NCBI RefSeq assembly: GCF_026625705.1
Contig: NZ_CP113059.1
Location: forward strand, 3,596,001 to 3,660,000
Direction of reading: 5' to 3'
From: Pedobacter sp. SL55
GTDB lineage: Bacteria; Bacteroidota; Bacteroidia; Sphingobacteriales; Sphingobacteriaceae
DNA: 64,000 nucleotides
In this document: positions 1-64,000 of the stretch, in pieces
How the letters are laid out: the number at the start of each line of letters is the position of its first letter
Numbering within the stretch: the first letter of the stretch is position 1
Translations under genes and position numbers: made by a program
Notes under the pieces: model-generated
Databases searched by the model: none
The model's input: the letters and a program-made list of their open reading frames with translations, nothing else
What the model was told of the DNA's origin: nothing

Positions 1-545
1 ATATTGTTGTCTTTCACGTATTGTTTTACATCAGCTAAAGTCCAATCAAAAATTGGGTGGAACTTAAATAGCCCATTTCCTTCATCCCACTCTACATCTT
101 CCATCCCCTCTCTGTTGGCACTCTGATCTGCTCTAATGCCTGTAATCCAGATTTCGTTACCTGCCAAAGCTCTTTTTAAAGGCTCAATTTTTCTAATGTA
201 GCAACACTCTTTTCTATTCTCAACACTTTCATAAAAACTACTTGGACCTTTCACATCAACCATATTTTGCAACAAATCGCTCTGCGGAAAGTAAGCGTGA
301 ATAGGCTGCTGGTAAATCTCTAAAGTTCTATTCCAAACATAATAGGTCTCTGGAAACAATCTTCCCGTCTCTAAAGTAAAAACCTTAATTGGAATGTTGT
401 TAGAAAATATCAGATGCGTTACTACTTGATCTTCCCACCCAAAACTGGTAGAAAAAACAATTTTACCCTCATGTTTTTCGGCTAGATATTTAAGCTTTGC
501 AACCACATCTAACCCATCTAACTCTTGTTTTATAGTTGCAACCAT
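1..545 (-). CDS. cysH: Adenylyl-sulfate (APS/PAPS) reductase, 3' part cut by window edge
   Basis: Reduces activated sulfate (APS or PAPS) to sulfite with a thiol donor, in the cytoplasm, feeding the sulfite reductase of the same operon. About 181 N-terminal codons are visible. Seen: an FSTSFGWEDQ-type adenylyl-binding segment near residue 31, LETGRLFPETY, and a Cys-Cys pair (about residues 114-115, KECCYIRKIEPL). That Cys pair marks the iron-sulfur APS reductase type rather than the E. coli PAPS type, which lacks it; the second Cys pair would lie beyond the edge. The ATG at 545 overlaps the end of the upstream fusion gene by 16 bases, indicating translational coupling. It is the last visible gene of the operon; cysD/cysN may follow outside the window, which is inference. 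Confidence 0.93.
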   Translation of the reverse strand, partial: MVATIKQELDGLDVVAKLKYLAEKHEGKIVFSTSFGWEDQVVTHLIFSNNIPIKVFTLETGRLFPETYYVWNRTLEIYQQPIHAYFPQSDLLQNMVDVKGPSSFYESVENRKECCYIRKIEPLKRALAGNEIWITGIRADQSANREGMEDVEWDEGNGLFKFHPIFDWTLADVKQYVKDNN

Positions 546-2089
546 GATTTACTTAATAAAATGTAAATAGTTCTTAAACTCACAATAATTACAATAATTC
601 CCACCATAATCATTATGGTTTTAGCATTTAGCCTTTTAGTTAATAATGCTCCAAATGGCGCCGCAATACATCCACCCAAAATTAAACCTAAAATAATTTG
701 CCAGTGCGTTAAGCCTATCATCATGATAAAAGTTAATGAGCTAGACAAGGTTACAAAAAACTCAGTTAGGTTTACCGAACCAATGGTATAACGTGGATTT
801 CCGCCTCTTGCAATTAAAGTTGAAGTTACAATTGGCCCCCAACCACCACCGCCTATAGAATCTAAAAAGGCACCAATAAATGCTAATGGACCAATTCTTT
901 TTAAAGGTTTTGTTTTTTTAGGTTTTGAAAGCGCCTTCAATAAAATCTTTACACCTAAAAACAAGGTGTATGCTGAAACTACAGGTTTAATAATATGTCC
1001 GTAGTTTTCTAAGGACGACAAAATGTAAGCACCTGCAATTGCCCCAATAATGCCAGGAAGTAACAATTTTTTAAAAAGCTTGGTACGGACATTACCAAAA
1101 CGCAAGTGCATTAGGCCAGAAACACCACTGGTAAAAATCTCTGAAGCATGCACACTAGCGCTTGCCGCAGCTGGGCTAACACCGAAAGACAACAAGAAGG
1201 TAGTGGCACTTACACCGTAAGCCATTCCCAAAGCGCCATCAACTAACTGTGCCAAAAGCCCGCCTAAAATGAAATAAAGAATAGTGCTATCTACTTCGTT
1301 GGCCAAACCTACTGCAACATCGCCCAGTTGGGCAAATGGAATAAACGACAGAAAGATATGGCCCACCACCATCGTAGCCAATACCGAGAGCACCCAAATT
1401 ACAATTTTCTTGGTATTAACCTTATTCTCTTTTTCAAGAAAAGTTGCTGTAATACCATTCAATACTTTTACTTTATGTTTGATATTGCCATTGAGATTAT
1501 TCCTAATTTGGTTTAACTGGCCAATAGAATGATCTATTTCTTGCGGAATAGCTTGGTCTAGAATTTCTTTTAACCGCTTTGCCATAGTTGGCGATTTGCC
1601 ATTGGTAGAAATCGCAATCTTTAAATCACCTTTTTGAACAATTGAACCTAAGTAAAAATCGCAGAGTTCTGGCTTATCGGCAACATTAATGAGCAAACCT
1701 CTTTGATGAGCCAATGTTCTTAATTCTGTGTTGAAATCATTATCGTTAGTTGCCGCAAAAATAATATCCACATTTTCTAAATCATCCAAAGAAAAAGCCT
1801 TTTGCTTAATAGTTACGTTTGCATTTGATGCTGCAATATCACTAACAGCAGCATCTACTTCTTTCGCAACCACAGTAACTTGTGCCGCGGTGCTATTTTT
1901 AACGATTGCATTCAACTTCTCCAAACCAACCTCGCCTGCACCAATTAACAGGGTACGCAGTTCATTCAACTTAATAAAAGCTGGAAAAAGCTGGTTACCG
2001 CCAACGCTTTCAACGCTCTCAACGCTCTTATTAGCTTTTGGCGAAACTGCTACTGTATTTGAATTAGGCGATGGCTGCATACTGTGCAA
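530..2089 (-). CDS. Siroheme synthase (CysG-N/SirC-like) fused to TauE/SafE-family permease
   Basis: A 519-residue two-part protein. Residues about 30-215 resemble precorrin-2 dehydrogenase/ferrochelatase (the N-terminal part of CysG, or Met8/SirC), with a Rossmann start LLIGAGEVGLEKL, AATNDNDFN and ISTNGKSPTMAKRLKE. This module would complete siroheme for the sulfite reductase encoded upstream. Residues about 225-519 are a hydrophobic TSUP (TauE/SafE) permease with repeated segments such as LVDGALGMAYGVSATTFLL and FLDSIGGGGWGPIVTSTL; family members move sulfite, sulfonates or sulfate. The start overlaps cobA by 26 bases; Met4 is an alternative start. One polypeptide therefore joins cofactor synthesis and a likely sulfur-anion transporter. 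The transported substrate is inferred only from the operon. Confidence 0.88.
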   Translation of the reverse strand: MHSMQPSPNSNTVAVSPKANKSVESVESVGGNQLFPAFIKLNELRTLLIGAGEVGLEKLNAIVKNSTAAQVTVVAKEVDAAVSDIAASNANVTIKQKAFSLDDLENVDIIFAATNDNDFNTELRTLAHQRGLLINVADKPELCDFYLGSIVQKGDLKIAISTNGKSPTMAKRLKEILDQAIPQEIDHSIGQLNQIRNNLNGNIKHKVKVLNGITATFLEKENKVNTKKIVIWVLSVLATMVVGHIFLSFIPFAQLGDVAVGLANEVDSTILYFILGGLLAQLVDGALGMAYGVSATTFLLSFGVSPAAASASVHASEIFTSGVSGLMHLRFGNVRTKLFKKLLLPGIIGAIAGAYILSSLENYGHIIKPVVSAYTLFLGVKILLKALSKPKKTKPLKRIGPLAFIGAFLDSIGGGGWGPIVTSTLIARGGNPRYTIGSVNLTEFFVTLSSSLTFIMMIGLTHWQIILGLILGGCIAAPFGALLTKRLNAKTIMIMVGIIVIIVSLRTIYILLSKSWLQL

Positions 2090-2831
2090 TTACATTTTTA
2101 AATGATGGATGCAAAGACACCACTTCTCCAAAAATCAATAAGGCCGGAGCTTTAATTTGCTCTTCTTCAACTTTCGATACAATATTTTCCACGGTTGAAA
2201 TTACTAATTTTTCGGTTGCTGTAGATCCATTTTGTACTACCGCTGCCGGCAATTGTTGTTTTCCAGCAGTTTTAAACACTTCTACAATTTTAGAAAGCTG
2301 CTTTAGTCCCATTAAAATTACTACAGTAGCCTTAGAATTTGCGGCTTGGTAGATATCTTCAGAAATTTCGCCGTTGGTGGTGGTACCAGTAATTACCCAA
2401 AAACTTTCGCTTAAGCCACGGTGCGTTACCGGAATTTGCTGTAAGCCTGGCACGCCTATAGAACTAGAAATACCTGGAATAACTGCTACCGGAACATTGT
2501 AGGAAGCGGCGCAATATAATTCTTCATAGCCGCGACCAAACACAAAGGGATCGCCACCTTTTAACCTTACCACGTGACCGTAGTTTAATGCGTAATCAAT
2601 CATCAATTGGTTAATGGCATCTTGCGAATGTGAATGTTCTCCCGAACGTTTACCTACATAAACTTTGATGGCTTGTGCAGGTGCGTGGTCAAGCAAAGCT
2701 TCGTTGGTTAAAGCATCATACAATACCACATCGGCAGTTTGTAAAGCTTTTACCCCTTTTAAGGTTAATAACTCAGGATCGCCAGGGCCAGCGCCTAATA
2801 AAGTTATTTTGGGTTCTATATGTTTGTTCAT
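2064..2831 (-). CDS. cobA: Uroporphyrinogen-III C-methyltransferase (SUMT)
   Basis: Transfers two methyl groups from S-adenosylmethionine to uroporphyrinogen III, making precorrin-2, the precursor of siroheme. At 255 residues it has the usual length of a stand-alone SUMT. Seen: the N-terminal signature LLGAGPGDPELLTLKG, VVLYDALTN, the KGGDPFVFGRGYEE motif, and PGISSSIGVPGLQQIPVTHRG. It lies between sulfite reductase (94 bases upstream) and the SirC-TauE fusion (26-base overlap). Together the two genes convert uroporphyrinogen III to siroheme for the sulfite reductase, so the role in assimilation is well supported. Confidence 0.95.
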   Translation of the reverse strand: MNKHIEPKITLLGAGPGDPELLTLKGVKALQTADVVLYDALTNEALLDHAPAQAIKVYVGKRSGEHSHSQDAINQLMIDYALNYGHVVRLKGGDPFVFGRGYEELYCAASYNVPVAVIPGISSSIGVPGLQQIPVTHRGLSESFWVITGTTTNGEISEDIYQAANSKATVVILMGLKQLSKIVEVFKTAGKQQLPAAVVQNGSTATEKLVISTVENIVSKVEEEQIKAPALLIFGEVVSLHPSFKNVIAQYAAIA

Positions 2832-2925
2832 GTTTTTACAATTTTGAATGATTGAATGACTAAATGATTAAATCTCGGTGCTCAGAACTATTTACTCATC
2901 TACTCATTTTATCATTTATTCATTA

Positions 2926-5016
2926 CTAGTTCGCTAATACAGTTCGCTTTGCTTTAATGCTATTTAAAAATCCCTCAGCCTCTGCGTAATAAGCTTTTGC
3001 AAACTCTGCCGATGGTTCGTTTTTATTAATCTGCAATACTAAATCGGCGAAGCTTTGGTTTAAATTAAATTCTCCAGTTGCCACATAGTGATTATCAAAC
3101 TCTTTAATTACGCCAGCTTGTGTACTTGCGTTTACACCTTTGTCTAATAAAAGAGATTTCGCTGCATTTACCATCGATGCGTAAGTATGGTAGATGGCAT
3201 CTGCATAAGCTCCGTTATTCAAGGATGCCGTCGCCCAAGCAAATTTCTCATCAGATTCTAACAACAGGGTAGCTACCAAATCAATTACAACACCAGCACA
3301 TTCTCCCACACCAATAGCGGTTACGAAAGTTTCTTCGTGTCCCCAGTCAACAAATTCTTCGGCTTTTAAATTGGTTAAATCGGCTAATGGTTTTAATAAT
3401 TGATAGAAGTGATCTTTGCCTTTTCTATCGTAATATTGATGGAAAGTTTCTTTCGCTAGATTATTTTCTTTGAAATCGTTTAGCAAATAATGTAAAACAC
3501 CTGTAGCACGTTTTGAAGGCACTTTAATTACACGTTCTGCCACCCTACCTTCTCCGTTACCTACCGTTCCGCCACCCAACATTACTTGTACAGCTGGTAC
3601 TACTTTTCCATCAGCTTTTACCGAACTTCCGTGAAAACCAATTTCGGCCAAACCATGCTGACCGCAAGAGTTCATACAGCCGCTAATTTTGATATTTAGG
3701 TTTTTCTCGTAGATAAATTCCGGAAAATCATGATAAACTACATCTTCCAAAACTTCGGCTAAAGTCATGCTGTTAGAAATACCCAAATTACAAGTATCTG
3801 TACCTGGGCAAGTGGTAATATCTGCCAAACTATCGAAGCCCAAAGCCGTAAAACCCAACTTGTTTAAAGCTACATACAGTGATGGAAGTGCTTCTTTTCT
3901 AACGAATTTCAACAACAAACCTTGGTTCTGTGTAATTCTAATTTCATCAGCAATGTAAGGTCTAACCGCCTCCACAAACGCTCTAGCTAAATCAGTTTTG
4001 ATATCGCCAACGGTCACTTTTACGTAAATGCCAAAAAAACCTTCTTGTTTTTGTGCTACAACATTAGTGGCTAACCAATGCTGATAATGCGTTTCATTCG
4101 CAATCTCAATCGCTGGATATTCTTTTATGGGTTGCGGTTCTGGCTGAGGAACTGTATTTAAATCGATTTTAAAAGTTTTCACTTTAATTGCAGTACGTTC
4201 TTCCTGTACCAAACGTAACACCTCTTCTAAGCCCAGTTTTTGCACCAAGTACTTTAGCCTAGCTTTGTTTCTATTGTTACGTTCGCCATATCTATCAAAA
4301 ACCCTTAAGACGGCTTCTGTAAAAGGAATGAGTTGATCTTCTGGTAAAAATTCTTGAACCGCATTGGCTAAAAAAGGTTGTGCACCCAATCCGCCTGCAA
4401 ACATTACTTTAAATCCACGCTCTCCTTTTTCATTAATTTTAGGGATAAAACCCAAATCATGAATATAACTGTAGGCTGTATCTTTATCACTCGATGAGAA
4501 AGAAATTTTGATTTTTCTTCCCATTTCCTGACAGATTGGATTACGCAGAAAATAAGCAAAAACCGCCTGTGCGTAAGGAGAAACGTCAAATGGTTCGTTT
4601 GGATCTATCCCCGAATTTGGCGAAGCAGTTACGTTACGCACCGTATTACCGCAAGCCTCACGCAAAGTAATGTCGTCTCTTTCTAACTCGGCCCAAAGTT
4701 GCGGCGTTCTATCTAAACTCACATAGTGGATTTGGATATCTTGCCGAGTAGTTAAGTGCAGATTCCCACTGCCGTATTCATCTGCCACATCGGCAATGCG
4801 TAACAATTGCTTAAAAGTTACTTTACCAAAAGGTAACTTAATGCGTACCATTTGCACGCCAGGTTGGCGCTGCCCGTAAACGCCACGAGCTAAACGCAGG
4901 CTTCTAAATTTTTCTTCGTGTATGGTGCCATCACGAAAAGCCTTTATCTTACGCTCTAAGTCGATGATATCTTGCTCTACAATTGGGTTTTCAAGTTCTG
5001 TTCTAAAACTTTGCAT
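2926..5016 (-). CDS. Assimilatory sulfite reductase (siroheme, 4Fe-4S) with extra C-terminal domain
   Basis: Reduces sulfite to sulfide with six electrons, supplying cysteine synthesis. The two nitrite/sulfite reductase half-domains cover about residues 1-520. Siroheme and cluster ligands are visible as C403-x5-C409 (TCPGTDTCN) and C447-x3-C451 (SGCMNSCGQ). At 696 residues it is longer than the usual 550-600. The extra part, about residues 530-690, is alpha-helical, has no metal motif and resembles the HEPN-like tail I recall in Bacteroidota homologues (family assignment from memory). A nitrite reductase role is possible from sequence alone, but the cysH, cobA and siroheme neighbours favour sulfite. 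Transcription appears controlled by a leader-peptide attenuator at 5041-5191. Confidence 0.9.
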   Translation of the reverse strand: MQSFRTELENPIVEQDIIDLERKIKAFRDGTIHEEKFRSLRLARGVYGQRQPGVQMVRIKLPFGKVTFKQLLRIADVADEYGSGNLHLTTRQDIQIHYVSLDRTPQLWAELERDDITLREACGNTVRNVTASPNSGIDPNEPFDVSPYAQAVFAYFLRNPICQEMGRKIKISFSSSDKDTAYSYIHDLGFIPKINEKGERGFKVMFAGGLGAQPFLANAVQEFLPEDQLIPFTEAVLRVFDRYGERNNRNKARLKYLVQKLGLEEVLRLVQEERTAIKVKTFKIDLNTVPQPEPQPIKEYPAIEIANETHYQHWLATNVVAQKQEGFFGIYVKVTVGDIKTDLARAFVEAVRPYIADEIRITQNQGLLLKFVRKEALPSLYVALNKLGFTALGFDSLADITTCPGTDTCNLGISNSMTLAEVLEDVVYHDFPEFIYEKNLNIKISGCMNSCGQHGLAEIGFHGSSVKADGKVVPAVQVMLGGGTVGNGEGRVAERVIKVPSKRATGVLHYLLNDFKENNLAKETFHQYYDRKGKDHFYQLLKPLADLTNLKAEEFVDWGHEETFVTAIGVGECAGVVIDLVATLLLESDEKFAWATASLNNGAYADAIYHTYASMVNAAKSLLLDKGVNASTQAGVIKEFDNHYVATGEFNLNQSFADLVLQINKNEPSAEFAKAYYAEAEGFLNSIKAKRTVLAN

Positions 5017-5040
5017 TGGTTGTTTGTTGTGCTTTTATTC

Positions 5041-5070
5041 AAAAAATGCCTCTCTTGTTGGAGAAGCATT
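5041..5070 (-). terminator. Intrinsic terminator in the sulfite reductase leader
   Basis: On the minus strand, AATGCTTCTC (5070-5061) pairs over its full ten bases with GAGAGGCATT (5054-5045), with one G-U pair and a six-base loop CAACAA. Six T follow (5046-5041, the last stem bases included). It lies between the leader ORF and the sulfite reductase start at 5016, so it would stop transcription before the gene unless disrupted. This is the terminator half of the proposed cysteine attenuator. Confidence 0.8.
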
Positions 5071-5110
5071 CTTATTCAATTTCTTTTAAAAAATGATATA
5101 TGTACTTCTT

Positions 5111-5179
5111 CTACCTTGTTTTACAACAGTGGTTCATGGTTGATTGTGGCATCAGAAAATAAATAATTATCGATTTCAT
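5111..5179 (-). CDS. Putative cysteine leader peptide (22 aa)
   Basis: A 22-codon ORF begins with ATG four bases after a TATATTTG -7 element. It ends in ...MNHCCKTR-stop, with tandem TGT TGT at 5128-5123 and TAG at 5113-5111. Just after the stop, AGAAGTA (5109-5103) can pair with TGCTTCT, the 5' arm of the downstream terminator (seven pairs, one G-U). Inference: with low charged tRNA-Cys the ribosome stalls at Cys-Cys and this antiterminator forms; with ample cysteine the ribosome reaches the stop, covers AGAAGTA and the terminator forms. The peptide itself probably has no function. Two Cys codons in 22 could occur by chance; position and terminator give the case its weight. Confidence 0.6.
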   Translation of the reverse strand: MKSIIIYFLMPQSTMNHCCKTR

Positions 5180-5183
5180 CTGC

Positions 5184-5191
5184 CAAATATA
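5184..5191 (-). promoter_or_regulatory. -7 promoter element of the sulfur operon
   Basis: TATATTTG on the minus strand matches the Bacteroidota -7 consensus TAnnTTTG. The leader ORF starts four bases downstream, so its mRNA may be leaderless. I see no clear -33 TTG at the usual 19-21 base spacing, which may mean the promoter needs an activator. Confidence 0.5.
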
Positions 5192-5348
5192 TAAAGTATA
5201 TAGGAATAGTAGTAATTAATTTTAAAAAAAGTGAAATAAAACAGACATAACAAAGCCTAACCACTAAAGATTAACAAACCTTAAACTCAACTAACTTACT
5301 GAAAAAGAGCAAACGACAACCAGCAGAAACTAATCGTTTAGAATGGAT

Positions 5349-5786
5349 TTAAATTTCGATTTTCAGGTTATCTTCCCTAGCAATCACATCGGCAATGCTG
5401 GTTTCTCCCAAAATTTTAAGGGTGGCATCACGCACATCAATAAATGCACTTCTTATACCGCAGGTTACCTCATCTTTACATTCATCACACTTGTGGTAAA
5501 AGTTTAAACTAGCACACGGAAGCATAGCCACTGGACCATCCGTTAACCGTAAAATTTGTACTAGGTAAATATCTTCTGGCTTTTTGTTAAGGCTGTAGCC
5601 GCCTCCTGCACCTTTTTTACTGTAAAGAAACCCGGCATTTCTTAGATCTAAAAGAATTTGCTCTAAAAATTTTTTCGGAATACGCTCTTCCTCTGCAATT
5701 TTTGAAATTTGCATAGGTGGCATATCTAGGTTTTTACCCAGCGCAACTAGCGCTTTAATGGCGTATTTGGTCTTTTTAGAAAGCAT
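5349..5786 (-). CDS. Rrf2-family transcriptional regulator
   Basis: A 145-residue winged-helix DNA-binding protein of the Rrf2 family (relatives: IscR, CymR, NsrR). Seen: the N-terminal KTKYAIKALVALG and the wing segment KKGAGGGYSL (about residues 57-66). Four cysteines follow (C91, C100, C103, C109) in a spacing that could bind a cluster or zinc. It lies upstream of, and on the same strand as, the sulfite reductase operon, with the attenuator leader between. Regulation of that operon in response to sulfur status (CymR-like) is inferred from position. The mRNA may be nearly leaderless: a TACCTTTG element ends seven bases before the ATG. Confidence 0.88.
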   Translation of the reverse strand: MLSKKTKYAIKALVALGKNLDMPPMQISKIAEEERIPKKFLEQILLDLRNAGFLYSKKGAGGGYSLNKKPEDIYLVQILRLTDGPVAMLPCASLNFYHKCDECKDEVTCGIRSAFIDVRDATLKILGETSIADVIAREDNLKIEI

Positions 5787-5793
5787 ACTTTTA

Positions 5794-5801
5794 CAAAGGT
5801 A
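5794..5801 (-). promoter_or_regulatory. -7 promoter element of the Rrf2 gene
   Basis: TACCTTTG on the minus strand is a full match to TAnnTTTG, seven bases before the Rrf2 start codon. No convincing -33 TTG is seen. The spacing implies a very short or absent 5' UTR. Confidence 0.5.
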
Positions 5802-5900
5802 TAAAATATTGTTGGATTGTTAGATTAGTGGTTAATTGTTGAAATCGGTTAATTGGTTAACTGAAGGATTGAAGCGTAGATGCAAGTTATTGATTGCTTT

Positions 5901-6355
5901 GGTTATTGGTGCTTGGATATTGATTATTTATTTCCCCCCGCAGATATCGCAGATTTAAAACGCAGATTTTTGAAGATTGATTTTTATTAATTGATAATTG
6001 GTTATTCCCTTAACTGGCACCTGACCACTAATCCCTATTGATGATTGGTTATTGGTTATTGGTGCTTGGATATTGATTATTTATTTACCCCGCAGATATC
6101 GCGGATTTAAAACGCAGATTTTTGAAGATTGATTTTTATTAATTGATAATTGGTTATTCCCTTAACTGGCACCTGACCACTAATCCCTATTGATGATTGG
6201 TTATTGGTTATTGGTGCTTGGATATTGATTATTTATTTACCCCGCAGATATCGCAGATTTAAACCGCAGATTTTTGAAGATTGATTTTTATTATTTGATG
6301 ATTGGGTATTGATAATTGGTTATTCCCCTAACTGATACCTGACCACTATCCCCTG
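5901..6355. repeat. Tandem repeat, period about 152 bp, three copies
   Basis: Three head-to-tail copies (about 5901-6053, 6054-6205 and 6206-6355) fill the gap between the Rrf2 gene and vsr. Marker words CGCAGATATCGC(A/G)GATTT start at 5939, 6091 and 6243. Copies 1 and 2 are nearly identical; copy 3 has diverged at its end. Each unit contains CGCAGAT words and short TTGGTTATTGG repeats. No ORF or CRISPR-like spacer structure is present. Confidence 0.9.
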
Positions 6356-6362
6356 ATCACTA

Positions 6363-6872
6363 TCAATAATATCTCTCCGGTATTCTTCCCTGCTTTGCTG
6401 TTTCAATGTACAGCTTAATCTGGTTTACACAAGATACAAGACTTTTCTTCACTTCGTGCTCCCAAAAACGCATAACCACATAACCCATGGCTTGTAGGCT
6501 ATGATTTACAAATTGGTCACGCTGCATGTTTCGCTCTATTTTGGGTATCCAAAAAGCTTGATTAGTTTTTGGCTTACGCTTTTTCCACTCGTAGCCATGC
6601 CAAAAATCGCCATCCACAAAAATTACTAAACGATATTTTGCTATCACTAAATCTGGTCTGCCAGGCAAACGTTTATGATGAATTCTAAATCTGATGTTCT
6701 CTTTCCACAGCGCTTTACGAAGCAATATCTCGGGTTTGCTATTGCTACCTTTAATTTTAGCCATAGTTTTGCTTCGTTCTTTGGTGGTATAAAAACCTGC
6801 ACTTTCTTCAAAGCGGGGTACTTTAATGGCATTTTGTTCCAAAGGCAAATAATACTTGGGCTGTTTTTTCAT
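6363..6872 (-). CDS. vsr: Vsr-like very-short-patch mismatch endonuclease
   Basis: 169 residues matching the Vsr family, which nicks next to T:G mismatches formed by deamination of 5-methylcytosine. Seen in order: RSKTMAKIKGSNSKPEILLRKAL (the family's N-terminal block, in part), FRIHHKRLPGRPDLV, and RLVIFVDGDFWHGYEW, which carries the catalytic acidic residues and the metal-binding His, then FWIPKIERNMQRD. Vsr genes normally sit beside a cytosine methyltransferase; none is present within the window on either side. It may be an orphan defence remnant or act with a distant methyltransferase. The start at 6872 follows a weak promoter-like TAATTTAG. Confidence 0.88.
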   Translation of the reverse strand: MKKQPKYYLPLEQNAIKVPRFEESAGFYTTKERSKTMAKIKGSNSKPEILLRKALWKENIRFRIHHKRLPGRPDLVIAKYRLVIFVDGDFWHGYEWKKRKPKTNQAFWIPKIERNMQRDQFVNHSLQAMGYVVMRFWEHEVKKSLVSCVNQIKLYIETAKQGRIPERYY

Positions 6873-7047
6873 TGTTACGCTAAATTACCTGTAAATCCCA
6901 CGCCGCTCGTCGCTTTAAAACTACAGTTAAATTCTTGGATGATGCCTTTCGTCTGTTAATTGAAGAAAAACGTAATTCCAATTCACATCTTTACAACAAA
7001 CCTACTAGCAGTTATTGTTTTGATATTGTATTTTTACTTGCATTGAA

Positions 7048-8115
7048 ATGGCACTTACCTTAAAGAAAATTATACAACACCGAATTGTTAAACATAATAT
7101 CAAATACATTGGTATTGGAATTTTAGTGGGAATAAGTATAAGTCTTTTGATTGCTGGCCTAAACAGTAAAGGTATATCGGCACGACAGACTTTTTTTAAC
7201 ATTCTATTCAGCGTATTCATTAGCCTCGGTATATCAAACACTTTTTCGCTTTTACAAAGATACAGCGGCAAATTTACTCGCCACTTTTGGCAGTTTATAC
7301 TGCTTTACTATGTTTGTAATATCCTCGGAATGATTATTGGCATAGAAATTTGCTATTTGATTATCTCATTTTTTTACGATGTTAGCTACCAACCCTTTAA
7401 CCACGCACAAGACTATCGTTCAATTTCGGTGATTGTGCTTATTGTGGGCACCATAATGCTGCTGTATCATTTGCAGAAACGCAATGCAGAAAATGTACTA
7501 AAAGCTAAAGAAGCCGACCTAATTCGGCTCAATCAACTGAAAACACAGGCTGAACTGCAAGCGCTGCAATCAAAAATCAACCCTCACTTTTTATACAACG
7601 CCCTAAACGCCATTACTAGCCTTATACACGAAGATCCAGATAAGGCCGAAGACATGACCATCAAGCTTTCAAAGCTTTTCCGTTATAGTATCAATTCGCA
7701 ACATGAAAACTTTTGCTCACTACAAGAAGAAATTGAAATTTTAAATACTTATTTGGCTATTGAAAAAGTGCGTTTCGGAGACCGCATTCATTTTAACCTA
7801 CAGATTGACGAAAACTTGGGAAATGTCCAATTTCCTCGTTTTTTGTTACAGCCTTTAGTTGAAAATGCCCTAAAACACGGATTAAAAAATACTTACGAAA
7901 ATGGAATATTAGCCGTAAAAATCTATAAAACCCACAATGAAATTACAGTTTGGGTTGCCGATAATGGCATTCCATTCCCCGAAGAGTTAATTGCCGGATA
8001 TGGCCTGCAGAGCACTTTCGATAAGTTGAAATTGTTGTACCCCGAAAAGCACGAAATAGAGATGATTAACCAACCTGAGAAGCACATTAAAATAACTATT
8101 CCTTTAACTTTATGA
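7048..8115 (+). CDS. LytS/YehU-type sensor histidine kinase
   Basis: 355 residues. About four membrane segments occupy residues 20-150 (GIGILVGISISLLIAGL is the first). A short coiled linker follows, then the His_kinase domain (PF06580 type) with its phospho-acceptor block KINPHFLYNALNAITSLI near residue 177. The C-terminal ATPase has FLLQPLVENALKHG (N box) and VADNGIPFP (G1). The stop overlaps the start of the LytTR regulator by four bases (ATGA), so the two form a two-component pair. No sensory domain beyond the membrane part is visible; the signal is unknown. Confidence 0.93.
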   Translation: MALTLKKIIQHRIVKHNIKYIGIGILVGISISLLIAGLNSKGISARQTFFNILFSVFISLGISNTFSLLQRYSGKFTRHFWQFILLYYVCNILGMIIGIEICYLIISFFYDVSYQPFNHAQDYRSISVIVLIVGTIMLLYHLQKRNAENVLKAKEADLIRLNQLKTQAELQALQSKINPHFLYNALNAITSLIHEDPDKAEDMTIKLSKLFRYSINSQHENFCSLQEEIEILNTYLAIEKVRFGDRIHFNLQIDENLGNVQFPRFLLQPLVENALKHGLKNTYENGILAVKIYKTHNEITVWVADNGIPFPEELIAGYGLQSTFDKLKLLYPEKHEIEMINQPEKHIKITIPLTL

Positions 8116-8855
8116 CCTGGAAAACTATTATTATTGAAGACGAACAACTGGCAAGACAAAGATTAAAGAGGCTTTTGGCTAACTACCCAGAAGTGGATAT
8201 AGTAGCAGAAGCCGAAAATGGCCAACATGGCCTTGAACTTATTGATAGGCATGAACCAGATTTGGTATTTTTGGATATTGAAATGCCATTACTAAACGGC
8301 TTTGAAATGTTAGCTAAGCTTAATAAAAACGTGCCGAAAGTAGTGTTTACCACCGCTTACGACCAATATGCCATCAAGGCTTTTGAAGAAGGCTCTATAG
8401 ATTATTTGCTGAAACCGATAGAACTAGAAAGATTAGGAAAAACCATAACCAAACTGAAACAAACTAATTTAGCTAAACCAGCAATTGCCATTGATGATTT
8501 ACTTAGCAAAATCAAAGGAAAAACTAGTTTAAAAACACTTACAGTAAAGCTTGGAGATAGAATTTTACTAATTAAACTGGAAGATATCATTCATGCACAA
8601 GCAGAAGACAAATATGTATTTTTACATACCGCCGATGGTAAAAAGCACTTAACAGACTACACGCTTTCGAATTTAGAAGAAAAGCTTCCTGAAGATTTTT
8701 TGCGCATACACCGTAGCGATATCATCAATACCAATCATATTACTGAAATTAGAAGGGGCTTTAATGGAGCACTCATTTTTGTAATGAGCAATGGATCTAA
8801 AGTAAACTCTAGCAGAGCTAACAGCGAAAGTTTACGTGCACGGTTTGATATCTAA
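8112..8855 (+). CDS. LytTR-family response regulator
   Basis: 247 residues: receiver domain about 1-120 with the acidic pair near E9-D10, phospho-acceptor D55 (LVFLDIEMP), and conserved T and K (FTTAYD, LLKPI). A LytTR DNA-binding domain covers about 140-245, with the typical blocks RILLIKLEDIIHAQAEDKY and FLRIHRSDIINTNHI. It accepts phosphate from the kinase encoded just upstream and binds DNA. Target genes are not evident from the window. Confidence 0.94.
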   Translation: MTWKTIIIEDEQLARQRLKRLLANYPEVDIVAEAENGQHGLELIDRHEPDLVFLDIEMPLLNGFEMLAKLNKNVPKVVFTTAYDQYAIKAFEEGSIDYLLKPIELERLGKTITKLKQTNLAKPAIAIDDLLSKIKGKTSLKTLTVKLGDRILLIKLEDIIHAQAEDKYVFLHTADGKKHLTDYTLSNLEEKLPEDFLRIHRSDIINTNHITEIRRGFNGALIFVMSNGSKVNSSRANSESLRARFDI

Positions 8856-8928
8856 TAAAAAACTACTAAAAACCTGTTGTTTTTACGTTAAAATTGATGA
8901 TTTTGTTAAAATAGACTAAAGCTTTTGC

Positions 8929-8936
8929 TATTTTTG
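8929..8936 (+). promoter_or_regulatory. Candidate -7 promoter element for the downstream kinase
   Basis: TATTTTTG matches TAnnTTTG. A TTTG lies 23 bases upstream (8902-8905), slightly farther than the usual 19-21. It supports the TTG start of the kinase at 8953. Confidence 0.4.
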
Positions 8937-8952
8937 TGTACATACACCTAAA

Positions 8953-10257
8953 TTGCTACATTTTCTAACCTATCAAACCCCCTCAAAATTTCTTCACGAA
9001 TTTGAAGAACACTCGAGCAATTTAAACTTACGGTCGATAAAAATTGTCAGCTATTTTCTTCTCGTAATAAGTTGTATTGTTAGGTTGCTTCGAATACTTT
9101 TTCCAGTAGAAGTATCACTCATTAAAGGCGCAGACCAACTTTCACTCAACAATTGGCTTCAAATTATTGGTTCGATAATGTTCTTGGCAATTAGTAATTA
9201 TGCGATAAAGAAAAACCTATCTCTTAGAAAGAAAAAAATAATTGCCTTTGTTTTTGTAACGTATATGCTAACTATGGCATTCAATATTAGTTACATTATT
9301 TCTTTATACAACACTAAGAATACGCTGTTTATGTTTTTGGTGGGCATTATTGTTGCCAGTTTGTTTTTTACCATAGAATTTAAATACATGAAATTTATTG
9401 TGATTTATATTGTTGCAGTTTATTTCATGGCCACTTTTATTTCGCAAATACCCATACAAGAAAAGTTTGTTAATTTTATTGCGGGTATCATTCTAGGCAT
9501 CATATTACTTAGTTTTTCTAGATATAGTTACTATTACAAATCAAGTCATTTTATACAGATTAAAGATTTAGAAGAAAAGAATAAGAAAATTTTAATACTT
9601 AATAACCAAAAAAGTGAAATTCTATCTTTTGTAGCACATGATTTAAGAGCACCACTAAACAATATTGATGCGCTAAGTCAGTTTTTATTGCTAGAAGATA
9701 GCCAAAACACCGAAATTAATATGATTTCTAGTTCGGCACTGCAAGCTAAAAATATCATTAACGATTTAATTGAGGTAGTAAAAACAGAAAAGGCGGATAT
9801 TTCGAAAGAAAATATACTTCTAGAACCTTATCTCAACAAAATTATCGATCGTTGGACGAGCAATACCACTAGAAAAATTGAATTTATTCAACGAGAAAAT
9901 GATTTAAGCTTATCGGCAAATGCCTCAAAATTAGAACGTGTAATTGATAATTTGATTAGCAATGCGCTTAAATTTTCTAACCCAGATAAACCTATAAATA
10001 TTGAGGTAGGAATTGCTAAAGATACTATAGAAATCAATGTGATAGATTTTGGAATTGGTATTCCGGCAGAGTTGCAGCCTTACGTTTTTGATCAGTTTTC
10101 TAAAGCGGGCAGAAAAGGCCTGCAAGGCGAGAACTCTTTAGGCTTAGGACTTCATATATCTCACAAAATTATAGAACAACACAAAGGAGAACTGTTTGTG
10201 AACAGTAAAGAAAACGAAGGAACTACGTTTACCATTAAACTTCCCGCTAGCGCCTAA
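8953..10257 (+). CDS. Membrane sensor histidine kinase (HisKA type)
   Basis: 434 residues. Residues about 30-195 hold six membrane segments (for example IVSYFLLVISCIVRLL) with no recognisable periplasmic sensor. A coiled coil (LEEKNKKILILNNQKSEIL) leads to the HisKA box FVAHDLRAPLNNIDALSQF near residue 229. The HATPase part contains LERVIDNLISNALKFSNP (N box), VIDFGIGIPAE (G1) and LGLGLHISHKIIEQH (G2). The start is TTG: no in-frame ATG exists between the upstream stop at 8917 and the first membrane segment. No partner response regulator adjoins it. It ends four bases inside the convergent helicase gene. Confidence 0.9.
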   Translation: MLHFLTYQTPSKFLHEFEEHSSNLNLRSIKIVSYFLLVISCIVRLLRILFPVEVSLIKGADQLSLNNWLQIIGSIMFLAISNYAIKKNLSLRKKKIIAFVFVTYMLTMAFNISYIISLYNTKNTLFMFLVGIIVASLFFTIEFKYMKFIVIYIVAVYFMATFISQIPIQEKFVNFIAGIILGIILLSFSRYSYYYKSSHFIQIKDLEEKNKKILILNNQKSEILSFVAHDLRAPLNNIDALSQFLLLEDSQNTEINMISSSALQAKNIINDLIEVVKTEKADISKENILLEPYLNKIIDRWTSNTTRKIEFIQRENDLSLSANASKLERVIDNLISNALKFSNPDKPINIEVGIAKDTIEINVIDFGIGIPAELQPYVFDQFSKAGRKGLQGENSLGLGLHISHKIIEQHKGELFVNSKENEGTTFTIKLPASA

Positions 10258-11716
10258 TACTCCTCTTCTATCTTTTCGGCAAATAAGTCTTTCCCAAAAT
10301 TCACCAAAAAAAGCTCTTTTTTAGCCCTCGTTACGGCAGTATATAGCCAGCGCATAAAATCCAAATCAATCATATCTTCAGTTAAAAAACCTTGGTCTAC
10401 AAAAACAGCATCCCATTGGCCACCTTGTGCTTTATGGCAAGTAACTGCATAAGCAAATTTAATTTGCAAGGCGTTGTAATAAGGGTCTTGCTTTATAGCC
10501 AATAAGCGTTCTTTTCTGTTTGCAATGTGCTCGTAATCTAACAACAAGCTTTCGTATAGCTTCTTACTCGCTTCGTAGGGTAAATTTGGGCTTTCTATTT
10601 GCAGGGTATCTAACAAAACTTTACAGGTAATGGCACCCACATCAGGAAAATCTACCAACTCTAACTGAACCTCGGCAAATCTAAAGCCGTAACGTTCTTC
10701 TTCTCTCCTAACCCTAATGATTTTGGCCATATCGCCATTGGCAATAAATGCAGTTTCATTATCATCTGGCAACCAAAAATAGTTGTTGCGTACTACCATA
10801 ATATAATCTCCACCACTTAATTCTTCATCTCTATACAATAGTCTAGCTCTAATTTGGTTATTGTAAATATTGGCAGATTTATTAGACCTACACACCACCA
10901 AACAGTTTTCTAAACCATACTTACTGTAAGCATACTCCAAACCTTCTACAAACTTTATACCTGTCATTCTAAAGATATCTTTAAAACCCTTGGTAATAAA
11001 TTTAGGAAATTGGGGCTCTTCATCATAGCTATTTACCAAATCTCGCAACATAGTAGCATTCGCTAAAATGCCTGATTTTTTCTCTTGCCTAACCACCTCT
11101 GTAAGTTCTATACAGGTTACATCTAAATGAAAATTACTGTTTAGATATGCTGGATTTAAGGCCGGACTATCTACACTACCAACTGGCGGAAGCTGAGCTG
11201 TATCGCCAACAAAAAGCAAGTAACAATTTTTAGGTGCTCCATCTGGTGCCGGCTGAAATACAAATTCTAGTAAATCTGCCAAAAAAGAAGAACCACTTTG
11301 CGTATTCCATTCGTCGGCAATCATCGAAGCTTCATCTACAATAAAAACCGTATTGGTTGCTAAGTTTGGTGCCAGTTGAAAAACCATATCCATACTTACA
11401 GCACTTTTTTTCTGTAGATTTTTTTATGGATGGTTAAAGCTTTTTGTTGCGTATAGTTACTCATTACTTTGGCTGCTCTACCAGTTGGCGCTAGCAAGGC
11501 AGATTTTAAACCAAATTTTGGTAAAGCCTTTACTAATGCCGCTACCGATGTGGTTTTTCCAGTTCCGGCATAGCCCTTTAGCACAAAGCAAGCATCCTCA
11601 TTTGGCCTGCTTAAAAAAGCAGCAGCCTGCTCACAAAACTTTAGCTGTTCTTTGGTGGGTGCGAAAGGATACGATTGGGCAATTAGGCTGGCTCTGTCCA
11701 TTTTACAAAGATGCAA
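10254..11716 (-). CDS. RecD-like/AAA superfamily 1 helicase, split by a -1 frameshift
   Basis: Two ORFs (11716-11396 and 11393-10254) together encode a 487-residue SF1 helicase. The first part has Walker A, GYAGTGKTT, and APTGRAAKVMS. The second has Walker B, VFIVDEASM, motif III GDTAQLPPVG, VTCHKAQGGQWDAVFVD and LYTAVTRAKKELFLV. The join falls in an A7 run of the mRNA (T7 at 11405-11411 here): ...Y R K K V L stop in the first frame, ...R K K S A V S M D M V if one A is added or the ribosome slips back one base. All motifs are intact, so a homopolymer error or slippage is likelier than decay. RecD2-like helicases act in DNA repair; the exact role is not known from sequence. Confidence 0.85.
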
Positions 11717-11728
11717 AATATAGCCGCA

Positions 11729-11816
11729 GATGCACAGATATTATTTACCTCATCTCAAGATAGCATACTAAATATAATAAGGAAATCATATATCTGATAA
11801 AAAACATCTGTGCATC
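11729..11816. repeat. Inverted repeat upstream of the DUF3822 gene
   Basis: GATGCACAGAT (11729-11739) and ATCTGTGCATC (11806-11816) are perfect 11-base inverted copies separated by 66 bases. The words resemble the CGCAGAT repeats at 5.9-6.3 kb. It could fold in RNA from either strand; function unknown. Confidence 0.55.
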
Positions 11817-11851
11817 GGTAGCAATAAAAATTCATTTTAAAATAAAAAAAC

Positions 11852-11859
11852 TATTTTTG
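11852..11859 (+). promoter_or_regulatory. -7 promoter element of the DUF3822-rsmD operon
   Basis: TATTTTTG matches TAnnTTTG and ends seven bases before the ATG at 11867, pointing to a nearly leaderless mRNA. No clear -33 TTG at normal spacing. Confidence 0.45.
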
Positions 11860-11866
11860 TGGATAG

Positions 11867-12691
11867 ATGAGTAACAACAGCATTTTATTAATTGACCCTA
11901 ACTTTGACCCAGCCAACAGTGCTAATTTAAGCTTGTTAGTTAAAATTGGAGCCGATACGTTTTCTTACGTTATTATTGACCAGGAGCGTAAATTTGTTCA
12001 TGCAGTTTACGACGAACAGGAATGTGAGGATGGTTACGAAAAACTGAAAGAACGTTTAAAAAATGATACTTATCTTAATCTGAAGTACGAAACCGTAAAA
12101 ATTGCCACACATACGCAAAATGTAGTTTATGTACCTCAAGAGCTCTTCAACGAAAATGAAATAGCACTTTACACTAAGTTTTTTGCCGATGCAGACTCTC
12201 AAAACATATATGTACAACCAAGCCTGCAACAAAATATTTATACGGTATTTTCGCTGCCCTATTCTATAGAAAAAATAGTTAACCACAATTGGCAGCAAAG
12301 TATTAAACTAGAACAAAATGCTGGTTTACTTGAATTGGCTGTACAATTTGATAAAGAAACCCTTATTATTGACTTTACTGTAGGTTCTTTTCAATTCGTT
12401 TACATCAAAAATAATAACATAGCTTTTAACCAAAACTATCAATTTGAAGATACAGAAGAACTTACCTATTTTATTTTGCTTATCGTTAACCAATTAAATA
12501 TCAATATGAAGCAAGTTGCGGTAAACGTTTGTGGAATTATTAATGATGGCGATAACAAATGGAGCTTGTTGACACAATACTTTGACAAAGTTGAAATATT
12601 GACCCTTGTTTCTGATTTAGACACCACTATTTTAGATGATATGCCTGCCCATTATTACACCAGTTTACTTGCACTACAAACATGCGGATAG
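11867..12691 (+). CDS. DUF3822 family protein
   Basis: 274 residues, an actin-like-fold family found almost only in Bacteroidota. The body carries alternating strands such as SANLSLLVKIGADTFSYVI and LLELAVQFDKETLIIDF. No catalytic motif is recognisable. It overlaps rsmD by ten bases, and this pairing is common in the phylum, suggesting a role linked to ribosome or RNA maturation, but that is inference from neighbourhood only. A -7 element sits directly before the start. Confidence 0.8.
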   Translation: MSNNSILLIDPNFDPANSANLSLLVKIGADTFSYVIIDQERKFVHAVYDEQECEDGYEKLKERLKNDTYLNLKYETVKIATHTQNVVYVPQELFNENEIALYTKFFADADSQNIYVQPSLQQNIYTVFSLPYSIEKIVNHNWQQSIKLEQNAGLLELAVQFDKETLIIDFTVGSFQFVYIKNNNIAFNQNYQFEDTEELTYFILLIVNQLNINMKQVAVNVCGIINDGDNKWSLLTQYFDKVEILTLVSDLDTTILDDMPAHYYTSLLALQTCG

Positions 12692-13215
12692 TTGGCGGAA
12701 GATTAAAGGGCATACAATTTCAGGCGCCAGCAAAACTTCCTGTGAGGCCTACTACAGATATGGCAAAAGAGGCCCTATTCAACATCTTGTTAAATAGTTA
12801 CGATTTTGAAGAATGCAAAATACTAGATCTATTTACCGGTACGGGAAACATCAGCATAGAATTTGCCTCTCGCAATGCACAAAGCATTACTTCGGTTGAT
12901 AAACATCCGGCTTGTGTGGCTTGGTTAAAATCTGTGAAAGAAAAACATCAACTAGTTTCAATAGATATTCGCAAAGCTGATGTTTTTAAATTCTTGACGC
13001 AAAGCACCGAAAAATACGATATTATTTTTGCCGATCCGCCTTACGATTTACCCAACATCCCTTTATTGCCACAATTAGTACATCAACATCAATTACTTAA
13101 CCAAAATGGAGTTTTAGTGGTAGAGCACCCATCAATGTTAAAACTAGAGCAACAACCAGGATATACCGAAACAAGAAAATACGGTTATTCATCGTTTAGC
13201 TTTTTTACTTCTTAA
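12682..13215 (+). CDS. rsmD: 16S rRNA (guanine-966-N2)-methyltransferase
   Basis: Methylates N2 of G966 in 16S rRNA using S-adenosylmethionine. 177 residues, normal for the family. Seen: the N-terminal signature MRIVGGRLKGIQFQAP with RPTTDMAKEALFNIL, SAM motif I LDLFTGTGNISIEFASR near residue 47, the acidic loop SVDKH, and the catalytic FADPPYDLP near residue 114. It overlaps the DUF3822 gene and is followed by coaD 69 bases later, an arrangement common in Bacteroidota. Confidence 0.95.
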   Translation: MRIVGGRLKGIQFQAPAKLPVRPTTDMAKEALFNILLNSYDFEECKILDLFTGTGNISIEFASRNAQSITSVDKHPACVAWLKSVKEKHQLVSIDIRKADVFKFLTQSTEKYDIIFADPPYDLPNIPLLPQLVHQHQLLNQNGVLVVEHPSMLKLEQQPGYTETRKYGYSSFSFFTS

Positions 13216-13284
13216 GTAGTCGGTCGTTAGCAGCTAGGTATCAGTTAAACAAATAACCAATTAAACAGTTAACCAACTCTAATC

Positions 13285-13746
13285 ATGAAAATCGCTTTAT
13301 TTCCAGGTTCATTTGATCCAATTACCATTGCCCACGTAGATATCGTAGAAAGATCATTGCCTTTGTTCGATAAAATTGTGATTGGTATTGGCTTAAACAG
13401 TTCTAAGCAAAATTTTTTATCTGCCGAGAAAAGAGAGGAAATTGTGAAAAGCATTTTTGTTAACGATGCTAACGTAGAAATACAGACTTATCAGGGCCTA
13501 ACCATTGATTTTGCAAAAAAAATTGGAGCTACTTATATGGTAAGAGGTATTAGATCGGCATCAGATTTTGAGTACGAAAGAGCCATTGCCCAAATTAACA
13601 AAACAATGATGCCCGACGTAGAAACCATCATTTTATTGAGCAGGCCAGAATATACCGCCATAAGTTCTACAATTGTGAGAGATATTTTGAGAAATAATGG
13701 CGATGTAAGTCAGTTTGTACCTAAAGAAGCTTTGACTTTTCTTTAG
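13285..13746 (+). CDS. coaD: Phosphopantetheine adenylyltransferase
   Basis: Makes dephospho-CoA from 4'-phosphopantetheine and ATP, the penultimate step of coenzyme A synthesis. 153 residues. Seen: the start MKIALFPGSFDPITIAHVDI, where the nucleotidyltransferase TxGH motif reads TIAH (Gly replaced by Ala, His kept); YMVRGIRSASDFEYE; and the C-terminal ISSTIVRDI. An intact A8 run lies inside the gene (about 13513-13522), which shows that not all long homopolymers in the window are disturbed. It ends two bases from a convergent lipoprotein gene. Confidence 0.95.
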   Translation: MKIALFPGSFDPITIAHVDIVERSLPLFDKIVIGIGLNSSKQNFLSAEKREEIVKSIFVNDANVEIQTYQGLTIDFAKKIGATYMVRGIRSASDFEYERAIAQINKTMMPDVETIILLSRPEYTAISSTIVRDILRNNGDVSQFVPKEALTFL

Positions 13747-13747
13747 T

Positions 13748-14185
13748 TTAATGTAATAAATAAATTTTATTGCTTACACCAGATGTTGCAGGAGTAGTTA
13801 AAATGTATTTCAACTGGCTTCTATTTTCTTCTACCACCGAGTATTTCACACCATCAATAGTTAACTCTTTGATTTCTTTATTGTAGCTGTAGTTAACTGT
13901 CTTGCTGGCTCCTACATCTCCTTCACATTTTTTTGTGCTAAAATTTCTAACCAGGGTTCCATCTGCTTTAAACGTAAACGTATCGTCTTGCTCGCATTCT
14001 AAAACCGCATAATAGGTGTTGCTACCACTAGGGTTGGTATGCGTATTTAAATCAGTTAAACCAAATTTCCAGGTTTTAGACGTAATCACATCGATAATTT
14101 CTTCGTTTTCATCTTTTTTGCAACCTATAAAACTGGCAACTATGATTAGTGTAGCAACTACAAAAATTTGACCTATCTTTTTCAT
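13748..14185 (-). CDS. Small lipoprotein, lipocalin-like
   Basis: 145 residues. An N-terminal signal with lipobox (VASFIGC, then KKDE) predicts a lipid-anchored protein. The rest is beta-rich, with SKTWKFG early and a FTFKADGTL strand typical of the lipocalin-like (DUF4923/5004-type) proteins of Bacteroidota. No ligand can be named. It is divergent from the sigma factor gene at 14321 and convergent with coaD. Confidence 0.7.
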   Translation of the reverse strand: MKKIGQIFVVATLIIVASFIGCKKDENEEIIDVITSKTWKFGLTDLNTHTNPSGSNTYYAVLECEQDDTFTFKADGTLVRNFSTKKCEGDVGASKTVNYSYNKEIKELTIDGVKYSVVEENRSQLKYILTTPATSGVSNKIYLLH

Positions 14186-14320
14186 ATCTATAAAAACGCT
14201 CTAAATTACATTTTATTCAAAATATTTTCTAGCAGCAAATCTTTTTTAATTTAGAATGTAACGTTCACAAAAATCCTCTACTAATACAATAAATTTAAAC
14301 GATAGTAAAGCCATATTCTG

Positions 14321-14824
14321 ATGCTCGAAACCCAAAAGGCATTCTTAAAACAAATCAACCACAACAAAGGAATTATCCATAAGATAAGTAAAATGTATAT
14401 GGATAATGCTTTAGATCAAGAAGATTTATTTCAAGAGATTGTAATGCAGCTTTGGAAGGCCTATCCTTCTTTTAAAGGAAAAAGTAAATTTTCTACTTGG
14501 ATGTACAGAGTAGCCTTAAATACAGCTATAGTTTTTTTTAAAAAAGAAAATAGAAAGATAGACAAAACACCTTTACAAGAACAAATAGATATTGCAGACA
14601 TTAATGATAGCGCTGATAAAGAAGAAAAGCTGGCTTACCTGTACAAAGCGGTGCAAGAACTAAACCAAATTGAAAAAGCGTTGATATTTCTGTTTCTGGA
14701 AAACCAATCGCACAAAGAAATTGCACAAAACTTAGGTATTAGCGAAGTAAATGCCAGAGTTAAATTAAATAGAACCAAAGAAAAATTACAACAAATCATT
14801 AAAAATAACGGCTATGAATTTTGA
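14321..14824 (+). CDS. ECF-type RNA polymerase sigma factor
   Basis: 167 residues with the two sigma-70 helical domains. Region 2 is about residues 20-85 (DLFQEIVMQLWKAYPSFKG, FSTWMYRVALNTAIVFFKKE). Region 4 is about 110-160 (LIFLFLENQSHKEIAQNLGISEVNARVKLNR), a helix-turn-helix for the -35-like element. It overlaps the next gene by 11 bases, which likely encodes a membrane partner or anti-sigma protein. The regulon cannot be seen from here. Confidence 0.92.
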   Translation: MLETQKAFLKQINHNKGIIHKISKMYMDNALDQEDLFQEIVMQLWKAYPSFKGKSKFSTWMYRVALNTAIVFFKKENRKIDKTPLQEQIDIADINDSADKEEKLAYLYKAVQELNQIEKALIFLFLENQSHKEIAQNLGISEVNARVKLNRTKEKLQQIIKNNGYEF

Positions 14825-15418
14825 CCAATTAAAAAACCAATGGAACGAAAGCGAGGCTAGTTCTAATGACGTTTCTGAAAATATGCTAAAAGTTACGGAA
14901 GCCCGTACGCCGATAGACCAAATAAGAAAAAAATGAAAAATGAGTTTTTTGGGCAGCTCATCTCTTTATTAATTTTGGCTTTTGCTCCAAAGATTTTTCA
15001 TTTTACTACAGAACTTACTACCATTTACATTTTATTTTACGGTATAATTTGTGGCTTTATGGCCTATTACTTTTTTAAGTTTTATTTGTTTTATAAGCAC
15101 TCTTATGATTTAAGTTTAGATAGCAGGAAAAACTTATTATGGTTTTATTATGAAATGAAGTTGAATTTAGAATTATACAAAGCACTAACTTATATCGTTG
15201 GTTTTATTCTGCTTGCCTTTTGTGCCATTGCTTTGTTTACCATTAATGGCGAGCTGTTAAACAGAATTTTCGCAAAAGTATCGCTCACATACATTGCCAT
15301 TAATATTATTGTAACCATTTTATTGGTTGGCGTAATAACAGAGCTTTGGGCGAGATTTTACTACGGTAAATACCTAAAACAAATTAAGAAAATAGTAGAT
15401 AGTATGGATGAGGAGTAA
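14814..15418 (+). CDS. Membrane protein coupled to the sigma factor, frameshifted at an A7 run
   Basis: A 40-codon ORF (14814-14936, starting MNFDQLKNQWNESE) runs into TGA. A second ORF (14933-15418, 161 aa) starts on the overlapping ATG. Adding one A to the A7 run at 14927-14933 joins them into 201 residues reading ...DQIRKKMKNEFF. The joined form matches the usual layout of proteins encoded after such sigma factors: a short soluble N-terminus, then membrane segments (LISLLILAFAPKIFHF, VGFILLAFCAIALF, INIIVTILLVGVI). It could act as an anti-sigma factor; no known anti-sigma motif is visible. As written, ATGA coupling of two proteins is an alternative. Confidence 0.65.
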
Positions 15419-15605
15419 TTCAGTTTTCAATTGATAGTTCACAGTTGATGCACTTAACCGATTTAAACAATTCATCCAATTATGCAAATTCTAACTAATC
15501 AAAAAACAACATATTAGCCGAATATGTAAAAATATAAAAATCTGTAGTAGAACACTTTAATTACTCCATTTAAAAAAAATGAACTTTTTAGAAATTAATG
15601 AATAA

Positions 15606-15749
15606 GGGAACTCATTGTTTTTAGGATATCCTAAAAGTGAAAAGTTATTTCTTAACAACACAATAAACGATGAAATAGAAACCGATACTTTTCAGAGATG
15701 GGACAAAAAGCTGAAGGAAGAAAAGTCAGCCCTTAAACAAAGTAAATAG
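15606..15749 (+). pseudogene. C-terminal remnant, possibly of a serine recombinase
   Basis: An open frame without start codon encodes 47 residues ending ...IETDTFQRWDKKLKEEKSAL and a few more, then TAG. This charged helical pattern resembles the coiled-coil tail of large serine recombinases of Bacteroidota, but the match is from memory and short. Its place just outside a duplicated tRNA end fits a decayed integrase. It could also be any truncated coiled-coil gene. Confidence 0.3.
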
Positions 15750-15768
15750 CTTTTAAACTGGTTTAAGC

Positions 15769-15827
15769 ATAAAAAAAGCTCCCATTTTCATAAGAAGCTT
15801 TTTGGGCCATAATGGGCATTTCTCGAA
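15769..15827 (-). repeat. Degenerate copy of tRNA 3' end plus its terminator
   Basis: The stretch matches 42138-42193 in the same orientation: A7, GCTCCC, ATTTTCAT, AGAAGCTT, GGGCCAT, ATGGGC and, after a five-base insertion, TCGAA. On the minus strand this is the T-loop/acceptor end of the tRNA(CAU) at 42.2 kb followed by its terminator hairpin (AAGCTTCT/GGGAGCTT, then T7). The 5' two thirds of the tRNA are missing, so it is not a functional tRNA. Confidence 0.75.
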
Positions 15828-16138
15828 GTATTTCCTCTCTGATTTAGGTTTAATCGCCGATTTGACAAAGAATATTATGTAAAATTTTAAGAATCTATTT
15901 GATTAGTTACAATTCTATATCTCCATATTCTAAAAATTGGCACCTTTGTGAATTTACGCTAAGTACCATTTAATAGAAATACCTATAACACTTAGATCAC
16001 TTTTTTAGGCTTATTAAGCCTAAAATAAATGACTCTCAGTAGTTTAAAATAGCTGAAATATATCAATAATTATCATCTATTAAATTAGTAGGCTGACACG
16101 TTTGCCCACCAATTTTGAACCGAAAATTTGGAATTAAA

Positions 16139-18004
16139 TCATTTAAGAACAATCATTTTATGTACCGAAATTCGCTGTCCACTTTCTACTTGAAGAATGT
16201 AATTACCCGATTTTACATTTCTAATATCTAAATAGATAGTACCTGTTGTTGCTATTTTTTTAGACAACAAGGTCTGTCCTGATAAAGAGATTAATTTTAC
16301 CTTTGCATAATCTTCTTCGACACCTATGTTTAGTTTTATAAAATCTTTTGCTGGATTTGGATAACTGGTAACCTCTAATTTTGAAAAATCAAATTTTACA
16401 ACTTCAACTCCCAAAACTTTTTCAGATCCATCTTTATCAACCTGAGATAGTCTGTAGTAATTATTTCCCGATATTGGATTATGGTCGGTAAAATTATAAA
16501 CTAGGGCATTTTGCGTATCGCCTTTAGATAAAACCTCAGTCAATTTTTTAAAACTTACTAAGTCTGAACTATGTTCTACAACAAATTTTTCGTTATTAAA
16601 TTCTGTAGCTACTTTCCATTGCAACTGCACATTGGTATTTGACTTTTTCGCTGTAAAACTTGTTAATGCTACAGGTAGTGTACCTTGGTATTCATAAGCC
16701 CCCAAATCTACGTTAGTATGTTTAATTCGGGTATCACCAGCCAAATCTTTGGTTATAAAATAGTTTGTGATATATTGGTTATCTCCTTTTTCGGTGGCTG
16801 CACCTTCTACCAATTTTAGGAAGTTCACATCATTGGCGGTGGTGCTCAAGAATAGATTAGCCGGATTGGGATCAACGGTATTCTTAAATGCAGGACTGGT
16901 CCCCTCTATTGGGGTTACCTGAAATAAATTAGACCTTAAATCTAGCATCGCTCCGGCAATATACCTAATATCTACTGGGGCTGTGGTTTCGCTAATACCT
17001 TTTCTATTGGCATTAAACAGCGTATTGTAAACACCTAAGCTTACACCGCTTGAATTATTAAATGAAACTCCTCCATTTACACTGTAATTTTTATAAAAGG
17101 TTGCATTCACAATTACCGTATTTGTATTCGTCCCACAATAAACCGCACCAGCCGTTGTACTGGTATTAGTTGCGTAATTCTCAGCAAAAATAGAATTGAA
17201 TATACGTAACTGCGGAACATTACCGACATTACCCAAAATATATACAGCTGCTCCACCGGTTCCTTTGTTGGTAAACATTTTGGAGTTCAATATCGTCAGT
17301 GTGGGATTTCCAGTTGTATTGGTAAAATAAATACCACCTCCGCTAGCTGAAACTGATTCGTTGGTATCAAACACTACATTTTCGAAGGTACAATTTGAAG
17401 CATTGTTCAGTTTAAGATAAACTCCAGCGCCACCATTATTGGTTGCTGAAGTCACATTATTTTTGATCACGAGGTTCTTGAACAATACCGAAGTTTCCTC
17501 GTTTGAGATATTAATGGCCGCCCCTTGGTTTTTGACAATACCGGCCAAACTGGCATTTACATCACCCAAACCATCTTGAATTGTAAAACCATCCACCACT
17601 GCATTATTAGAACTTCCTTTAGAAACCACCACGTGGTAGGCTTTTCCCGAAGCGCCCAAGTCGCCACTTAAAATACTGGCATTGGCCACAAAGTTCCTGC
17701 CGAGCAAATCTATGGCACCCTCAGCTAAACCGCCATAAATCTTTACATCGGCTTTAAGGATAAACGAGACATCACGTACGCCACCACTGGCATCTATCTT
17801 TTCGGTAGGCACATAGGTTCCTTCTGCCACCCACACCTCATCATTTACTGCCGAAGCATTGATCATCGCTTGTAAATTGCCAGAAGCAGCAGCCCAAGTG
17901 CTTCCGTCGCCAGTTCCGCCAGGTTTTACATAACGTTTGGTTTGTGCATTTGCACCAATTCCCAGCAATAATAAAAATGCTGCCGATAAGTAGAGTTTTC
18001 TCAT
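16139..18004 (-). CDS. Secreted beta-helix protein with T9SS sorting domain
   Basis: 621 residues from the ATG at 18004 (a TTG six bases upstream is less likely). A signal peptide (about 1-22, LLLLGIGANAQ) is followed by a right-handed beta-helix of the polymorphic membrane protein/pectate-lyase-like kind (about 25-410), rich in GGGIYFTN and NNGGAGVYL-type turns. A fibronectin-like part follows (about 440-535), then a type A T9SS sorting domain (about 545-621) with SYPNPAKDF and a SGNYILQV end. It should be exported across the outer membrane and anchored or released. Ligand or enzyme activity is not evident. It lies downstream of cstA, 111 bases apart. Confidence 0.85.
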   Translation of the reverse strand: MRKLYLSAAFLLLLGIGANAQTKRYVKPGGTGDGSTWAAASGNLQAMINASAVNDEVWVAEGTYVPTEKIDASGGVRDVSFILKADVKIYGGLAEGAIDLLGRNFVANASILSGDLGASGKAYHVVVSKGSSNNAVVDGFTIQDGLGDVNASLAGIVKNQGAAINISNEETSVLFKNLVIKNNVTSATNNGGAGVYLKLNNASNCTFENVVFDTNESVSASGGGIYFTNTTGNPTLTILNSKMFTNKGTGGAAVYILGNVGNVPQLRIFNSIFAENYATNTSTTAGAVYCGTNTNTVIVNATFYKNYSVNGGVSFNNSSGVSLGVYNTLFNANRKGISETTAPVDIRYIAGAMLDLRSNLFQVTPIEGTSPAFKNTVDPNPANLFLSTTANDVNFLKLVEGAATEKGDNQYITNYFITKDLAGDTRIKHTNVDLGAYEYQGTLPVALTSFTAKKSNTNVQLQWKVATEFNNEKFVVEHSSDLVSFKKLTEVLSKGDTQNALVYNFTDHNPISGNNYYRLSQVDKDGSEKVLGVEVVKFDFSKLEVTSYPNPAKDFIKLNIGVEEDYAKVKLISLSGQTLLSKKIATTGTIYLDIRNVKSGNYILQVESGQRISVHKMIVLK

Positions 18005-18114
18005 GTTCAATTGCTTTAGGTTTATAATGGTTATCTGTTCTTAGTTTTTTAGTGGCTAGGCATTTGGAACGGGTTTTAAATGTTGACACCGTGCAATTCA
18101 GGCAAATCGAACTC

Positions 18115-19956
18115 CTATCTTTCTACCAGTTCCTTCACGGTGTCTCCATAATAGTCGATATGTTTTGCCTCCATTTTCAACAGCTTGCTCCACCTGTTAA
18201 AGGTGTTGATAAATACGATGAGCATTAGCACCATCGCTAAGATGGCCAAGGAAGCCAGCAAATATTGTTGTTTGGGCAGATAGACATTTACCACCTGTTC
18301 GTAGCCCGCCCAAAACGTAATGATGGCCATAAATACCCCAGGAATAGCGGAACACAAAGCATATTTCTTCCTATTCATACGGATGAGCATAGTGGTACAG
18401 ACAATTAGACCGCAGGCTGCTAATAACTGGTTACTGATACCAAACAGCGGCCAAATACTACTCACATTGCCCGTGTATACCAAATAGCCCCACGAAAAGG
18501 TAAAAATGGCACTACTAATCAAAATGCCCGGCATCCAGTTTTTATCGTTGAATTTTGGAATTACACCACCAATCATTTCTTGTAGAAAGAAACGTCCGAC
18601 TCTCGTACCAGCATCAATAGCAGTAAGGATGAACACGGCTTCGAACATGATGGCGAAGTTGTACCAATAGGCCATTACATCATCCATAAAAGGAATTTTA
18701 TTGAAGATATGTGCCATGCCCACCGCTAAGGAAACCGCTCCACCAGTTCTACCATGTAAATCAACGCCAATTTTTTCACTAAAGTGGGCTAGGTCTACGG
18801 CATGTAAACTCGGGTTTTGTGCCAAAAAGGTATCGTAAATTTCTTTTGGTGTATTGATGGCGAAATAATCTCCCGGCACCAATGTACATGCTGCAATCAA
18901 GGCCATCAGCGCCACGAAACCTTCTACCAACATGGCTCCATAACCCACAAAAAGGATTTCCTTTTCGCTGTTCAGCATTTTTGGTGTGGTACCAGTAGCA
19001 ATTACCGCGTGGAAACCTGAAATGGCACCACAGGCGATAACGATGAAGATAAACGGTAACACTGGACCGCCTATTACTGGTCCGCCGCCACTAATAAATT
19101 CTGTAATGGCTGGCATCTGCAAGGTAGGATGCACAAAAATGACCCCAACGGCCAACATCAAAATTGTACCAATCTTTAAATAAGTTGATAAATAATCTCT
19201 TGGTACCAAAAGCAACCACACAGGTAAAACTGAGGCCAAAAAACCATAAATGGTGATAGAAATTGAAATGGTCTTGATATTCCAATGGAAAAGGTCGCTA
19301 ACTTCCTTGATCTGCATTAAATTATGACCACCAATAATACTAGCAATAAGCAGTACACCACCAATGATGCTGGCCAGTGTAACACTGTTTTTTCTGTATC
19401 GCATGATCAGCCCCATCAAAACGGCAATTGGCATAGTGGCAATTACGGTAAACAACGACCACGAGGCTTCATGCATGGCGCTGATACAAGCCAAAGAAAG
19501 GCCCGCCAAGGTTAAAATAAGGATAAAAAGAATGGCGAAACCTGCAATGGTACCGGTTCCCTTGCCAATCTCTTTACTGGCAATGGTGGCCAAACTTTGT
19601 CCCTTGTGGCGTACCGATGCAAAAAGTACAATCATATCATGAACGCCACCACCCAACACACAGCCAATTAAAATCCAAAGGGTGCCCGGCAAATAACCAA
19701 ACTGGGCTGCCAACACCGGCCCTACCAAAGGCCCCGCGGCAGCGATGGCAGCAAAATGATGTCCAAAAAGTACGTTTTTGTTGGTAGCTACATAATCCTT
19801 GCCATCGGCAAATTCGATGGCCGGTGTTACGTTCTTTGCATTTAGTTTCAACACTTTATTGGCCATGAATATACCGTAAAACCTATAGGCGATAGCAAAT
19901 ACCAATAGTGAAACAAATACAAGTGTGAGGGCGTTTACCCCGTTTAAAAATTCCAT
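18115..19956 (-). CDS. cstA: CstA-family carbon starvation / pyruvate or peptide transporter
   Basis: 613 residues, about 16-18 membrane segments. CstA proteins import peptides or pyruvate. Seen: GHHFAAIAAAGPLVGPVLAAQ and PGTLWILIGCVLGGGVHDM near the N-terminus, SGFHAVIATGTTPK in the middle, and AIDAGTRVGRFFLQE near residue 455, all family signatures. It starts 12 bases after the FAD oxidoreductase of the polysaccharide locus and is on the same strand, so it may be transcribed with it. Substrate (pyruvate or peptides) cannot be resolved from sequence. Confidence 0.93.
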   Translation of the reverse strand: MEFLNGVNALTLVFVSLLVFAIAYRFYGIFMANKVLKLNAKNVTPAIEFADGKDYVATNKNVLFGHHFAAIAAAGPLVGPVLAAQFGYLPGTLWILIGCVLGGGVHDMIVLFASVRHKGQSLATIASKEIGKGTGTIAGFAILFILILTLAGLSLACISAMHEASWSLFTVIATMPIAVLMGLIMRYRKNSVTLASIIGGVLLIASIIGGHNLMQIKEVSDLFHWNIKTISISITIYGFLASVLPVWLLLVPRDYLSTYLKIGTILMLAVGVIFVHPTLQMPAITEFISGGGPVIGGPVLPFIFIVIACGAISGFHAVIATGTTPKMLNSEKEILFVGYGAMLVEGFVALMALIAACTLVPGDYFAINTPKEIYDTFLAQNPSLHAVDLAHFSEKIGVDLHGRTGGAVSLAVGMAHIFNKIPFMDDVMAYWYNFAIMFEAVFILTAIDAGTRVGRFFLQEMIGGVIPKFNDKNWMPGILISSAIFTFSWGYLVYTGNVSSIWPLFGISNQLLAACGLIVCTTMLIRMNRKKYALCSAIPGVFMAIITFWAGYEQVVNVYLPKQQYLLASLAILAMVLMLIVFINTFNRWSKLLKMEAKHIDYYGDTVKELVER

Positions 19957-19968
19957 AGTTTTTGGTTA

Positions 19969-21957
19969 TTATTTATTGGGAACAAGTAATACAGCATTTG
20001 CAGCAATGTCTCCCTTAGCATAATTATTGGTCAATTTCAAATAAGCGTTTGCTGAAAAATCGAAGTCAAATTCTCCTATCTCTACCCAAATACTGGTGGT
20101 TTGTCCTTGTATTTTAACCTCTTTTAAGTTTAGGGAGATGGATTTCTTTTCTTTTCCATTATATAGTTCTAAATCTATTTCCGCTGCATCTTTTTCGCCT
20201 TTTGGGTAATAGTAGTAAGCTTTATATTTCCCTGGTTGGGCCTTGTGGTCAAACCCGAACTTTACACTTGCTTCAGTGCTCGCTGAAGAACGTACCAGAT
20301 AGTACTTGCCATAACCTTTGGTGGCTATTTTTTCCCAATTTCCAGTTATTGCAATATGTTTTTCATCAGCAACACTACTGATTACATCTGGTTTTCTACC
20401 ATCGGCTTTCGGATTACTTTTCAGTATTGCTTTGATTGCATTTACATCCACATCTTGTATGGCTATTTTCTGATCTATGGCAATAACAGCGGCCACTGCG
20501 GCAGATTGTGCCAATACCATAAACACTGGCTCCATCCTGATAGAACCGAAGGCAATATGCGAAGCAGACATACAAACCGGCACCAACAAGTTATCTACCT
20601 CATTACGTTTGGGCACAATAGCACGATAGGAGATTGGAAAAGGTGGGAAACCTCCCACTTCTACATTGCCTTCATTCTTCGCCATACCGTTAACCACCAA
20701 CCTATCGCAGTTGTGCGAATCCATAGTGTAGGCCGCAAAGGCAATCTCATCACTTACCACTTCCCTACCTTGGCAATGGTTTTGGTTCATCACCACATCG
20801 CTTACCATGCGCCTAGCTTCTCTGATGTACAATTGCGGCGACCAATTTCCATTGTCTTCGTATTCATCCTTCGGATAGCCCCAAGTCTTCATTTCCTTTC
20901 TAATAAAATCAGGTATTCTTGGATCATTTCCTACGAAATATAGCAGCCCCTTGGTATAATCCTCATGTGCCTTGATGAACTGTTTCCGCTTGGCGTAATC
21001 TGCTTCGGGATAATCCCAATTGGCACCAATCATATCTGTAGACATCCCATTGCGGTTATTGATATCTGTTTTCTGATTAGGCATTAAACTCCAGATAAAT
21101 ACATCGTTCAATCCTTTCCAGGGTTGGATTTCCTTTTGTCTGATCAACAATTCGTACCTTTTCGGATCGTAATTATCGGGCTTCGTAATCTCCACCAGAT
21201 TTTTAGGATCATTGGTTAGGGTAATACGAAAATTATAAGCCTGCACTTTCTTATCGCCAGTGCCATTGGGTTTTAAAGCTTCGTTGTTAATGCCCCACAA
21301 TAAACCACTCGACGGATTTCCCTTCTCTACGTAAGGATCTACCCCATCAGGCAGTTGATGTTGCTTTAATAACTGTACACCACTAAGGGTTTCTCCATAC
21401 GTGCTATTATCTTCCCTGCCCACAAAATAGCTTACACCTGCTTTGGCCATCAAATCGCCTTCATAGGTACAATCCAAGAAAACTTTTGCTTTGATCTTCA
21501 ACAGTCGTGCTGTCTTAGTTGCTGTATTTGCTACAGCGATTTCAGTAATTGTTTTCCCGCTTTTAACAGCGCTGACCAACTGTTTGTTGTAAAGCACTTC
21601 TACCTTAGCTTGTTTGATGTAGTCGTTAAAGATTTGCAAGGCCACTTTAGGCTCAAAAATCCAACTTTCAAAACTACCATAGTGCGTTCCCAACTTTCGG
21701 TAAAAATCTAAAGCCAAGCCAGACACCACGTATTTGTTTCCAATATCTGTCATACCTAAACCGCCAGCACTTAAGCCACCCAGTCTACTGCCCGGCTCTA
21801 CTACAATTACGTTCTTACCCGATTTGGCTGCAGTATAAGCTGCAATTACCCCAGCAGAAGTACCGCCATAAATACATACATCTACCGAAATCTCTTTTTG
21901 TTTTGCAAATAAGAAAACTGGCAGGCACAATAAAAGAACAAGTGTTTTTTTCATCAT
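19969..21957 (-). CDS. Secreted FAD-dependent oxidoreductase with golvesin-like C-terminus
   Basis: 662 residues. A signal peptide (LVLLLCLPVFLFAKQ) precedes an FAD-binding Rossmann domain (VDVCIYGGTSAGVIAAYTAA; GGLSAGGLGMTD) of the FAD_oxidored type (PF12831). The last 130 residues form a beta-sandwich resembling the golvesin/xanthan-lyase C-terminal domain (GKYYLVRSSASTEASVKFGF). Such proteins occur in sugar-degradation loci, where they may oxidise sugars, but the reaction is not established. It is similar in plan to the first FAD oxidoreductase of the locus at 27-28.7 kb, which lacks the sandwich. 187 bases separate it from the GH3 gene. Confidence 0.85.
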   Translation of the reverse strand: MMKKTLVLLLCLPVFLFAKQKEISVDVCIYGGTSAGVIAAYTAAKSGKNVIVVEPGSRLGGLSAGGLGMTDIGNKYVVSGLALDFYRKLGTHYGSFESWIFEPKVALQIFNDYIKQAKVEVLYNKQLVSAVKSGKTITEIAVANTATKTARLLKIKAKVFLDCTYEGDLMAKAGVSYFVGREDNSTYGETLSGVQLLKQHQLPDGVDPYVEKGNPSSGLLWGINNEALKPNGTGDKKVQAYNFRITLTNDPKNLVEITKPDNYDPKRYELLIRQKEIQPWKGLNDVFIWSLMPNQKTDINNRNGMSTDMIGANWDYPEADYAKRKQFIKAHEDYTKGLLYFVGNDPRIPDFIRKEMKTWGYPKDEYEDNGNWSPQLYIREARRMVSDVVMNQNHCQGREVVSDEIAFAAYTMDSHNCDRLVVNGMAKNEGNVEVGGFPPFPISYRAIVPKRNEVDNLLVPVCMSASHIAFGSIRMEPVFMVLAQSAAVAAVIAIDQKIAIQDVDVNAIKAILKSNPKADGRKPDVISSVADEKHIAITGNWEKIATKGYGKYYLVRSSASTEASVKFGFDHKAQPGKYKAYYYYPKGEKDAAEIDLELYNGKEKKSISLNLKEVKIQGQTTSIWVEIGEFDFDFSANAYLKLTNNYAKGDIAANAVLLVPNK

Positions 21958-22144
21958 TATTTAGCTATAGGAAATGTTTATTGGACATAGAAAGGGATTA
22001 CCGCACTGGCTACCTTATTATGATTATCTTTTAATTTTCTCATAACACATACATTTTAGATTTATAACTGGTTGATTAATTAGCCTACATACCTCAATAT
22101 GCATTTCCATATTTTAATTATGAGATTTTACACCTGCCAGGGAA

Positions 22145-24480
22145 TTATTCCCTTACCTCCACTTTCTGAAAAATCTGATCTTTATTTACCGAACTTCCCC
22201 CAGCCATTACGGTAAAGCTGCCCGGCTCGAAAATGTATTTACCCTTATTATCGTAAAAGCCAAAAACATCTTTGCCCAAAGTAAAACTGATGGTCTTTTG
22301 CTCACCCTTTTTAAGGAATACACGTTCAAAGCCCACCAATAATTTCACTGGTCTGGTTACCAAACTAAAATCATCACGTAGGTACAACTGCACTACTTCT
22401 TCGCCATCTAAATCACCAGTATTTTGAACTTGTACAGTTACTTTTAAAGAATCACCATACTTGATATTTTTTGCTGTAGTTAAGCCGCTGTATTTAAAAT
22501 TGGTATAGCTTAAGCCGTAACCAAAGGCGTATAATGGATCCTTATTTCCATCGATAAAGGGATGCGAATATTGCGAAGGCTTTTGATAATAATAAATGGG
22601 CACCTGGCCTACGTGACGGGGGATGGTTATTGGTAGTTTCCCGCTGGGGTTTACCTTACCAAAAATAATCTCGGCTATAGCCTGTCCACCAAAAGATCCC
22701 GGCTCCCAAGCTTCCAAAACGGCATCTGCGTTTTCTTCCAGCCAAGGCGTAGTTAAGGGGCGGCCATTTATCAATACAACCACCATTGGTTTACCGCTTT
22801 TCTTCAGTTCTTCTATCAGCTGTTGTTGTTTGCCCCACAGGTTCAGATCCATTCTGTCGCGGTTCACCTGCGGTTTTATCTGTCCAATGCTGTCTAAACG
22901 AATCTTCGCCAATGGCTACCAAAATCAAATCCATTTTTGTAGCCATATTTACAGCTTTGGCAATGGAATCTGTATTCATTTTACGCAAATTCCAACCCAC
23001 ATCCACACTGTGGACTTTTGATCCTTGTGCTTCGGCTTTAATGCCATCCAACACGGTTTTGTAATTTGCTCGCGGCTGTTCAAAAACCCAATCGCCCATG
23101 ATGGATTGATTATCCATGTTTGGACCCACTACCATGATATTTTTGTACTGTTGGTTAGCGATAGGCAAAAGCTGGTTTTTATTTTTCAGCAACACCACGC
23201 CTCTTCTGGCAATTTCTAAAGCTGTTTGTTGGTGTTCTTTAATGAATACGGTTTTGTTTGCGTTTTTGATATCTACATATCTATTTTCGAACAAACCCAA
23301 ACTAAATTTAGCCTCCAATATCTTCTCACAGGCGGCATCAATTCTGGCTTCGGTTAAACGGCCTTCGGCAACTAGCTCTTGAATGTCATCCAAAAAAACA
23401 GGCCCGTGCATGTGCATGTCTACTCCTGCATCAACCGAAACCTGAAAAGCATCTTTAACCGTTGGGGTCATTTTATGCTTGTTGCTCAATGATTCCATAT
23501 CCATCCAATCGCTCACAATGAAACCCTCAAAACCATATTCGTTTCTCACAATATCTGTCATCAACCATTTATTGGCATGACAGGGAACCCCATTGATTTC
23601 ATTATGCGCAGGCATGAGCGAGTAAGGCTTTGTCTTTTCGATAGTAGCCTTAAATGGTGCTAAGAATACATTTCGCAATTCGCCTTCTCCAATTTCTACA
23701 GGAGCAGCATTGGTACCATTATTACCAATACCACCACCGGTTAAGTGTTTGATACAAGCCAGCACACTTTTATCTCGATCAAATTTGTTCATTTGTAAAC
23801 CTCGAACCGAAGCGATACCCATTCGGGTAACCAAATACGGATCTTCGCCAAAACTTTCGCCCACCCTGCCCCATCTTGGATCTCTTGCCACTTCTATATT
23901 TGGTGAAAAAAGCCCAGTGCATACCAACAGCACGCATCTCTAAAGCAGTTTGCCTAAAAGACTGCTCGATCAGTGAAGGTGCAAATGTAGAGGCCATGGT
24001 AATTGGCGATGGATAAATGGTAGACCCTGACATCAGGCCATTCCCATGAATGGCATCGATACCTAACAACAAAGGAATTTTTAGTGGGCTTTGCTCTGCC
24101 AGTCTTTGTAGATGATTGGCTTCTTTCACATCCAATACATGTAAGAACGAACCTATCACTCCCTGCTTTACCATACGCTCCACACCTTCAGAGTGCAGAC
24201 CTTTGTAAAATCCTCGGGCATGGCCGTTTAATAGTTCCTGTTCCGAAATGTTCTTTTCAGCTTCACGCATGTGCTCCAAACCTACGTATTGGCACATCTG
24301 TGCTATTTTCACATCTAAGGTCATCCTATCCATCAAGTCTTTTACCCTCGATTTGATAGGCTGTTTAGGATCAAGATATAGTGGCTTCTTCTGCGCATTT
24401 GCAGCGAAAAAAAAGCATAATAAGAGGGCTAGCAAGCCTAATTTTCTTAGGCTCGCTCCTCGTTTTTCTGTATTTGTCAT
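22145..24480 (-). CDS. bglX: GH3 beta-glucosidase, broken by two frameshifts
   Basis: Three overlapping ORFs (24480-23779, 23933-22791, 22912-22145) together give a 777-residue periplasmic GH3 enzyme of BglX type. It has a signal peptide (LLLCFFFAANAQ), ARDPRWGRVGESFGEDPYL, the nucleophile loop GFIVSDWMD, GKPMVVVLINGRPL and a C-terminal fibronectin III-like domain (NTGDLDGEEVVQLYL). The first break is in A6 at 23906-23911 (five would restore WAFSPNIEV). The second is at AAA 22896-22898 (two would restore GEDSLDSIGQ). The enzyme would release terminal glucose from beta-glucan fragments made by the neighbouring GH-A enzyme. All motifs survive, favouring sequence error over decay. Confidence 0.87.
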
Positions 24481-24483
24481 TAC

Positions 24484-25707
24484 TTATTTTTGGACTTTTA
24501 CATCTACCGTTACATTTCCTGTATTGGCATTTGCTGATCTGGTTTTTAATAAGAGAATTCCGTGTTTATTGCTGGCCGTTAAAAATACAATGACATTGCC
24601 ATTGGCCATACCAGCAGAAGTTTTACCAGCTACTACACTAGAGCTCGTGTACAGGTTTTGGATATCTGCGGCCGAGCTGATCAAATCAAAATCGTTTTGA
24701 GATAAGGTTATTTTTTTGATCAAGGTTCTGTTTTTGGTTGGCCAGTTATCTAAAGCATCTGCACCATAAAGTGCAACCGTGTAAATGTTGGCCGAAACCG
24801 TAGCCAATGTTGGCGAAGTAATATTATAACTATTGGTTGAACCACTATAGAAAGTCACTAGGTCTATATTTGCCGATTTTTGTGCTGCACCTGTTGTTAC
24901 GTACACTTCTCCAGTTGCCGCATTAAAAAACGGACCCGGACCGGTGCTGCGTTGTGCGCCCAATACAACATTCGAATAAACATTAAAATCTACCACTGCA
25001 GAGCGTTTAACTGTAATCGTAAAAGGGTGTCTTACCAAATTCCCCAACACATCCATTACCTCCACATAAAACTCTAAGGTTTTATCAATATCAGTTACTA
25101 CAGGCTGATAGGCAAAATGGTAACTATCTTCCTTCGGATTGGTAAAGGTATTTTTAGTCAGTGCCGTTATTTCAGTTTGGTTCAAAAAGGTTTTAATGTA
25201 CCTAATGTCATTCTCAGATTTCACTGCAATGTTAAAATCAGCTACTTCATTATCTTTAATCTCTGTTGGTGCCGTAGCTGGCAATACTACCGAAATGTTA
25301 GCTGGCGCAGATTGCACGTAGACCACCAAGTCTCTTTCTACAGTCTTGCCTTCCGAATTTGTTGCCGTCAACCTAAAGATCAGACTTCGGCCTACCTGTA
25401 TTGTTGTAGGTTTATAGGTATGTTGTAAATCTACCTGGGCGGCACCATTTGCACTCACGGTGGTCAGACCAGTACCGTCTAGGCTTAATTCAACACTGGT
25501 CAGTTTTGTTTCGCCATTGGCCGCTACGTTCAGGTCAAACGTGATTTCATCGGCAGGTGTAACTACTGCTGGTAATGCTGTTTTTTGGGTTACCTTAACC
25601 GAAAATGCAATAGCTTGCTGATCAGTTTTGTCTTTTTTACAAGCTACCGCAGCGATTGCCAAAAAACCAATTAAAATTTTTGATATTTTATTCTTCATAA
25701 CCCTCAT
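24484..25707 (-). CDS. Surface glycan-binding lipoprotein (SusE/F position)
   Basis: 407 residues with a lipobox near residue 22 (IAAVAC, then KKDK). Several Ig-like beta-sandwich domains follow (about 35-130, 135-230), then a C-terminal domain (235-407). The layout and position after SusCD and the glycosidase match the surface glycan-binding proteins of polysaccharide loci, which hold the chain at the cell surface. No sequence motif identifies the ligand. The start overlaps the stop of the GH-A gene by one base (TAATG), so the two are translationally coupled; four bases separate its stop from the GH3 start. Confidence 0.75.
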   Translation of the reverse strand: MRVMKNKISKILIGFLAIAAVACKKDKTDQQAIAFSVKVTQKTALPAVVTPADEITFDLNVAANGETKLTSVELSLDGTGLTTVSANGAAQVDLQHTYKPTTIQVGRSLIFRLTATNSEGKTVERDLVVYVQSAPANISVVLPATAPTEIKDNEVADFNIAVKSENDIRYIKTFLNQTEITALTKNTFTNPKEDSYHFAYQPVVTDIDKTLEFYVEVMDVLGNLVRHPFTITVKRSAVVDFNVYSNVVLGAQRSTGPGPFFNAATGEVYVTTGAAQKSANIDLVTFYSGSTNSYNITSPTLATVSANIYTVALYGADALDNWPTKNRTLIKKITLSQNDFDLISSAADIQNLYTSSSVVAGKTSAGMANGNVIVFLTASNKHGILLLKTRSANANTGNVTVDVKVQK

Positions 25708-27059
25708 TAATTAACGTAAAACGGAATGACCGCACTTGCTACTTTTTTGTTGGTATCATCAGAAACGAAAACAATTAGACGGTAGGCACCTGTTTCGTTT
25801 GGTGCTGTAAAAGTGATGTTCGCAGTGGTATTGGTGGTAATCAGTCCAGCGATGCCATCTGCCAAACTGCCATCGGCAGCTGCAGCTTTCTCTTTTACAA
25901 TTCTCCAAGCGTAAGTTAGTGGGTCGTTTTCTGGATCTGTTGCCACTACCGAAGCGGTATGTGCCGAAGCCTTGGCCACCATGATATTGTCTTCAGCTTT
26001 CTTGCCATCCATTAGCATCTGGTTACGGTTTAAAATTACCGGTGCCCTATTTGCCGGATAGCTTCCCGTCCAAGCAAACTGCATGGCATCCACAGCTGGG
26101 AAAGTATAGCCCTTTTTGTCAAACATACCGAACCAGGTCAATACTTCGCCATGGGTTTGGTATCCCCATAGGAAAACAAAGGAACCAATACAGCCATTTG
26201 CTTTGTTGGCGATAATATTATCCTGATAAGCCTGCAAATAAATATCGGCTTTTTCTGTGCTGGTTTGCTCTACCAACCCGCCCCAAGTTAAAACCCTTGT
26301 TGGCTCTGGTGCCATTTGCCAAGTACCACGAGGACCGAATTCGGTAATCATGTAAGGTTTTTGCCAGCCTGCCGTGATTACATTGCCCAACACACCAGGT
26401 AAATTTGGCGCATAGGTATTTACCGACAGGATATCGATACTAGGCGCCAAGTTCATGATGTTCTTGATATGATCAACATTCGAACTTGCCAATGTGGTTG
26501 TAGTAGGATGGTTTGGATCGTTGGCATGGATAAACTTTGCAATATCCTCTATGGCAGTCCACAATTTGGTATTGGTGTAGCTAGCCTCGGCCTCGTTACC
26601 AATAGACCAACATAAAAGTGCCGGATGATCTTTAAAACGGAGAATATCTTGCTTCATTTTTTCTAACTGCTGGCTTACTGCCGTTGCATTATTATAATCG
26701 AAGCCATCTGTTTCCCTACCGATGTACAAACCGAAGTTCACATAAACTCCCGCGGCATGTGCCTTATCTAAAATCTCTCTGGTATTGGTGGCCACGCCAT
26801 AAGTTCTGGCTGTATTAGCCCCATATTTGATTGCAAGATCATGGTAGTTGTTAGAGGCAACCCCTTTAATATAAAACTCCTTTCCGTTTACCTGCATTTG
26901 CCATTGGTTATTGACCTTTACCACCGTTACCTTTGCCGGGGGCGGCGTAGTCGTTTCCTCGAAAGAGTTTCGCGGTATCGGATAATCGTACCGGTCTTTA
27001 CAAGCGCCCAAACCTAAAATAAGGAAGGTGTAAAGCAATAACATTTTATACTTCATCAT
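25707..27059 (-). CDS. Lipoprotein glycoside hydrolase, clan GH-A TIM barrel
   Basis: 450 residues: lipoprotein signal (LILGLGAC, then KDRYD), then a (beta/alpha)8 barrel about 50-350 related to GH2/GH5-type enzymes, then an Ig-like domain (about 360-450). Catalytic residues expected for a retaining GH-A enzyme are visible: the acid/base in CWSIGNEAEAS near residue 154 and a nucleophile in YMITEFGPRG near residue 236. It would cut a beta-linked polysaccharide at the surface. With a GH3 beta-glucosidase beside it, a beta-glucan such as a beta-1,3-linked one is my guess, not shown by sequence. Confidence 0.82.
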   Translation of the reverse strand: MMKYKMLLLYTFLILGLGACKDRYDYPIPRNSFEETTTPPPAKVTVVKVNNQWQMQVNGKEFYIKGVASNNYHDLAIKYGANTARTYGVATNTREILDKAHAAGVYVNFGLYIGRETDGFDYNNATAVSQQLEKMKQDILRFKDHPALLCWSIGNEAEASYTNTKLWTAIEDIAKFIHANDPNHPTTTTLASSNVDHIKNIMNLAPSIDILSVNTYAPNLPGVLGNVITAGWQKPYMITEFGPRGTWQMAPEPTRVLTWGGLVEQTSTEKADIYLQAYQDNIIANKANGCIGSFVFLWGYQTHGEVLTWFGMFDKKGYTFPAVDAMQFAWTGSYPANRAPVILNRNQMLMDGKKAEDNIMVAKASAHTASVVATDPENDPLTYAWRIVKEKAAAADGSLADGIAGLITTNTTANITFTAPNETGAYRLIVFVSDDTNKKVASAVIPFYVN

Positions 27060-27061
27060 AA

Positions 27062-28697
27062 TTATTTGGTTTTGATGATTTGGTTCAGCTCTTCTAATTT
27101 AGTAGCCAAATCGTTATAGTTGATATCTTGAACAGCCACATTATTATCGATAGCCATTACCGCAGCCACTGCCGCCGATTGTCCCAACACCATGTACACA
27201 GGCTCCATTCTGATAGAACTGTAGGCTACGTGAGAAGACGACAAACAAATTGGCACCAATAAGTTGCTCACTTCCTTCTTTTTTAGGTGTAATGGCATAA
27301 TAACTGATTGGATAAGGGGTAGTTGGTTTAAAAATGGTTCCCTCGAAACGTAACTTGCCTTCGCCGTCAATTACTTTAGAAACATAGTGACAGTCTAAAG
27401 CATAAGAACCTAGACCGATGCTATTTTCTGCTGCTGCCCTGTCTTCTTTAGTGACATTTTTTTCGATCATCACATATTCGCCCTGCATTCTTCTCGCTTC
27501 TCTTACATAAATATGGTTAGGGAAGTTATCTGTATCTACAAATTCATCTTTAGGCAAACCCCAATCGCTCAGTTCTTTCCTAATATGTTCTGGAACACGA
27601 GGATCGTTCTCTAAAAACCAAAGCATGCCCAGTGCATAATCTTTGTGCAATTGCTCAATTTGTTTACGCTGTTCATAGTTCGCTTCCGCATAATCATAAC
27701 TTGCACCAAAGAAATCTAAGTGGTTGGTATCTGTTTTACGATTTGGCATTGGCGTTAGGGTAATAATTTTCTGTAGCTCAATACTTGGGTTTAATTTGAT
27801 TTGTCGTAATAAGACTTCATACCAAAGTGCATTGTAGTTCGCTGGCTTTCCAATCTTAATTCTGTTGGCCGGATCATTGGTCAAGGTCATACGATAAGTG
27901 TAAGCCTGTACCTTTTTGTCTTTTGCCCCTTGTTTGCTCGGTGCTTTCTTATCGATATAAGGCAACAAGCCAGACTTTTTATTACCTTCTATGATGTAAG
28001 GGTCAATTTGGGTTAGGTCTGCACCTTTTTCATAGTTGATATGATACCCGTTCAAAGTTTCTCCGTATTGGTCATTGGCTTCTCTACCAACTACATAAGA
28101 CACCCCCGATTTCGCCATCAAATCTCCCTCATAAGTAGCGTCAACAAATACCTTTGCCTGGATCACTTTACCGCTTTCCATTTCGATACCCGTAAGCTGT
28201 TTACCGCTCTTTTTTACACCGCCTTTTAGTTTTAAACGCTCATCAAACCAAACCTCTACATTGGCTTCCTTTAGCATTTCGAACATAATTTTTTCGGCTA
28301 CTTTAGATTCATAGACCCATTGCATTTTACGCTCTTCGTTTCTGCCTTTGTAAGTTCTCTTTAAGGATTTTACAAAAAACTCATCGCGGTTTTGGTTTAC
28401 CCAAACTTCTGGTTTAAGGTAATAAGTGTACAAACGTTGGTAAAACTCTCTAGTTAAACCACCAACCACATCATTTCTGTTCATATCTGTAGCTGTTAAA
28501 CCAGAAGTTACCAAACCACCCACATGCTTATTTTTAGAAATTAGCACCACTTTTTTCCCCATACGGCCACTTTGTATGGCAGTAATTACCCCTGCAGCAG
28601 ATTCTCCGTACACACAGATATCGTAAGATGATGGGTTGTTGATGGCATAAGTGTTAAACGACGTAAGTAATAGCAGTATATAAATGATCTTCTTCAT
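27062..28697 (-). CDS. Secreted FAD-dependent oxidoreductase, frameshifted near the C-terminus
   Basis: Two ORFs (28697-27144 and 27370-27062) join into a 544-residue protein of the PF12831 FAD-oxidoreductase family. It has a signal peptide, the nucleotide-binding start [32 protein letters not shown], and the C-terminal [21 protein letters not shown], which is shared with the second FAD oxidoreductase of the locus. The break is a T6 at 27279-27284 (A6 in the mRNA); five would restore [14 protein letters not shown]. It sits between susD and the GH-A gene, three bases from the latter. Substrate unknown; sugar oxidation is plausible. Confidence 0.85.
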
Positions 28698-28713
28698 GTC
28701 TTTTTATTTGATT

Positions 28714-30297
28714 TTAATTGTAACCTGGATTTTGAGGGAAATTATCAGCTCCCATGTTAATAACTTCAGTTTCTGGAATTGGCCATCTCACAAAATGCGG
28801 ATTGTTTGGCAAATTGGTTCTACCGCCAATAGAGGCTGTAATTTCTGGATCGCCAGCATAATTGCGCACTTGCGAAATCAGTATACCCAACCTTTTCAAG
28901 AAATACCATCTATCGCCTTCAAAAGCCAACTCCCTAGCTTGTTCGTCAATAATGTCTTTAATGGTCAGCGCACCTGTAAACTCATCATTACCAGCTCTTT
29001 GCCAAACCTTGTTATAATATTGTTTCGCTAACGTTTGGTTACCTTTCATCAAAGCGGCTTCGGCACCGATGATGTAGGTTTCGGCCAGACGATACACGAT
29101 CAGGTCTTTGTAGCTGCGTGTTTCGGCAGGTGTACGGGTCCAAATATCACCGTATTTGGTACAACCAGGATACACAAACCTATTTTTGTTGCCACTTTTG
29201 TACAACGGGAAGTAATCTCCAGGATTTACCGTAACATTGCCATAAGCAATTGGCGAAGAGGTAGTGTTTTTGTACCTGTGGATATAGAATGAATTGTACC
29301 TTTTATCTTTCAACTGATTGTAAAGAGAGAACAAATAAGGGCTCGGCAGGCATCTTCCATAAGTATAGCCCCAATTTTCGTAGCTACAGGCATATTCTGC
29401 CGTGCCACCAATTTCTGTTCGGTATTGGGCAATAAAATACGCTGCAAAATAATTGCCCAATGGGGTGTTATTAGAAAGGTTTCCTCCCGGATTTTTACTC
29501 CATTGCTGTACCATTAAAGCTTCGCTATGGTTCAAATCTCCAGCATTAAAAACGCTATCTAAAGCCACCAAACGATATTGTTTAGATTGGTCAATTTGAG
29601 CTACCTGATCTAAAGCGGTATCCCAATCTTTGGCCCATAAAGCTACCTTTGCCTTCATGTGACGGGCAGCTGCTTGGTTAAACCTGCCGGGCTCTGTTGA
29701 TTTCCAAGATAGATTAGCTATAGCATAATCCAAATCGTTGTAAAGCAAGCCAAAAACCTCCGCATTGGTAGCGGCTTTGTAGTTTTTAGGAGCATCTACA
29801 TTTTCCCAAGTAGTAGGTTCAGTATTTAGCCAAATTCTATCGTAAGTGCGGTACAGCAAAAAATAAGCTTGTGCCCTAAAGCACTTCGCCTCGGCTACAG
29901 TGGCCTTCAAGCCTGCTGTTTCCGGCAATTTTGCTCCTGCAGCAATAATTTCGTTGGCCTTACCTATAATTTGGTACATAGTGCGCCACATGTGCGCTGC
30001 CTGCGATGAAGATGGTCTTAAGTTGTTGGGATCGTAAATACCAAAATAGTTACCAGTACCACCATTGGTAACTGCCAAATCCGTTCCACGTTCCAAAGCA
30101 AAAATGGTGGCGTTTTCGGTATCATTGGCATAGGCACGCAATAAGGAATAAACTGCACTGGTAGCTAACTTTAAACCACCTTCGGTGCTGTAAATGTAAT
30201 CTGCAGAGTATTTAGTCAGATTTTCTTCTTCTAATACTTTAGAACAAGAAACCAGTCCGGCACTCAACAACAAAGCATAAATTATATTTCGTTTCAT
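28714..30297 (-). CDS. susD: SusD/RagB-family outer-membrane glycan-binding lipoprotein
   Basis: 527 residues with lipobox (LLSAGLVSC, then SKVLEEE). Typical SusD features: the N-terminal LKLATSAVYSLLRAYAN helix, AKCFRAQAYFLLYRTYDRIW with TPR-like helices, and the C-terminal ELAFEGDRWYFLKRLG and NPHFVRWPIPETEV. It forms the lid of the SusC barrel and delivers oligosaccharides. The gene follows susC by 12 bases and defines the locus as a polysaccharide utilization locus. Confidence 0.96.
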   Translation of the reverse strand: MKRNIIYALLLSAGLVSCSKVLEEENLTKYSADYIYSTEGGLKLATSAVYSLLRAYANDTENATIFALERGTDLAVTNGGTGNYFGIYDPNNLRPSSSQAAHMWRTMYQIIGKANEIIAAGAKLPETAGLKATVAEAKCFRAQAYFLLYRTYDRIWLNTEPTTWENVDAPKNYKAATNAEVFGLLYNDLDYAIANLSWKSTEPGRFNQAAARHMKAKVALWAKDWDTALDQVAQIDQSKQYRLVALDSVFNAGDLNHSEALMVQQWSKNPGGNLSNNTPLGNYFAAYFIAQYRTEIGGTAEYACSYENWGYTYGRCLPSPYLFSLYNQLKDKRYNSFYIHRYKNTTSSPIAYGNVTVNPGDYFPLYKSGNKNRFVYPGCTKYGDIWTRTPAETRSYKDLIVYRLAETYIIGAEAALMKGNQTLAKQYYNKVWQRAGNDEFTGALTIKDIIDEQARELAFEGDRWYFLKRLGILISQVRNYAGDPEITASIGGRTNLPNNPHFVRWPIPETEVINMGADNFPQNPGYN

Positions 30298-30309
30298 ATT
30301 TCTGTTCTT

Positions 30310-33300
30310 TTAGAATGAAAAATTAATGCCGAACAAAAGCGTTCTAGGTTCTGGGTAAGCCCCCGCATTTTGTTCGGGTCCATAGGCTTGTACATCGGTA
30401 ATGGTAAAAACATTGCTCATGGTGCAAAACAGCTTCAAATCATCTAGTTTCACTTTTTGCACCACACTTTTAGGCATTCTGTAAGAAAGCGATATGTTCC
30501 TTAACTTGATATAATCTGCCTTCTCATAAGCAGAAGAGGCCAGAAAAGCAGGCGTTTGTACAAAGTTTGGTGCAGGAGCCGTTTGAGATGGATTATGGAT
30601 GGTCCAATAGTTTCTACGGATACCATTTCTTTTGCCCGTTAAATCTCCTCCCGTTTCGAAAGTGGCCAGGTAAGAATTGTAGCGGTAACCGCCATATAAG
30701 TAGTAAAAATCTAAGGATAGATTGAAATTTTTATAATCGAAACTAGTGATCAATGAGGTTAGCCATTTGGGGTCTCGCTGGATAATTACCCTGTCGTCTA
30801 CCGACACCACACCATCGCCATTTACATCCCCCACCCTTATACTGCCAGGTTTGGCAGCTGGCATGTGCGAACCAGCAATATTATCCGTTAACTGCCAGAT
30901 ACCATCAAAACGGTAGTCGTAAGAAACGTTCATCGACTGACCGATAAACCAATTGTTGTTCAGATCATTTTTAGGGTTTCCATTGGCATCCAACGAGCCA
31001 TCGATTTTTTTGATTTTATTCCTGTTCAACGTAAAGTTCACATTCACATTCCATTTAAAATCTTTTTTCTCCATCAGTGTTCCGTTTACCGCAAGTTCGA
31101 AACCACGGTTTTGTACGTGTCCCAAGTTTACCAACTGACTGCTGTATCCCGTAGTGGTAGCTAAAGAACGTTCTACCAACAGATCGGTGGTTTGGGTATC
31201 GTAATATTCGATGGTACCATTCAATCTTCCTCCAAAAAAACCGTAATCTAAACCAATATTGGTAGAAGTAGAAGTTTCCCATTTTAGGTTGGGGTTAACC
31301 AATTGCGAGTTGGGCAAGTAACCTACCTGCGTGGTGTTTCCAAACTCTATCAGATAACGGTCTGCCAGTCCTAAAGTGGTGTAAGGGCTGATACCCTGGT
31401 TACCCACTGCACCGTAACTTACCCTCAGTTTCAAATCGGTCAAAAACCTAACATCCTTTAAAAAGTTCTCTTGTTTTAACCTCCAAGCTACTGCGGCAGC
31501 CGGAAAATAGCCATACTTGTTGTTGGCGCCAAAAACAGATGAACCATCTACCCGTACCGAAAGGGTTAATAAATATTTACTATCGAAATTATATCTCGCT
31601 CTTACCATGTAAGAAAGCAACTTTCTATCCGACAGTTCATAGGCCATTGGCGAAAAAGTGGTAGCAGAGCTGATGGCATTGTAAGACAAATCATCGTTGG
31701 GAAAGCCCAAACCAGTATTGCCAATTCGTTTCCATTGAATACCGTTGATACTGGCCATTGCCGTTGCGTCAAAATGATGCTTGTTGATATCTTTGTTGTA
31801 GTTTAAGATGGCCTCCACAATGTAATCGTTATAGGTACTTTCCGAAACCGTGGCCTGCCCACCATTGTTACGACCAGTAGTATGCCTGATCCCCAGATAG
31901 GTATTATCTTGCACCCTACGATTGTTCAAGCTGCTATTTAACCTGAAAGAGAAATCTTTATTGATTTTCCAATCGGCAAACAAGTTCATGTTCAGCCTAT
32001 CGGTAATACTCAAATTATCAGAATTGTTGATGTTCCAAAGCGGATTGAAATGCGACTCGCCCACTTCGGTAACATCTTCTCTCAAAGAACCATCTGCATT
32101 GTAAACTTTAGCCAAAGGCGGCATGGTAATGAAAGAATTAAAACTACCATCGGCTATATTGCGATAAGATTTAGTGAAGGCGATATTTGCACCCAATGAA
32201 ATGGTTTTAGATAAAGTTTGGTCGATATTCAACCTGCCCGTAAATCTCTTAAAATCTGATTCTGGCACCAAACCATCTTGATAGAAATGCCCCAAGGAAA
32301 GTGCATATTTAGTTTTTTCACTACCCGACTGTATCAAAACGTCATTTTTGTTCTGGTAAGCGGTACCTATCATTACGTCTTCCCAATCTACATATTCTTT
32401 AGATCGGTAAACCTCGCCCATCACACCCCTGAACGCTTCCTGCTCATCGTAATAACCATAAGCGTTATAAAAAGCTTCCTTTCTATACGCAGCCCATTGT
32501 TCGCCGTCATAAAATTCGAAGTTGCGGAACAAGCTTTGCGCACCTACGTAAGAGTTTACATTAACCTTGGTTTTTGAAGGTATACCACGTTTGGTAGTAA
32601 CCAAAATTACCCCATTTGCTGCCCTGGCACCATAAATTGACTGAGCAGAAGCATCTTTCAAAATCTCTATATTGGCAATTTCGTTGGCGTTAATATCATC
32701 TATACTTGCTGTAGGCACGCCATCCACGATATATAAAGGGTCATTCCCGGCAGACAAAGACCTTCTTCCCCTTATGAGAATACTTGAACTTCCGCCTGGA
32801 GAATTATTACCAGCAGTTACCTGCACACCCGGTGCAGCGCCCCTTAACATTTCGCTTACGCTAGTGGTTGGCATTTTATTGATCTGCTCTGTAGTTACCG
32901 ATGATACAGAACCAGTCAAATCTTTACGTTTCTGTACCCCATAACCCACCACAACCACTTCATTTAAGCGCTGGTCTGTAGCAACCATTTTCACTTCATA
33001 TTCCAACTTATCTTCGAGCTTTAAGGTAAATGGAGAAAAGCCCAGCATATTGAAAGTTAAATCGGTATCAGCGGCAGTTACTTTAATTGTAAAATTCCCA
33101 TCTGGGTCACTTAGGGCAGCTGAGTTAGAAGCGTTTGCTCTAATGGTCACACCAGGCATAGGTTTAGCTTCTTCGTCCAACACTTTACCTCTGATGATCC
33201 TCTCCTGCACCCCTGTAGTTGCTTTTACGGCTTTCTTAATCACTACCGTATGATCTTGGATCACATAGGTTACACCCAAACCGCTTAGCACTTCGCCAAC

Positions 33301-33579
33301 TATTTTATCTACAGTGGCATTATTAAAAGTTCCTGTAATACGTTTGGCTTCGTTAATATCTAAGGGAGAATAGATGAATTTTAAACCCATTTGCTGGTTC
33401 AACTCTTTAAAAACCTCTTTAATTGTAGTGTTATTAAACGATATGGTAATCGCTTTTTGACTGGCCCACAACACATTTGCATTTACAAAACTCAGCAACA
33501 ACATCAAACATAAAGGTTTTAAAAGATGTCGTAGCGAGTTCTGTGCAGCGTTTTTACACCGCAATAATTGTTCTTGCAT
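30310..33579 (-). CDS. susC: SusC/RagA-family TonB-dependent transporter with STN domain
   Basis: 1089 residues. Order: signal (about 1-40); STN domain about 45-112 (TISFNNTTIKEVFKELNQQ); carboxypeptidase-regulatory-like beta-sandwich about 127-205 (RGKVLDEEAKPMPGVTIRAN); plug about 215-330 (VVVVGYGVQKRKDLTGSVSS, DPLYIVDGVP); 22-strand barrel to the C-terminal Phe (LLFGINFSF). The STN domain marks it as a signal-transducing receptor that talks to the FecR anti-sigma encoded 54 bases upstream. It imports oligosaccharides released by the locus enzymes. Confidence 0.96.
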   Translation of the reverse strand: MQEQLLRCKNAAQNSLRHLLKPLCLMLLLSFVNANVLWASQKAITISFNNTTIKEVFKELNQQMGLKFIYSPLDINEAKRITGTFNNATVDKIVGEVLSGLGVTYVIQDHTVVIKKAVKATTGVQERIIRGKVLDEEAKPMPGVTIRANASNSAALSDPDGNFTIKVTAADTDLTFNMLGFSPFTLKLEDKLEYEVKMVATDQRLNEVVVVGYGVQKRKDLTGSVSSVTTEQINKMPTTSVSEMLRGAAPGVQVTAGNNSPGGSSSILIRGRRSLSAGNDPLYIVDGVPTASIDDINANEIANIEILKDASAQSIYGARAANGVILVTTKRGIPSKTKVNVNSYVGAQSLFRNFEFYDGEQWAAYRKEAFYNAYGYYDEQEAFRGVMGEVYRSKEYVDWEDVMIGTAYQNKNDVLIQSGSEKTKYALSLGHFYQDGLVPESDFKRFTGRLNIDQTLSKTISLGANIAFTKSYRNIADGSFNSFITMPPLAKVYNADGSLREDVTEVGESHFNPLWNINNSDNLSITDRLNMNLFADWKINKDFSFRLNSSLNNRRVQDNTYLGIRHTTGRNNGGQATVSESTYNDYIVEAILNYNKDINKHHFDATAMASINGIQWKRIGNTGLGFPNDDLSYNAISSATTFSPMAYELSDRKLLSYMVRARYNFDSKYLLTLSVRVDGSSVFGANNKYGYFPAAAVAWRLKQENFLKDVRFLTDLKLRVSYGAVGNQGISPYTTLGLADRYLIEFGNTTQVGYLPNSQLVNPNLKWETSTSTNIGLDYGFFGGRLNGTIEYYDTQTTDLLVERSLATTTGYSSQLVNLGHVQNRGFELAVNGTLMEKKDFKWNVNVNFTLNRNKIKKIDGSLDANGNPKNDLNNNWFIGQSMNVSYDYRFDGIWQLTDNIAGSHMPAAKPGSIRVGDVNGDGVVSVDDRVIIQRDPKWLTSLITSFDYKNFNLSLDFYYLYGGYRYNSYLATFETGGDLTGKRNGIRRNYWTIHNPSQTAPAPNFVQTPAFLASSAYEKADYIKLRNISLSYRMPKSVVQKVKLDDLKLFCTMSNVFTITDVQAYGPEQNAGAYPEPRTLLFGINFSF

Positions 33580-33633
33580 ACAAAGCTATATTTAGTTTAT
33601 TCTTGATTATTCGTTTGGAACCGAGCACAAAAC

Positions 33634-34755
33634 TTACTTCACATAAATTTTACTACCGCTCCTGGTATATTTTACATTATTGGTTAGCTCAATCATCTTC
33701 AGTGCTTGGTCTACACTATCGTACCTACTGATCATACCAGTAATTGGAATATGCCTGATGTTTTTGCTAACTACAATCTCTTCGCCGTACCATTGGGCCA
33801 TTTCCTCCATCACCTCTTCCATTTTCTCATTTTCAAAATAGAACAGGCCTTTATGCCAAGCTTCTACCTTGTAGCCATCGGTAGCTTTGGTAATGAGGAT
33901 TTTAGGATCTGTACTGCGCAATGAAGCCTTTTGATCTGGCTTGAGGATGACCGCTGTCTGGAAATTATTGTGTGTCAATTTCACTTTGCCCTCTAACAGG
34001 AGTACATCTTCGTTCACTTTATCAAAAGAATTGACGATGAATTTGGTACCCAATACTTCTATAGTTTGGAGTGCAGTTTTCACTACAAAAGGCATATAGC
34101 TATCCGCAGTTTTCACTTTTTGAACATCAAATAACACCGTTCCCTCGATTTTGACCATACGCTTACCGGCCGTAACTGGTAAAATTTCCAAGGTCGAATG
34201 AGGATTTAACCATGCTTTGGTTCCATCGTGCAGTTGGAAAGCAAAAATTCGGTCACTGGGATTTTTAATCTGGTTGATGCTCGTGCGATCGCTTCCAAAA
34301 TCTGCTGGCAGTAGAAAAACCTTCTCGCCTTTGTCTGTCACTCGCTGTGTGAGCCTGCTGAACATCGTGTCTTGCAGATCGTAACTTTCTCCATCTCTAA
34401 GCACAATTATTGGAGAGTTTTTTTCATTTTTTGCCAAAGCATAATTGCTTTCCTTAGTAATAAAATATTTTTGTACAACATAAGTTGAGGCTATGCCCAA
34501 CAACACAAAGCAAGAAGCAATTTTTAGGAAAGTATAACGACGAGGTTGTAGTTTCACTACATTGGTCGAAATATCTTGATCAATATTACTTTTGATATCT
34601 GCGCCGATCATGGCAAGCTTCTCTTCCGAAATGTTCTCATCGGGAATGGAGTCGTAAAAATAATCGACGAGCGTATTTTGTTCAGGAGTAGATTTCCCTC
34701 TTAAGTATTTATCTATGGTTGATAAAAACCTATTTCTAATAGATTTTTTGGACAT
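33634..34755 (-). CDS. FecR-family anti-sigma factor
   Basis: 373 residues. An N-terminal cytoplasmic part (KSIRNRFLSTIDKYLRGK) is followed by one membrane segment near residues 74-92 (FLKIASCFVLLGIAST). The periplasmic FecR domain is about 140-260 (LHDGTKAWLNPHSTLEILP, EGTVLFDVQK) and a DUF4974-type C-terminal domain about 300-372 (WHKGLFYFENEKMEEVMEEM). It receives the signal from the STN domain of SusC and releases the sigma factor encoded just upstream. Confidence 0.94.
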   Translation of the reverse strand: MSKKSIRNRFLSTIDKYLRGKSTPEQNTLVDYFYDSIPDENISEEKLAMIGADIKSNIDQDISTNVVKLQPRRYTFLKIASCFVLLGIASTYVVQKYFITKESNYALAKNEKNSPIIVLRDGESYDLQDTMFSRLTQRVTDKGEKVFLLPADFGSDRTSINQIKNPSDRIFAFQLHDGTKAWLNPHSTLEILPVTAGKRMVKIEGTVLFDVQKVKTADSYMPFVVKTALQTIEVLGTKFIVNSFDKVNEDVLLLEGKVKLTHNNFQTAVILKPDQKASLRSTDPKILITKATDGYKVEAWHKGLFYFENEKMEEVMEEMAQWYGEEIVVSKNIRHIPITGMISRYDSVDQALKMIELTNNVKYTRSGSKIYVK

Positions 34756-34807
34756 ACAAGTTTAGGTTTATTTGGTTCCCTTTAACTAGTAGTCGTAGAA
34801 AGCTTAC

Positions 34808-35389
34808 TTAACTCCCAAAAAAAAGTAAAAAATGTGTAAATAGTGCAGTACGCAGTAAAAGCTTCAGCTCAGCCGAGGAGTTAAGCAATTGGTTCTGAAC
34901 AGTTTTAACAGAAACATCTAACCGCTCGGCAATTTCCTTATTGCTTAGACCTTCTTCATATTTCAACTTAAAGATTTCTCTTCGTTTTGCAGGAAGTGTT
35001 TCTGTCCAAGCTTTGAGCGCTGTAAAAAATTCTTTTGAGATCAATTGCGAATCGGCATCGTTGCTATCTCTGATCTGCTCGATAAAATTATCCAGCTCTA
35101 CAAATTCGTAGCGGGATTTACGAAACTCGTCCAGCACCTTAAATTTTACGGCTTGCATTAAATAAGCCTGCACATTTTGGATATCCCTTGCATGACGTTT
35201 GTTCCAAAAGTCTACAAAAACCTCTTGAACGATATCTTTTGAAAGATCTTCGATTTTTAATTTGCTGTAGGTTTTGATGTAAAGCTGTTTCCAGGTCCTA
35301 GAATAGAGTTCATCGAACGCACGTTGGTCATCTTCTTTTATACGCAAAAGAAGTTCTTCAAGTGTGTATGAAGAATAACCGATGTTCAT
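34808..35389 (-). CDS. FecI-like ECF sigma factor
   Basis: 193 residues. Region 2 is about residues 20-95 (DQRAFDELYSRTWKQLY, DIVQEVFVDFWNKRH). Region 4 is about 130-180 (LPAKRREIFKLKYEEGLSNK, EIAERLDVSVKTVQNQL). It stands at the head of the polysaccharide locus, 52 bases before fecR, and would switch on susC and the following genes when the glycan is sensed. The 175 bases between it and the next upstream gene hold nothing else I recognise. Confidence 0.94.
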   Translation of the reverse strand: MNIGYSSYTLEELLLRIKEDDQRAFDELYSRTWKQLYIKTYSKLKIEDLSKDIVQEVFVDFWNKRHARDIQNVQAYLMQAVKFKVLDEFRKSRYEFVELDNFIEQIRDSNDADSQLISKEFFTALKAWTETLPAKRREIFKLKYEEGLSNKEIAERLDVSVKTVQNQLLNSSAELKLLLRTALFTHFLLFFGS

Positions 35390-35564
35390 AGCTTAAATTT
35401 GGGGGAGAGTTGGTTGCCGACAATATTATAAAAGATTGTTTAAAATTACAAGCTTAATCCGCAATAGATAAGAAAGGTTTTCGGACTAACAGGAAAACGA
35501 CTGTATCTCACAGTAATTGCAATTTTTATATCCAACTACGGGATTTGATTGACGCAAAACTTTT

Positions 35565-36206
35565 CTATTCAACATCCTCTCCATTGAAATCTGCAATGGT
35601 TTCTGTACTATTTTTTGCGAACAGCATACCACCTGTGGGAGATATCTTATCGGTGCACATTTTTGGGCAGTTGACCGCTGAGAAAGTATTATTAGTCAAA
35701 GGAATACCAAAAGCGGCTGCATGAATACCATTAGCTACTCCGGCAGCCCCGCCTTGTTTCAACAAAACCATATCAAAATTCTGTACATTAAAAGGCTGTC
35801 CACCAACATTAGTAAAGTAATTAGAATTTTCTAATCTTAAGTCAAGTATTTTATCTGTAGCATCTGTATCTTCCACATACCCCGACATGGTATATTGTAC
35901 TCTAATTACAATCAAAGTACTGGCCTTTAGTGTACGCCAAAATGCAATATTATTAAATTGGAACTTTCCACCACTGGCTGTGAGCTCAGTAGCACTAGCG
36001 GTACAGCCTGTAAAATCCTTAATGATCAAACCTCTTGCATCTGTAAAATCTTTGGTAACCAATAGTTCTATTACATCGTTTTGGCCCTGCGGACTGGTGA
36101 TCCCAGAGTTATAAATTTTATTGATGACTATGTCTTGTTAAAAGACCTTGATTGTGCTGCATAGTAGTAAAAAAGATAAGAATAGCTTAGTTTTTATGAG
36201 CGTCAT
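35565..36206 (-). pseudogene. Secreted lamin-tail-like protein with in-frame stop in its signal peptide
   Basis: From the ATG at 36206 the frame reads MTLIKTKLFLSFLLLCSTIK, V, F, then TAA (36140-36138), then continues open as QDIVINKIYNSGITSPQGQND to 35565. A serine codon TCA in place of TAA would give KVFSQ, a normal signal cleavage site, so one base change explains the break. The body (about 190 aa) has strands VIELLVTKDFTDARGLIIKD and WRTLKASTLIVIRV typical of lamin-tail/LTD-like secreted domains. A shorter product could start at TTG 36062 but would lack the signal. Likely inactive or a sequence error. Confidence 0.6.
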
Positions 36207-36296
36207 GTTTAGTTTGTTTTATTATTAAGACTTTTATTTTTAACCGAGAGAACGATGAGTGTAAACGGCTATTCAAATAGCAAAGAAAATAACTAA

Positions 36297-36413
36297 TTAC
36301 ACGCTAAAAATTAAGCCCGAGCGGTTATTTACTGTAGGCGTGATTTGGGCATGGCTTACCTGCGAAACAAGCCCTACCAAAAGGCAAAGCAGGAGAACGA
36401 TAATTTTTTTCAT
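36297..36413 (-). CDS. Short signal-peptide-bearing ORF (38 aa)
   Basis: ATG at 36413 starts a 38-residue product. Its first 23 residues form a clear signal peptide (KKIIVLLLCLLVGLVSQ, then SHAQ); only ITPTVNNRSGLIFSV follows before TAA. It is on the same strand as the lamin-tail pseudogene 90 bases downstream. It may be the N-terminal stub of a decayed secreted gene or a small exported peptide. Nothing further is seen between it and 36609. Confidence 0.35.
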   Translation of the reverse strand: MKKIIVLLLCLLVGLVSQVSHAQITPTVNNRSGLIFSV

Positions 36414-36608
36414 GAATGAGAGATAGTTTAAATGGTTGATCTAATTTAGAAAATTTAATCTAAATTAACAACTTAAAAGAATAACTGAATAAACGCCGCA
36501 TCTATCAAAACATTAATATTGCTATCGGTCACAGCAACTCCAAAATTTTTCTGATCACAAAAGCCAGATTCATCGCTAAAGTATTATCTTAGTAACAAAA
36601 ACATCATC

Positions 36609-38198
36609 ATGCTCAAAAAATTAATCCTCTCGGCTGTGGCGCTTGCCTCAGTTTCATTTACCCAAGCACAACAGGTAAATTTATTATGGAGTACCGACAG
36701 CGGAATGGGTTCTACCTCTAACTCGCTTGCCCGCGGCAGCGAAGGTCAAATCTTTAAGCTAAGCCTTGTACCCACATTTAGCGGGGGCATATCCCTAATA
36801 CCAAAAATTACGGTGCACAATAAAGAATTGAAAGAGACTAACCAGCAGTCCATCTCTATAGCCGATAAAGAAACAAAATCTAGCGGTATACTTACCACTA
36901 AGGACCACCTCTACTTTTTTACCAATATGTATGACAAAAAACTTAAAAGTACAGGCTTCTATTGCCAGGCCTTAGACATCAATTCTTTTAAAAACAAGGG
37001 AGAAAACACCAACCTCATTAGCCTAGCTGCCGATAAGGAGGCTCAACAGCCCATTTTCAAATATCAACTTTCTGCGGACTCTACCAAGTTGCTGGTAACA
37101 GGCGCTCCAAATGATCGCTCTGGAACTGGAAAATATTACCTAGGCGTTTATAATGAAGCAATGAAAAAACTATGGGATAAAACTATAGACTTACCCAATA
37201 AAGGCAAAGATATGGTAGTGCTTAACGAAAGCATAACCAACGATGGCAGGGTAGTACTTTTAGTGAAGCATTTTGATAAGGGAACACCAAATGAGCATAT
37301 TACACAAGGTGGAAAGAAATTACCCGCTTATAGCACCAAGCTATTATGGTTTGATAAAGGGGAAACGACCCAAAAAGAACTACCATTGAATACTGGCGAT
37401 AGATTTATCCACTCTATAGCCCTAGCTAAAGAGGAAAAAAACGAATTGACCTTATTTGGATTATACCAACAAAAACCCGAAGGGAATATCAATGGCTACG
37501 CTGTTTTTAAGGTAACTGATAATAAGGCCGAAACCACAAATACTGGCGAGTTTGCGGCTACGCTGCTCCAAAGCATGGAAAAAGATGAACAGGGTAGCAA
37601 CAACAAAAAAGATGGCGGATTAAGCCCCTACTTTAAGTTTGTGAAGATGGAAACCCGAGAAAATGGCGACCGCGATTTCTTGCTTGAGTTTACCAAAGGC
37701 AGACTTACCCCTACCGGTTTTACAGTTGGGTCAGACCCAAGGGCAAGCTCAAGACCGAGCGCATTGATATTTGTACACGGCAATATCATCGATATCAACA
37801 TTAAAGCTAACGGAGAAAAGTTGATTACGAGAATTCCAAAATCCCAGGATGTGGCAGATCTCGATCATGTATCTAGCTTTAACACTTTGGTGTACAAAGA
37901 CAAGCTATTGGTTTTTTATAACGATGCCAGTGACAATTTAAAACAGGATATCGCTTCTAAACCCAAAAAGACAAATTTTGGAATAGGTGGCAGAAAACTT
38001 TTAGGATCAGTTGATGCAAACTTGGCCATGGCTATTATAGATGCCCAAGGCAACGTATCTAGGAAAATCATCATCGACAGAAAACAGACACCGCTTATTC
38101 CGGCCGTAAATGCTTCGATCAAAATGTCTGCTAACCAATTGGCATTTTATGCCATAAACGGACGCAAAGAATTAATCGGATTACTTGAAGTGAAATAG
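36609..38198 (+). CDS. Secreted protein of unknown function, beta-propeller-like
   Basis: 529 residues with a signal peptide (LILSAVALASVSFTQAQQ). The rest alternates short strands and loops (KDHLYFFTNMYDKKL, STKLLWFDKGE, ANLAMAIIDAQGNVSRKIII) suggestive of a beta-propeller or WD-like fold; no catalytic motif and no T9SS or lipobox sequence. It is transcribed away from the polysaccharide locus. I do not recognise the family. Confidence 0.7.
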   Translation: MLKKLILSAVALASVSFTQAQQVNLLWSTDSGMGSTSNSLARGSEGQIFKLSLVPTFSGGISLIPKITVHNKELKETNQQSISIADKETKSSGILTTKDHLYFFTNMYDKKLKSTGFYCQALDINSFKNKGENTNLISLAADKEAQQPIFKYQLSADSTKLLVTGAPNDRSGTGKYYLGVYNEAMKKLWDKTIDLPNKGKDMVVLNESITNDGRVVLLVKHFDKGTPNEHITQGGKKLPAYSTKLLWFDKGETTQKELPLNTGDRFIHSIALAKEEKNELTLFGLYQQKPEGNINGYAVFKVTDNKAETTNTGEFAATLLQSMEKDEQGSNNKKDGGLSPYFKFVKMETRENGDRDFLLEFTKGRLTPTGFTVGSDPRASSRPSALIFVHGNIIDINIKANGEKLITRIPKSQDVADLDHVSSFNTLVYKDKLLVFYNDASDNLKQDIASKPKKTNFGIGGRKLLGSVDANLAMAIIDAQGNVSRKIIIDRKQTPLIPAVNASIKMSANQLAFYAINGRKELIGLLEVK

Positions 38199-38250
38199 AT
38201 TTGATTGTAGAATCGTTGGGAGATACAGTTTTTAGGAACTTCTCTCCTCT

Positions 38251-38272
38251 GGCCTAAGCGGACGCTTAGGCC
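38251..38272. repeat. Perfect palindrome near the RAYT gene
   Basis: GGCCTAAGCG at 38251-38260 and CGCTTAGGCC at 38263-38272 are perfect ten-base inverted copies with a two-base centre (GA). It lies 53 bases after the end of the + strand gene and could serve as a REP element or terminator-like stem (no T run follows). Confidence 0.75.
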
Positions 38273-38344
38273 TATTCCAAAAACTTTATTTCCAACAGGC
38301 CTTTCTCTCCTGCATAATCTCTTGCACTACTATAAACCCACTTT

Positions 38345-38391
38345 AGCGCAAGTCTTAGCGCCTAAGGTCGAGTCAGAGCCCGACTTGTGCT
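38345..38391. repeat. REP-like palindromic element, left of RAYT
   Basis: AGCGCAAGTC (38345-38354) and GACTTGTGCT (38382-38391) are near-perfect inverted arms with one G-T pair, with smaller stems CTTAG/CTAAG and GTCG/CGAC inside. The same word (GCACAAGTC/GACTTGCGC) recurs on the other side of the transposase gene, as expected for REP sequences served by a RAYT. Confidence 0.65.
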
Positions 38392-38399
38392 TCTATGAT

Positions 38400-38954
38400 C
38401 TACAATAACATTATCTTTAAAACTCCCCTGCCACCTTCATAATCTATGGCACTACTATAGATGTATGATGATGCCATGCTTACCAAGCCCGCCTTTACTG
38501 GGTTTTGATGGATATAAGCTAACTTCTGTTGTAAAACACGAGTATTATGGAGATCTAATTCTATTGGATGGTTATCGTGTTGCCAAAACTGATAATGGGT
38601 ATTGTTACTATTGCCTTTTCCTGCCTTTGCAAATAGAAATAACATCCAATCTCTCCTGCTCTCTACAATGTTCGCCCTTATTTCTTTTAATATCCGATAA
38701 GCAGCATATTTTTTCATATCTCTCATGATATGCGCTAAACGGCTACCTACATTGGCACTGATAATCATATGTACATGATTGCTCATGATGACATAGCTAT
38801 GTATCCTTAAACCCTTCTCTTTTATACAATAAGCAAATATTTCTATCAGTATATCCTTATAGACAACCCTTGTAAATACATCTATCCAACCTACCACCGC
38901 AAAGGTTACAAAATAAAGTCCTTCTGGATTGCTAAACTTATACTTGATGCTCAT
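38400..38954 (-). CDS. REP-associated tyrosine transposase (RAYT, Y1_Tnp/IS200-like)
   Basis: 184 residues. Seen: the HUH metal/strand-cleavage motif SNHVHMII near residue 60, preceded by IHSYVIM, and the family's C-terminal LAYIHQNPVKAGLV. Single-copy RAYTs act on short palindromic REP sequences in trans and are usually domesticated rather than mobile. REP-like palindromes flank the gene on both sides (38345-38391 and 39008-39050). The catalytic Tyr is likely in the helix KKYAAYRILKEI. The gene ends 9 bases from the left REP. Confidence 0.88.
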   Translation of the reverse strand: MSIKYKFSNPEGLYFVTFAVVGWIDVFTRVVYKDILIEIFAYCIKEKGLRIHSYVIMSNHVHMIISANVGSRLAHIMRDMKKYAAYRILKEIRANIVESRRDWMLFLFAKAGKGNSNNTHYQFWQHDNHPIELDLHNTRVLQQKLAYIHQNPVKAGLVSMASSYIYSSAIDYEGGRGVLKIMLL

Positions 38955-38956
38955 CT

Positions 38957-39050
38957 AGTCTTAAAGATAAGACTTAACATAGATTAAACCAAGCTATTGC
39001 TAACCTAGCACAAGTCAGCCAACCCTCAAACCTATTCACAAGACTTGCGC
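38957..39050. repeat. REP-like palindromes, right of RAYT
   Basis: Two stems lie just upstream of the transposase start: AGTCTTA/TAAGACT (38957-38963 with 38968-38974, four-base loop) and GCACAAGTC/GACTTGCGC (39008-39016 with 39042-39050). The second matches the left element at 38345-38391. The following 39051-39121 holds no gene. Confidence 0.6.
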
Positions 39051-39121
39051 CATTAGGGTACAACTAATCTAAGCGCTCACGCCGAAACACAAACCTTACG
39101 TCAAGGAGGGAAAATAAACTA

Positions 39122-39604
39122 TTACTTTAAAAATATCTTCTCCAGCTCAATTGGTAACATCTTGAAGCCAAAAAAATACTTTAGATAAGTGGCATTAAGA
39201 TTTACACAATAATTAGGTGTTTCAATAGGTATCCAAAATTTGCTTTCTATCACTGCATCATGACCTACTTGTAAGTAACCTGTTTCACACAGTATTTTTA
39301 AATCTTCATTTTCTCCAGAGTCAATATTTGTCCCGCCTACATCAAAAAATTTATATTTACCATATCTAAACTGTGATTTATCATATATCCATGATTTGTT
39401 TCTTTTTACTAAGACCACTCCGGTAAAAACCATATATCCATAATTTAATTGAACATCTATGCCAGTTTTATTTAATGGATGCCCATCCATTATAGTCAAA
39501 TTAACATAAGGCATTAACATCTTATCATCGTTCAGCAAATAGTCCTTAAAAAAAGATTCGGATGTATTTATAAAATCAAAAGATTCGTTAAAACTAAATT
39601 TCAT
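39122..39604 (-). CDS. Candidate immunity protein for the RHS toxin
   Basis: 160 residues, no signal peptide or membrane segment, mixed alpha/beta (GIDVQLNYGYMVFTGVVLVK, LQVGHDAVIESKFWIP). I do not recognise the family. It begins one base after the stop of the RHS gene on the same strand, the classic place for a polymorphic-toxin immunity gene, so the call rests on context. It would bind and block the C-terminal toxin domain in the cytoplasm. Confidence 0.6.
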   Translation of the reverse strand: MKFSFNESFDFINTSESFFKDYLLNDDKMLMPYVNLTIMDGHPLNKTGIDVQLNYGYMVFTGVVLVKRNKSWIYDKSQFRYGKYKFFDVGGTNIDSGENEDLKILCETGYLQVGHDAVIESKFWIPIETPNYCVNLNATYLKYFFGFKMLPIELEKIFLK

Positions 39605-39605
39605 A

Positions 39606-42128
39606 TTATTTCTTTTTTAAAATTACCTCGTAAACATCTCCTGTTATAGGCTTTCCAGTTGTTGTTTTCATAAGTTTCTTTTCAGCTTCACTAATTAATG
39701 CTTTCGATTTTAAAACTTCAAAATTTTCGAGCCCCTCCGCCGTTCCTTTTAGTATCTGATTAAAATACTTATTGGATTCTGTTCCTCGAACTGTAATTGT
39801 CCCTCCTTTTTTTAGCAATTGAGAGGCATCAGCAATATAATCTGAATAACCAAACGGATTATTAGCAACAATTTTATCAACTTTGCCTGTTATATTGTTT
39901 TTTTTGGCCACTTGCACAAACTCTTCAATAGTACCTTTAAATCCAGCCTCTGCCACAGGATCCACATTTAAGGCTCCTTTGATATTAGATTTTTGGCCGC
40001 CAAAAAAATCGAGAATAACAGGCTTGCCAGATTTAATTACCAGTCCAATAGTAGCTGAAAGAATTTCCCCCATGGCAGCACCTGCAACTATACGAACCCC
40101 CTCCATAGTTTGATCTGAATCTTTCTTTATTGCCCCTTTAGCTATTTTGTAGCCGCCAAAAAGCATTACACCATCCCAAAATATAGTTGCCAATCTTCCT
40201 GCTCCGCCTGTTAAAGCACCACCAACAAACAAAAATGCATCAATATTATGCTGTCTTATTATCGCATCTGCATTTTTAGGATCTTTTTTATGCAGGTCCG
40301 CTTCATAAGCCCTATTAGAGGATACGGCTTGGGCTATCTGAAAAGGAGTCCCCTCTAAGCCATCAACATCTATCATAGCGATAGGATTGTTACTAGAAAA
40401 TTGATATGGTGTCAAGGCAGCGTATTCTCTAGTTAGAGGATTCACACTCAAGAACTTACCAATCCTCGGATTGTAGATCCTCATTCCATAGTCCTGCTGG
40501 CCTCCCTCTCCCTTACCAACCTCATTATCATTCTCCTTGCCGTTAAATCCATAACGGTAACTGCCCCCTAAGTTAAAATTTCTTCCTGGCATTTGGCCAC
40601 CAAAGGCATAATAATCATTGGCACTTACTACTTCAGCTTCGTAACCACCACCTGTAAGAGGTACACGCTTGTCACTTATTACGGCCAGTACGTTACCCAA
40701 ATGGTTACTGAGTTCAAAGAACTTATTGCCCACGTCATTCCAGACCTGTTGGGCATTTCCCGTAGCTAAAATAACATTTGGTTTCCACATACCCAAACGG
40801 CTACTGCCATAAAGTTGTTGCTCACGCCAATACAAAGGGTTGCTATCTTGTTTATCGTATACTGCCAGAGTATTGCCCTGGGCATCGCGTACATAATAGG
40901 TAGAAGTACCATCGTAGGTTTTGCCAACACGGTTGCCCGAGGCATCATATTGGTAAGCAATGGTCTTATCTATGGTTTGGTCGCCATTTAAATCTTTGCC
41001 AATGCTTTTGATTTTGCCATATACGTTCCAGTCAATGCTTACCAGTCCCTCTTTCCGATCTTTAATCAAGTTACCGATACGGTCGTAAACATAGTTCGTT
41101 GGGGTTTGGTGGTCTATATCATTTGGATAGTTATTGGTATTATCTTGTGTATCAGCTACACCAGAAAGCTGGTTGGTAAAGGCAACGGCATCACTTGGAA
41201 CCGCATCTTCTGATGGACGATAGGTGCCCTTGGTTCCATCCGCTTTTATGTAGTAGTACGAATACTTCAGGTTATCCATATTTAATGGCATACCGGCAAA
41301 AGTATTGTTGCCCTTTCGCTGTAAGGTTAAAATATTACCATTGGCATCGTAGGCAAAATTCTCTCTAAAATCTTCTAGCTTATTGGGTGTCCAAATATTG
41401 GAAGTGGAGTTAAGCCCCTCATAAGTGGTAGTTTGGGTAATCCGGTTAAGCTGGTCGTACCTGTAGGCGTACTGTAATGCTGGGCCTACTTTAGGGATGT
41501 TAACGCCCATCATAGCTATGTTGCCGTTATAAAGTGGTTTAAATTCGTTGGCTGTATAACCACCAAAAAACGGGCGTGTACTGTTATAAAATGTACCAAT
41601 AGGCACATAATCATTTTGCCCGTAATAGTGCAGTGTGTAGCTATAGGCATCTTTACCAATGGTACTTGTAGCAGAGCCATCACGGCCCATATCTATGTTA
41701 GGGTTAAGGTTGGTACTGTTTACTCCTTTTAGCCATCCTTGTAGGGTATAGGCATAGTCAATGCCCTGTACCTTGTTTTCTTCGTTCCCAAGTTCCATAC
41801 GGGCCAATGGGCCATGCAGGTAATAACGATAGGTAGCATCTAAACGTTTGTTTGCACCCAAACTACTACCAAAACCTCTGGCATCTATATTGGCAGAAAG
41901 CGCCGACCAGGCTTCGGTCAATCGGTTTTCTGCGTCGTAATTGTATTTATAGTAAAAGGCATCATTATTTCCGTGCTGATAGGCCAAGAAATTTACTTTG
42001 CCACTTACCAGATCGTATTCATAATCTAGCTTCTTAGTACCCAAACCAGCTATCTGCTGATAGAGTGTTTTTACGTTTCCCGCAATATCATAGCTATAAT
42101 AAGAAGCATTAATGGCGGCAGTACCAGG
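39606..42128 (-). CDS. 5'-truncated RHS-repeat protein with methyltransferase-like C-terminal toxin
   Basis: The open frame runs from just after a TAG (42131-42129) with no ATG; TTG 42044 would give 812 residues (numbering used here). YD/RHS repeats fill about 1-520 (for example YQYDASGNRVGKTYDGTSTY), then the core end YNPRIGKFLSVNPLTREYA and DVDGLEG near residue 564. The variable C-terminus has a hydrophobic segment, then a Rossmann-like domain (about 675-812): VILDFFGGQ (motif I-like), NVDP (acidic end of strand 2), IVANNPFGY (motif IV-like), LKKGGTITVRGTES. This suggests a SAM-dependent methyltransferase-type toxin; target unknown. The missing N-terminus ends at the tRNA terminator, so the gene is a fragment or silent toxin cassette. 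Confidence 0.8.
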   Translation of the reverse strand, partial: PGTAAINASYYSYDIAGNVKTLYQQIAGLGTKKLDYEYDLVSGKVNFLAYQHGNNDAFYYKYNYDAENRLTEAWSALSANIDARGFGSSLGANKRLDATYRYYLHGPLARMELGNEENKVQGIDYAYTLQGWLKGVNSTNLNPNIDMGRDGSATSTIGKDAYSYTLHYYGQNDYVPIGTFYNSTRPFFGGYTANEFKPLYNGNIAMMGVNIPKVGPALQYAYRYDQLNRITQTTTYEGLNSTSNIWTPNKLEDFRENFAYDANGNILTLQRKGNNTFAGMPLNMDNLKYSYYYIKADGTKGTYRPSEDAVPSDAVAFTNQLSGVADTQDNTNNYPNDIDHQTPTNYVYDRIGNLIKDRKEGLVSIDWNVYGKIKSIGKDLNGDQTIDKTIAYQYDASGNRVGKTYDGTSTYYVRDAQGNTLAVYDKQDSNPLYWREQQLYGSSRLGMWKPNVILATGNAQQVWNDVGNKFFELSNHLGNVLAVISDKRVPLTGGGYEAEVVSANDYYAFGGQMPGRNFNLGGSYRYGFNGKENDNEVGKGEGGQQDYGMRIYNPRIGKFLSVNPLTREYAALTPYQFSSNNPIAMIDVDGLEGTPFQIAQAVSSNRAYEADLHKKDPKNADAIIRQHNIDAFLFVGGALTGGAGRLATIFWDGVMLFGGYKIAKGAIKKDSDQTMEGVRIVAGAAMGEILSATIGLVIKSGKPVILDFFGGQKSNIKGALNVDPVAEAGFKGTIEEFVQVAKKNNITGKVDKIVANNPFGYSDYIADASQLLKKGGTITVRGTESNKYFNQILKGTAEGLENFEVLKSKALISEAEKKLMKTTTGKPITGDVYEVILKKK

Positions 42129-42139
42129 CTATTTCACAT

Positions 42140-42170
42140 AAAAAAAGCTCCCCATTTTCATGAGAAGCTT
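42140..42170 (-). terminator. Terminator of tRNA(CAU)
   Basis: On the minus strand AAGCTTCTC and GGGGAGCTT pair over nine bases (two G-U), loop ATGAAAAT, followed by T7. It lies three bases after the tRNA 3' end. A diverged copy is at 15.8 kb. Confidence 0.8.
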
Positions 42171-42172
42171 TG

Positions 42173-42246
42173 TGGGCCATGATGGGCTCGAACCATCGAC
42201 CAAAAGATTATGAGTCTTCTACTCTAACCAACTGAGCTAATGGCCC
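42173..42246 (-). tRNA. tRNA with anticodon CAU (tRNA-Ile2 or tRNA-Met)
   Basis: 74 bases fold as a full cloverleaf: acceptor GGGCCAT/ATGGCCC, D arm GCTC/GAGT, anticodon arm GAAGA-CTCATAA-TCTTT, T arm GATGG-TTCGAGC-CCATC, discriminator A, no encoded CCA. Anticodon CAU fits elongator Met or the lysidine-modified Ile2. The TGGTC variable region and GACTCATAATC anticodon arm look more like E. coli tRNA-Ile2, but this is not decisive. A 3'-end copy lies at 15.8 kb. Confidence 0.92.
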
Positions 42247-42313
42247 ATCAAAAACGTATTTTGTTTTTGCGAGTGCAATGTTACATATTTGCAACGAATT
42301 TTGGAACACAAAA

Positions 42314-42949
42314 ATGGAAAAAATTAAAAATATTATCTTCGATTACGGCAATGTAATATTCGCTATCGATTTCTTGAAAACGCAAAACGCTCTGTCACAA
42401 TTAGGTATCCCTAACGTTACACAATTCTTTGCCCACAAAGGGCATAATCAATTATTTGATGATTTTGAAACAGGTAGCCTCTCTCCTGCCCAGTTTAGGG
42501 ATGGAATTAGAAAAGCAGCCAATAAATTGGACCTTACAGACCAACAGATAGATGATGCATGGAACAGCCTTTTGCTTGGCGTATCAGGTAACAATCATGA
42601 TGTGCTGTTAGAAGTAAAACAAAAATATCGTACATTCCTGTTAAGCAATAACAATAAAATTCATTACGATTGGATCATTGCCTATCTGCAAAAAGATTTT
42701 GGATCTAATAATTACGATGATTTTTTCGAAAAAGCTTACTTTTCTCAAGATACTTCAATGCGAAAGCCCAATGTAGAAATTTTTGAGATGGTACTTAAAG
42801 AAAACAGCCTCAATCCAAAAGAAACCGTATTTATTGATGATAGTCCACAGCATATAGAAGGCGCAAAAAAGGCTGGTTTAAATACTTTATTAATGGACGT
42901 ACACCCCGAGAAACTGCGTGATTTTTTAATCCATCACAAATTATTATAG
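42314..42949 (+). CDS. HAD-family hydrolase (YihX-like phosphatase)
   Basis: 211 residues from the ATG at 42314; an earlier in-frame ATG at 42278 is less likely because the HAD motif would then lie unusually far in. Motif I is IIFDYGNVIF (nucleophile Asp near residue 9), motif II FLLSNNN, motif III MRKPNVEIFEMVL with its Lys, and motif IV VFIDDSPQHIEGA. Such enzymes dephosphorylate sugar phosphates or nucleotides; the substrate is unknown. It is divergent from the tRNA and 27 bases upstream of an Mpo1-like gene. Confidence 0.9.
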   Translation: MEKIKNIIFDYGNVIFAIDFLKTQNALSQLGIPNVTQFFAHKGHNQLFDDFETGSLSPAQFRDGIRKAANKLDLTDQQIDDAWNSLLLGVSGNNHDVLLEVKQKYRTFLLSNNNKIHYDWIIAYLQKDFGSNNYDDFFEKAYFSQDTSMRKPNVEIFEMVLKENSLNPKETVFIDDSPQHIEGAKKAGLNTLLMDVHPEKLRDFLIHHKLL

Positions 42950-42976
42950 TATATTTAAGGGTAAAACATTAAAACA

Positions 42977-43294
42977 ATGAGTGTCAAAAAATACAAATCG
43001 CTACAAGAGTTTTATCCTTTTTATTTAAGCGAACATCAAAATACCACTAGCCGTATTCTTCATTTTGTAGGTACCGCGTTGGTAGTAGTTTGCTTAATTG
43101 GTGGAATTTTATTTCATGACTGGCGTTTTTTGATAGCTGTTCCTTTTTTAGGATATGGCTTTGCCTGGGTAGGGCATTTCTTTTTCGAAAAAAACAAACC
43201 TGCCACCTTTCAATATCCTGCTTACAGCTTGGCTAGCGATTTCCTATTATTTTGGGATTTACTAAATGGCAAGCAATCTTTTAGAGCGAAATAG
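42977..43294 (+). CDS. Mpo1/DUF962-family membrane protein
   Basis: 105 residues, two membrane segments (VGTALVVVCLIGGILF; FLIAVPFLGYGFAWVGHFFF). The conserved His residues of the family are visible: SEHQNTTSRILHFVG and WVGHFFFEKNKPATFQYP. Yeast Mpo1 is an Fe(II) dioxygenase acting on 2-hydroxy fatty acids; whether the bacterial homologue does the same is inference. Likely co-transcribed with the HAD gene. A loose hairpin at 43294-43323 follows it. Confidence 0.88.
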   Translation: MSVKKYKSLQEFYPFYLSEHQNTTSRILHFVGTALVVVCLIGGILFHDWRFLIAVPFLGYGFAWVGHFFFEKNKPATFQYPAYSLASDFLLFWDLLNGKQSFRAK

Positions 43295-43458
43295 CTTTTA
43301 CCTATCAACCTATAGATAAAAGCACTTTGGTATCCTGCTAAAACCCTCGTACCTTTAGACAAACCATAAGGTAAAAACACCACAAACAAAGACAGCTTAA
43401 AATGTTTTATATAGGTGTTAGACCAAAAGATTTATTGTACTTCGATCACTAAAATTAA

Positions 43459-45738
<2,280 letters not shown>

Positions 45739-45763
45739 GAGATCATTGTTATAATATTTAATT

Positions 45764-45791
45764 AAAGGTTACGTTTGTCGTAACCTTTTTT
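45764..45791 (+). terminator. Intrinsic terminator of katG
   Basis: AAAGGTTACG / CGTAACCTTT, ten perfect pairs with a five-base loop, followed by a run of T (45786-45791). It starts 26 bases after the katG stop. Confidence 0.88.
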
Positions 45792-45948
45792 GCTTCATAA
45801 AACTGACCCTGAAATAAATTTAGGGTGGCGATTAATTAACGTTTCGTCATGCTGAATTTATTTCAGCATCAGTCTAACATATAGTCTTCAAATTGTAACA
45901 AAATCTTTTCTTTTTGCTTTTCTCCTCCAACAAAAGCATATTTGCTTA

Positions 45949-46098
45949 ATGTGCAAAAAATCGACATATCAATTACTCATCGGCTTCTTAAAAAAGGAGA
46001 AGGATATTGTATTATCTTTTGCTCTTCTATCAACAGTATTGTTTAGCATCATTATTAATCCGATTGCTTTAAACCAAAGCAAGGATTTTATTAGCTAA
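45949..46098 (+). CDS. Possible small membrane protein (49 aa)
   Basis: ATG at 45949 opens 49 codons with one hydrophobic stretch (IVLSFALLSTVLFSIIINPI) after a basic N-terminus (MCKKSTY). It has no RBS or promoter I can recognise and no known homologue to me. It lies in the 475-base gap after katG, which otherwise holds the terminator and a palindromic word (ATGCTGAATTTATTTCAGCAT at 45849-45869, minus its last base). May be spurious. Confidence 0.25.
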   Translation: MCKKSTYQLLIGFLKKEKDIVLSFALLSTVLFSIIINPIALNQSKDFIS

Positions 46099-46214
46099 AC
46101 CCCGATTTCAGCATTTTTCTTTTTAAAGATCTCGGGGAATAACCACCTACGAATTTAATTTAATGCCTTAAACGTGTATGCGTTGGGTTATTTATTCATT
46201 TAATTTTCATTTCA

Positions 46215-46607
46215 ATGGAAACAAAGTCAATTTTATTGTCTAAAAGCGATTACAAATTTTTAAACGAGCACTTAGAAAAAGCCGTTATGAGCGATTATAA
46301 CAAATCTCGTTTAAGAGAAGAAGTTAAAAATGCTAAAATATTCGATGACGACAAGCTGCCTACAGATGTGGTTTCGCTTTACACCGAAGCCAAAATAGAA
46401 AGCACAGATAACAGTCAAACTTTTGTTTTTAAATTAGTTCTACCTAAAGATGCGAACATCAAACAACAAAAAGTATCTATCTTTGCGCCAATTAGCATTG
46501 CATTATGGGGTTACCAAACCGGCGACCTAATTAACTGGGAAATGCCTGATGGAATTAAAGAATTTAAAATTATCTCGGTAAGGAAACTTGCCGAAAACGA
46601 GCATTAG
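46215..46607 (+). CDS. Rnk/GreA-GreB C-terminal-like protein
   Basis: 130 residues. The last two thirds match the C-terminal FKBP-like domain of GreA/GreB and of Rnk (VFKLVLPKDANIKQQKVSIF, SIALWGYQTGDLINWEMP). The N-terminal part (KSDYKFLNEHLEKA) is too short for the full Gre coiled coil. Rnk-type proteins bind RNA polymerase near the secondary channel. Single gene, no evident operon. Confidence 0.85.
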   Translation: METKSILLSKSDYKFLNEHLEKAVMSDYNKSRLREEVKNAKIFDDDKLPTDVVSLYTEAKIESTDNSQTFVFKLVLPKDANIKQQKVSIFAPISIALWGYQTGDLINWEMPDGIKEFKIISVRKLAENEH

Positions 46608-46691
46608 ATTTAAAGTGAGTTATGGGCTTAATCTTGGCTAACCGACCTTGAAATAAATTCAGGGTGACGGCATGGACGGTTCACTTTTTAG

Positions 46692-46757
46692 CATTGGCAT
46701 ATTCGCCAATGTGTAATTATGAATTTTGACTTTCTAGCGTTGGCGTTATCGCCAACG
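46692..46757. repeat. Two tandem hairpin repeats
   Basis: CATTGGC/GCCAATG (46692-46711) and CGTTGGCG/CGCCAACG (46738-46757, eight perfect pairs, loop TTAT) are each followed by GTG(T/C)AATTATGA. Two diverged copies of a 46-base unit, REP-like in form. They lie just before a small membrane-protein gene. Confidence 0.7.
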
Positions 46758-46792
46758 TGCAATTATGATTTCAAATAATTAACCTTCAAGTG

Positions 46793-46915
46793 ATGAAAAC
46801 GGAACGAGCAGAAAAACTAAAAAAGTGGATTAAAAAACTTGGCTTTTGGGGCTTTATGTTTTTCTTAGTGAAAGGCTTGGTTTGGTTAGCTGTAGGTTAT
46901 TTTATTGTCAAGTAG
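46793..46915 (+). CDS. Micro-membrane protein, copy 1 (40 aa)
   Basis: ATG at 46793, 40 residues: a charged N-terminus (KTERAEKLKKWIKK), then one membrane segment LGFWGFMFFLVKGLVWLAV and GYFIVK. A second gene at 47615 encodes the same segment with one conservative change (Met to Leu), while their N-termini differ. Conservation of the hydrophobic part in two copies supports a real protein. I do not know a function. Confidence 0.65.
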   Translation: MKTERAEKLKKWIKKLGFWGFMFFLVKGLVWLAVGYFIVK

Positions 46916-47043
46916 TTAGATAAAAGAGCAAAGAGCAAGGAATAAAGATTTCACACCTAATCGTTGCTCTTTACTCCTTGCTCTTTAGTCAAATAATCAA
47001 GTATTTGGTTCTACTTGCTATTTTCTATTCCAATTCATATTAA

Positions 47044-47283
47044 TTAAGGGATGTCGTATTTAAACACTTTTATTTTTGTATCGGTTACTGTAGCAATGTA
47101 CGGAATACCCTCTTCCGATATACGCATTGTAATTTTATCAGGCACACCTGTTTGAATTGTTTTTGCTGGGTTCCAGTTTTGAGTGTCATTATTAAATGTT
47201 TGAACTTTTAAGCCATTAGCATCGCCATGCGCAAAGTAAAGTGTTCCATTTGGATGTACGGCTAAAGCAATATTGTCTCTTTG
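47044..47283 (-). pseudogene. C-terminal remnant of a beta-propeller-like protein
   Basis: An open frame of about 79 codons, bounded upstream by a stop (47286-47284) and lacking a start. It reads DNIALAVHPNGTLYFAHGDA near its beginning and ends KIKVFKYDIP. The pattern fits a few blades of a sugar- or Kelch-type propeller. No intact upstream part is present in the window. Confidence 0.5.
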
Positions 47284-47322
47284 TTAACTAGAGATAAAAT
47301 CATACATCGCAAAAAAGTATTA

Positions 47323-47529
47323 CTAACAAGCTTTTCTTGAAGCATAATCAACTAAATTACCATAACTACCAATAGTTAACCTCTCTGCATCTGCATCATT
47401 TATTTCAATATCAAATTCGTTTTCCAAAGCCATAATAAGTTCAGTCCATTCTAGCTCCTTAAAAAACATATAGTTTAAATCAAACTCAGAGTGCAAGTTA
47501 AATGATTCTTTTTTTAGGTAACAATTCAA
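47323..47529 (-). CDS. Acyl-carrier-like/DUF1493-like protein, possibly truncated
   Basis: 68 residues from a TTG; no ATG in frame before an upstream stop. FFKELEWTELIMALENEFDI and EINDADAERLTIGSYGNL resemble the helix 2-3 region of acyl carrier proteins, but the Ser that carries phosphopantetheine (DSL motif) is replaced (WTEL). This fits the DUF1493/inactive ACP group. It lies among gene remnants, so may itself be a fragment. Confidence 0.4.
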   Translation of the reverse strand: MNCYLKKESFNLHSEFDLNYMFFKELEWTELIMALENEFDIEINDADAERLTIGSYGNLVDYASRKAC

Positions 47530-47614
47530 TAGCGTCCTGAACGTTTAAAAAAGGAGAAAGAAAAGTTTTAACTCATCGTTACATTTGAGGTACAAAAAAA
47601 CAAACCCTTTCTCT

Positions 47615-47710
47615 ATGGTAAATGTAACAAAACTAGGTTTTTGGGGATTTTTATTCTTCTTAGTTAAAGGCTTGGTTTGGTTGGCTGTAGGTTATTTTAT
47701 TGTAAAATAA
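47615..47710 (+). CDS. Micro-membrane protein, copy 2 (31 aa)
   Basis: ATG at 47615, 31 residues: short N-terminus VNVTK, then LGFWGFLFFLVKGLVWLAV and GYFIVK, nearly identical to the product at 46793. It lacks the charged helix of copy 1. The 700-base spacing holds gene remnants. The gap from 47711 to 47924 shows nothing else clear. Confidence 0.6.
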   Translation: MVNVTKLGFWGFLFFLVKGLVWLAVGYFIVK

Positions 47711-47924
47711 CCCTGTAAAGTTAAAGCAAGGCAGCAAAACTTACCTCAAAGTCTTTATTATTTGACTTTTACTCTTTCCTCTATTCACTTTCATCTAAAA
47801 CATTGCCCACCATTTAGACAATACAAAACCAACTGCTTTAAGATAGTGAAAGCACTAGATACACCACAACCTTTAAGAATAACTACAAATCCTTATATTT
47901 AGGCAGTTTTTTTTTACGCTAAAG

Positions 47925-49788
47925 ATGAAAATTAAATTTGCTTTTTTGTTGTGGACATGCTGTTTGGTCTCTTTGATTGGAAAAACCCAAACCTCTCCCA
48001 AAATAGCATTTAGCTTATTTGAAGATACCACTGCCAGCCTAAATTTATCGGAGGTAGTACTCCAATATCATCAAAAAAAATTTAAAACCCTTTTACTACC
48101 GTCTTTTAATCCTGGCTATACCGAGTCGGTTTTTTGGCTGGCTGTTAAACCACAGTTTTTACCAAACCAGTCGCAATGGCTATTAACTATAGATAACCCA
48201 CACATCAATAGGTTATCGTGGTATCAGCTTAATGAATTAGAAAAAGAAAAATTATTGTACCAAACTGGCGATTTTTACCCATTCAAACAACGTCCATATC
48301 CCGAGTTTACTAATTTCGCTTTCCCTATGAAGCAAATTGATGGCATTTATCTTTTACGCGTAGATAAAAGGAAAGAAAGCCTACAAGCTCCCATCAACAT
48401 TGTGAAATATGAAGAACTGGCAGACAGATACATCAAAGGAAACCTGATCAACGGAATATTGTCAGGAACCATTGTTATGATGATTTTTTTTAGTTTAACA
48501 CTCTGGATAAGCACTTATAAAAAAATATACCTCTTTTACGCTTTATACATTGGATCTTTACTGTTATGGATATGGAGCAACAAAGGCTTGGGCTTTGAGT
48601 AACTTTTGGTATAACAGCAGCTTTTTTCCAAGTAGGGCAAGGCCAATCTCTCTTTTGCTAAACATTGTATTTAGCATACAGTTTATGCAGCTTTTTATAG
48701 GGCAAACAAAAAATAACCTCTTATTTTATCCAAACAAAGCATTACAGGTTATAGCTATCATCTTTTTATTATTTATACTTTATCCAACACCTTACGAAAA
48801 TTCTATAATCACGGCAAAATATGTTCAAAGCATGCTAACCGTGGTTTCCAGTATTCAAATACTGCTACTTTTTGCAAGTGTTATTGGTAAAATACGCAAG
48901 GGCGTTAAAGAAGCAAAGTTCTATTTAATTGCTTATTTGGTGTTGGCATTTTGCGGGTTTGCAGAACAGCTATATATGTATGGCACAGTAATGTTAAACT
49001 ACTATGTAGCCCAATTTGCACTTTTAGGTGGTTTGGTAATAGAAGCATCTATTCTTATTTATGGTTTGGCACAAAAATTTAACAGGTATAGAAAAGAGCG
49101 TGAAGTTTTATTATTCGAAAAAAGTGAACAGCAAAAAACACTAACCGAAACTATTGTAAACGTACAAGAAAAGGAACGAAAAATATTCGCAGATAGGCTA
49201 CATGACGAGATTGGCGCTATGCTATCTGTAGTTGCCTTGCATCTTAACAGTTTAAAGAAAAGCAGTATCGCTACTACCGAAAAAAGCGAAGACAAACTGT
49301 TACAGGCAGATCAGATGCTAACACAGGTAGCAGATACGGTACGTACCATGAGCCACCAAATTAGTCCGGTTACGATAGATAAAATTGGTTTCGTAAAAGC
49401 ATTAGAAAGTTTGGTAGCCAGCATTAACCAAACAGATAAGATATATATAGAATTGGTTTGCATGGGGTTTGAGCAAACCGAAAACTATCCTACAAATTAC
49501 CTAAACAGCATTTATCGCATTATACAAGAATTACTGCAAAATATAATTAAACATGCAGAAGCTACCAATGCAATTATTCAGCTGATAGAGCATGAAGATA
49601 TAATAGTAATTATGGCCGAAGATAACGGACTTGGACTAACACCAGAACGGTTGAAAAACCCAAAAGGTTCTGAAATGAACAGTATATTTTCGAAAGTAAG
49701 TTATTTAAAAGGAACAATTGAGATTGAAACACCAGGCAACGGTACACTAATTAACATTGAGCTCCCTAACCAAAACATAAACAAATGA
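47925..49788 (+). CDS. 7TMR-DISM sensor histidine kinase (HisKA_3), one-base frameshift
   Basis: Two ORFs (47925-48602, 48550-49788) join to 620 residues. Layout: signal peptide; 7TMR-DISM extracellular domain about 25-165 (SVFWLAVKPQFL, IDGIYLLRVDK); seven membrane segments about 175-385; coiled coil; HisKA_3 near 420 (ERKIFADRLHDEIGAMLSVV, phospho-acceptor His); and HATPase (IYRIIQELLQNIIKHAEATN, MAEDNGLGL). The break is near 48600: GAGTAACTTT should be GAGTACTTT, giving GFEYFWYNSSFF. The response regulator start overlaps its stop (ATGA). Extracellular ligand is unknown; DISM domains often bind carbohydrate-like molecules. Confidence 0.85.
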
Positions 49789-50432
49789 ACAATATAAAAA
49801 TCTATATAGCCGATGACCACCAGCTTTTGATAGACGGTCTTATTTCTGCTTTAAGCGATTACGCTTATATAGAGATTATTGGCACTGCTAACAACGGAAA
49901 AAAGGTTTTAAATGATATTTTTTTGAACAAGCCAGATGTGCTTTTACTTGATTTAAACATGCCGCAAGTAGATGGCTTGCAGGTAATAGAGAAAGTAAAA
50001 GCAACAGCAAACAATGTTAAAATTTTAGTACTTTCTAACTACAGTGCCAACCACATTATTAAAGAAGTGCAGCAAAAAGGAGCAGATGGTTACCTATTAA
50101 AAAATGGCTCTATTAACGATTTGGTTGCTGCCATACGTCAGGTAGCTAATGGTAATCTATTATTCGAAAACATTACCTCAGCCATTCAAAAAAAAGAAAC
50201 GGCTTATTTTATGGATGATTTTATGAAAGAATACTTACTTACCAAACGTGAATATGATATTCTACTGCTTATGGCTATAGGTAAATCTAGCAACGAAATT
50301 GGAGATAAACTTTTTATAAGCGCTGCAACCGTAAGTACCCACCGCAGAAACATCCTTAAAAAATTAGGGCTAAAAAGAACCTCTGAAATTATGAATTTGG
50401 CAGTTTCCAAGGGATGGCTAAAAGACCAATGA
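49785..50432 (+). CDS. NarL/LuxR-family response regulator
   Basis: 215 residues. Receiver domain: acidic pair D10-D11, phospho-acceptor D56 (LLLDLNMPQVDG), Lys in GYLLKNGS. The C-terminal LuxR helix-turn-helix, about 150-210, has LTKREYDILLLMAIGKSSNEI and SAATVSTHRRNILKKLGLK. Partner of the preceding kinase by four-base overlap. The targets are not visible. Confidence 0.95.
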   Translation: MNNIKIYIADDHQLLIDGLISALSDYAYIEIIGTANNGKKVLNDIFLNKPDVLLLDLNMPQVDGLQVIEKVKATANNVKILVLSNYSANHIIKEVQQKGADGYLLKNGSINDLVAAIRQVANGNLLFENITSAIQKKETAYFMDDFMKEYLLTKREYDILLLMAIGKSSNEIGDKLFISAATVSTHRRNILKKLGLKRTSEIMNLAVSKGWLKDQ

Positions 50433-50493
50433 ACAAAGAACAAAGATGATACCTGCAGTTTTTATTCCTTGCTCCTTGTTACTTTACCTAAAC

Positions 50494-51678
50494 CTAAATC
50501 CCCCTCCTAGCCTTTTCTCTGCTAATTAAAGATAATTCCCTACCCGTTTGCCCTGCTACCGAAGTGTTTTCTTGTGCTCTTCTAAATAGGTACGGCATTA
50601 CGGCTTTAATAGGCCCATAAGGCACATATTTGGTTACATTATAACCAGCACTAGATAAATTAAAACTTAAATTATCGCTCATCCCCAACAATTGTGCAAA
50701 ATAAACATGAGGATGATGGTGCGCAATTCCCTTCTTGTCAATCAGTTCGGTTAGCAAACGGCTACTTTCTTCATTGTGTGTACCACAAACAAAACCAATC
50801 CTATCAATATGTTCTACACAGAAACGTAATGCAAGGTTATAATCTTTGTCTGTTGCAGCTTTATCTGGTTGTATCGGCGATAGATATCCTTTCTCTTCGG
50901 CACGTTTGCGTTCCTTTTCCATATAAGCGCCACGAACCAACTTAGCACCTAAAATAAAACCTGCTTCTTTGGCAATTAAATAGTCGGCCTCTAAACCAGC
51001 TAACTTATCGTGACGGTAAATTTGATAAGTATTGAAAACGATGAGCTGCTCTTTGTTGAACTTCATCATCATTTCTATAGCTAGCAGGTCAATCGTATCT
51101 TGTATCCAAGTTTCCTCAGCATCAATCATCACAGGTACTTTTCTTTCAAACGCAGTACTACAAATTTTCTCGCAACGATTTTTCACTCTTTCAAACTCGG
51201 CAGTTTCTGTGTCAGTAAGCTGTTGTTTAGCATCGAGCTTTTCTAGCAAAGCAAATCGTCCTATTCCAGTTACTTTAAAAACTGTAATCGGAATTCTCGG
51301 GTCGCCATCTGCACGCTCAATAGTTCTAATAATTTCTTCGCAAGTAAAATCAAAAACTGCCTCTTCATCCTCGCCTTCTACCGAATAGTCCAAAATTGTA
51401 CCCACTTTGCCTTGGTGCAGTTGCTCAATAGTGTGCTCACATTCTGCAATGGTTTCGCCACCGCAAAACTGTTTAAATATGGTGGCTTTAATGGCCCCTT
51501 TAATTGGCAAACCAATGTTAAGCATAAAATTAGCTACAGGCGGCCCCACTTTGGTTAAAAAGTTGCTTCCAATTATTTTGAAAAGCCAATACGCTTGCTT
51601 CAATTCGGCATTAGATTTATGAGCGAATGCGACCTCAGTATTATTGAAGTCTATTTTTTGCTTGGAAAAAGCATCCAT
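50494..51678 (-). CDS. Proline dehydrogenase
   Basis: 394 residues from the ATG at 51678 (a TTG 12 bases upstream is less likely). FAD enzyme oxidising L-proline to pyrroline-5-carboxylate, passing electrons to the quinone pool. The barrel shows FKVTGIGRFALLEKL, VPVMIDAEETWIQDTIDLL, TYQIYRHDKL, KLVRGAYMEKERKRAEEKGY and VCGTHNEESSRLL, followed by YVPYGP and PYLFRRAQEN, matching the PutA/PRODH family. It is a stand-alone enzyme without the aldehyde dehydrogenase domain of PutA. It is convergent with the response regulator. Confidence 0.95.
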   Translation of the reverse strand: MDAFSKQKIDFNNTEVAFAHKSNAELKQAYWLFKIIGSNFLTKVGPPVANFMLNIGLPIKGAIKATIFKQFCGGETIAECEHTIEQLHQGKVGTILDYSVEGEDEEAVFDFTCEEIIRTIERADGDPRIPITVFKVTGIGRFALLEKLDAKQQLTDTETAEFERVKNRCEKICSTAFERKVPVMIDAEETWIQDTIDLLAIEMMMKFNKEQLIVFNTYQIYRHDKLAGLEADYLIAKEAGFILGAKLVRGAYMEKERKRAEEKGYLSPIQPDKAATDKDYNLALRFCVEHIDRIGFVCGTHNEESSRLLTELIDKKGIAHHHPHVYFAQLLGMSDNLSFNLSSAGYNVTKYVPYGPIKAVMPYLFRRAQENTSVAGQTGRELSLISREKARRGI

Positions 51679-51773
51679 TTTTATAAACAATTTTAGTCAG
51701 AACGCTGCAAAAATATAAATAACTGGGCATCTTAACACGAAAGACTTTCAAATAATCGTAAATTCGCAACGTC

Positions 51774-51980
51774 ATGATACAATTTAAACTAGAAGGGGAA
51801 TTTATCCCATTAATTGCCTTGTTAAAAGCTACATCATTGGTTCAAAGTGGTGGCGAAGCACAAACCATTGTAGAAGAAGGACTTGTTAAAGTAAACGGTG
51901 TTACCGAAGACCGCAAGCGCTTAAAAGTACGTGTTGGCGACAAAGTTGAATTTCTGAGCAAAACAATAGAAGTAATTTAA
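51774..51980 (+). CDS. S4-domain RNA-binding protein (YbcJ-like)
   Basis: 68 residues, almost all an S4 RNA-binding fold: PLIALLKATSLVQSGGEAQT, EEGLVKVNGVTEDRKRLKVRVGDKVE. Homologues are thought to act on ribosomal RNA or tRNA. The stop overlaps the aroB start by one base (TAATG), so the two are coupled. Confidence 0.92.
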   Translation: MIQFKLEGEFIPLIALLKATSLVQSGGEAQTIVEEGLVKVNGVTEDRKRLKVRVGDKVEFLSKTIEVI

Positions 51981-53037
51981 TGCAAGCCTTAAAAAATAAT
52001 GATCATTTCATCCACTTCGAAAGTGGATTAGCTCCTTTAAACGATATTTTGGCAGAAAAAAATACAGCAAGGTATTTGTATTTGCCGACTCTAATACCGC
52101 AGAAATTTGTTTGCCTGTTTTTAGGGATTTTTTGCCAGAACTCGACAACTTCGACATTATAGAAACTGATCCGGGAGAAGAAAACAAGAACATTGATTTT
52201 TGCATTGGCATTTGGAAAACTTTATTGGATTTTGAAGCAGATCGCAAATGTTTGATGATTAATTTGGGTGGCGGTGTAATTACCGATATGGGCGGTTTTA
52301 TAGCATCTACCTACAAAAGAGGCATTGATTTTATTAATATTCCCACTACCCTACTTTCGCAGGTTGATGCTTCTGTAGGTGGTAAAACGGGTATCGATAT
52401 TGATAATGTGAAAAATATGGTGGGCACTTTTAGCTTACCACAAGCGGTATTTATAGAAAATACATTTTTGCAAACTTTGCCACAACGTGAGTTATTGTCT
52501 GGCTTTGCAGAAATGATTAAACACGGCTTAATTGCCGATGCCACTTATTACCAAGAGCTTAAAGACAGCGATTATACCAACATCAGCGCAGCAGCCATTT
52601 ATCACTCTGTAAAAATTAAAAACGATGTGGTATTGGCAGATCCGTTTGAAAGAGGTTTGCGGAAAATTTTAAACTACGGCCACACCATCGGTCATGCCGT
52701 AGAAGGTTATGCATTAGTAAATGATAAAAAACCACTTACCCATGGCGAAGCAATTGCTATTGGTATGGTTTGCGAAGCATACTTATCAGTTAAATATTGC
52801 AACCTATCGCAAGAAGAGCTAACAGAAATAGCGGGCTACATCTTATCACTTTATCCAAAATACCACATTAAACCAGAAAGTTTTGATGATTTAATGGCAT
52901 TAATGCAAAGTGATAAAAAGAACGAAGATGGTTTCATTATGTTCTCCTTATTAGACCAAATTGGCAAGTGCGTTTTCAATTGTAAAGTAACTAAAGAGGA
53001 CATCTTTAGTAGTTTAACTTATTATAATAGTTTGTAA
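51980..53037 (+). CDS. aroB: 3-dehydroquinate synthase, frameshifted at an A7 run
   Basis: Converts DAHP to 3-dehydroquinate, the second shikimate step. The frame from 51980 breaks at A7 (52056-52062). Adding one A restores ILAEKKYSKVFVFADSN and joins the ORF from 52111, giving 352 residues. Seen after the join: MINLGGGVITDMGGFIASTY, PTTLLSQVDASVGGKTGID (NAD and substrate sites), LSGFAEMIKHGL, and LNYGHTIGHAVE (metal ligands). Since aroB is needed for aromatic synthesis and all other parts look selected, a lost base in the read or ribosomal slippage is more likely than a null allele. Confidence 0.88.
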
Positions 53038-53063
53038 TACTATCCTAAATATTGTTTTGGAGA

Positions 53064-53094
53064 TTGTATTACGCTATTTGTTTTATTATCTTTG
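53064..53094 (+). promoter_or_regulatory. Promoter of the toxin-antitoxin pair
   Basis: TTG (53064-53066), 20 bases, then TATCTTTG (53087-53094): a full match to the Bacteroidota TTG-N(19-21)-TAnnTTTG pattern. The ATG lies 22 bases downstream. An AAGGAG (53102-53107) just before it is a Shine-Dalgarno-like sequence, rare in this phylum. Confidence 0.65.
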
Positions 53095-53116
53095 ATTAAA
53101 TAAGGAGTTAAAATAA

Positions 53117-53308
53117 ATGACAACACTGACTATACAAGTAGACGAAAAAGATACCGATTTCCTTTTACAGGTAATAAAAAGGATTAACGGAAAAGTTATA
53201 AAGTCATCAAAAAAAGACGAATTATTGAATAACATTAAAACAGGGTTACAAGAAGCTAAATTAATTAAGGAAGGCAAATTAAAAGGTTTCTCTTTAAATG
53301 ATATCTGA
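53117..53308 (+). CDS. Putative antitoxin of a type II module
   Basis: 63 residues, short beta start (TLTIQVDEKDTDFLLQVIKR) then a lysine-rich helical tail (EAKLIKEGKLKGFSLNDI) that could wrap the toxin. It overlaps the RelE-like gene by one base (TGATG). The small size, order and overlap fit a type II antitoxin; no DNA-binding motif is certain. Confidence 0.72.
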   Translation: MTTLTIQVDEKDTDFLLQVIKRINGKVIKSSKKDELLNNIKTGLQEAKLIKEGKLKGFSLNDI

Positions 53309-53631
53309 TGGCTTTAATTGAATTTGTTTATTCATCGATTTTCATTAAAAAAGCAAAACAATTAAAGAAAAAGCATGCCTCATTAGTTAACGATCTACAA
53401 AACTTGGAGAAAGATTTAAGTTTAAATCCAAAGTTAGGCACAGATTTAGGTAATGGAGTTTTCAAAATTAGATTAGCAATAAAAAGCAAAGGGAAAGGTA
53501 AAAGCGGTGGATATAGAGTAATCACTTATCATTGTATTGAAAACCAAATCAATATGATTTATATTTATGATAAATCTGAGGAAACTACTATTTCCAAGCA
53601 AGACATCATAAAAATAATTAAAGAAAGCTAA
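53308..53631 (+). CDS. RelE/ParE-family toxin
   Basis: 107 residues. RelE-fold features: KKAKQLKKKHASLVNDLQNL helices, LGNGVFKIRLAIKSKGKGKSG strands and GYRVITYHCIE, INMIYIYDKSEETTI. RelE toxins cut mRNA on the ribosome; ParE types poison gyrase. Which applies is undecided; the basic loop GKGKSGGYR favours the ribosome-dependent type. Coupled to the antitoxin by a one-base overlap. It sits in the shikimate gene block, possibly as an insertion. Confidence 0.85.
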   Translation: MALIEFVYSSIFIKKAKQLKKKHASLVNDLQNLEKDLSLNPKLGTDLGNGVFKIRLAIKSKGKGKSGGYRVITYHCIENQINMIYIYDKSEETTISKQDIIKIIKES

Positions 53632-53693
53632 CCAAAATACCGTTTCGTTATTTGGTTCAAAAACGGCAAAATAAAATTATTTTCATTTAACTA

Positions 53694-53724
53694 TTGACAA
53701 ATTAAATTTGTTGGTGTACATTTG
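53694..53724 (+). promoter_or_regulatory. Promoter of the pheA attenuator leader
   Basis: TTG (53694-53696), 20 bases, TACATTTG (53717-53724): complete match to the phylum consensus. The start site should be near 53730, about ten bases before the leader peptide ATG. Confidence 0.72.
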
Positions 53725-53740
53725 ACACCAGAAAGCAAAA

Positions 53741-53803
53741 ATGAATTTCAACACTACATATTGGTTTGGTTACTTTTACTACTTTAGTAAGAGCCAGGAC
53801 TAA
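53741..53803 (+). CDS. Aromatic leader peptide (20 aa)
   Basis: MNFNTTYWFGYFYYFSKSQD, then TAA: nine of 20 residues are Phe, Tyr or Trp, eight within residues 7-15. It lies just after a consensus promoter and before the pheA terminator. It would sense the charging of tRNA-Phe and tRNA-Tyr (and Trp). The last nine bases before the stop (AGCCAGGAC, 53792-53800) match the terminator arm for the alternative stem. Chance occurrence of this run directly before pheA is very unlikely. Confidence 0.88.
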   Translation: MNFNTTYWFGYFYYFSKSQD

Positions 53804-53855
53804 TATGCTTAAAGTATAACAAAGATATTTTAAAACATACAAAAAGGTCCTGGCT
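53792..53855 (+). promoter_or_regulatory. Antiterminator pairing of the pheA attenuator
   Basis: AGCCAGGAC (53792-53800) is a perfect nine-base complement of GTCCTGGCT (53847-53855), which is also part of the 5' arm and loop of the terminator. When the ribosome stalls at the aromatic codons, this pairing is free to form and prevents termination; when it reaches the stop codon it covers AGCCAGGAC. The logic equals the classical trp/phe attenuators of enterobacteria. Confidence 0.78.
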
Positions 53856-53876
53856 AAAAAGTCAGGACCTTTTTTT
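53846..53876 (+). terminator. Intrinsic terminator of the pheA leader
   Basis: GGTCCTG (53846-53852) pairs with CAGGACC (53863-53869), extendable by a few loop bases, followed by T7 (53870-53876). It ends 13 bases before the pheA ATG, so read-through decides expression. Confidence 0.92.
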
Positions 53877-53889
53877 GTTTAACGCAATT

Positions 53890-54723
53890 ATGAAAACAAA
53901 AACAAAGGTAGCGATACAAGGCATCAAAGCATCATTCCACGAAGAAGCGGCATTTAAATTTTTTGGTAGAGATATCGAAACCGTTGAATGCAACTCCTTT
54001 AAACAAACCTGCGATGTGTTGGACGATGACAAAGCAGACTATGTAGTAATGGCCATAGAAAACTCTATTGCAGGTGGTCTATTACCTAACTACACACTAA
54101 TTCGCGAATTTAACTTTGCCGTTGTGGGCGAAGTATACCTGCCAATTCAGTTGCACTTGCTTGCTTTACCAGGAGTGAAGTTTGAAGACATTAAAATTGC
54201 TACCTCGCACCCAATTGCTATTAGACAGTGTGTAGATTTTTTCGAAGAGTTTCCTCAAATTCAAGTAATTGAGGGTAATGATACCGCTGCTTGTGCCAAA
54301 AAAATCAAAGATGGGCAACTGAAAGATACGGTAGCCATAGCCAATGCTTTAGCTGCCGAAACCTATGGCTTAAACATTATCGAAAGAAGAATAGAATCTA
54401 ATAAAAAGAACTTTACCCGTTTCTTAATCCTACAAAAAAGAAAAATGGTTACTGAAAAAGGAATAAATAAAGCATCTATCTGTTTCCAAGTGGGGCACCA
54501 TGTTGGCGCACTAAGTCAAGTATTACAAATTTTTGCAGAGCTAAACGTTAACTTAACAAAAATACAATCTATGCCAGTTTTGGGTCGCCGAAACGAATAC
54601 TATTTCTATGTAGATATTGAATGGAAAAATATGGAGAACTACGACACCGCTATTAGAAGAGCTCTTAAATACACCGTAAACTTCAATATCATGGGCGAGT
54701 ATGTGAAGAACGACAAGGTATAG
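53890..54723 (+). CDS. pheA: Prephenate dehydratase
   Basis: Converts prephenate to phenylpyruvate for phenylalanine. 277 residues from ATG 53890; a TTG at 53875 lies inside the terminator T run and is not a credible start. The catalytic part (about 1-180) has VVMAIENSIAGGLLPNY, SHPIAIRQC and NKKNFTRFLIL with the conserved Thr-Arg-Phe. The ACT domain is about 198-275 (VGHHVGALSQVLQIFAEL, LTKIQSMPV). The Phe-binding ESRP motif reads QSMP, so allosteric control may differ. Expression is set by the leader attenuator just upstream. Confidence 0.95.
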   Translation: MKTKTKVAIQGIKASFHEEAAFKFFGRDIETVECNSFKQTCDVLDDDKADYVVMAIENSIAGGLLPNYTLIREFNFAVVGEVYLPIQLHLLALPGVKFEDIKIATSHPIAIRQCVDFFEEFPQIQVIEGNDTAACAKKIKDGQLKDTVAIANALAAETYGLNIIERRIESNKKNFTRFLILQKRKMVTEKGINKASICFQVGHHVGALSQVLQIFAELNVNLTKIQSMPVLGRRNEYYFYVDIEWKNMENYDTAIRRALKYTVNFNIMGEYVKNDKV

Positions 54724-54847
54724 ATTAACTGTTGAAACTGTAGATTAGGTTAATCGACAGTTAACCGACTAACCGATTTAAACAGTTGACCAGCCTCACA
54801 ACAACAAAGCAATTTAACAATAACAACAATACAAATTATCCAAAAAA

Positions 54848-55990
54848 ATGAAACTAAATTTAAACATTGAGCCTTTAGAAAACTGGCTAACGGCAAACAA
54901 CCAACCTTTATTAATCTCTGGGCCTTGTAGTGCAGAGACTGAGGATCAGTTATTAACCACAGCACATTTGCTAGCCGCAACAGGTAAAGTGAGTGTTTTA
55001 AGAGCTGGTATCTGGAAACCCCGTACTCGTCCAGGAGAATTTGAAGGTATTGGCAGCATTGGTTTAGAGTGGTTAAAACGTGCTAAAGCAGAAACTGGTT
55101 TACCTACAGCGGTTGAGGTAGCTAATGCAAAACACGTTGAAGAAGCGCTAGCTGCTGGTGTTGATATTCTTTGGATTGGTGCTCGTTCGACAGTGAACCC
55201 TTTTACAGTTCAAGAAATTGCTGATGCATTGCAAGGACACGATATCCCTGTATTGATTAAAAATCCAGTAAACCCAGATTTACAACTATGGATTGGTGCT
55301 ATCGAGCGTATCAACAAAGCGGGTATCACTAAAATTGGTGCCATACACCGTGGTTTCTCTTCGTTCGAAAAATCATCTTTCCGTAACGAACCGATGTGGG
55401 AGATGGCTATTCAGCTGAAAACGCTTTGCCCTGAATTGCCAATCATCAACGATCCAAGTCATATTTGCGGTAACCGTGAATTGATTCCTTACATCTCTCA
55501 AAAAGCATTAGACTTAGATATGCAAGGCTTAATGATCGAGTCGCACTTAGACCCATCGGTAGCCTGGACAGATGCTAAACAACAATTAACTCCTGCTGCT
55601 GTAAGCGAATTAATGGATCGTTTAACGGTACGCGAACCAGAATCTGCAAACGAGGCATTTGTAGATAAATTAGCTGATTTACGTAAATCAATCGATAAAA
55701 TTGATGATTTATTGTTACAAAAACTAGGCGAACGTATGGCCATAGTAGAAAAAATTGGCGAGTTCAAACGTGATAATCAAGTAACTATTTTACAAGTGAA
55801 CCGTTGGGACGAGATCCTTAAAAAAGGAACAGCTTTCGCTAAAGCGCTGAAGTTAGATGTTCCTTTTACCGAGAAATTTTTAGAATTGGTACACGGCGAG
55901 TCTATCCGCAAGCAAACAGAAATCATGAATGCTGGCAAAGCAGTACAAGAAGGCATTGCCGCCGAGCAACACACAGAAGTAAAAGCTTAA
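54848..55990 (+). CDS. DAHP synthase fused to chorismate mutase (AroQ type)
   Basis: 380 residues. The N-terminal part (about 1-265) is a DAHP/KDO8P synthase-type barrel: LLISGPCSAETEDQLL, GIWKPRTRPGEFEGIG, KNPVNPDLQLWIGAIE, IHRGFSS, PIINDPSHICGNREL. It makes the first shikimate intermediate from PEP and erythrose-4-phosphate. The C-terminal part (about 275-365) is an AroQ helical chorismate mutase: LRKSIDKIDDLLLQKLGERM and IGEFKRDNQV. The same enzyme thus serves the first step and the step to prephenate, used by pheA upstream. The 124 bases between pheA and this gene contain short inverted words but no gene; tyrA is absent. Confidence 0.94.
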   Translation: MKLNLNIEPLENWLTANNQPLLISGPCSAETEDQLLTTAHLLAATGKVSVLRAGIWKPRTRPGEFEGIGSIGLEWLKRAKAETGLPTAVEVANAKHVEEALAAGVDILWIGARSTVNPFTVQEIADALQGHDIPVLIKNPVNPDLQLWIGAIERINKAGITKIGAIHRGFSSFEKSSFRNEPMWEMAIQLKTLCPELPIINDPSHICGNRELIPYISQKALDLDMQGLMIESHLDPSVAWTDAKQQLTPAAVSELMDRLTVREPESANEAFVDKLADLRKSIDKIDDLLLQKLGERMAIVEKIGEFKRDNQVTILQVNRWDEILKKGTAFAKALKLDVPFTEKFLELVHGESIRKQTEIMNAGKAVQEGIAAEQHTEVKA

Positions 55991-56037
55991 TTTTTTAAGT
56001 AGACTACTTATTTTTTAGGATATTAATTTTGGCCAAC

Positions 56038-56127
56038 CGTCATTTCGAACGAAACAAAGTGCAGTGAGAAATCTCTAACCGAAGCACTTCTGCTGGAGAT
56101 TTCTCCTCGTTCCTCGTCGAAATGACG
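56038..56127. repeat. REPIN/MITE-like palindromic element
   Basis: CGTCATTTCGA (56038-56048) and TCGAAATGACG (56117-56127) are perfect 11-base inverted ends; inside, GAGAAATCTC and GGAGATTTCTCC form a second stem. The CGTCATTTCGA word is a common dispersed intergenic repeat in Bacteroidota, by memory. It lies between the DAHP synthase gene and aroA. Confidence 0.78.
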
Positions 56128-56176
56128 GCAAACCAAAACAACTTTAATCCTATATCCACCTAATACCAACCAAACC

Positions 56177-57445
56177 ATGCATAAAAATGCGATTGTTTCT
56201 TTTAAAGGAACACAAAATATACAAGCGGAAATACAATTGACAGGCTCAAAAAGCGAATGTAACAGAGCACTGATCATTAAATCGTTGAGCAAAAATTTGG
56301 TAAAAGTAGAAAACTTATCCAACGCTGCCGACACCGTTACTTTAAATGCTATCTTGTCTGATTTAGATACACACGATAGTGACCGACAAAGTGCTAAAAC
56401 AGTAGATGTTGGTCCTGCTGGCACTGCAATGCGCTTTTTATCAGCCTATCTTTCTGCCAAAAACGGCAATTTTCTGTTAACAGGAACCGAACGCATGAAG
56501 CAACGTCCCATCGGGATTTTAGCGGATGCCTTAAAGGAAATTGGCGCAAATATCAGCTATGCAGAAAAAGAAGGATTTCCGCCTTTAAACATTAATGGCC
56601 CGTTAAACCAAGCAAGTTCGCGTATTAAAATCAAAGGCGATATTAGCAGCCAATACATTTCGGCTTTGCTGATGTTAGCCCCAACCCTACCACAAGGTTT
56701 AACTTTAGAAATTGTGGGCGAATTAACTTCTAAACCTTATGTAGAAATGACTTTGGCCATGTTGGCCGAATGTGGAATTTCACACGAGTGGAATGGGAAT
56801 TTAATCACTATCAGCCATCAAGCCTTCCAGCCTTCAACTTTAATTGTAGAGCCAGATTGGAGTGCTGCCTCTTATTGGTACAGCATTGTGGCCTTGGCAA
56901 AAGAAGCCCAAATCAGTCTTCCGCATTTGCGTGAGAAAAGTTTACAAGGCGATAGCCAAATCCAACAGATTATGGAGATTTTTGGCTTAAGCACTACTAA
57001 AACTGATAACGGAATTGCTTTTAAGAAAGATAGCGCAATAAAAGACACCGACAAAGTTTTAGACTTAAAAACATGCCCAGACTTAGCGCAAACCATTGTG
57101 GTTGTGGCAGCCGCTTTAGGCTTAAATATGGCATTTACAGGTTTAGAAACCTTAAAAATAAAAGAAACCGACCGAGTTGCTGCATTACAAAACGAGTTGG
57201 CTAAAATTGGTGTAAAGCTAAATGAAGATAACTTGGTTTACACTTTAGATTGTTCTGGACTGCATTTCCCTAAAAAAGTGAGCATTGCTACCTACGAAGA
57301 CCACCGTATGGCCATGGCTTTTGCTCCTCTAGCTTTACTAATTGAAGAGCTAGAAATTGAAGACTATAACGTAGTTGAAAAATCTTATCCTTATTTTTGG
57401 GAAGACTTGAAGAAAGTGGGCTTCTCTGTAGAAGAGCAAGGATAA
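56177..57445 (+). CDS. aroA: 5-enolpyruvylshikimate-3-phosphate synthase
   Basis: 422 residues; joins PEP and shikimate-3-phosphate. Seen: GSKSECNRALIIKSL near residue 24, GPAGTAMRFLSAYLS near residue 78, MKQRPIGILADALKEIGA, KETDRVAALQNELAKIGV near residue 325, YEDHRMAMAFAPLAL near residue 378. The lysine in GSKSE and Arg in DHRMAM are active-site residues. The N-terminal helix lacks the canonical GxxGT but keeps the substrate motifs. Follows the DAHP synthase gene, with the palindromic element between. Confidence 0.95.
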   Translation: MHKNAIVSFKGTQNIQAEIQLTGSKSECNRALIIKSLSKNLVKVENLSNAADTVTLNAILSDLDTHDSDRQSAKTVDVGPAGTAMRFLSAYLSAKNGNFLLTGTERMKQRPIGILADALKEIGANISYAEKEGFPPLNINGPLNQASSRIKIKGDISSQYISALLMLAPTLPQGLTLEIVGELTSKPYVEMTLAMLAECGISHEWNGNLITISHQAFQPSTLIVEPDWSAASYWYSIVALAKEAQISLPHLREKSLQGDSQIQQIMEIFGLSTTKTDNGIAFKKDSAIKDTDKVLDLKTCPDLAQTIVVVAAALGLNMAFTGLETLKIKETDRVAALQNELAKIGVKLNEDNLVYTLDCSGLHFPKKVSIATYEDHRMAMAFAPLALLIEELEIEDYNVVEKSYPYFWEDLKKVGFSVEEQG

Positions 57446-57574
57446 AGGAATAAAGAAAAAAGAAAGTTGTCAGTTTTCAATTAGCAGTTTGTCAGACTAA
57501 GCATGTCGAAGTCTAAACATTACAACTTTTCAACCTTAGAACAATTTAACAATAAAGCAATTCAACAATAAAAT

Positions 57575-58672
57575 ATGGCAGGCAACTCATTCGGACAAAT
57601 CTTTCGCATTACAACTTTTGGCGAATCTCACGGTACAGCAATTGGTGTTATTTTAGACGGATGTCCGGCAGGCTTAACAATAGATTTAGATTTTATCCAA
57701 TCGGAACTAGATAAAAGGAAACCTGGTCAATCTAAAATTACTACCCAACGCAAAGAAAGCGATACTGTACAAATCTTATCAGGAACTTTTGAAGGAAAAA
57801 GCACGGGCACCCCCATTGCCATGCTAATCCCTAACGAAGATCAACGCAGTAAAGATTATGGCCACAATGTGGATGTTTACCGTCCGAGCCACGCAGATTA
57901 CGTTTACGACGCTAAGTATGGCATTCGCGACCATCGTGGCGGAGGCCGTTCTTCGGCTAGAGAAACTGCTGCCAGAGTAGCTGCAGGTGCAATCGCAAAA
58001 TTATTATTGAAACATCATGGCATCGATATTTTTGCTCATGTTACGGCCGTAGGTAAAATTAACGCACCTAATTTAGAAAGTGATCACATTGCTAAACTTT
58101 TAGAACTAAGAGAAGCCAACATTGTGCGCTGTGCAGACCCAGCTACGGCAAATGAAATGATAGCGTTTATTGATAGCATTCGTAAAGATGGCGATACCAT
58201 TGGTGGTAAAGTTTCTTGTGTTATAAAAGGCTGCCCTGCTGGCTTGGGAGAACCCGTTTTCGATAAGCTACATGCTGATTTAGGTAAAGCAATGCTGAGC
58301 ATCAATGCTGTACACGGTTTTGAATATGGTTCTGGCTTTGAGGGTACAGAATTGAGAGGCTCGGAACATAATGATGTGCCATTGCCAAAAACTCAGGATC
58401 AAAACCGTTTTAAAACCATCACCAATCATGCTGGTGGCATTTTAGGTGGCATTTCTAACGGCATGGACATTACTTTTAAAGTTGGCTTTAAACCGGTAGC
58501 TACCATTATGCACAACCAACAAACCATTAATGCAGCTGGCGAAGCATCAGAAATTAAAGGCAAAGGCAGGCATGACCCATGCGTAGTGCCAAGGGCTGTA
58601 GTAATTGTAGAAGCAATGGCAGCTTTGGTTTTGGCAGATCACTTTTTAAGAAATAAATCTTCTCAACTTTAA
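57575..58672 (+). CDS. aroC: Chorismate synthase
   Basis: 365 residues; makes chorismate from EPSP with reduced FMN. Signatures: [20 protein letters not shown] near residue 10, [20 protein letters not shown] near residue 110 and [13 protein letters not shown] near residue 288, then [12 protein letters not shown]. It is the last of the shikimate block, 129 bases after aroA. A weak stem (TAAGTAA/TTACTTA) follows, without a T run. Nothing else is visible between 58673 and 58834. Confidence 0.97.
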
Positions 58673-58834
58673 GTAAATGTAAAAGCTTACTTAGCGCTAT
58701 CAATCGTATTTTGGCGCTCTACCGGTTTTGGTTTTATTGCATTTTAAACGATTTATCAATATCCGTAGTTTTGGGTATTCTTAATTATTTTACCATTGCA
58801 TAAATTTATATTGTAAAATACAATCGAAAACAAT

Positions 58835-59878
58835 ATGAATAAAATTTTGAGAAGATGGTATTACTTATTATTCATTTACCCACTATTAATTGGTTGTCCG
58901 AGTAAAAAAACAGATCCAGCACCAGAAAAGCAAGCTACCGCCGAAGAAATTATGGTAGCTTGGGCGCAAGAAGTTGATTTCTCTAAAATTACTGTAAGTC
59001 CTGGCACTTGGAGTTATAAGGATATTATTTTTAACGATGGCAATGCTGCCCTTTTAGATAACGATAACCGCATTTTTTTTTCTTATGATAATGGCCTTAC
59101 TTGGACAGAACGTATAAAAATAACTTCAAATACAGTACAGTGCGTTGCTTTAAAACCAGATGGCGAAAAAATCTTTGTTGGTGGCGTTAGTTTGGGCCCC
59201 TATACTTTTGGGGCAAAATTTTGGGTTTACAATTCTCCTAAAAATGGCACAGCAAACTTAGATTATACAGCCGAAGCCTCACTTTCACAATTAAACGACC
59301 CCATTAACCACGATTTTCAACGTGCGGTTTGGAATGGCGATGGTTCTGTTTATGCCAGCTTTGGCCGCAGTAGCAAAACCAATGGTTTTTTTGGCAACAT
59401 CACTCCTGATGGACGTAAAATTTTCATCCGTCGTACGCCTTCGTTTTCGCGTATCAATGACAATACACCTACACAGGCGCCATCACACTGTGCTGGTTTT
59501 TACATCAAAAACAACAGCGAAATAACTACGCTGTGTACCTACGAATATATACCCTCTGGTATGACCAATGTACTTACTCCGTATCAATCTGGCAATAAAG
59601 GTTTTGGAAACAGTTGGCTCAACCTCTCGTTGTACTGGAAAGCCGACTTTGTTTACCATATTGGACAAGACCAAAGCGGAAAACACGCTGTATACGTATC
59701 GCAAGCCAACCGTTTGTTTTACGATGGAAAATACTTGATTACTCATAAAAACCTACTTGGCGAACTACAATGCGCATCAATAGACAATAACGGTTATTTA
59801 TGGGTAGGCACCAGTAACGGCCTCTACAAAGCCACTAAAAAAATACCCGATTTACCTAAAACTGTATTCGACAAATAA
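58835..59878 (+). CDS. Lipoprotein, sialidase/BNR-type propeller-like
   Basis: 347 residues. Lipobox-like YPLLIGC (then PSKK) near residue 21. Repeated blade-like segments: FFSYDNGLTWTERIKI, VALKPDGEKIFVGG, CASIDNNGYLWVGTSNGLYKAT, which contain Asp-box-like words of BNR propellers. No catalytic set is recognisable, so ligand binding is as likely as enzyme activity. A T9 run inside the gene (about 59073-59081) is intact. Confidence 0.7.
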   Translation: MNKILRRWYYLLFIYPLLIGCPSKKTDPAPEKQATAEEIMVAWAQEVDFSKITVSPGTWSYKDIIFNDGNAALLDNDNRIFFSYDNGLTWTERIKITSNTVQCVALKPDGEKIFVGGVSLGPYTFGAKFWVYNSPKNGTANLDYTAEASLSQLNDPINHDFQRAVWNGDGSVYASFGRSSKTNGFFGNITPDGRKIFIRRTPSFSRINDNTPTQAPSHCAGFYIKNNSEITTLCTYEYIPSGMTNVLTPYQSGNKGFGNSWLNLSLYWKADFVYHIGQDQSGKHAVYVSQANRLFYDGKYLITHKNLLGELQCASIDNNGYLWVGTSNGLYKATKKIPDLPKTVFDK

Positions 59879-59937
59879 GAAGTGGCCAAAATTTTTAATA
59901 TATTGAAATAATTAGCTACATAGTAAAACCTGCCAGT

Positions 59938-62040
59938 ATGAAAAATTTATTAACGATATTATTAATTGCCCTTACTGCATATAAAGTGCATGCCAATGAT
60001 AACCGGCCAAACAACCTTACAGATACGGTTAAAGGCTTAAAACTTGTACCACATTTACATCCGCAAATACCTATCAAAGACAACAACCGCTCGGTAACCA
60101 TCATTAATATTTACAACAAAGAATATGCAATTGTAGATAAAGAGGGAAAATTAGTTAAAAAGTTAAAAGACTTTAGCTACATAGATGTAGAGCCCTTTCA
60201 TCAAGGTTTTATGCTTACAGCTACACTAAATAAGGTTGAAATTATAGATGAAAACGGAAAAAACATACACACGATTAAGCTTGATAAAAAAATGGTGCAA
60301 AATGTGGCCCACGTTGGCGAAAACATGTTTGCAGTAGAAATTTATGGAAAAAAATGGGCTTATTTTGATAAACAAGGCAAACAACTAACCGATTTTATAT
60401 ATGGCGAACCTTCTGCCTTTGAAAACGGTTTAGCTTTATTTAGCAATTCGAGAGGTGTGATGGATAAAAACCTAAATCAAGTTATACCTTCAAATATATA
60501 CGATAAACTGATACTAAATTATACCGATAAAAATTTGATTTGGGCATCAAAACGCCAAAATTTCAAATCAAAAGTTGGATTGATAGACATTAATCAAAAG
60601 ATCATTATACCTTTCGATTATACTTACCTGACATACAAAGGTAAAGGACTATTCATGTACAGCAAATTAGATTATGCCTATTCCGAGGTTCCGCTTTCGG
60701 GCCTGCTAACTATAGAAAATAAAATCATTTCTGACGAAGTTTTACCAAGAAGCATGAGCGAATTTGCCGACGATGGCACCGCAAAAATGAAGTTCGGCAA
60801 CAAAGATTATGTAATTTTAACCAATGGTACATTTACCCCAAACGATGGAGAGCTAGAATTTCAAATTGCTAAAGCATCTATACCTGGTTACAATATCAAC
60901 CATTGGCAAACCACCATAAAAAACTTACAACTCGGGATTAAAAAAAACAATAATAAAGCAATAAAATTATACGACAGCCTAAAAAACGAACCCACATTTT
61001 TAGCTCACAACCCAGAAATCAAAGACGAACACGAAAAATCGTTAGAAAAAGAGGCTAATTTGGGAAATGTAAACAGTATGCATCATTTAGGGCTTGCCTA
61101 TTTAAAAGGCTCTAAACATTATCCAAAAAATACAGAAAAAGGGATACAGTGGCTTCAGCAGGCTAGCAATAAAAACCACCAAAAGGCCCTCTACGATTTG
61201 GTTTACCACTACATCAGAAACCTCGACGAGGTTAAAGCCCAAGAAGCATTAAGCAACTACAAAGGCCCTAAAAATTTTCAACTTGAGCAACTTTATGTTC
61301 CAGGAGGCCTATATCATACTTTGGCAAGATTTAGTGGCAAAGACGAGCAGAAACTAGAAAGCTACTACAGCAAAGCAATTGCTTTAGGCAATTTAGATGC
61401 GGCTTACGACTACGGTGTAAGACTAATTAGCAGTACCGATGCCAATAAAATAGCAAAAGGAATAAAAATAATGGAAAAGAACTGCCAAAAGGGACAAGTT
61501 AAGAGTATGACCATGTTAGGAAATTACTATAGCATTTATGCGAGCAACCCAACCAGGATAGATCGAAACAAATCTAACGCCTATTTTAACCTAGCCATAA
61601 ATAGTAGAAAAGCCTCAATTTCTGAAAAAAGAGAAGCCGAAATAGGTATTCTGGAAAACAGAAAGAACGAACCTTTAGCCGTTGGTACAATAATAGAGAT
61701 TAATAACCAGCGAAAAGCCATTGTTTTTAGAGACACGTTTGGTTTTAGAACCAATGATAATACCTATTACGCCTCTGCCCTATCTAACTATACCGATTTT
61801 AAAAATTATAACATTATTAAAGGAATAACTGGCACCAAAAAATGTGCAAGTTGCAATGGTACGGGTAAGCAACAAAAACAAGTAGTTTCTGGCTCTTACA
61901 CCACAAAAGATGTAACCTATAAAACCGGAAGTACCATTAGTGGCGATAAAAAGATAACCACCACAACTACACATAACACTTACAAGTCTGTAGACGAGAA
62001 ATGCTTGGTATGTAATGGAAACGGACTCGTAGCAAACTAA
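59938..62040 (+). CDS. Secreted WG-repeat/Sel1 protein with DnaJ-like CxxCxGxG motifs
   Basis: 700 residues. Signal peptide (LLTILLIALTAYKVHA), then WG-like repeats about 50-300 (EYAIVDKEGKLVKKL, KWAYFDKQGKQL, KVGLIDINQKIIIPFDY). Sel1/TPR-like repeats follow about 375-560 (NSMHHLGLAYLKGSKHYP, KGIQWLQQASNKNHQKAL). The last 60 residues hold two zinc-ribbon motifs CASCNGTG and CLVCNGNG, the CxxCxGxG type of DnaJ. This combination suggests a scaffold or stress-linked adaptor in the periplasm; no enzyme motif is seen. Start of a run of small secreted genes. Confidence 0.78.
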   Translation: MKNLLTILLIALTAYKVHANDNRPNNLTDTVKGLKLVPHLHPQIPIKDNNRSVTIINIYNKEYAIVDKEGKLVKKLKDFSYIDVEPFHQGFMLTATLNKVEIIDENGKNIHTIKLDKKMVQNVAHVGENMFAVEIYGKKWAYFDKQGKQLTDFIYGEPSAFENGLALFSNSRGVMDKNLNQVIPSNIYDKLILNYTDKNLIWASKRQNFKSKVGLIDINQKIIIPFDYTYLTYKGKGLFMYSKLDYAYSEVPLSGLLTIENKIISDEVLPRSMSEFADDGTAKMKFGNKDYVILTNGTFTPNDGELEFQIAKASIPGYNINHWQTTIKNLQLGIKKNNNKAIKLYDSLKNEPTFLAHNPEIKDEHEKSLEKEANLGNVNSMHHLGLAYLKGSKHYPKNTEKGIQWLQQASNKNHQKALYDLVYHYIRNLDEVKAQEALSNYKGPKNFQLEQLYVPGGLYHTLARFSGKDEQKLESYYSKAIALGNLDAAYDYGVRLISSTDANKIAKGIKIMEKNCQKGQVKSMTMLGNYYSIYASNPTRIDRNKSNAYFNLAINSRKASISEKREAEIGILENRKNEPLAVGTIIEINNQRKAIVFRDTFGFRTNDNTYYASALSNYTDFKNYNIIKGITGTKKCASCNGTGKQQKQVVSGSYTTKDVTYKTGSTISGDKKITTTTTHNTYKSVDEKCLVCNGNGLVAN

Positions 62041-62071
62041 CTTTAATAAAAACAAACTAAAATCATCTACT

Positions 62072-62437
62072 ATGTTAAAAAAAACACTGCTTTTGGCATT
62101 ATTTACGATATATAGCATTGCGTTAAATGCACAAATAAAAAAAGTACAATTGCTTGCCCACTGGCAACTCAGCCATTTTATAAATAAACAAATAAGTGAA
62201 AATGAACAGAAAAAAAGTTATGTGTTTATTGCTGATACACTAATATACAGCAGTGTACAGCGACAATTAAAAGGTACGTACCAACTAAATGAACAAACTG
62301 GCCAACTTGCGTGGCAGCCAACCTATAGTACAAGTCCTATTTTATTTACACTCATACACATTGATACCGACACCTTACATATTTCGCAACCCAGTATCAA
62401 TGCAACTATTGGTGTTTTAATACGTAAAAAACAGTGA
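62072..62437 (+). CDS. Small secreted protein of unknown function
   Basis: 121 residues with a signal peptide (LLLALFTIYSIALNAQ). Beta-rich remainder (LAHWQLSHFINKQ, SVQRQLKGTYQLNEQTGQLA) suggests a lipocalin-like fold. The stop overlaps the next gene's GTG start (GTGA), so they form an operon with the preceding WG/Sel1 gene. An intact A8 occurs near the start. Confidence 0.65.
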   Translation: MLKKTLLLALFTIYSIALNAQIKKVQLLAHWQLSHFINKQISENEQKKSYVFIADTLIYSSVQRQLKGTYQLNEQTGQLAWQPTYSTSPILFTLIHIDTDTLHISQPSINATIGVLIRKKQ

Positions 62438-63045
62438 GCTTAAAAATCATTACTTTTTATCTATTGCTTTTGCCTTTACAAATTTGTGCACAAAAACCCA
62501 TTACAGCCAAAGCAGCCTACACAAAAGCCAACAAGGCTAGTGCAATACAAAATTGGAACGAAGCGCTAAAATGGTACAAACTTGCTGCCCAAAAAGGCAA
62601 TGCCGATGCCATGTACAATTTAGGCTATATGTACGAAAGTGGCCAGGGCATAGACCAAAATTACCCAGAAGCAATGAAGTGGTATAGAAAAGCAATTGCA
62701 AAAGGACAAACCAACGCCATGGTAGCATTGGGTATTATTTACCAAAACCACGATAGCTATACCGAAGCCGAAAACTGCTTTAAACTCGCAGCAGATAAGG
62801 GCAATACCGATGCCGAAGATTTGTTGGGCTATTTTTACTTTATCAAAGAACGCTATAAAGAAGCATTGGTTTGGTTAAACAAAGCCGCTATCAAAAATAA
62901 ACCTATGTCTTTATACTACCTTGCCGAGATGTACTACAATGGTTACGAATTACAACAAGATCAAAAAAAGGCTAAACTTTATTTCGAAAAAGCAGCAGAA
63001 ATGGGAGAAGAAAATGCAATATCAAAACTTAAAACAATACAATAA
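62434..63045 (+). CDS. Secreted Sel1-repeat protein
   Basis: 203 residues from GTG 62434; the GTGA overlap and lack of an ATG support this start. Signal peptide (ITFYLLLLPLQICAQ), then four or five Sel1/TPR-like repeats with GNADAMYNLGYMYESGQGI, TNAMVALGIIYQNH and MSLYYLAEMYYNGY as clear units. Such repeats bind other proteins. Likely paired in function with the two genes before it. Confidence 0.82.
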   Translation: MSLKIITFYLLLLPLQICAQKPITAKAAYTKANKASAIQNWNEALKWYKLAAQKGNADAMYNLGYMYESGQGIDQNYPEAMKWYRKAIAKGQTNAMVALGIIYQNHDSYTEAENCFKLAADKGNTDAEDLLGYFYFIKERYKEALVWLNKAAIKNKPMSLYYLAEMYYNGYELQQDQKKAKLYFEKAAEMGEENAISKLKTIQ

Positions 63046-63352
63046 ACCTATCTAAAGCAATCTAGCAACTAATTACAGAATTACTTTATTTGGCATTTAT
63101 ATTAGCTTAGCTTATGTGCAAATTTGGTAGCAAGTACAGAAACAGAGGCTTATCAAGTAAAAACTAAAGAAATCTTATTTCTGCGAGATGACCCAAAGAT
63201 TTTACTTCTTAACGTTTTTCGTAAATTGTTTAGCTTATTTGTTTTTCAATGATTAACTAAAGTAAAACATTAAATACCGACTAGTACAATTATATCAAAA
63301 CCGCCTCAAAAAAAACTATACAAACCCAACCCTTGCCAAACCTAGCTTATAG
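63046..63352. other. 307-base AT-rich gap
   Basis: I see no ORF, hairpin or promoter with convincing form. It separates the Sel1 operon from the next gene. Confidence 0.5.
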
Positions 63353-63910
63353 ATGAAAAGTCAAAACCCACATCAACTAGCCTACGAGCAAAATAAATTA
63401 GCCAAAGAAATTTGGCATCAAAAAAACACAGTTTTAGTTTACCAGAGCAAACGTGAAAATGCGCTATGGTTTGTAAGTGTCATTAGTTTAGTAACCTCCT
63501 GCATTATTAACTATCTGGTTTGTACTGGAAAAATAAGTAATACCGACTTTTCTTCGCAACTATCTTATATTTTTTGGATGATAGCCTTTATAATTGCCGG
63601 CAATTTGCTAATGATAGTTTTATTGTGGATGCATGGAAAGTACCTTATAATGCTATCTATTTTACCTAACCAAATGATAGCAGTTACCAGCTGGAGCATT
63701 TGGGGCAAGCACCAAACAAAAACCTATACCAAAGCTAATTTCTGTGGCCATGTTAAGAGTTATGATGGTAAAAGCAATTTTTACAATATACCATCGGTTA
63801 ATGCTCCTTTTGTTAAAATAAAAACGCTGCAAGGAAAAGTGTTTATAGTAGATTTACAAGGCGAATTTCCGCAAGGTATGCAAACATTTCTTGCTATTTT
63901 TAAATCATAA
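63353..63910 (+). CDS. Membrane protein of unknown function
   Basis: 185 residues; two membrane segments about 42-62 (ALWFVSVISLVTSCIINYLV) and 72-98 (LSYIFWMIAFIIAGNLLMIVL). The C-terminal half is soluble (VKSYDGKSNFYNI, VKIKTLQGKVFIVDL), beta-rich, and could be a PH-like domain. No motif identifies its role. The last 90 bases of the window hold no further gene that I can see. Confidence 0.65.
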   Translation: MKSQNPHQLAYEQNKLAKEIWHQKNTVLVYQSKRENALWFVSVISLVTSCIINYLVCTGKISNTDFSSQLSYIFWMIAFIIAGNLLMIVLLWMHGKYLIMLSILPNQMIAVTSWSIWGKHQTKTYTKANFCGHVKSYDGKSNFYNIPSVNAPFVKIKTLQGKVFIVDLQGEFPQGMQTFLAIFKS

Positions 63911-64000
63911 AACAAAGTCGATAAAAACTTAAATAACGTAAGTTCGGGATAAGAAAATTATGCTAATTGCTAGCGATAGCGCTTAAAATCTTCGTTCAGC

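Follow-up and report, generated by a model that had tools for sequence, protein, structure and literature searches.

Does the prephenate dehydratase gene (pheA) of Pedobacter sp. SL55 stand under a transcription attenuator, and if so, how widely is such a switch shared? The question arises in a 64,000-nucleotide stretch of this genome (the window), for which a first-pass annotation had proposed a promoter, a 20-codon open reading frame (ORF) with nine Phe, Tyr or Trp codons, a perfect nine-base antiterminator complement, and a strong terminator with a T7 run ending 13 bases before pheA. In Escherichia coli, the pheA attenuator consists of a Phe-rich leader peptide, alternative hairpins and a terminator before the gene. 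Members of the class Bacteroidia rarely use Shine-Dalgarno sequences, and an attenuator at this locus would imply coupling of ribosome and RNA polymerase.

Leader-peptide attenuation already has precedent in the phylum (PMC9723704; RF01692). A report on Flavobacterium psychrophilum gives 'strong clues' that leader peptides attenuate amino-acid operons, and a structured 5' element upstream of pheA that is conserved in other Flavobacteriaceae genera, with no Rfam match for this element or for that of hisG (PMC9723704). The F. psychrophilum pheA element shares gene and phylum with the one studied here, whereas its leader peptide and alternative helices are not described in the passages considered (PMC9723704). 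In excerpts from further sources, Bacteroid-trp is listed (PMC2864571), short ORFs reminiscent of leader peptides are noted in Bacteroides thetaiotaomicron (PMC7366714), and leader genes, those of Bacteroidetes included, are treated for reinitiation (PMC4833913). Among the matches listed, as far as their excerpts go, a class-wide pheA leader is not described; a comparative attenuation study may bear on priority.

Here we describe the parts of this element, their conservation within and beyond the family, and their predicted interplay. Taken together, they make it very probable that the element is a ribosome-mediated transcription attenuator sensing the charging of Phe and Tyr tRNAs, and at this locus also of Trp tRNA.

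Results

An aromatic leader and predicted competing helices before pheA

Every part named by the first-pass annotation is present where it had been placed, and all stand in the right order (Table 1). The promoter, read directly from the sequence, has the form TTG-N20-TAnnTTTG, which we take by consensus to be of the Bacteroidota type; TTGACAA together with the same -7 element is seen again in Pedobacter upstream regions, and transcription probably starts near 53731. The leader ORF, ahead of the prephenate dehydratase gene, carries its aromatic residues as F3, Y7, W8, F9, Y11, F12, Y13, Y14 and F15. Strand 2 ends at the base directly ahead of the leader stop codon, and its nine-base complement to strand 3 is perfect; this antiterminator uses an arm of the terminator and excludes it. 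From the T7 run (53870-53876), 13 bases (53877-53889) lead to the pheA ATG at 53890.

Two helices had been missed. Strand 1, predicted to pair with 53798-53807 in a helix that would exclude the antiterminator, completes the set 1:2, 2:3 and 3:4, and an inner hairpin lies within the leader codons, nested in 1:2, where it is possibly a pause hairpin. The segment 53731-53876 folds at -45.5 kcal/mol (z -8.0), with none of 200 shuffles equally good. When both strands of the window were scanned by a script that requires an ORF rich in F/Y/W together with a terminator and a competing arm, the F/Y/W signal appeared only at this locus.

Table 1. Positions of the proposed attenuator parts and neighboring genes in the window.
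Feature	Position	Strand	Detail
Promoter	53694..53724	+	-33 TTG at 53694-53696, 20-base spacer, -7 TACATTTG at 53717-53724
Leader ORF	53741..53803	+	MNFNTTYWFGYFYYFSKSQD; ATG at 53741, 20 codons plus TAA (53801-53803), nine F/Y/W codons
Strand 1	53757..53766	+	CAUAUUGGUU; pairs with 53798-53807 as anti-antiterminator 1:2 (MFE)
Inner hairpin	53773..53793	+	CUUUUACUA/UAGUAAGAG; 53773-53781 with 53785-53793, 9 bp
Strand 2, antiterminator 5' arm	53792..53800	+	AGCCAGGAC; overlaps last codons
Strand 3, antiterminator 3' arm	53847..53855	+	GTCCTGGCT; common to terminator 5' arm
Intrinsic terminator 3:4	53841..53876	+	arms 53841-53855 and 53860-53874, 15 nt, 93% complementary
pheA, prephenate dehydratase	53890..54723	+	PF00800, E 7.6e-53; first gene, putatively regulated
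DAHP synthase/chorismate mutase fusion	54848..55990	+	PF00793, PF01817; gene after pheA
aroA (EPSP synthase)	56177..57445	+	PF00275
aroC (chorismate synthase)	57575..58672	+	PF01264

The PheA protein has a C-terminal ACT-like stretch (PF01842, 26.8 bits, slightly below the cut-off of 27) and lacks an N-terminal chorismate mutase, a domain carried by the next gene; its nearest named relatives found are from Pedobacter (P. ureilyticus, 98%; P. helvus, 95%). No terminator was found by script in the 124-base gap between pheA and the fusion gene, which is possibly co-transcribed with pheA; aroA and aroC possibly belong to the same operon. Upstream of the leader element lie aroB and a RelE-like toxin gene.

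Two further features of this neighborhood deserve mention. The RelE-family gene (53308-53631, PF06296) and a small ORF directly before it, from about 53117 by eye, occupy 53117-53631 in the interval between aroB and the pheA leader, and are perhaps a toxin-antitoxin pair. In the gap between the DAHP synthase gene and aroA (55991-56176), a long palindromic segment, TCATTTCGA...GAAATCT...AGATTTCTCC...CGAAATGACG, was recognized by eye; it is perhaps a dispersed REP-like repeat, since a similar one lies beside the leu genes, upstream of the first gene (L218).

Conservation and covariation within the family

Family-side sampling yielded 127 loci (35 same-genus loci, 80 from named records and 12 class-search matches, some genomes occurring twice), which reduce to 101 distinct leader segments, 62 of them taken for covariation; in one of the 36 same-genus genomes (G034) the PheA match was not found. 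Far from lacking the ORF and stems, the relatives have them: an F/Y/W-rich leader with the attenuator element was recognized by script at 125 of the 127 loci, and by eye at the other two (L093, L099), where the T-run is shorter. A covariance model built from 62 family leaders (R1) has matches in 148 of 151 family genomes and 25 of 25 genera at E<=0.01. With the limit at E<=1e-5, matches are left in 130 of 151 genomes and 20 of 25 genera; the other five genera are represented by weak matches alone, and such matches may be other terminators.

The aligned family leaders gave strong covariation for the terminator and moderate covariation for the antiterminator. In terminator 3:4, the best supported helix, 98.8% of cells in the 62 rows are paired and 8 of 12 pairs are changed on both sides, and none of 500 shuffles is as high on any of five measures, a kind of comparison that, here and below, is inflated by the relatedness of the rows. 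The antiterminator is paired in 89.3% of cells (its outermost pair fails in 52 rows), with 3 of 10 pairs changed on both sides; its covariation score is reached by 0 of 500 shuffles and its number of such pairs by 59 of 500, and a control slid by +3 has as many changed pairs (8 cells versus 7). For 1:2, 85.6% of cells are paired versus 33-42% in slid controls, with no covariation above shuffles in the 62 family leaders. The inner hairpin is paired in 92.7% of cells and has 3 of 9 pairs changed on both sides; slid by -2 it scores 0.143 versus 0.096 for covariation, and slides of -1 and -2 give more cells changed on both sides. Complementarity of strands 2 and 3 exceeds that of shuffles at p<=0.05 in 46 of 47 family and 37 of 49 non-family leaders, the remaining 12 of the 49 not surpassing shuffles at that level.

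The frame of the leader ORF has to be considered as well, for the same stretch is also readable as a Leu-rich ORF beginning within the promoter. We rejected that frame: other families have the F/Y/W pattern in different DNA, and an ATG is available in the F/Y/W frame of 116 of the 125 family-side leaders, the others having TTG (for example L005, L010, L014 and L030). A GGAG, GAGG or AGGA core at -20 to -4 precedes just 3 of the 125 leaders, with the start picked by rule, so the pheA leader would need initiation without a canonical Shine-Dalgarno sequence.

One record among those collected, titled as a Legionellaceae MAG (L089), encodes a PheA with 72% identity to the query, preceded by a leader like those of Sphingobacteriaceae; it is possibly mislabelled or contaminated.

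The arrangement in other families and beyond the class

From 89 class matches we subtracted the 13 of the own family and left out G155, G319 (partial), G290, G249 and G286 (no tblastn start); G056 (locus L044), with no script signal and by eye a coding sequence before pheA, was set aside, and 70 loci remain. To pass the script, a locus needs at least five F/Y/W in ten codons and a terminator, along with a competing arm of -8 kcal/mol or better. By this measure the arrangement stands before pheA at 47 of the 70 loci, in 17 of 24 other families, versus 2 of 2,800 dinucleotide shuffles, and four further class loci outside the 70 (L238, L241, L247, L248) are positive. The non-family leaders are very diverse, as in MKRFNTYFWFYYYFFKALPGFERVAVCC and MNTFATYFFFFFYYFYFSNEVKREFVYVR; that the arrangement is kept with largely different leader sequence supports the attenuator reading. 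Their 47 ten-codon clusters are composed of 41% F, 33% Y and 2% W, F and Y occurring in all 47 and W in 11.

Some loci lack the element. Among the 23 of 70 that fail the script, 19 are without such a leader by eye; at L160, L162, L170 and L189 an aromatic leader and a terminator-like hairpin are visible by eye, L162 and L170 failing for want of a strong competing arm, theirs not exceeding shuffles (p 0.28 and 0.22). The element is present in none of the eight loci of one family (f12), and in one genus (g72, three loci) the upstream stretch resembles the end of aroA by eye, so that pheA is not first there. Other residue sets, real versus shuffled, gave 19/70 against 18/2,800 for LIV, which is also above shuffles, 39/70 against 24/2,800 for FLI, and 6/70 against 1/2,800 for NK; real loci alone, out of 70, gave HQ 1, STA 12, RGP 7, DE 0 and CM 0. 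We attribute the LIV and FLI signals, taken together, to frame overlap and to Phe.

Outside the class, PheA occurs in 95 genomes labelled as of the same phylum only, 23 of which were examined. With divergent PheA, the script found no leader in 20 of 20 sampled genomes; one stretch is short (L272) and at least one PheA is a long fusion whose start may be outside the stretch (G565), so these are weak evidence of absence. In three genomes whose PheA matches the Bacteroidia profile at 346-367 bits (L232, L244, L245), leader and terminator are present every time, and the leaders fall outside the start of the coding frame. Leader and PheA type seem to travel together, whether through descent or through transfer. 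As to these three loci themselves, they may reflect transfer of gene and attenuator together, or a matter of taxonomy.

Predicted exchange of structures and position of the ribosome

Equilibrium folding without a ribosome gives 1:2 a probability of about 0.93 for RNA ends from 53808 to 53846. At RNA end 53858, with strand 4 not yet made, P(2:3) is 0.945 and P(1:2) 0.007; at ends 53866 and 53874, 1:2 has returned to 0.93 and 2:3 has vanished. Such an exchange of the three RNA states would be as expected for an attenuator, with timing deciding among them.

The ribosome was modelled as a mask from -15 to +12 bases around the first base of the A-site codon, on RNA ending at 53858. In such masked folding P(2:3) is 0.94-0.96 with the A site on codons 2-7 (0.95 at codon 7), 0.99 on codons 8-13, 0.89 on codon 14, 0.23 on codon 15, 0.001 on codon 16, and 0 from codon 17 to the stop; the antitermination zone holds eight of the nine aromatic codons, F15 lying outside. 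Since P(2:3) is similarly high at this RNA end without a ribosome, the model indicates that the antiterminator is disrupted once a ribosome has moved beyond the cluster, and does not show a stall to be needed. In the folding, only ribosomes beyond codon 14 stand out from all others, and specificity for starvation would therefore rest on kinetics.

According to the model, codon placement fits in the window and in four relatives, such that a stalled ribosome would free strand 2 and a finished one would cover it, the signal appearing weaker in other families. Between a ribosome at the cluster and one at the stop, the model gives a difference above 0.3 for 24 of 47 leaders from other families and for 23 of 47 from the family, with no reversal in either set; this direction is partly built in because a ribosome further downstream masks more. 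Two Mucilaginibacter loci (L109, 1053-1165; L115, 1361-1482) are informative here: one extra base past the aromatic run leaves that run in frame and alters only the tail, the ORF ending ...FYFTK. Their stop codon begins 4 bases ahead of strand 2, where a ribosome would still mask strand 2 in the model, and their modelled switch is the same as in L096 and L104; the peptide tail therefore seems unimportant, and the cover of strand 2 important.

Relation to known leader families

Rfam Phe_leader (RF01859) likewise combines a leader peptide enriched in the amino acid that the pathway makes with alternative hairpins and a terminator before pheA. The Pedobacter leader differs in its mixed Phe/Tyr/Trp codons, where those of RF01859 are mainly Phe, and in having no Shine-Dalgarno core, and its PheA differs from the enterobacterial system in having no N-terminal chorismate mutase; the leader scores 16.8 bits against this family, below the gathering score of 55. 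Bacteroid-trp (RF01692) gives the highest bit score among 27 weak Rfam matches (28.9 bits, E 0.17, gathering score 49), Thr_leader having a lower E (0.0027) and being also below cut-off. RF01692 resembles the pheA leader in phylum, in leader type, and in a similar 1:2 stretch, CAUAUUGGU...ACUAAUAU, in its alignment. No match to RF01692 exceeds the cut-off anywhere in 59 genomes, the own included, and two reach E<=0.001; in one relative (L031, 46.7 bits) a Trp-rich leader, NNNWWWH, precedes a gene resembling trpD by eye.

At Rfam gathering scores the window contains one tRNA as its sole match and no T-box, and no leader family is found at 11 pheA loci of this and other families. At L167 a Flavo-1 RNA (539-616; 78.6 bits) lies some hundred bases ahead of the pheA leader, without overlap.

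Other leader-like ORFs in the same genome

In the same genome, hisG is preceded by an ORF, MNLSLNHHFHLHHRHCGDM, with six His in 19 codons and a hairpin inside the ORF (L215), behind which no terminator was found by script. A trpE-like gene has before it a leader-like ORF, MINKTNTWHWRSNSKESFVNDLCKI, with two Trp in 25, followed by a terminator (L217). The script found no Leu/Ile/Val leader on the coding strand of a 6.5-kb leu stretch. Leader-type control may be more general in the Pedobacter sp. SL55 genome.

Discussion

The sequences and their comparison show the parts and how well these are conserved, covariation in 3:4 and to some extent in 2:3, and a placement of codons that suits the arms; the start site, translation of the leader, stalling, read-through and the role of 1:2 we infer. 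In the proposed mechanism, RNA polymerase would start near the predicted site and make the leader, while a ribosome translates the leader ORF behind it. Under a shortage of charged aromatic tRNAs, this ribosome would stall on codons 7-14, covering strand 1 and leaving strand 2 free; strand 2 would pair with strand 3, and transcription would continue into pheA and perhaps also the aro genes that follow. With aromatics in good supply, the ribosome would reach the stop and cover strand 2, 3:4 would form, and transcription would end in the T-run, short of pheA. In an untranslated leader 1:2 would form first and favor termination.

The alternative that survives best, itself improbable, is that the terminator is constitutive or answers to an RNA-binding protein, a metabolite or tRNA directly, the ORF being incidental. 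It would suit the lack of covariation in 1:2 and the fact that the terminator alone is the best supported helix. It leaves unexplained why F/Y/W-rich ORFs so far exceed shuffles before pheA in other families, where their differing leader sequences indicate a constraint on the amino acids; neither the window nor the 11 pheA loci, the window's own among them, hold a T-box or riboswitch at the Rfam gathering score, and the extra base of the Mucilaginibacter loci spares the aromatic frame.

Slightly less probable still is a DNA-binding regulator at the promoter palindrome ACAAATTAAATTTGT, with a leader that merely fine-tunes. The palindrome in the spacer (53697-53711) is perfect and similar in Pedobacter relatives, whereas two spacers on the Mucilaginibacter side differ from it, and a genome scan allowing one mismatch gave 8 matches to the motif and 6 to the reversed pattern, which indicates no regulon; on those counts we dropped the operator. 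Translational control, with the last hairpin hiding the pheA start region, is the least probable reading: the T-run does end close to the ATG, yet the hairpin, which covaries, excludes the ATG and is followed by T7, and in other families' leaders 8 to 229 bases separate it from the presumed start of pheA.

Ribosome-mediated attenuation is, then, the reading we prefer, and the element, itself confirmed and conserved, would be mechanistically ordinary trp/phe-type attenuation, broad and useful and not surprising. What is added over known work is its breadth, the pooling of Phe and Tyr, and the rarity of Shine-Dalgarno cores. We give an even chance to a wider view, in which an old Bacteroidia attenuator is tied to one PheA type; pooled Phe/Tyr and sometimes Trp charging would be read as a single aromatic cue governing pheA together with the common shikimate steps, ribosome and polymerase would be closely coupled without Shine-Dalgarno sequences, and the sequence would have turned over while the logic was kept. 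Such turnover would explain the absence of a covering Rfam family, and would make these leaders an evolutionary series of one switch in different sequences. For the Bacteroidota, the finding offers an aromatic sensor; and since attenuation needs a ribosome close behind RNA polymerase, an attenuator that recurs in a class with little use of Shine-Dalgarno sequences makes coupling of transcription and translation in this phylum testable by a simple reporter.
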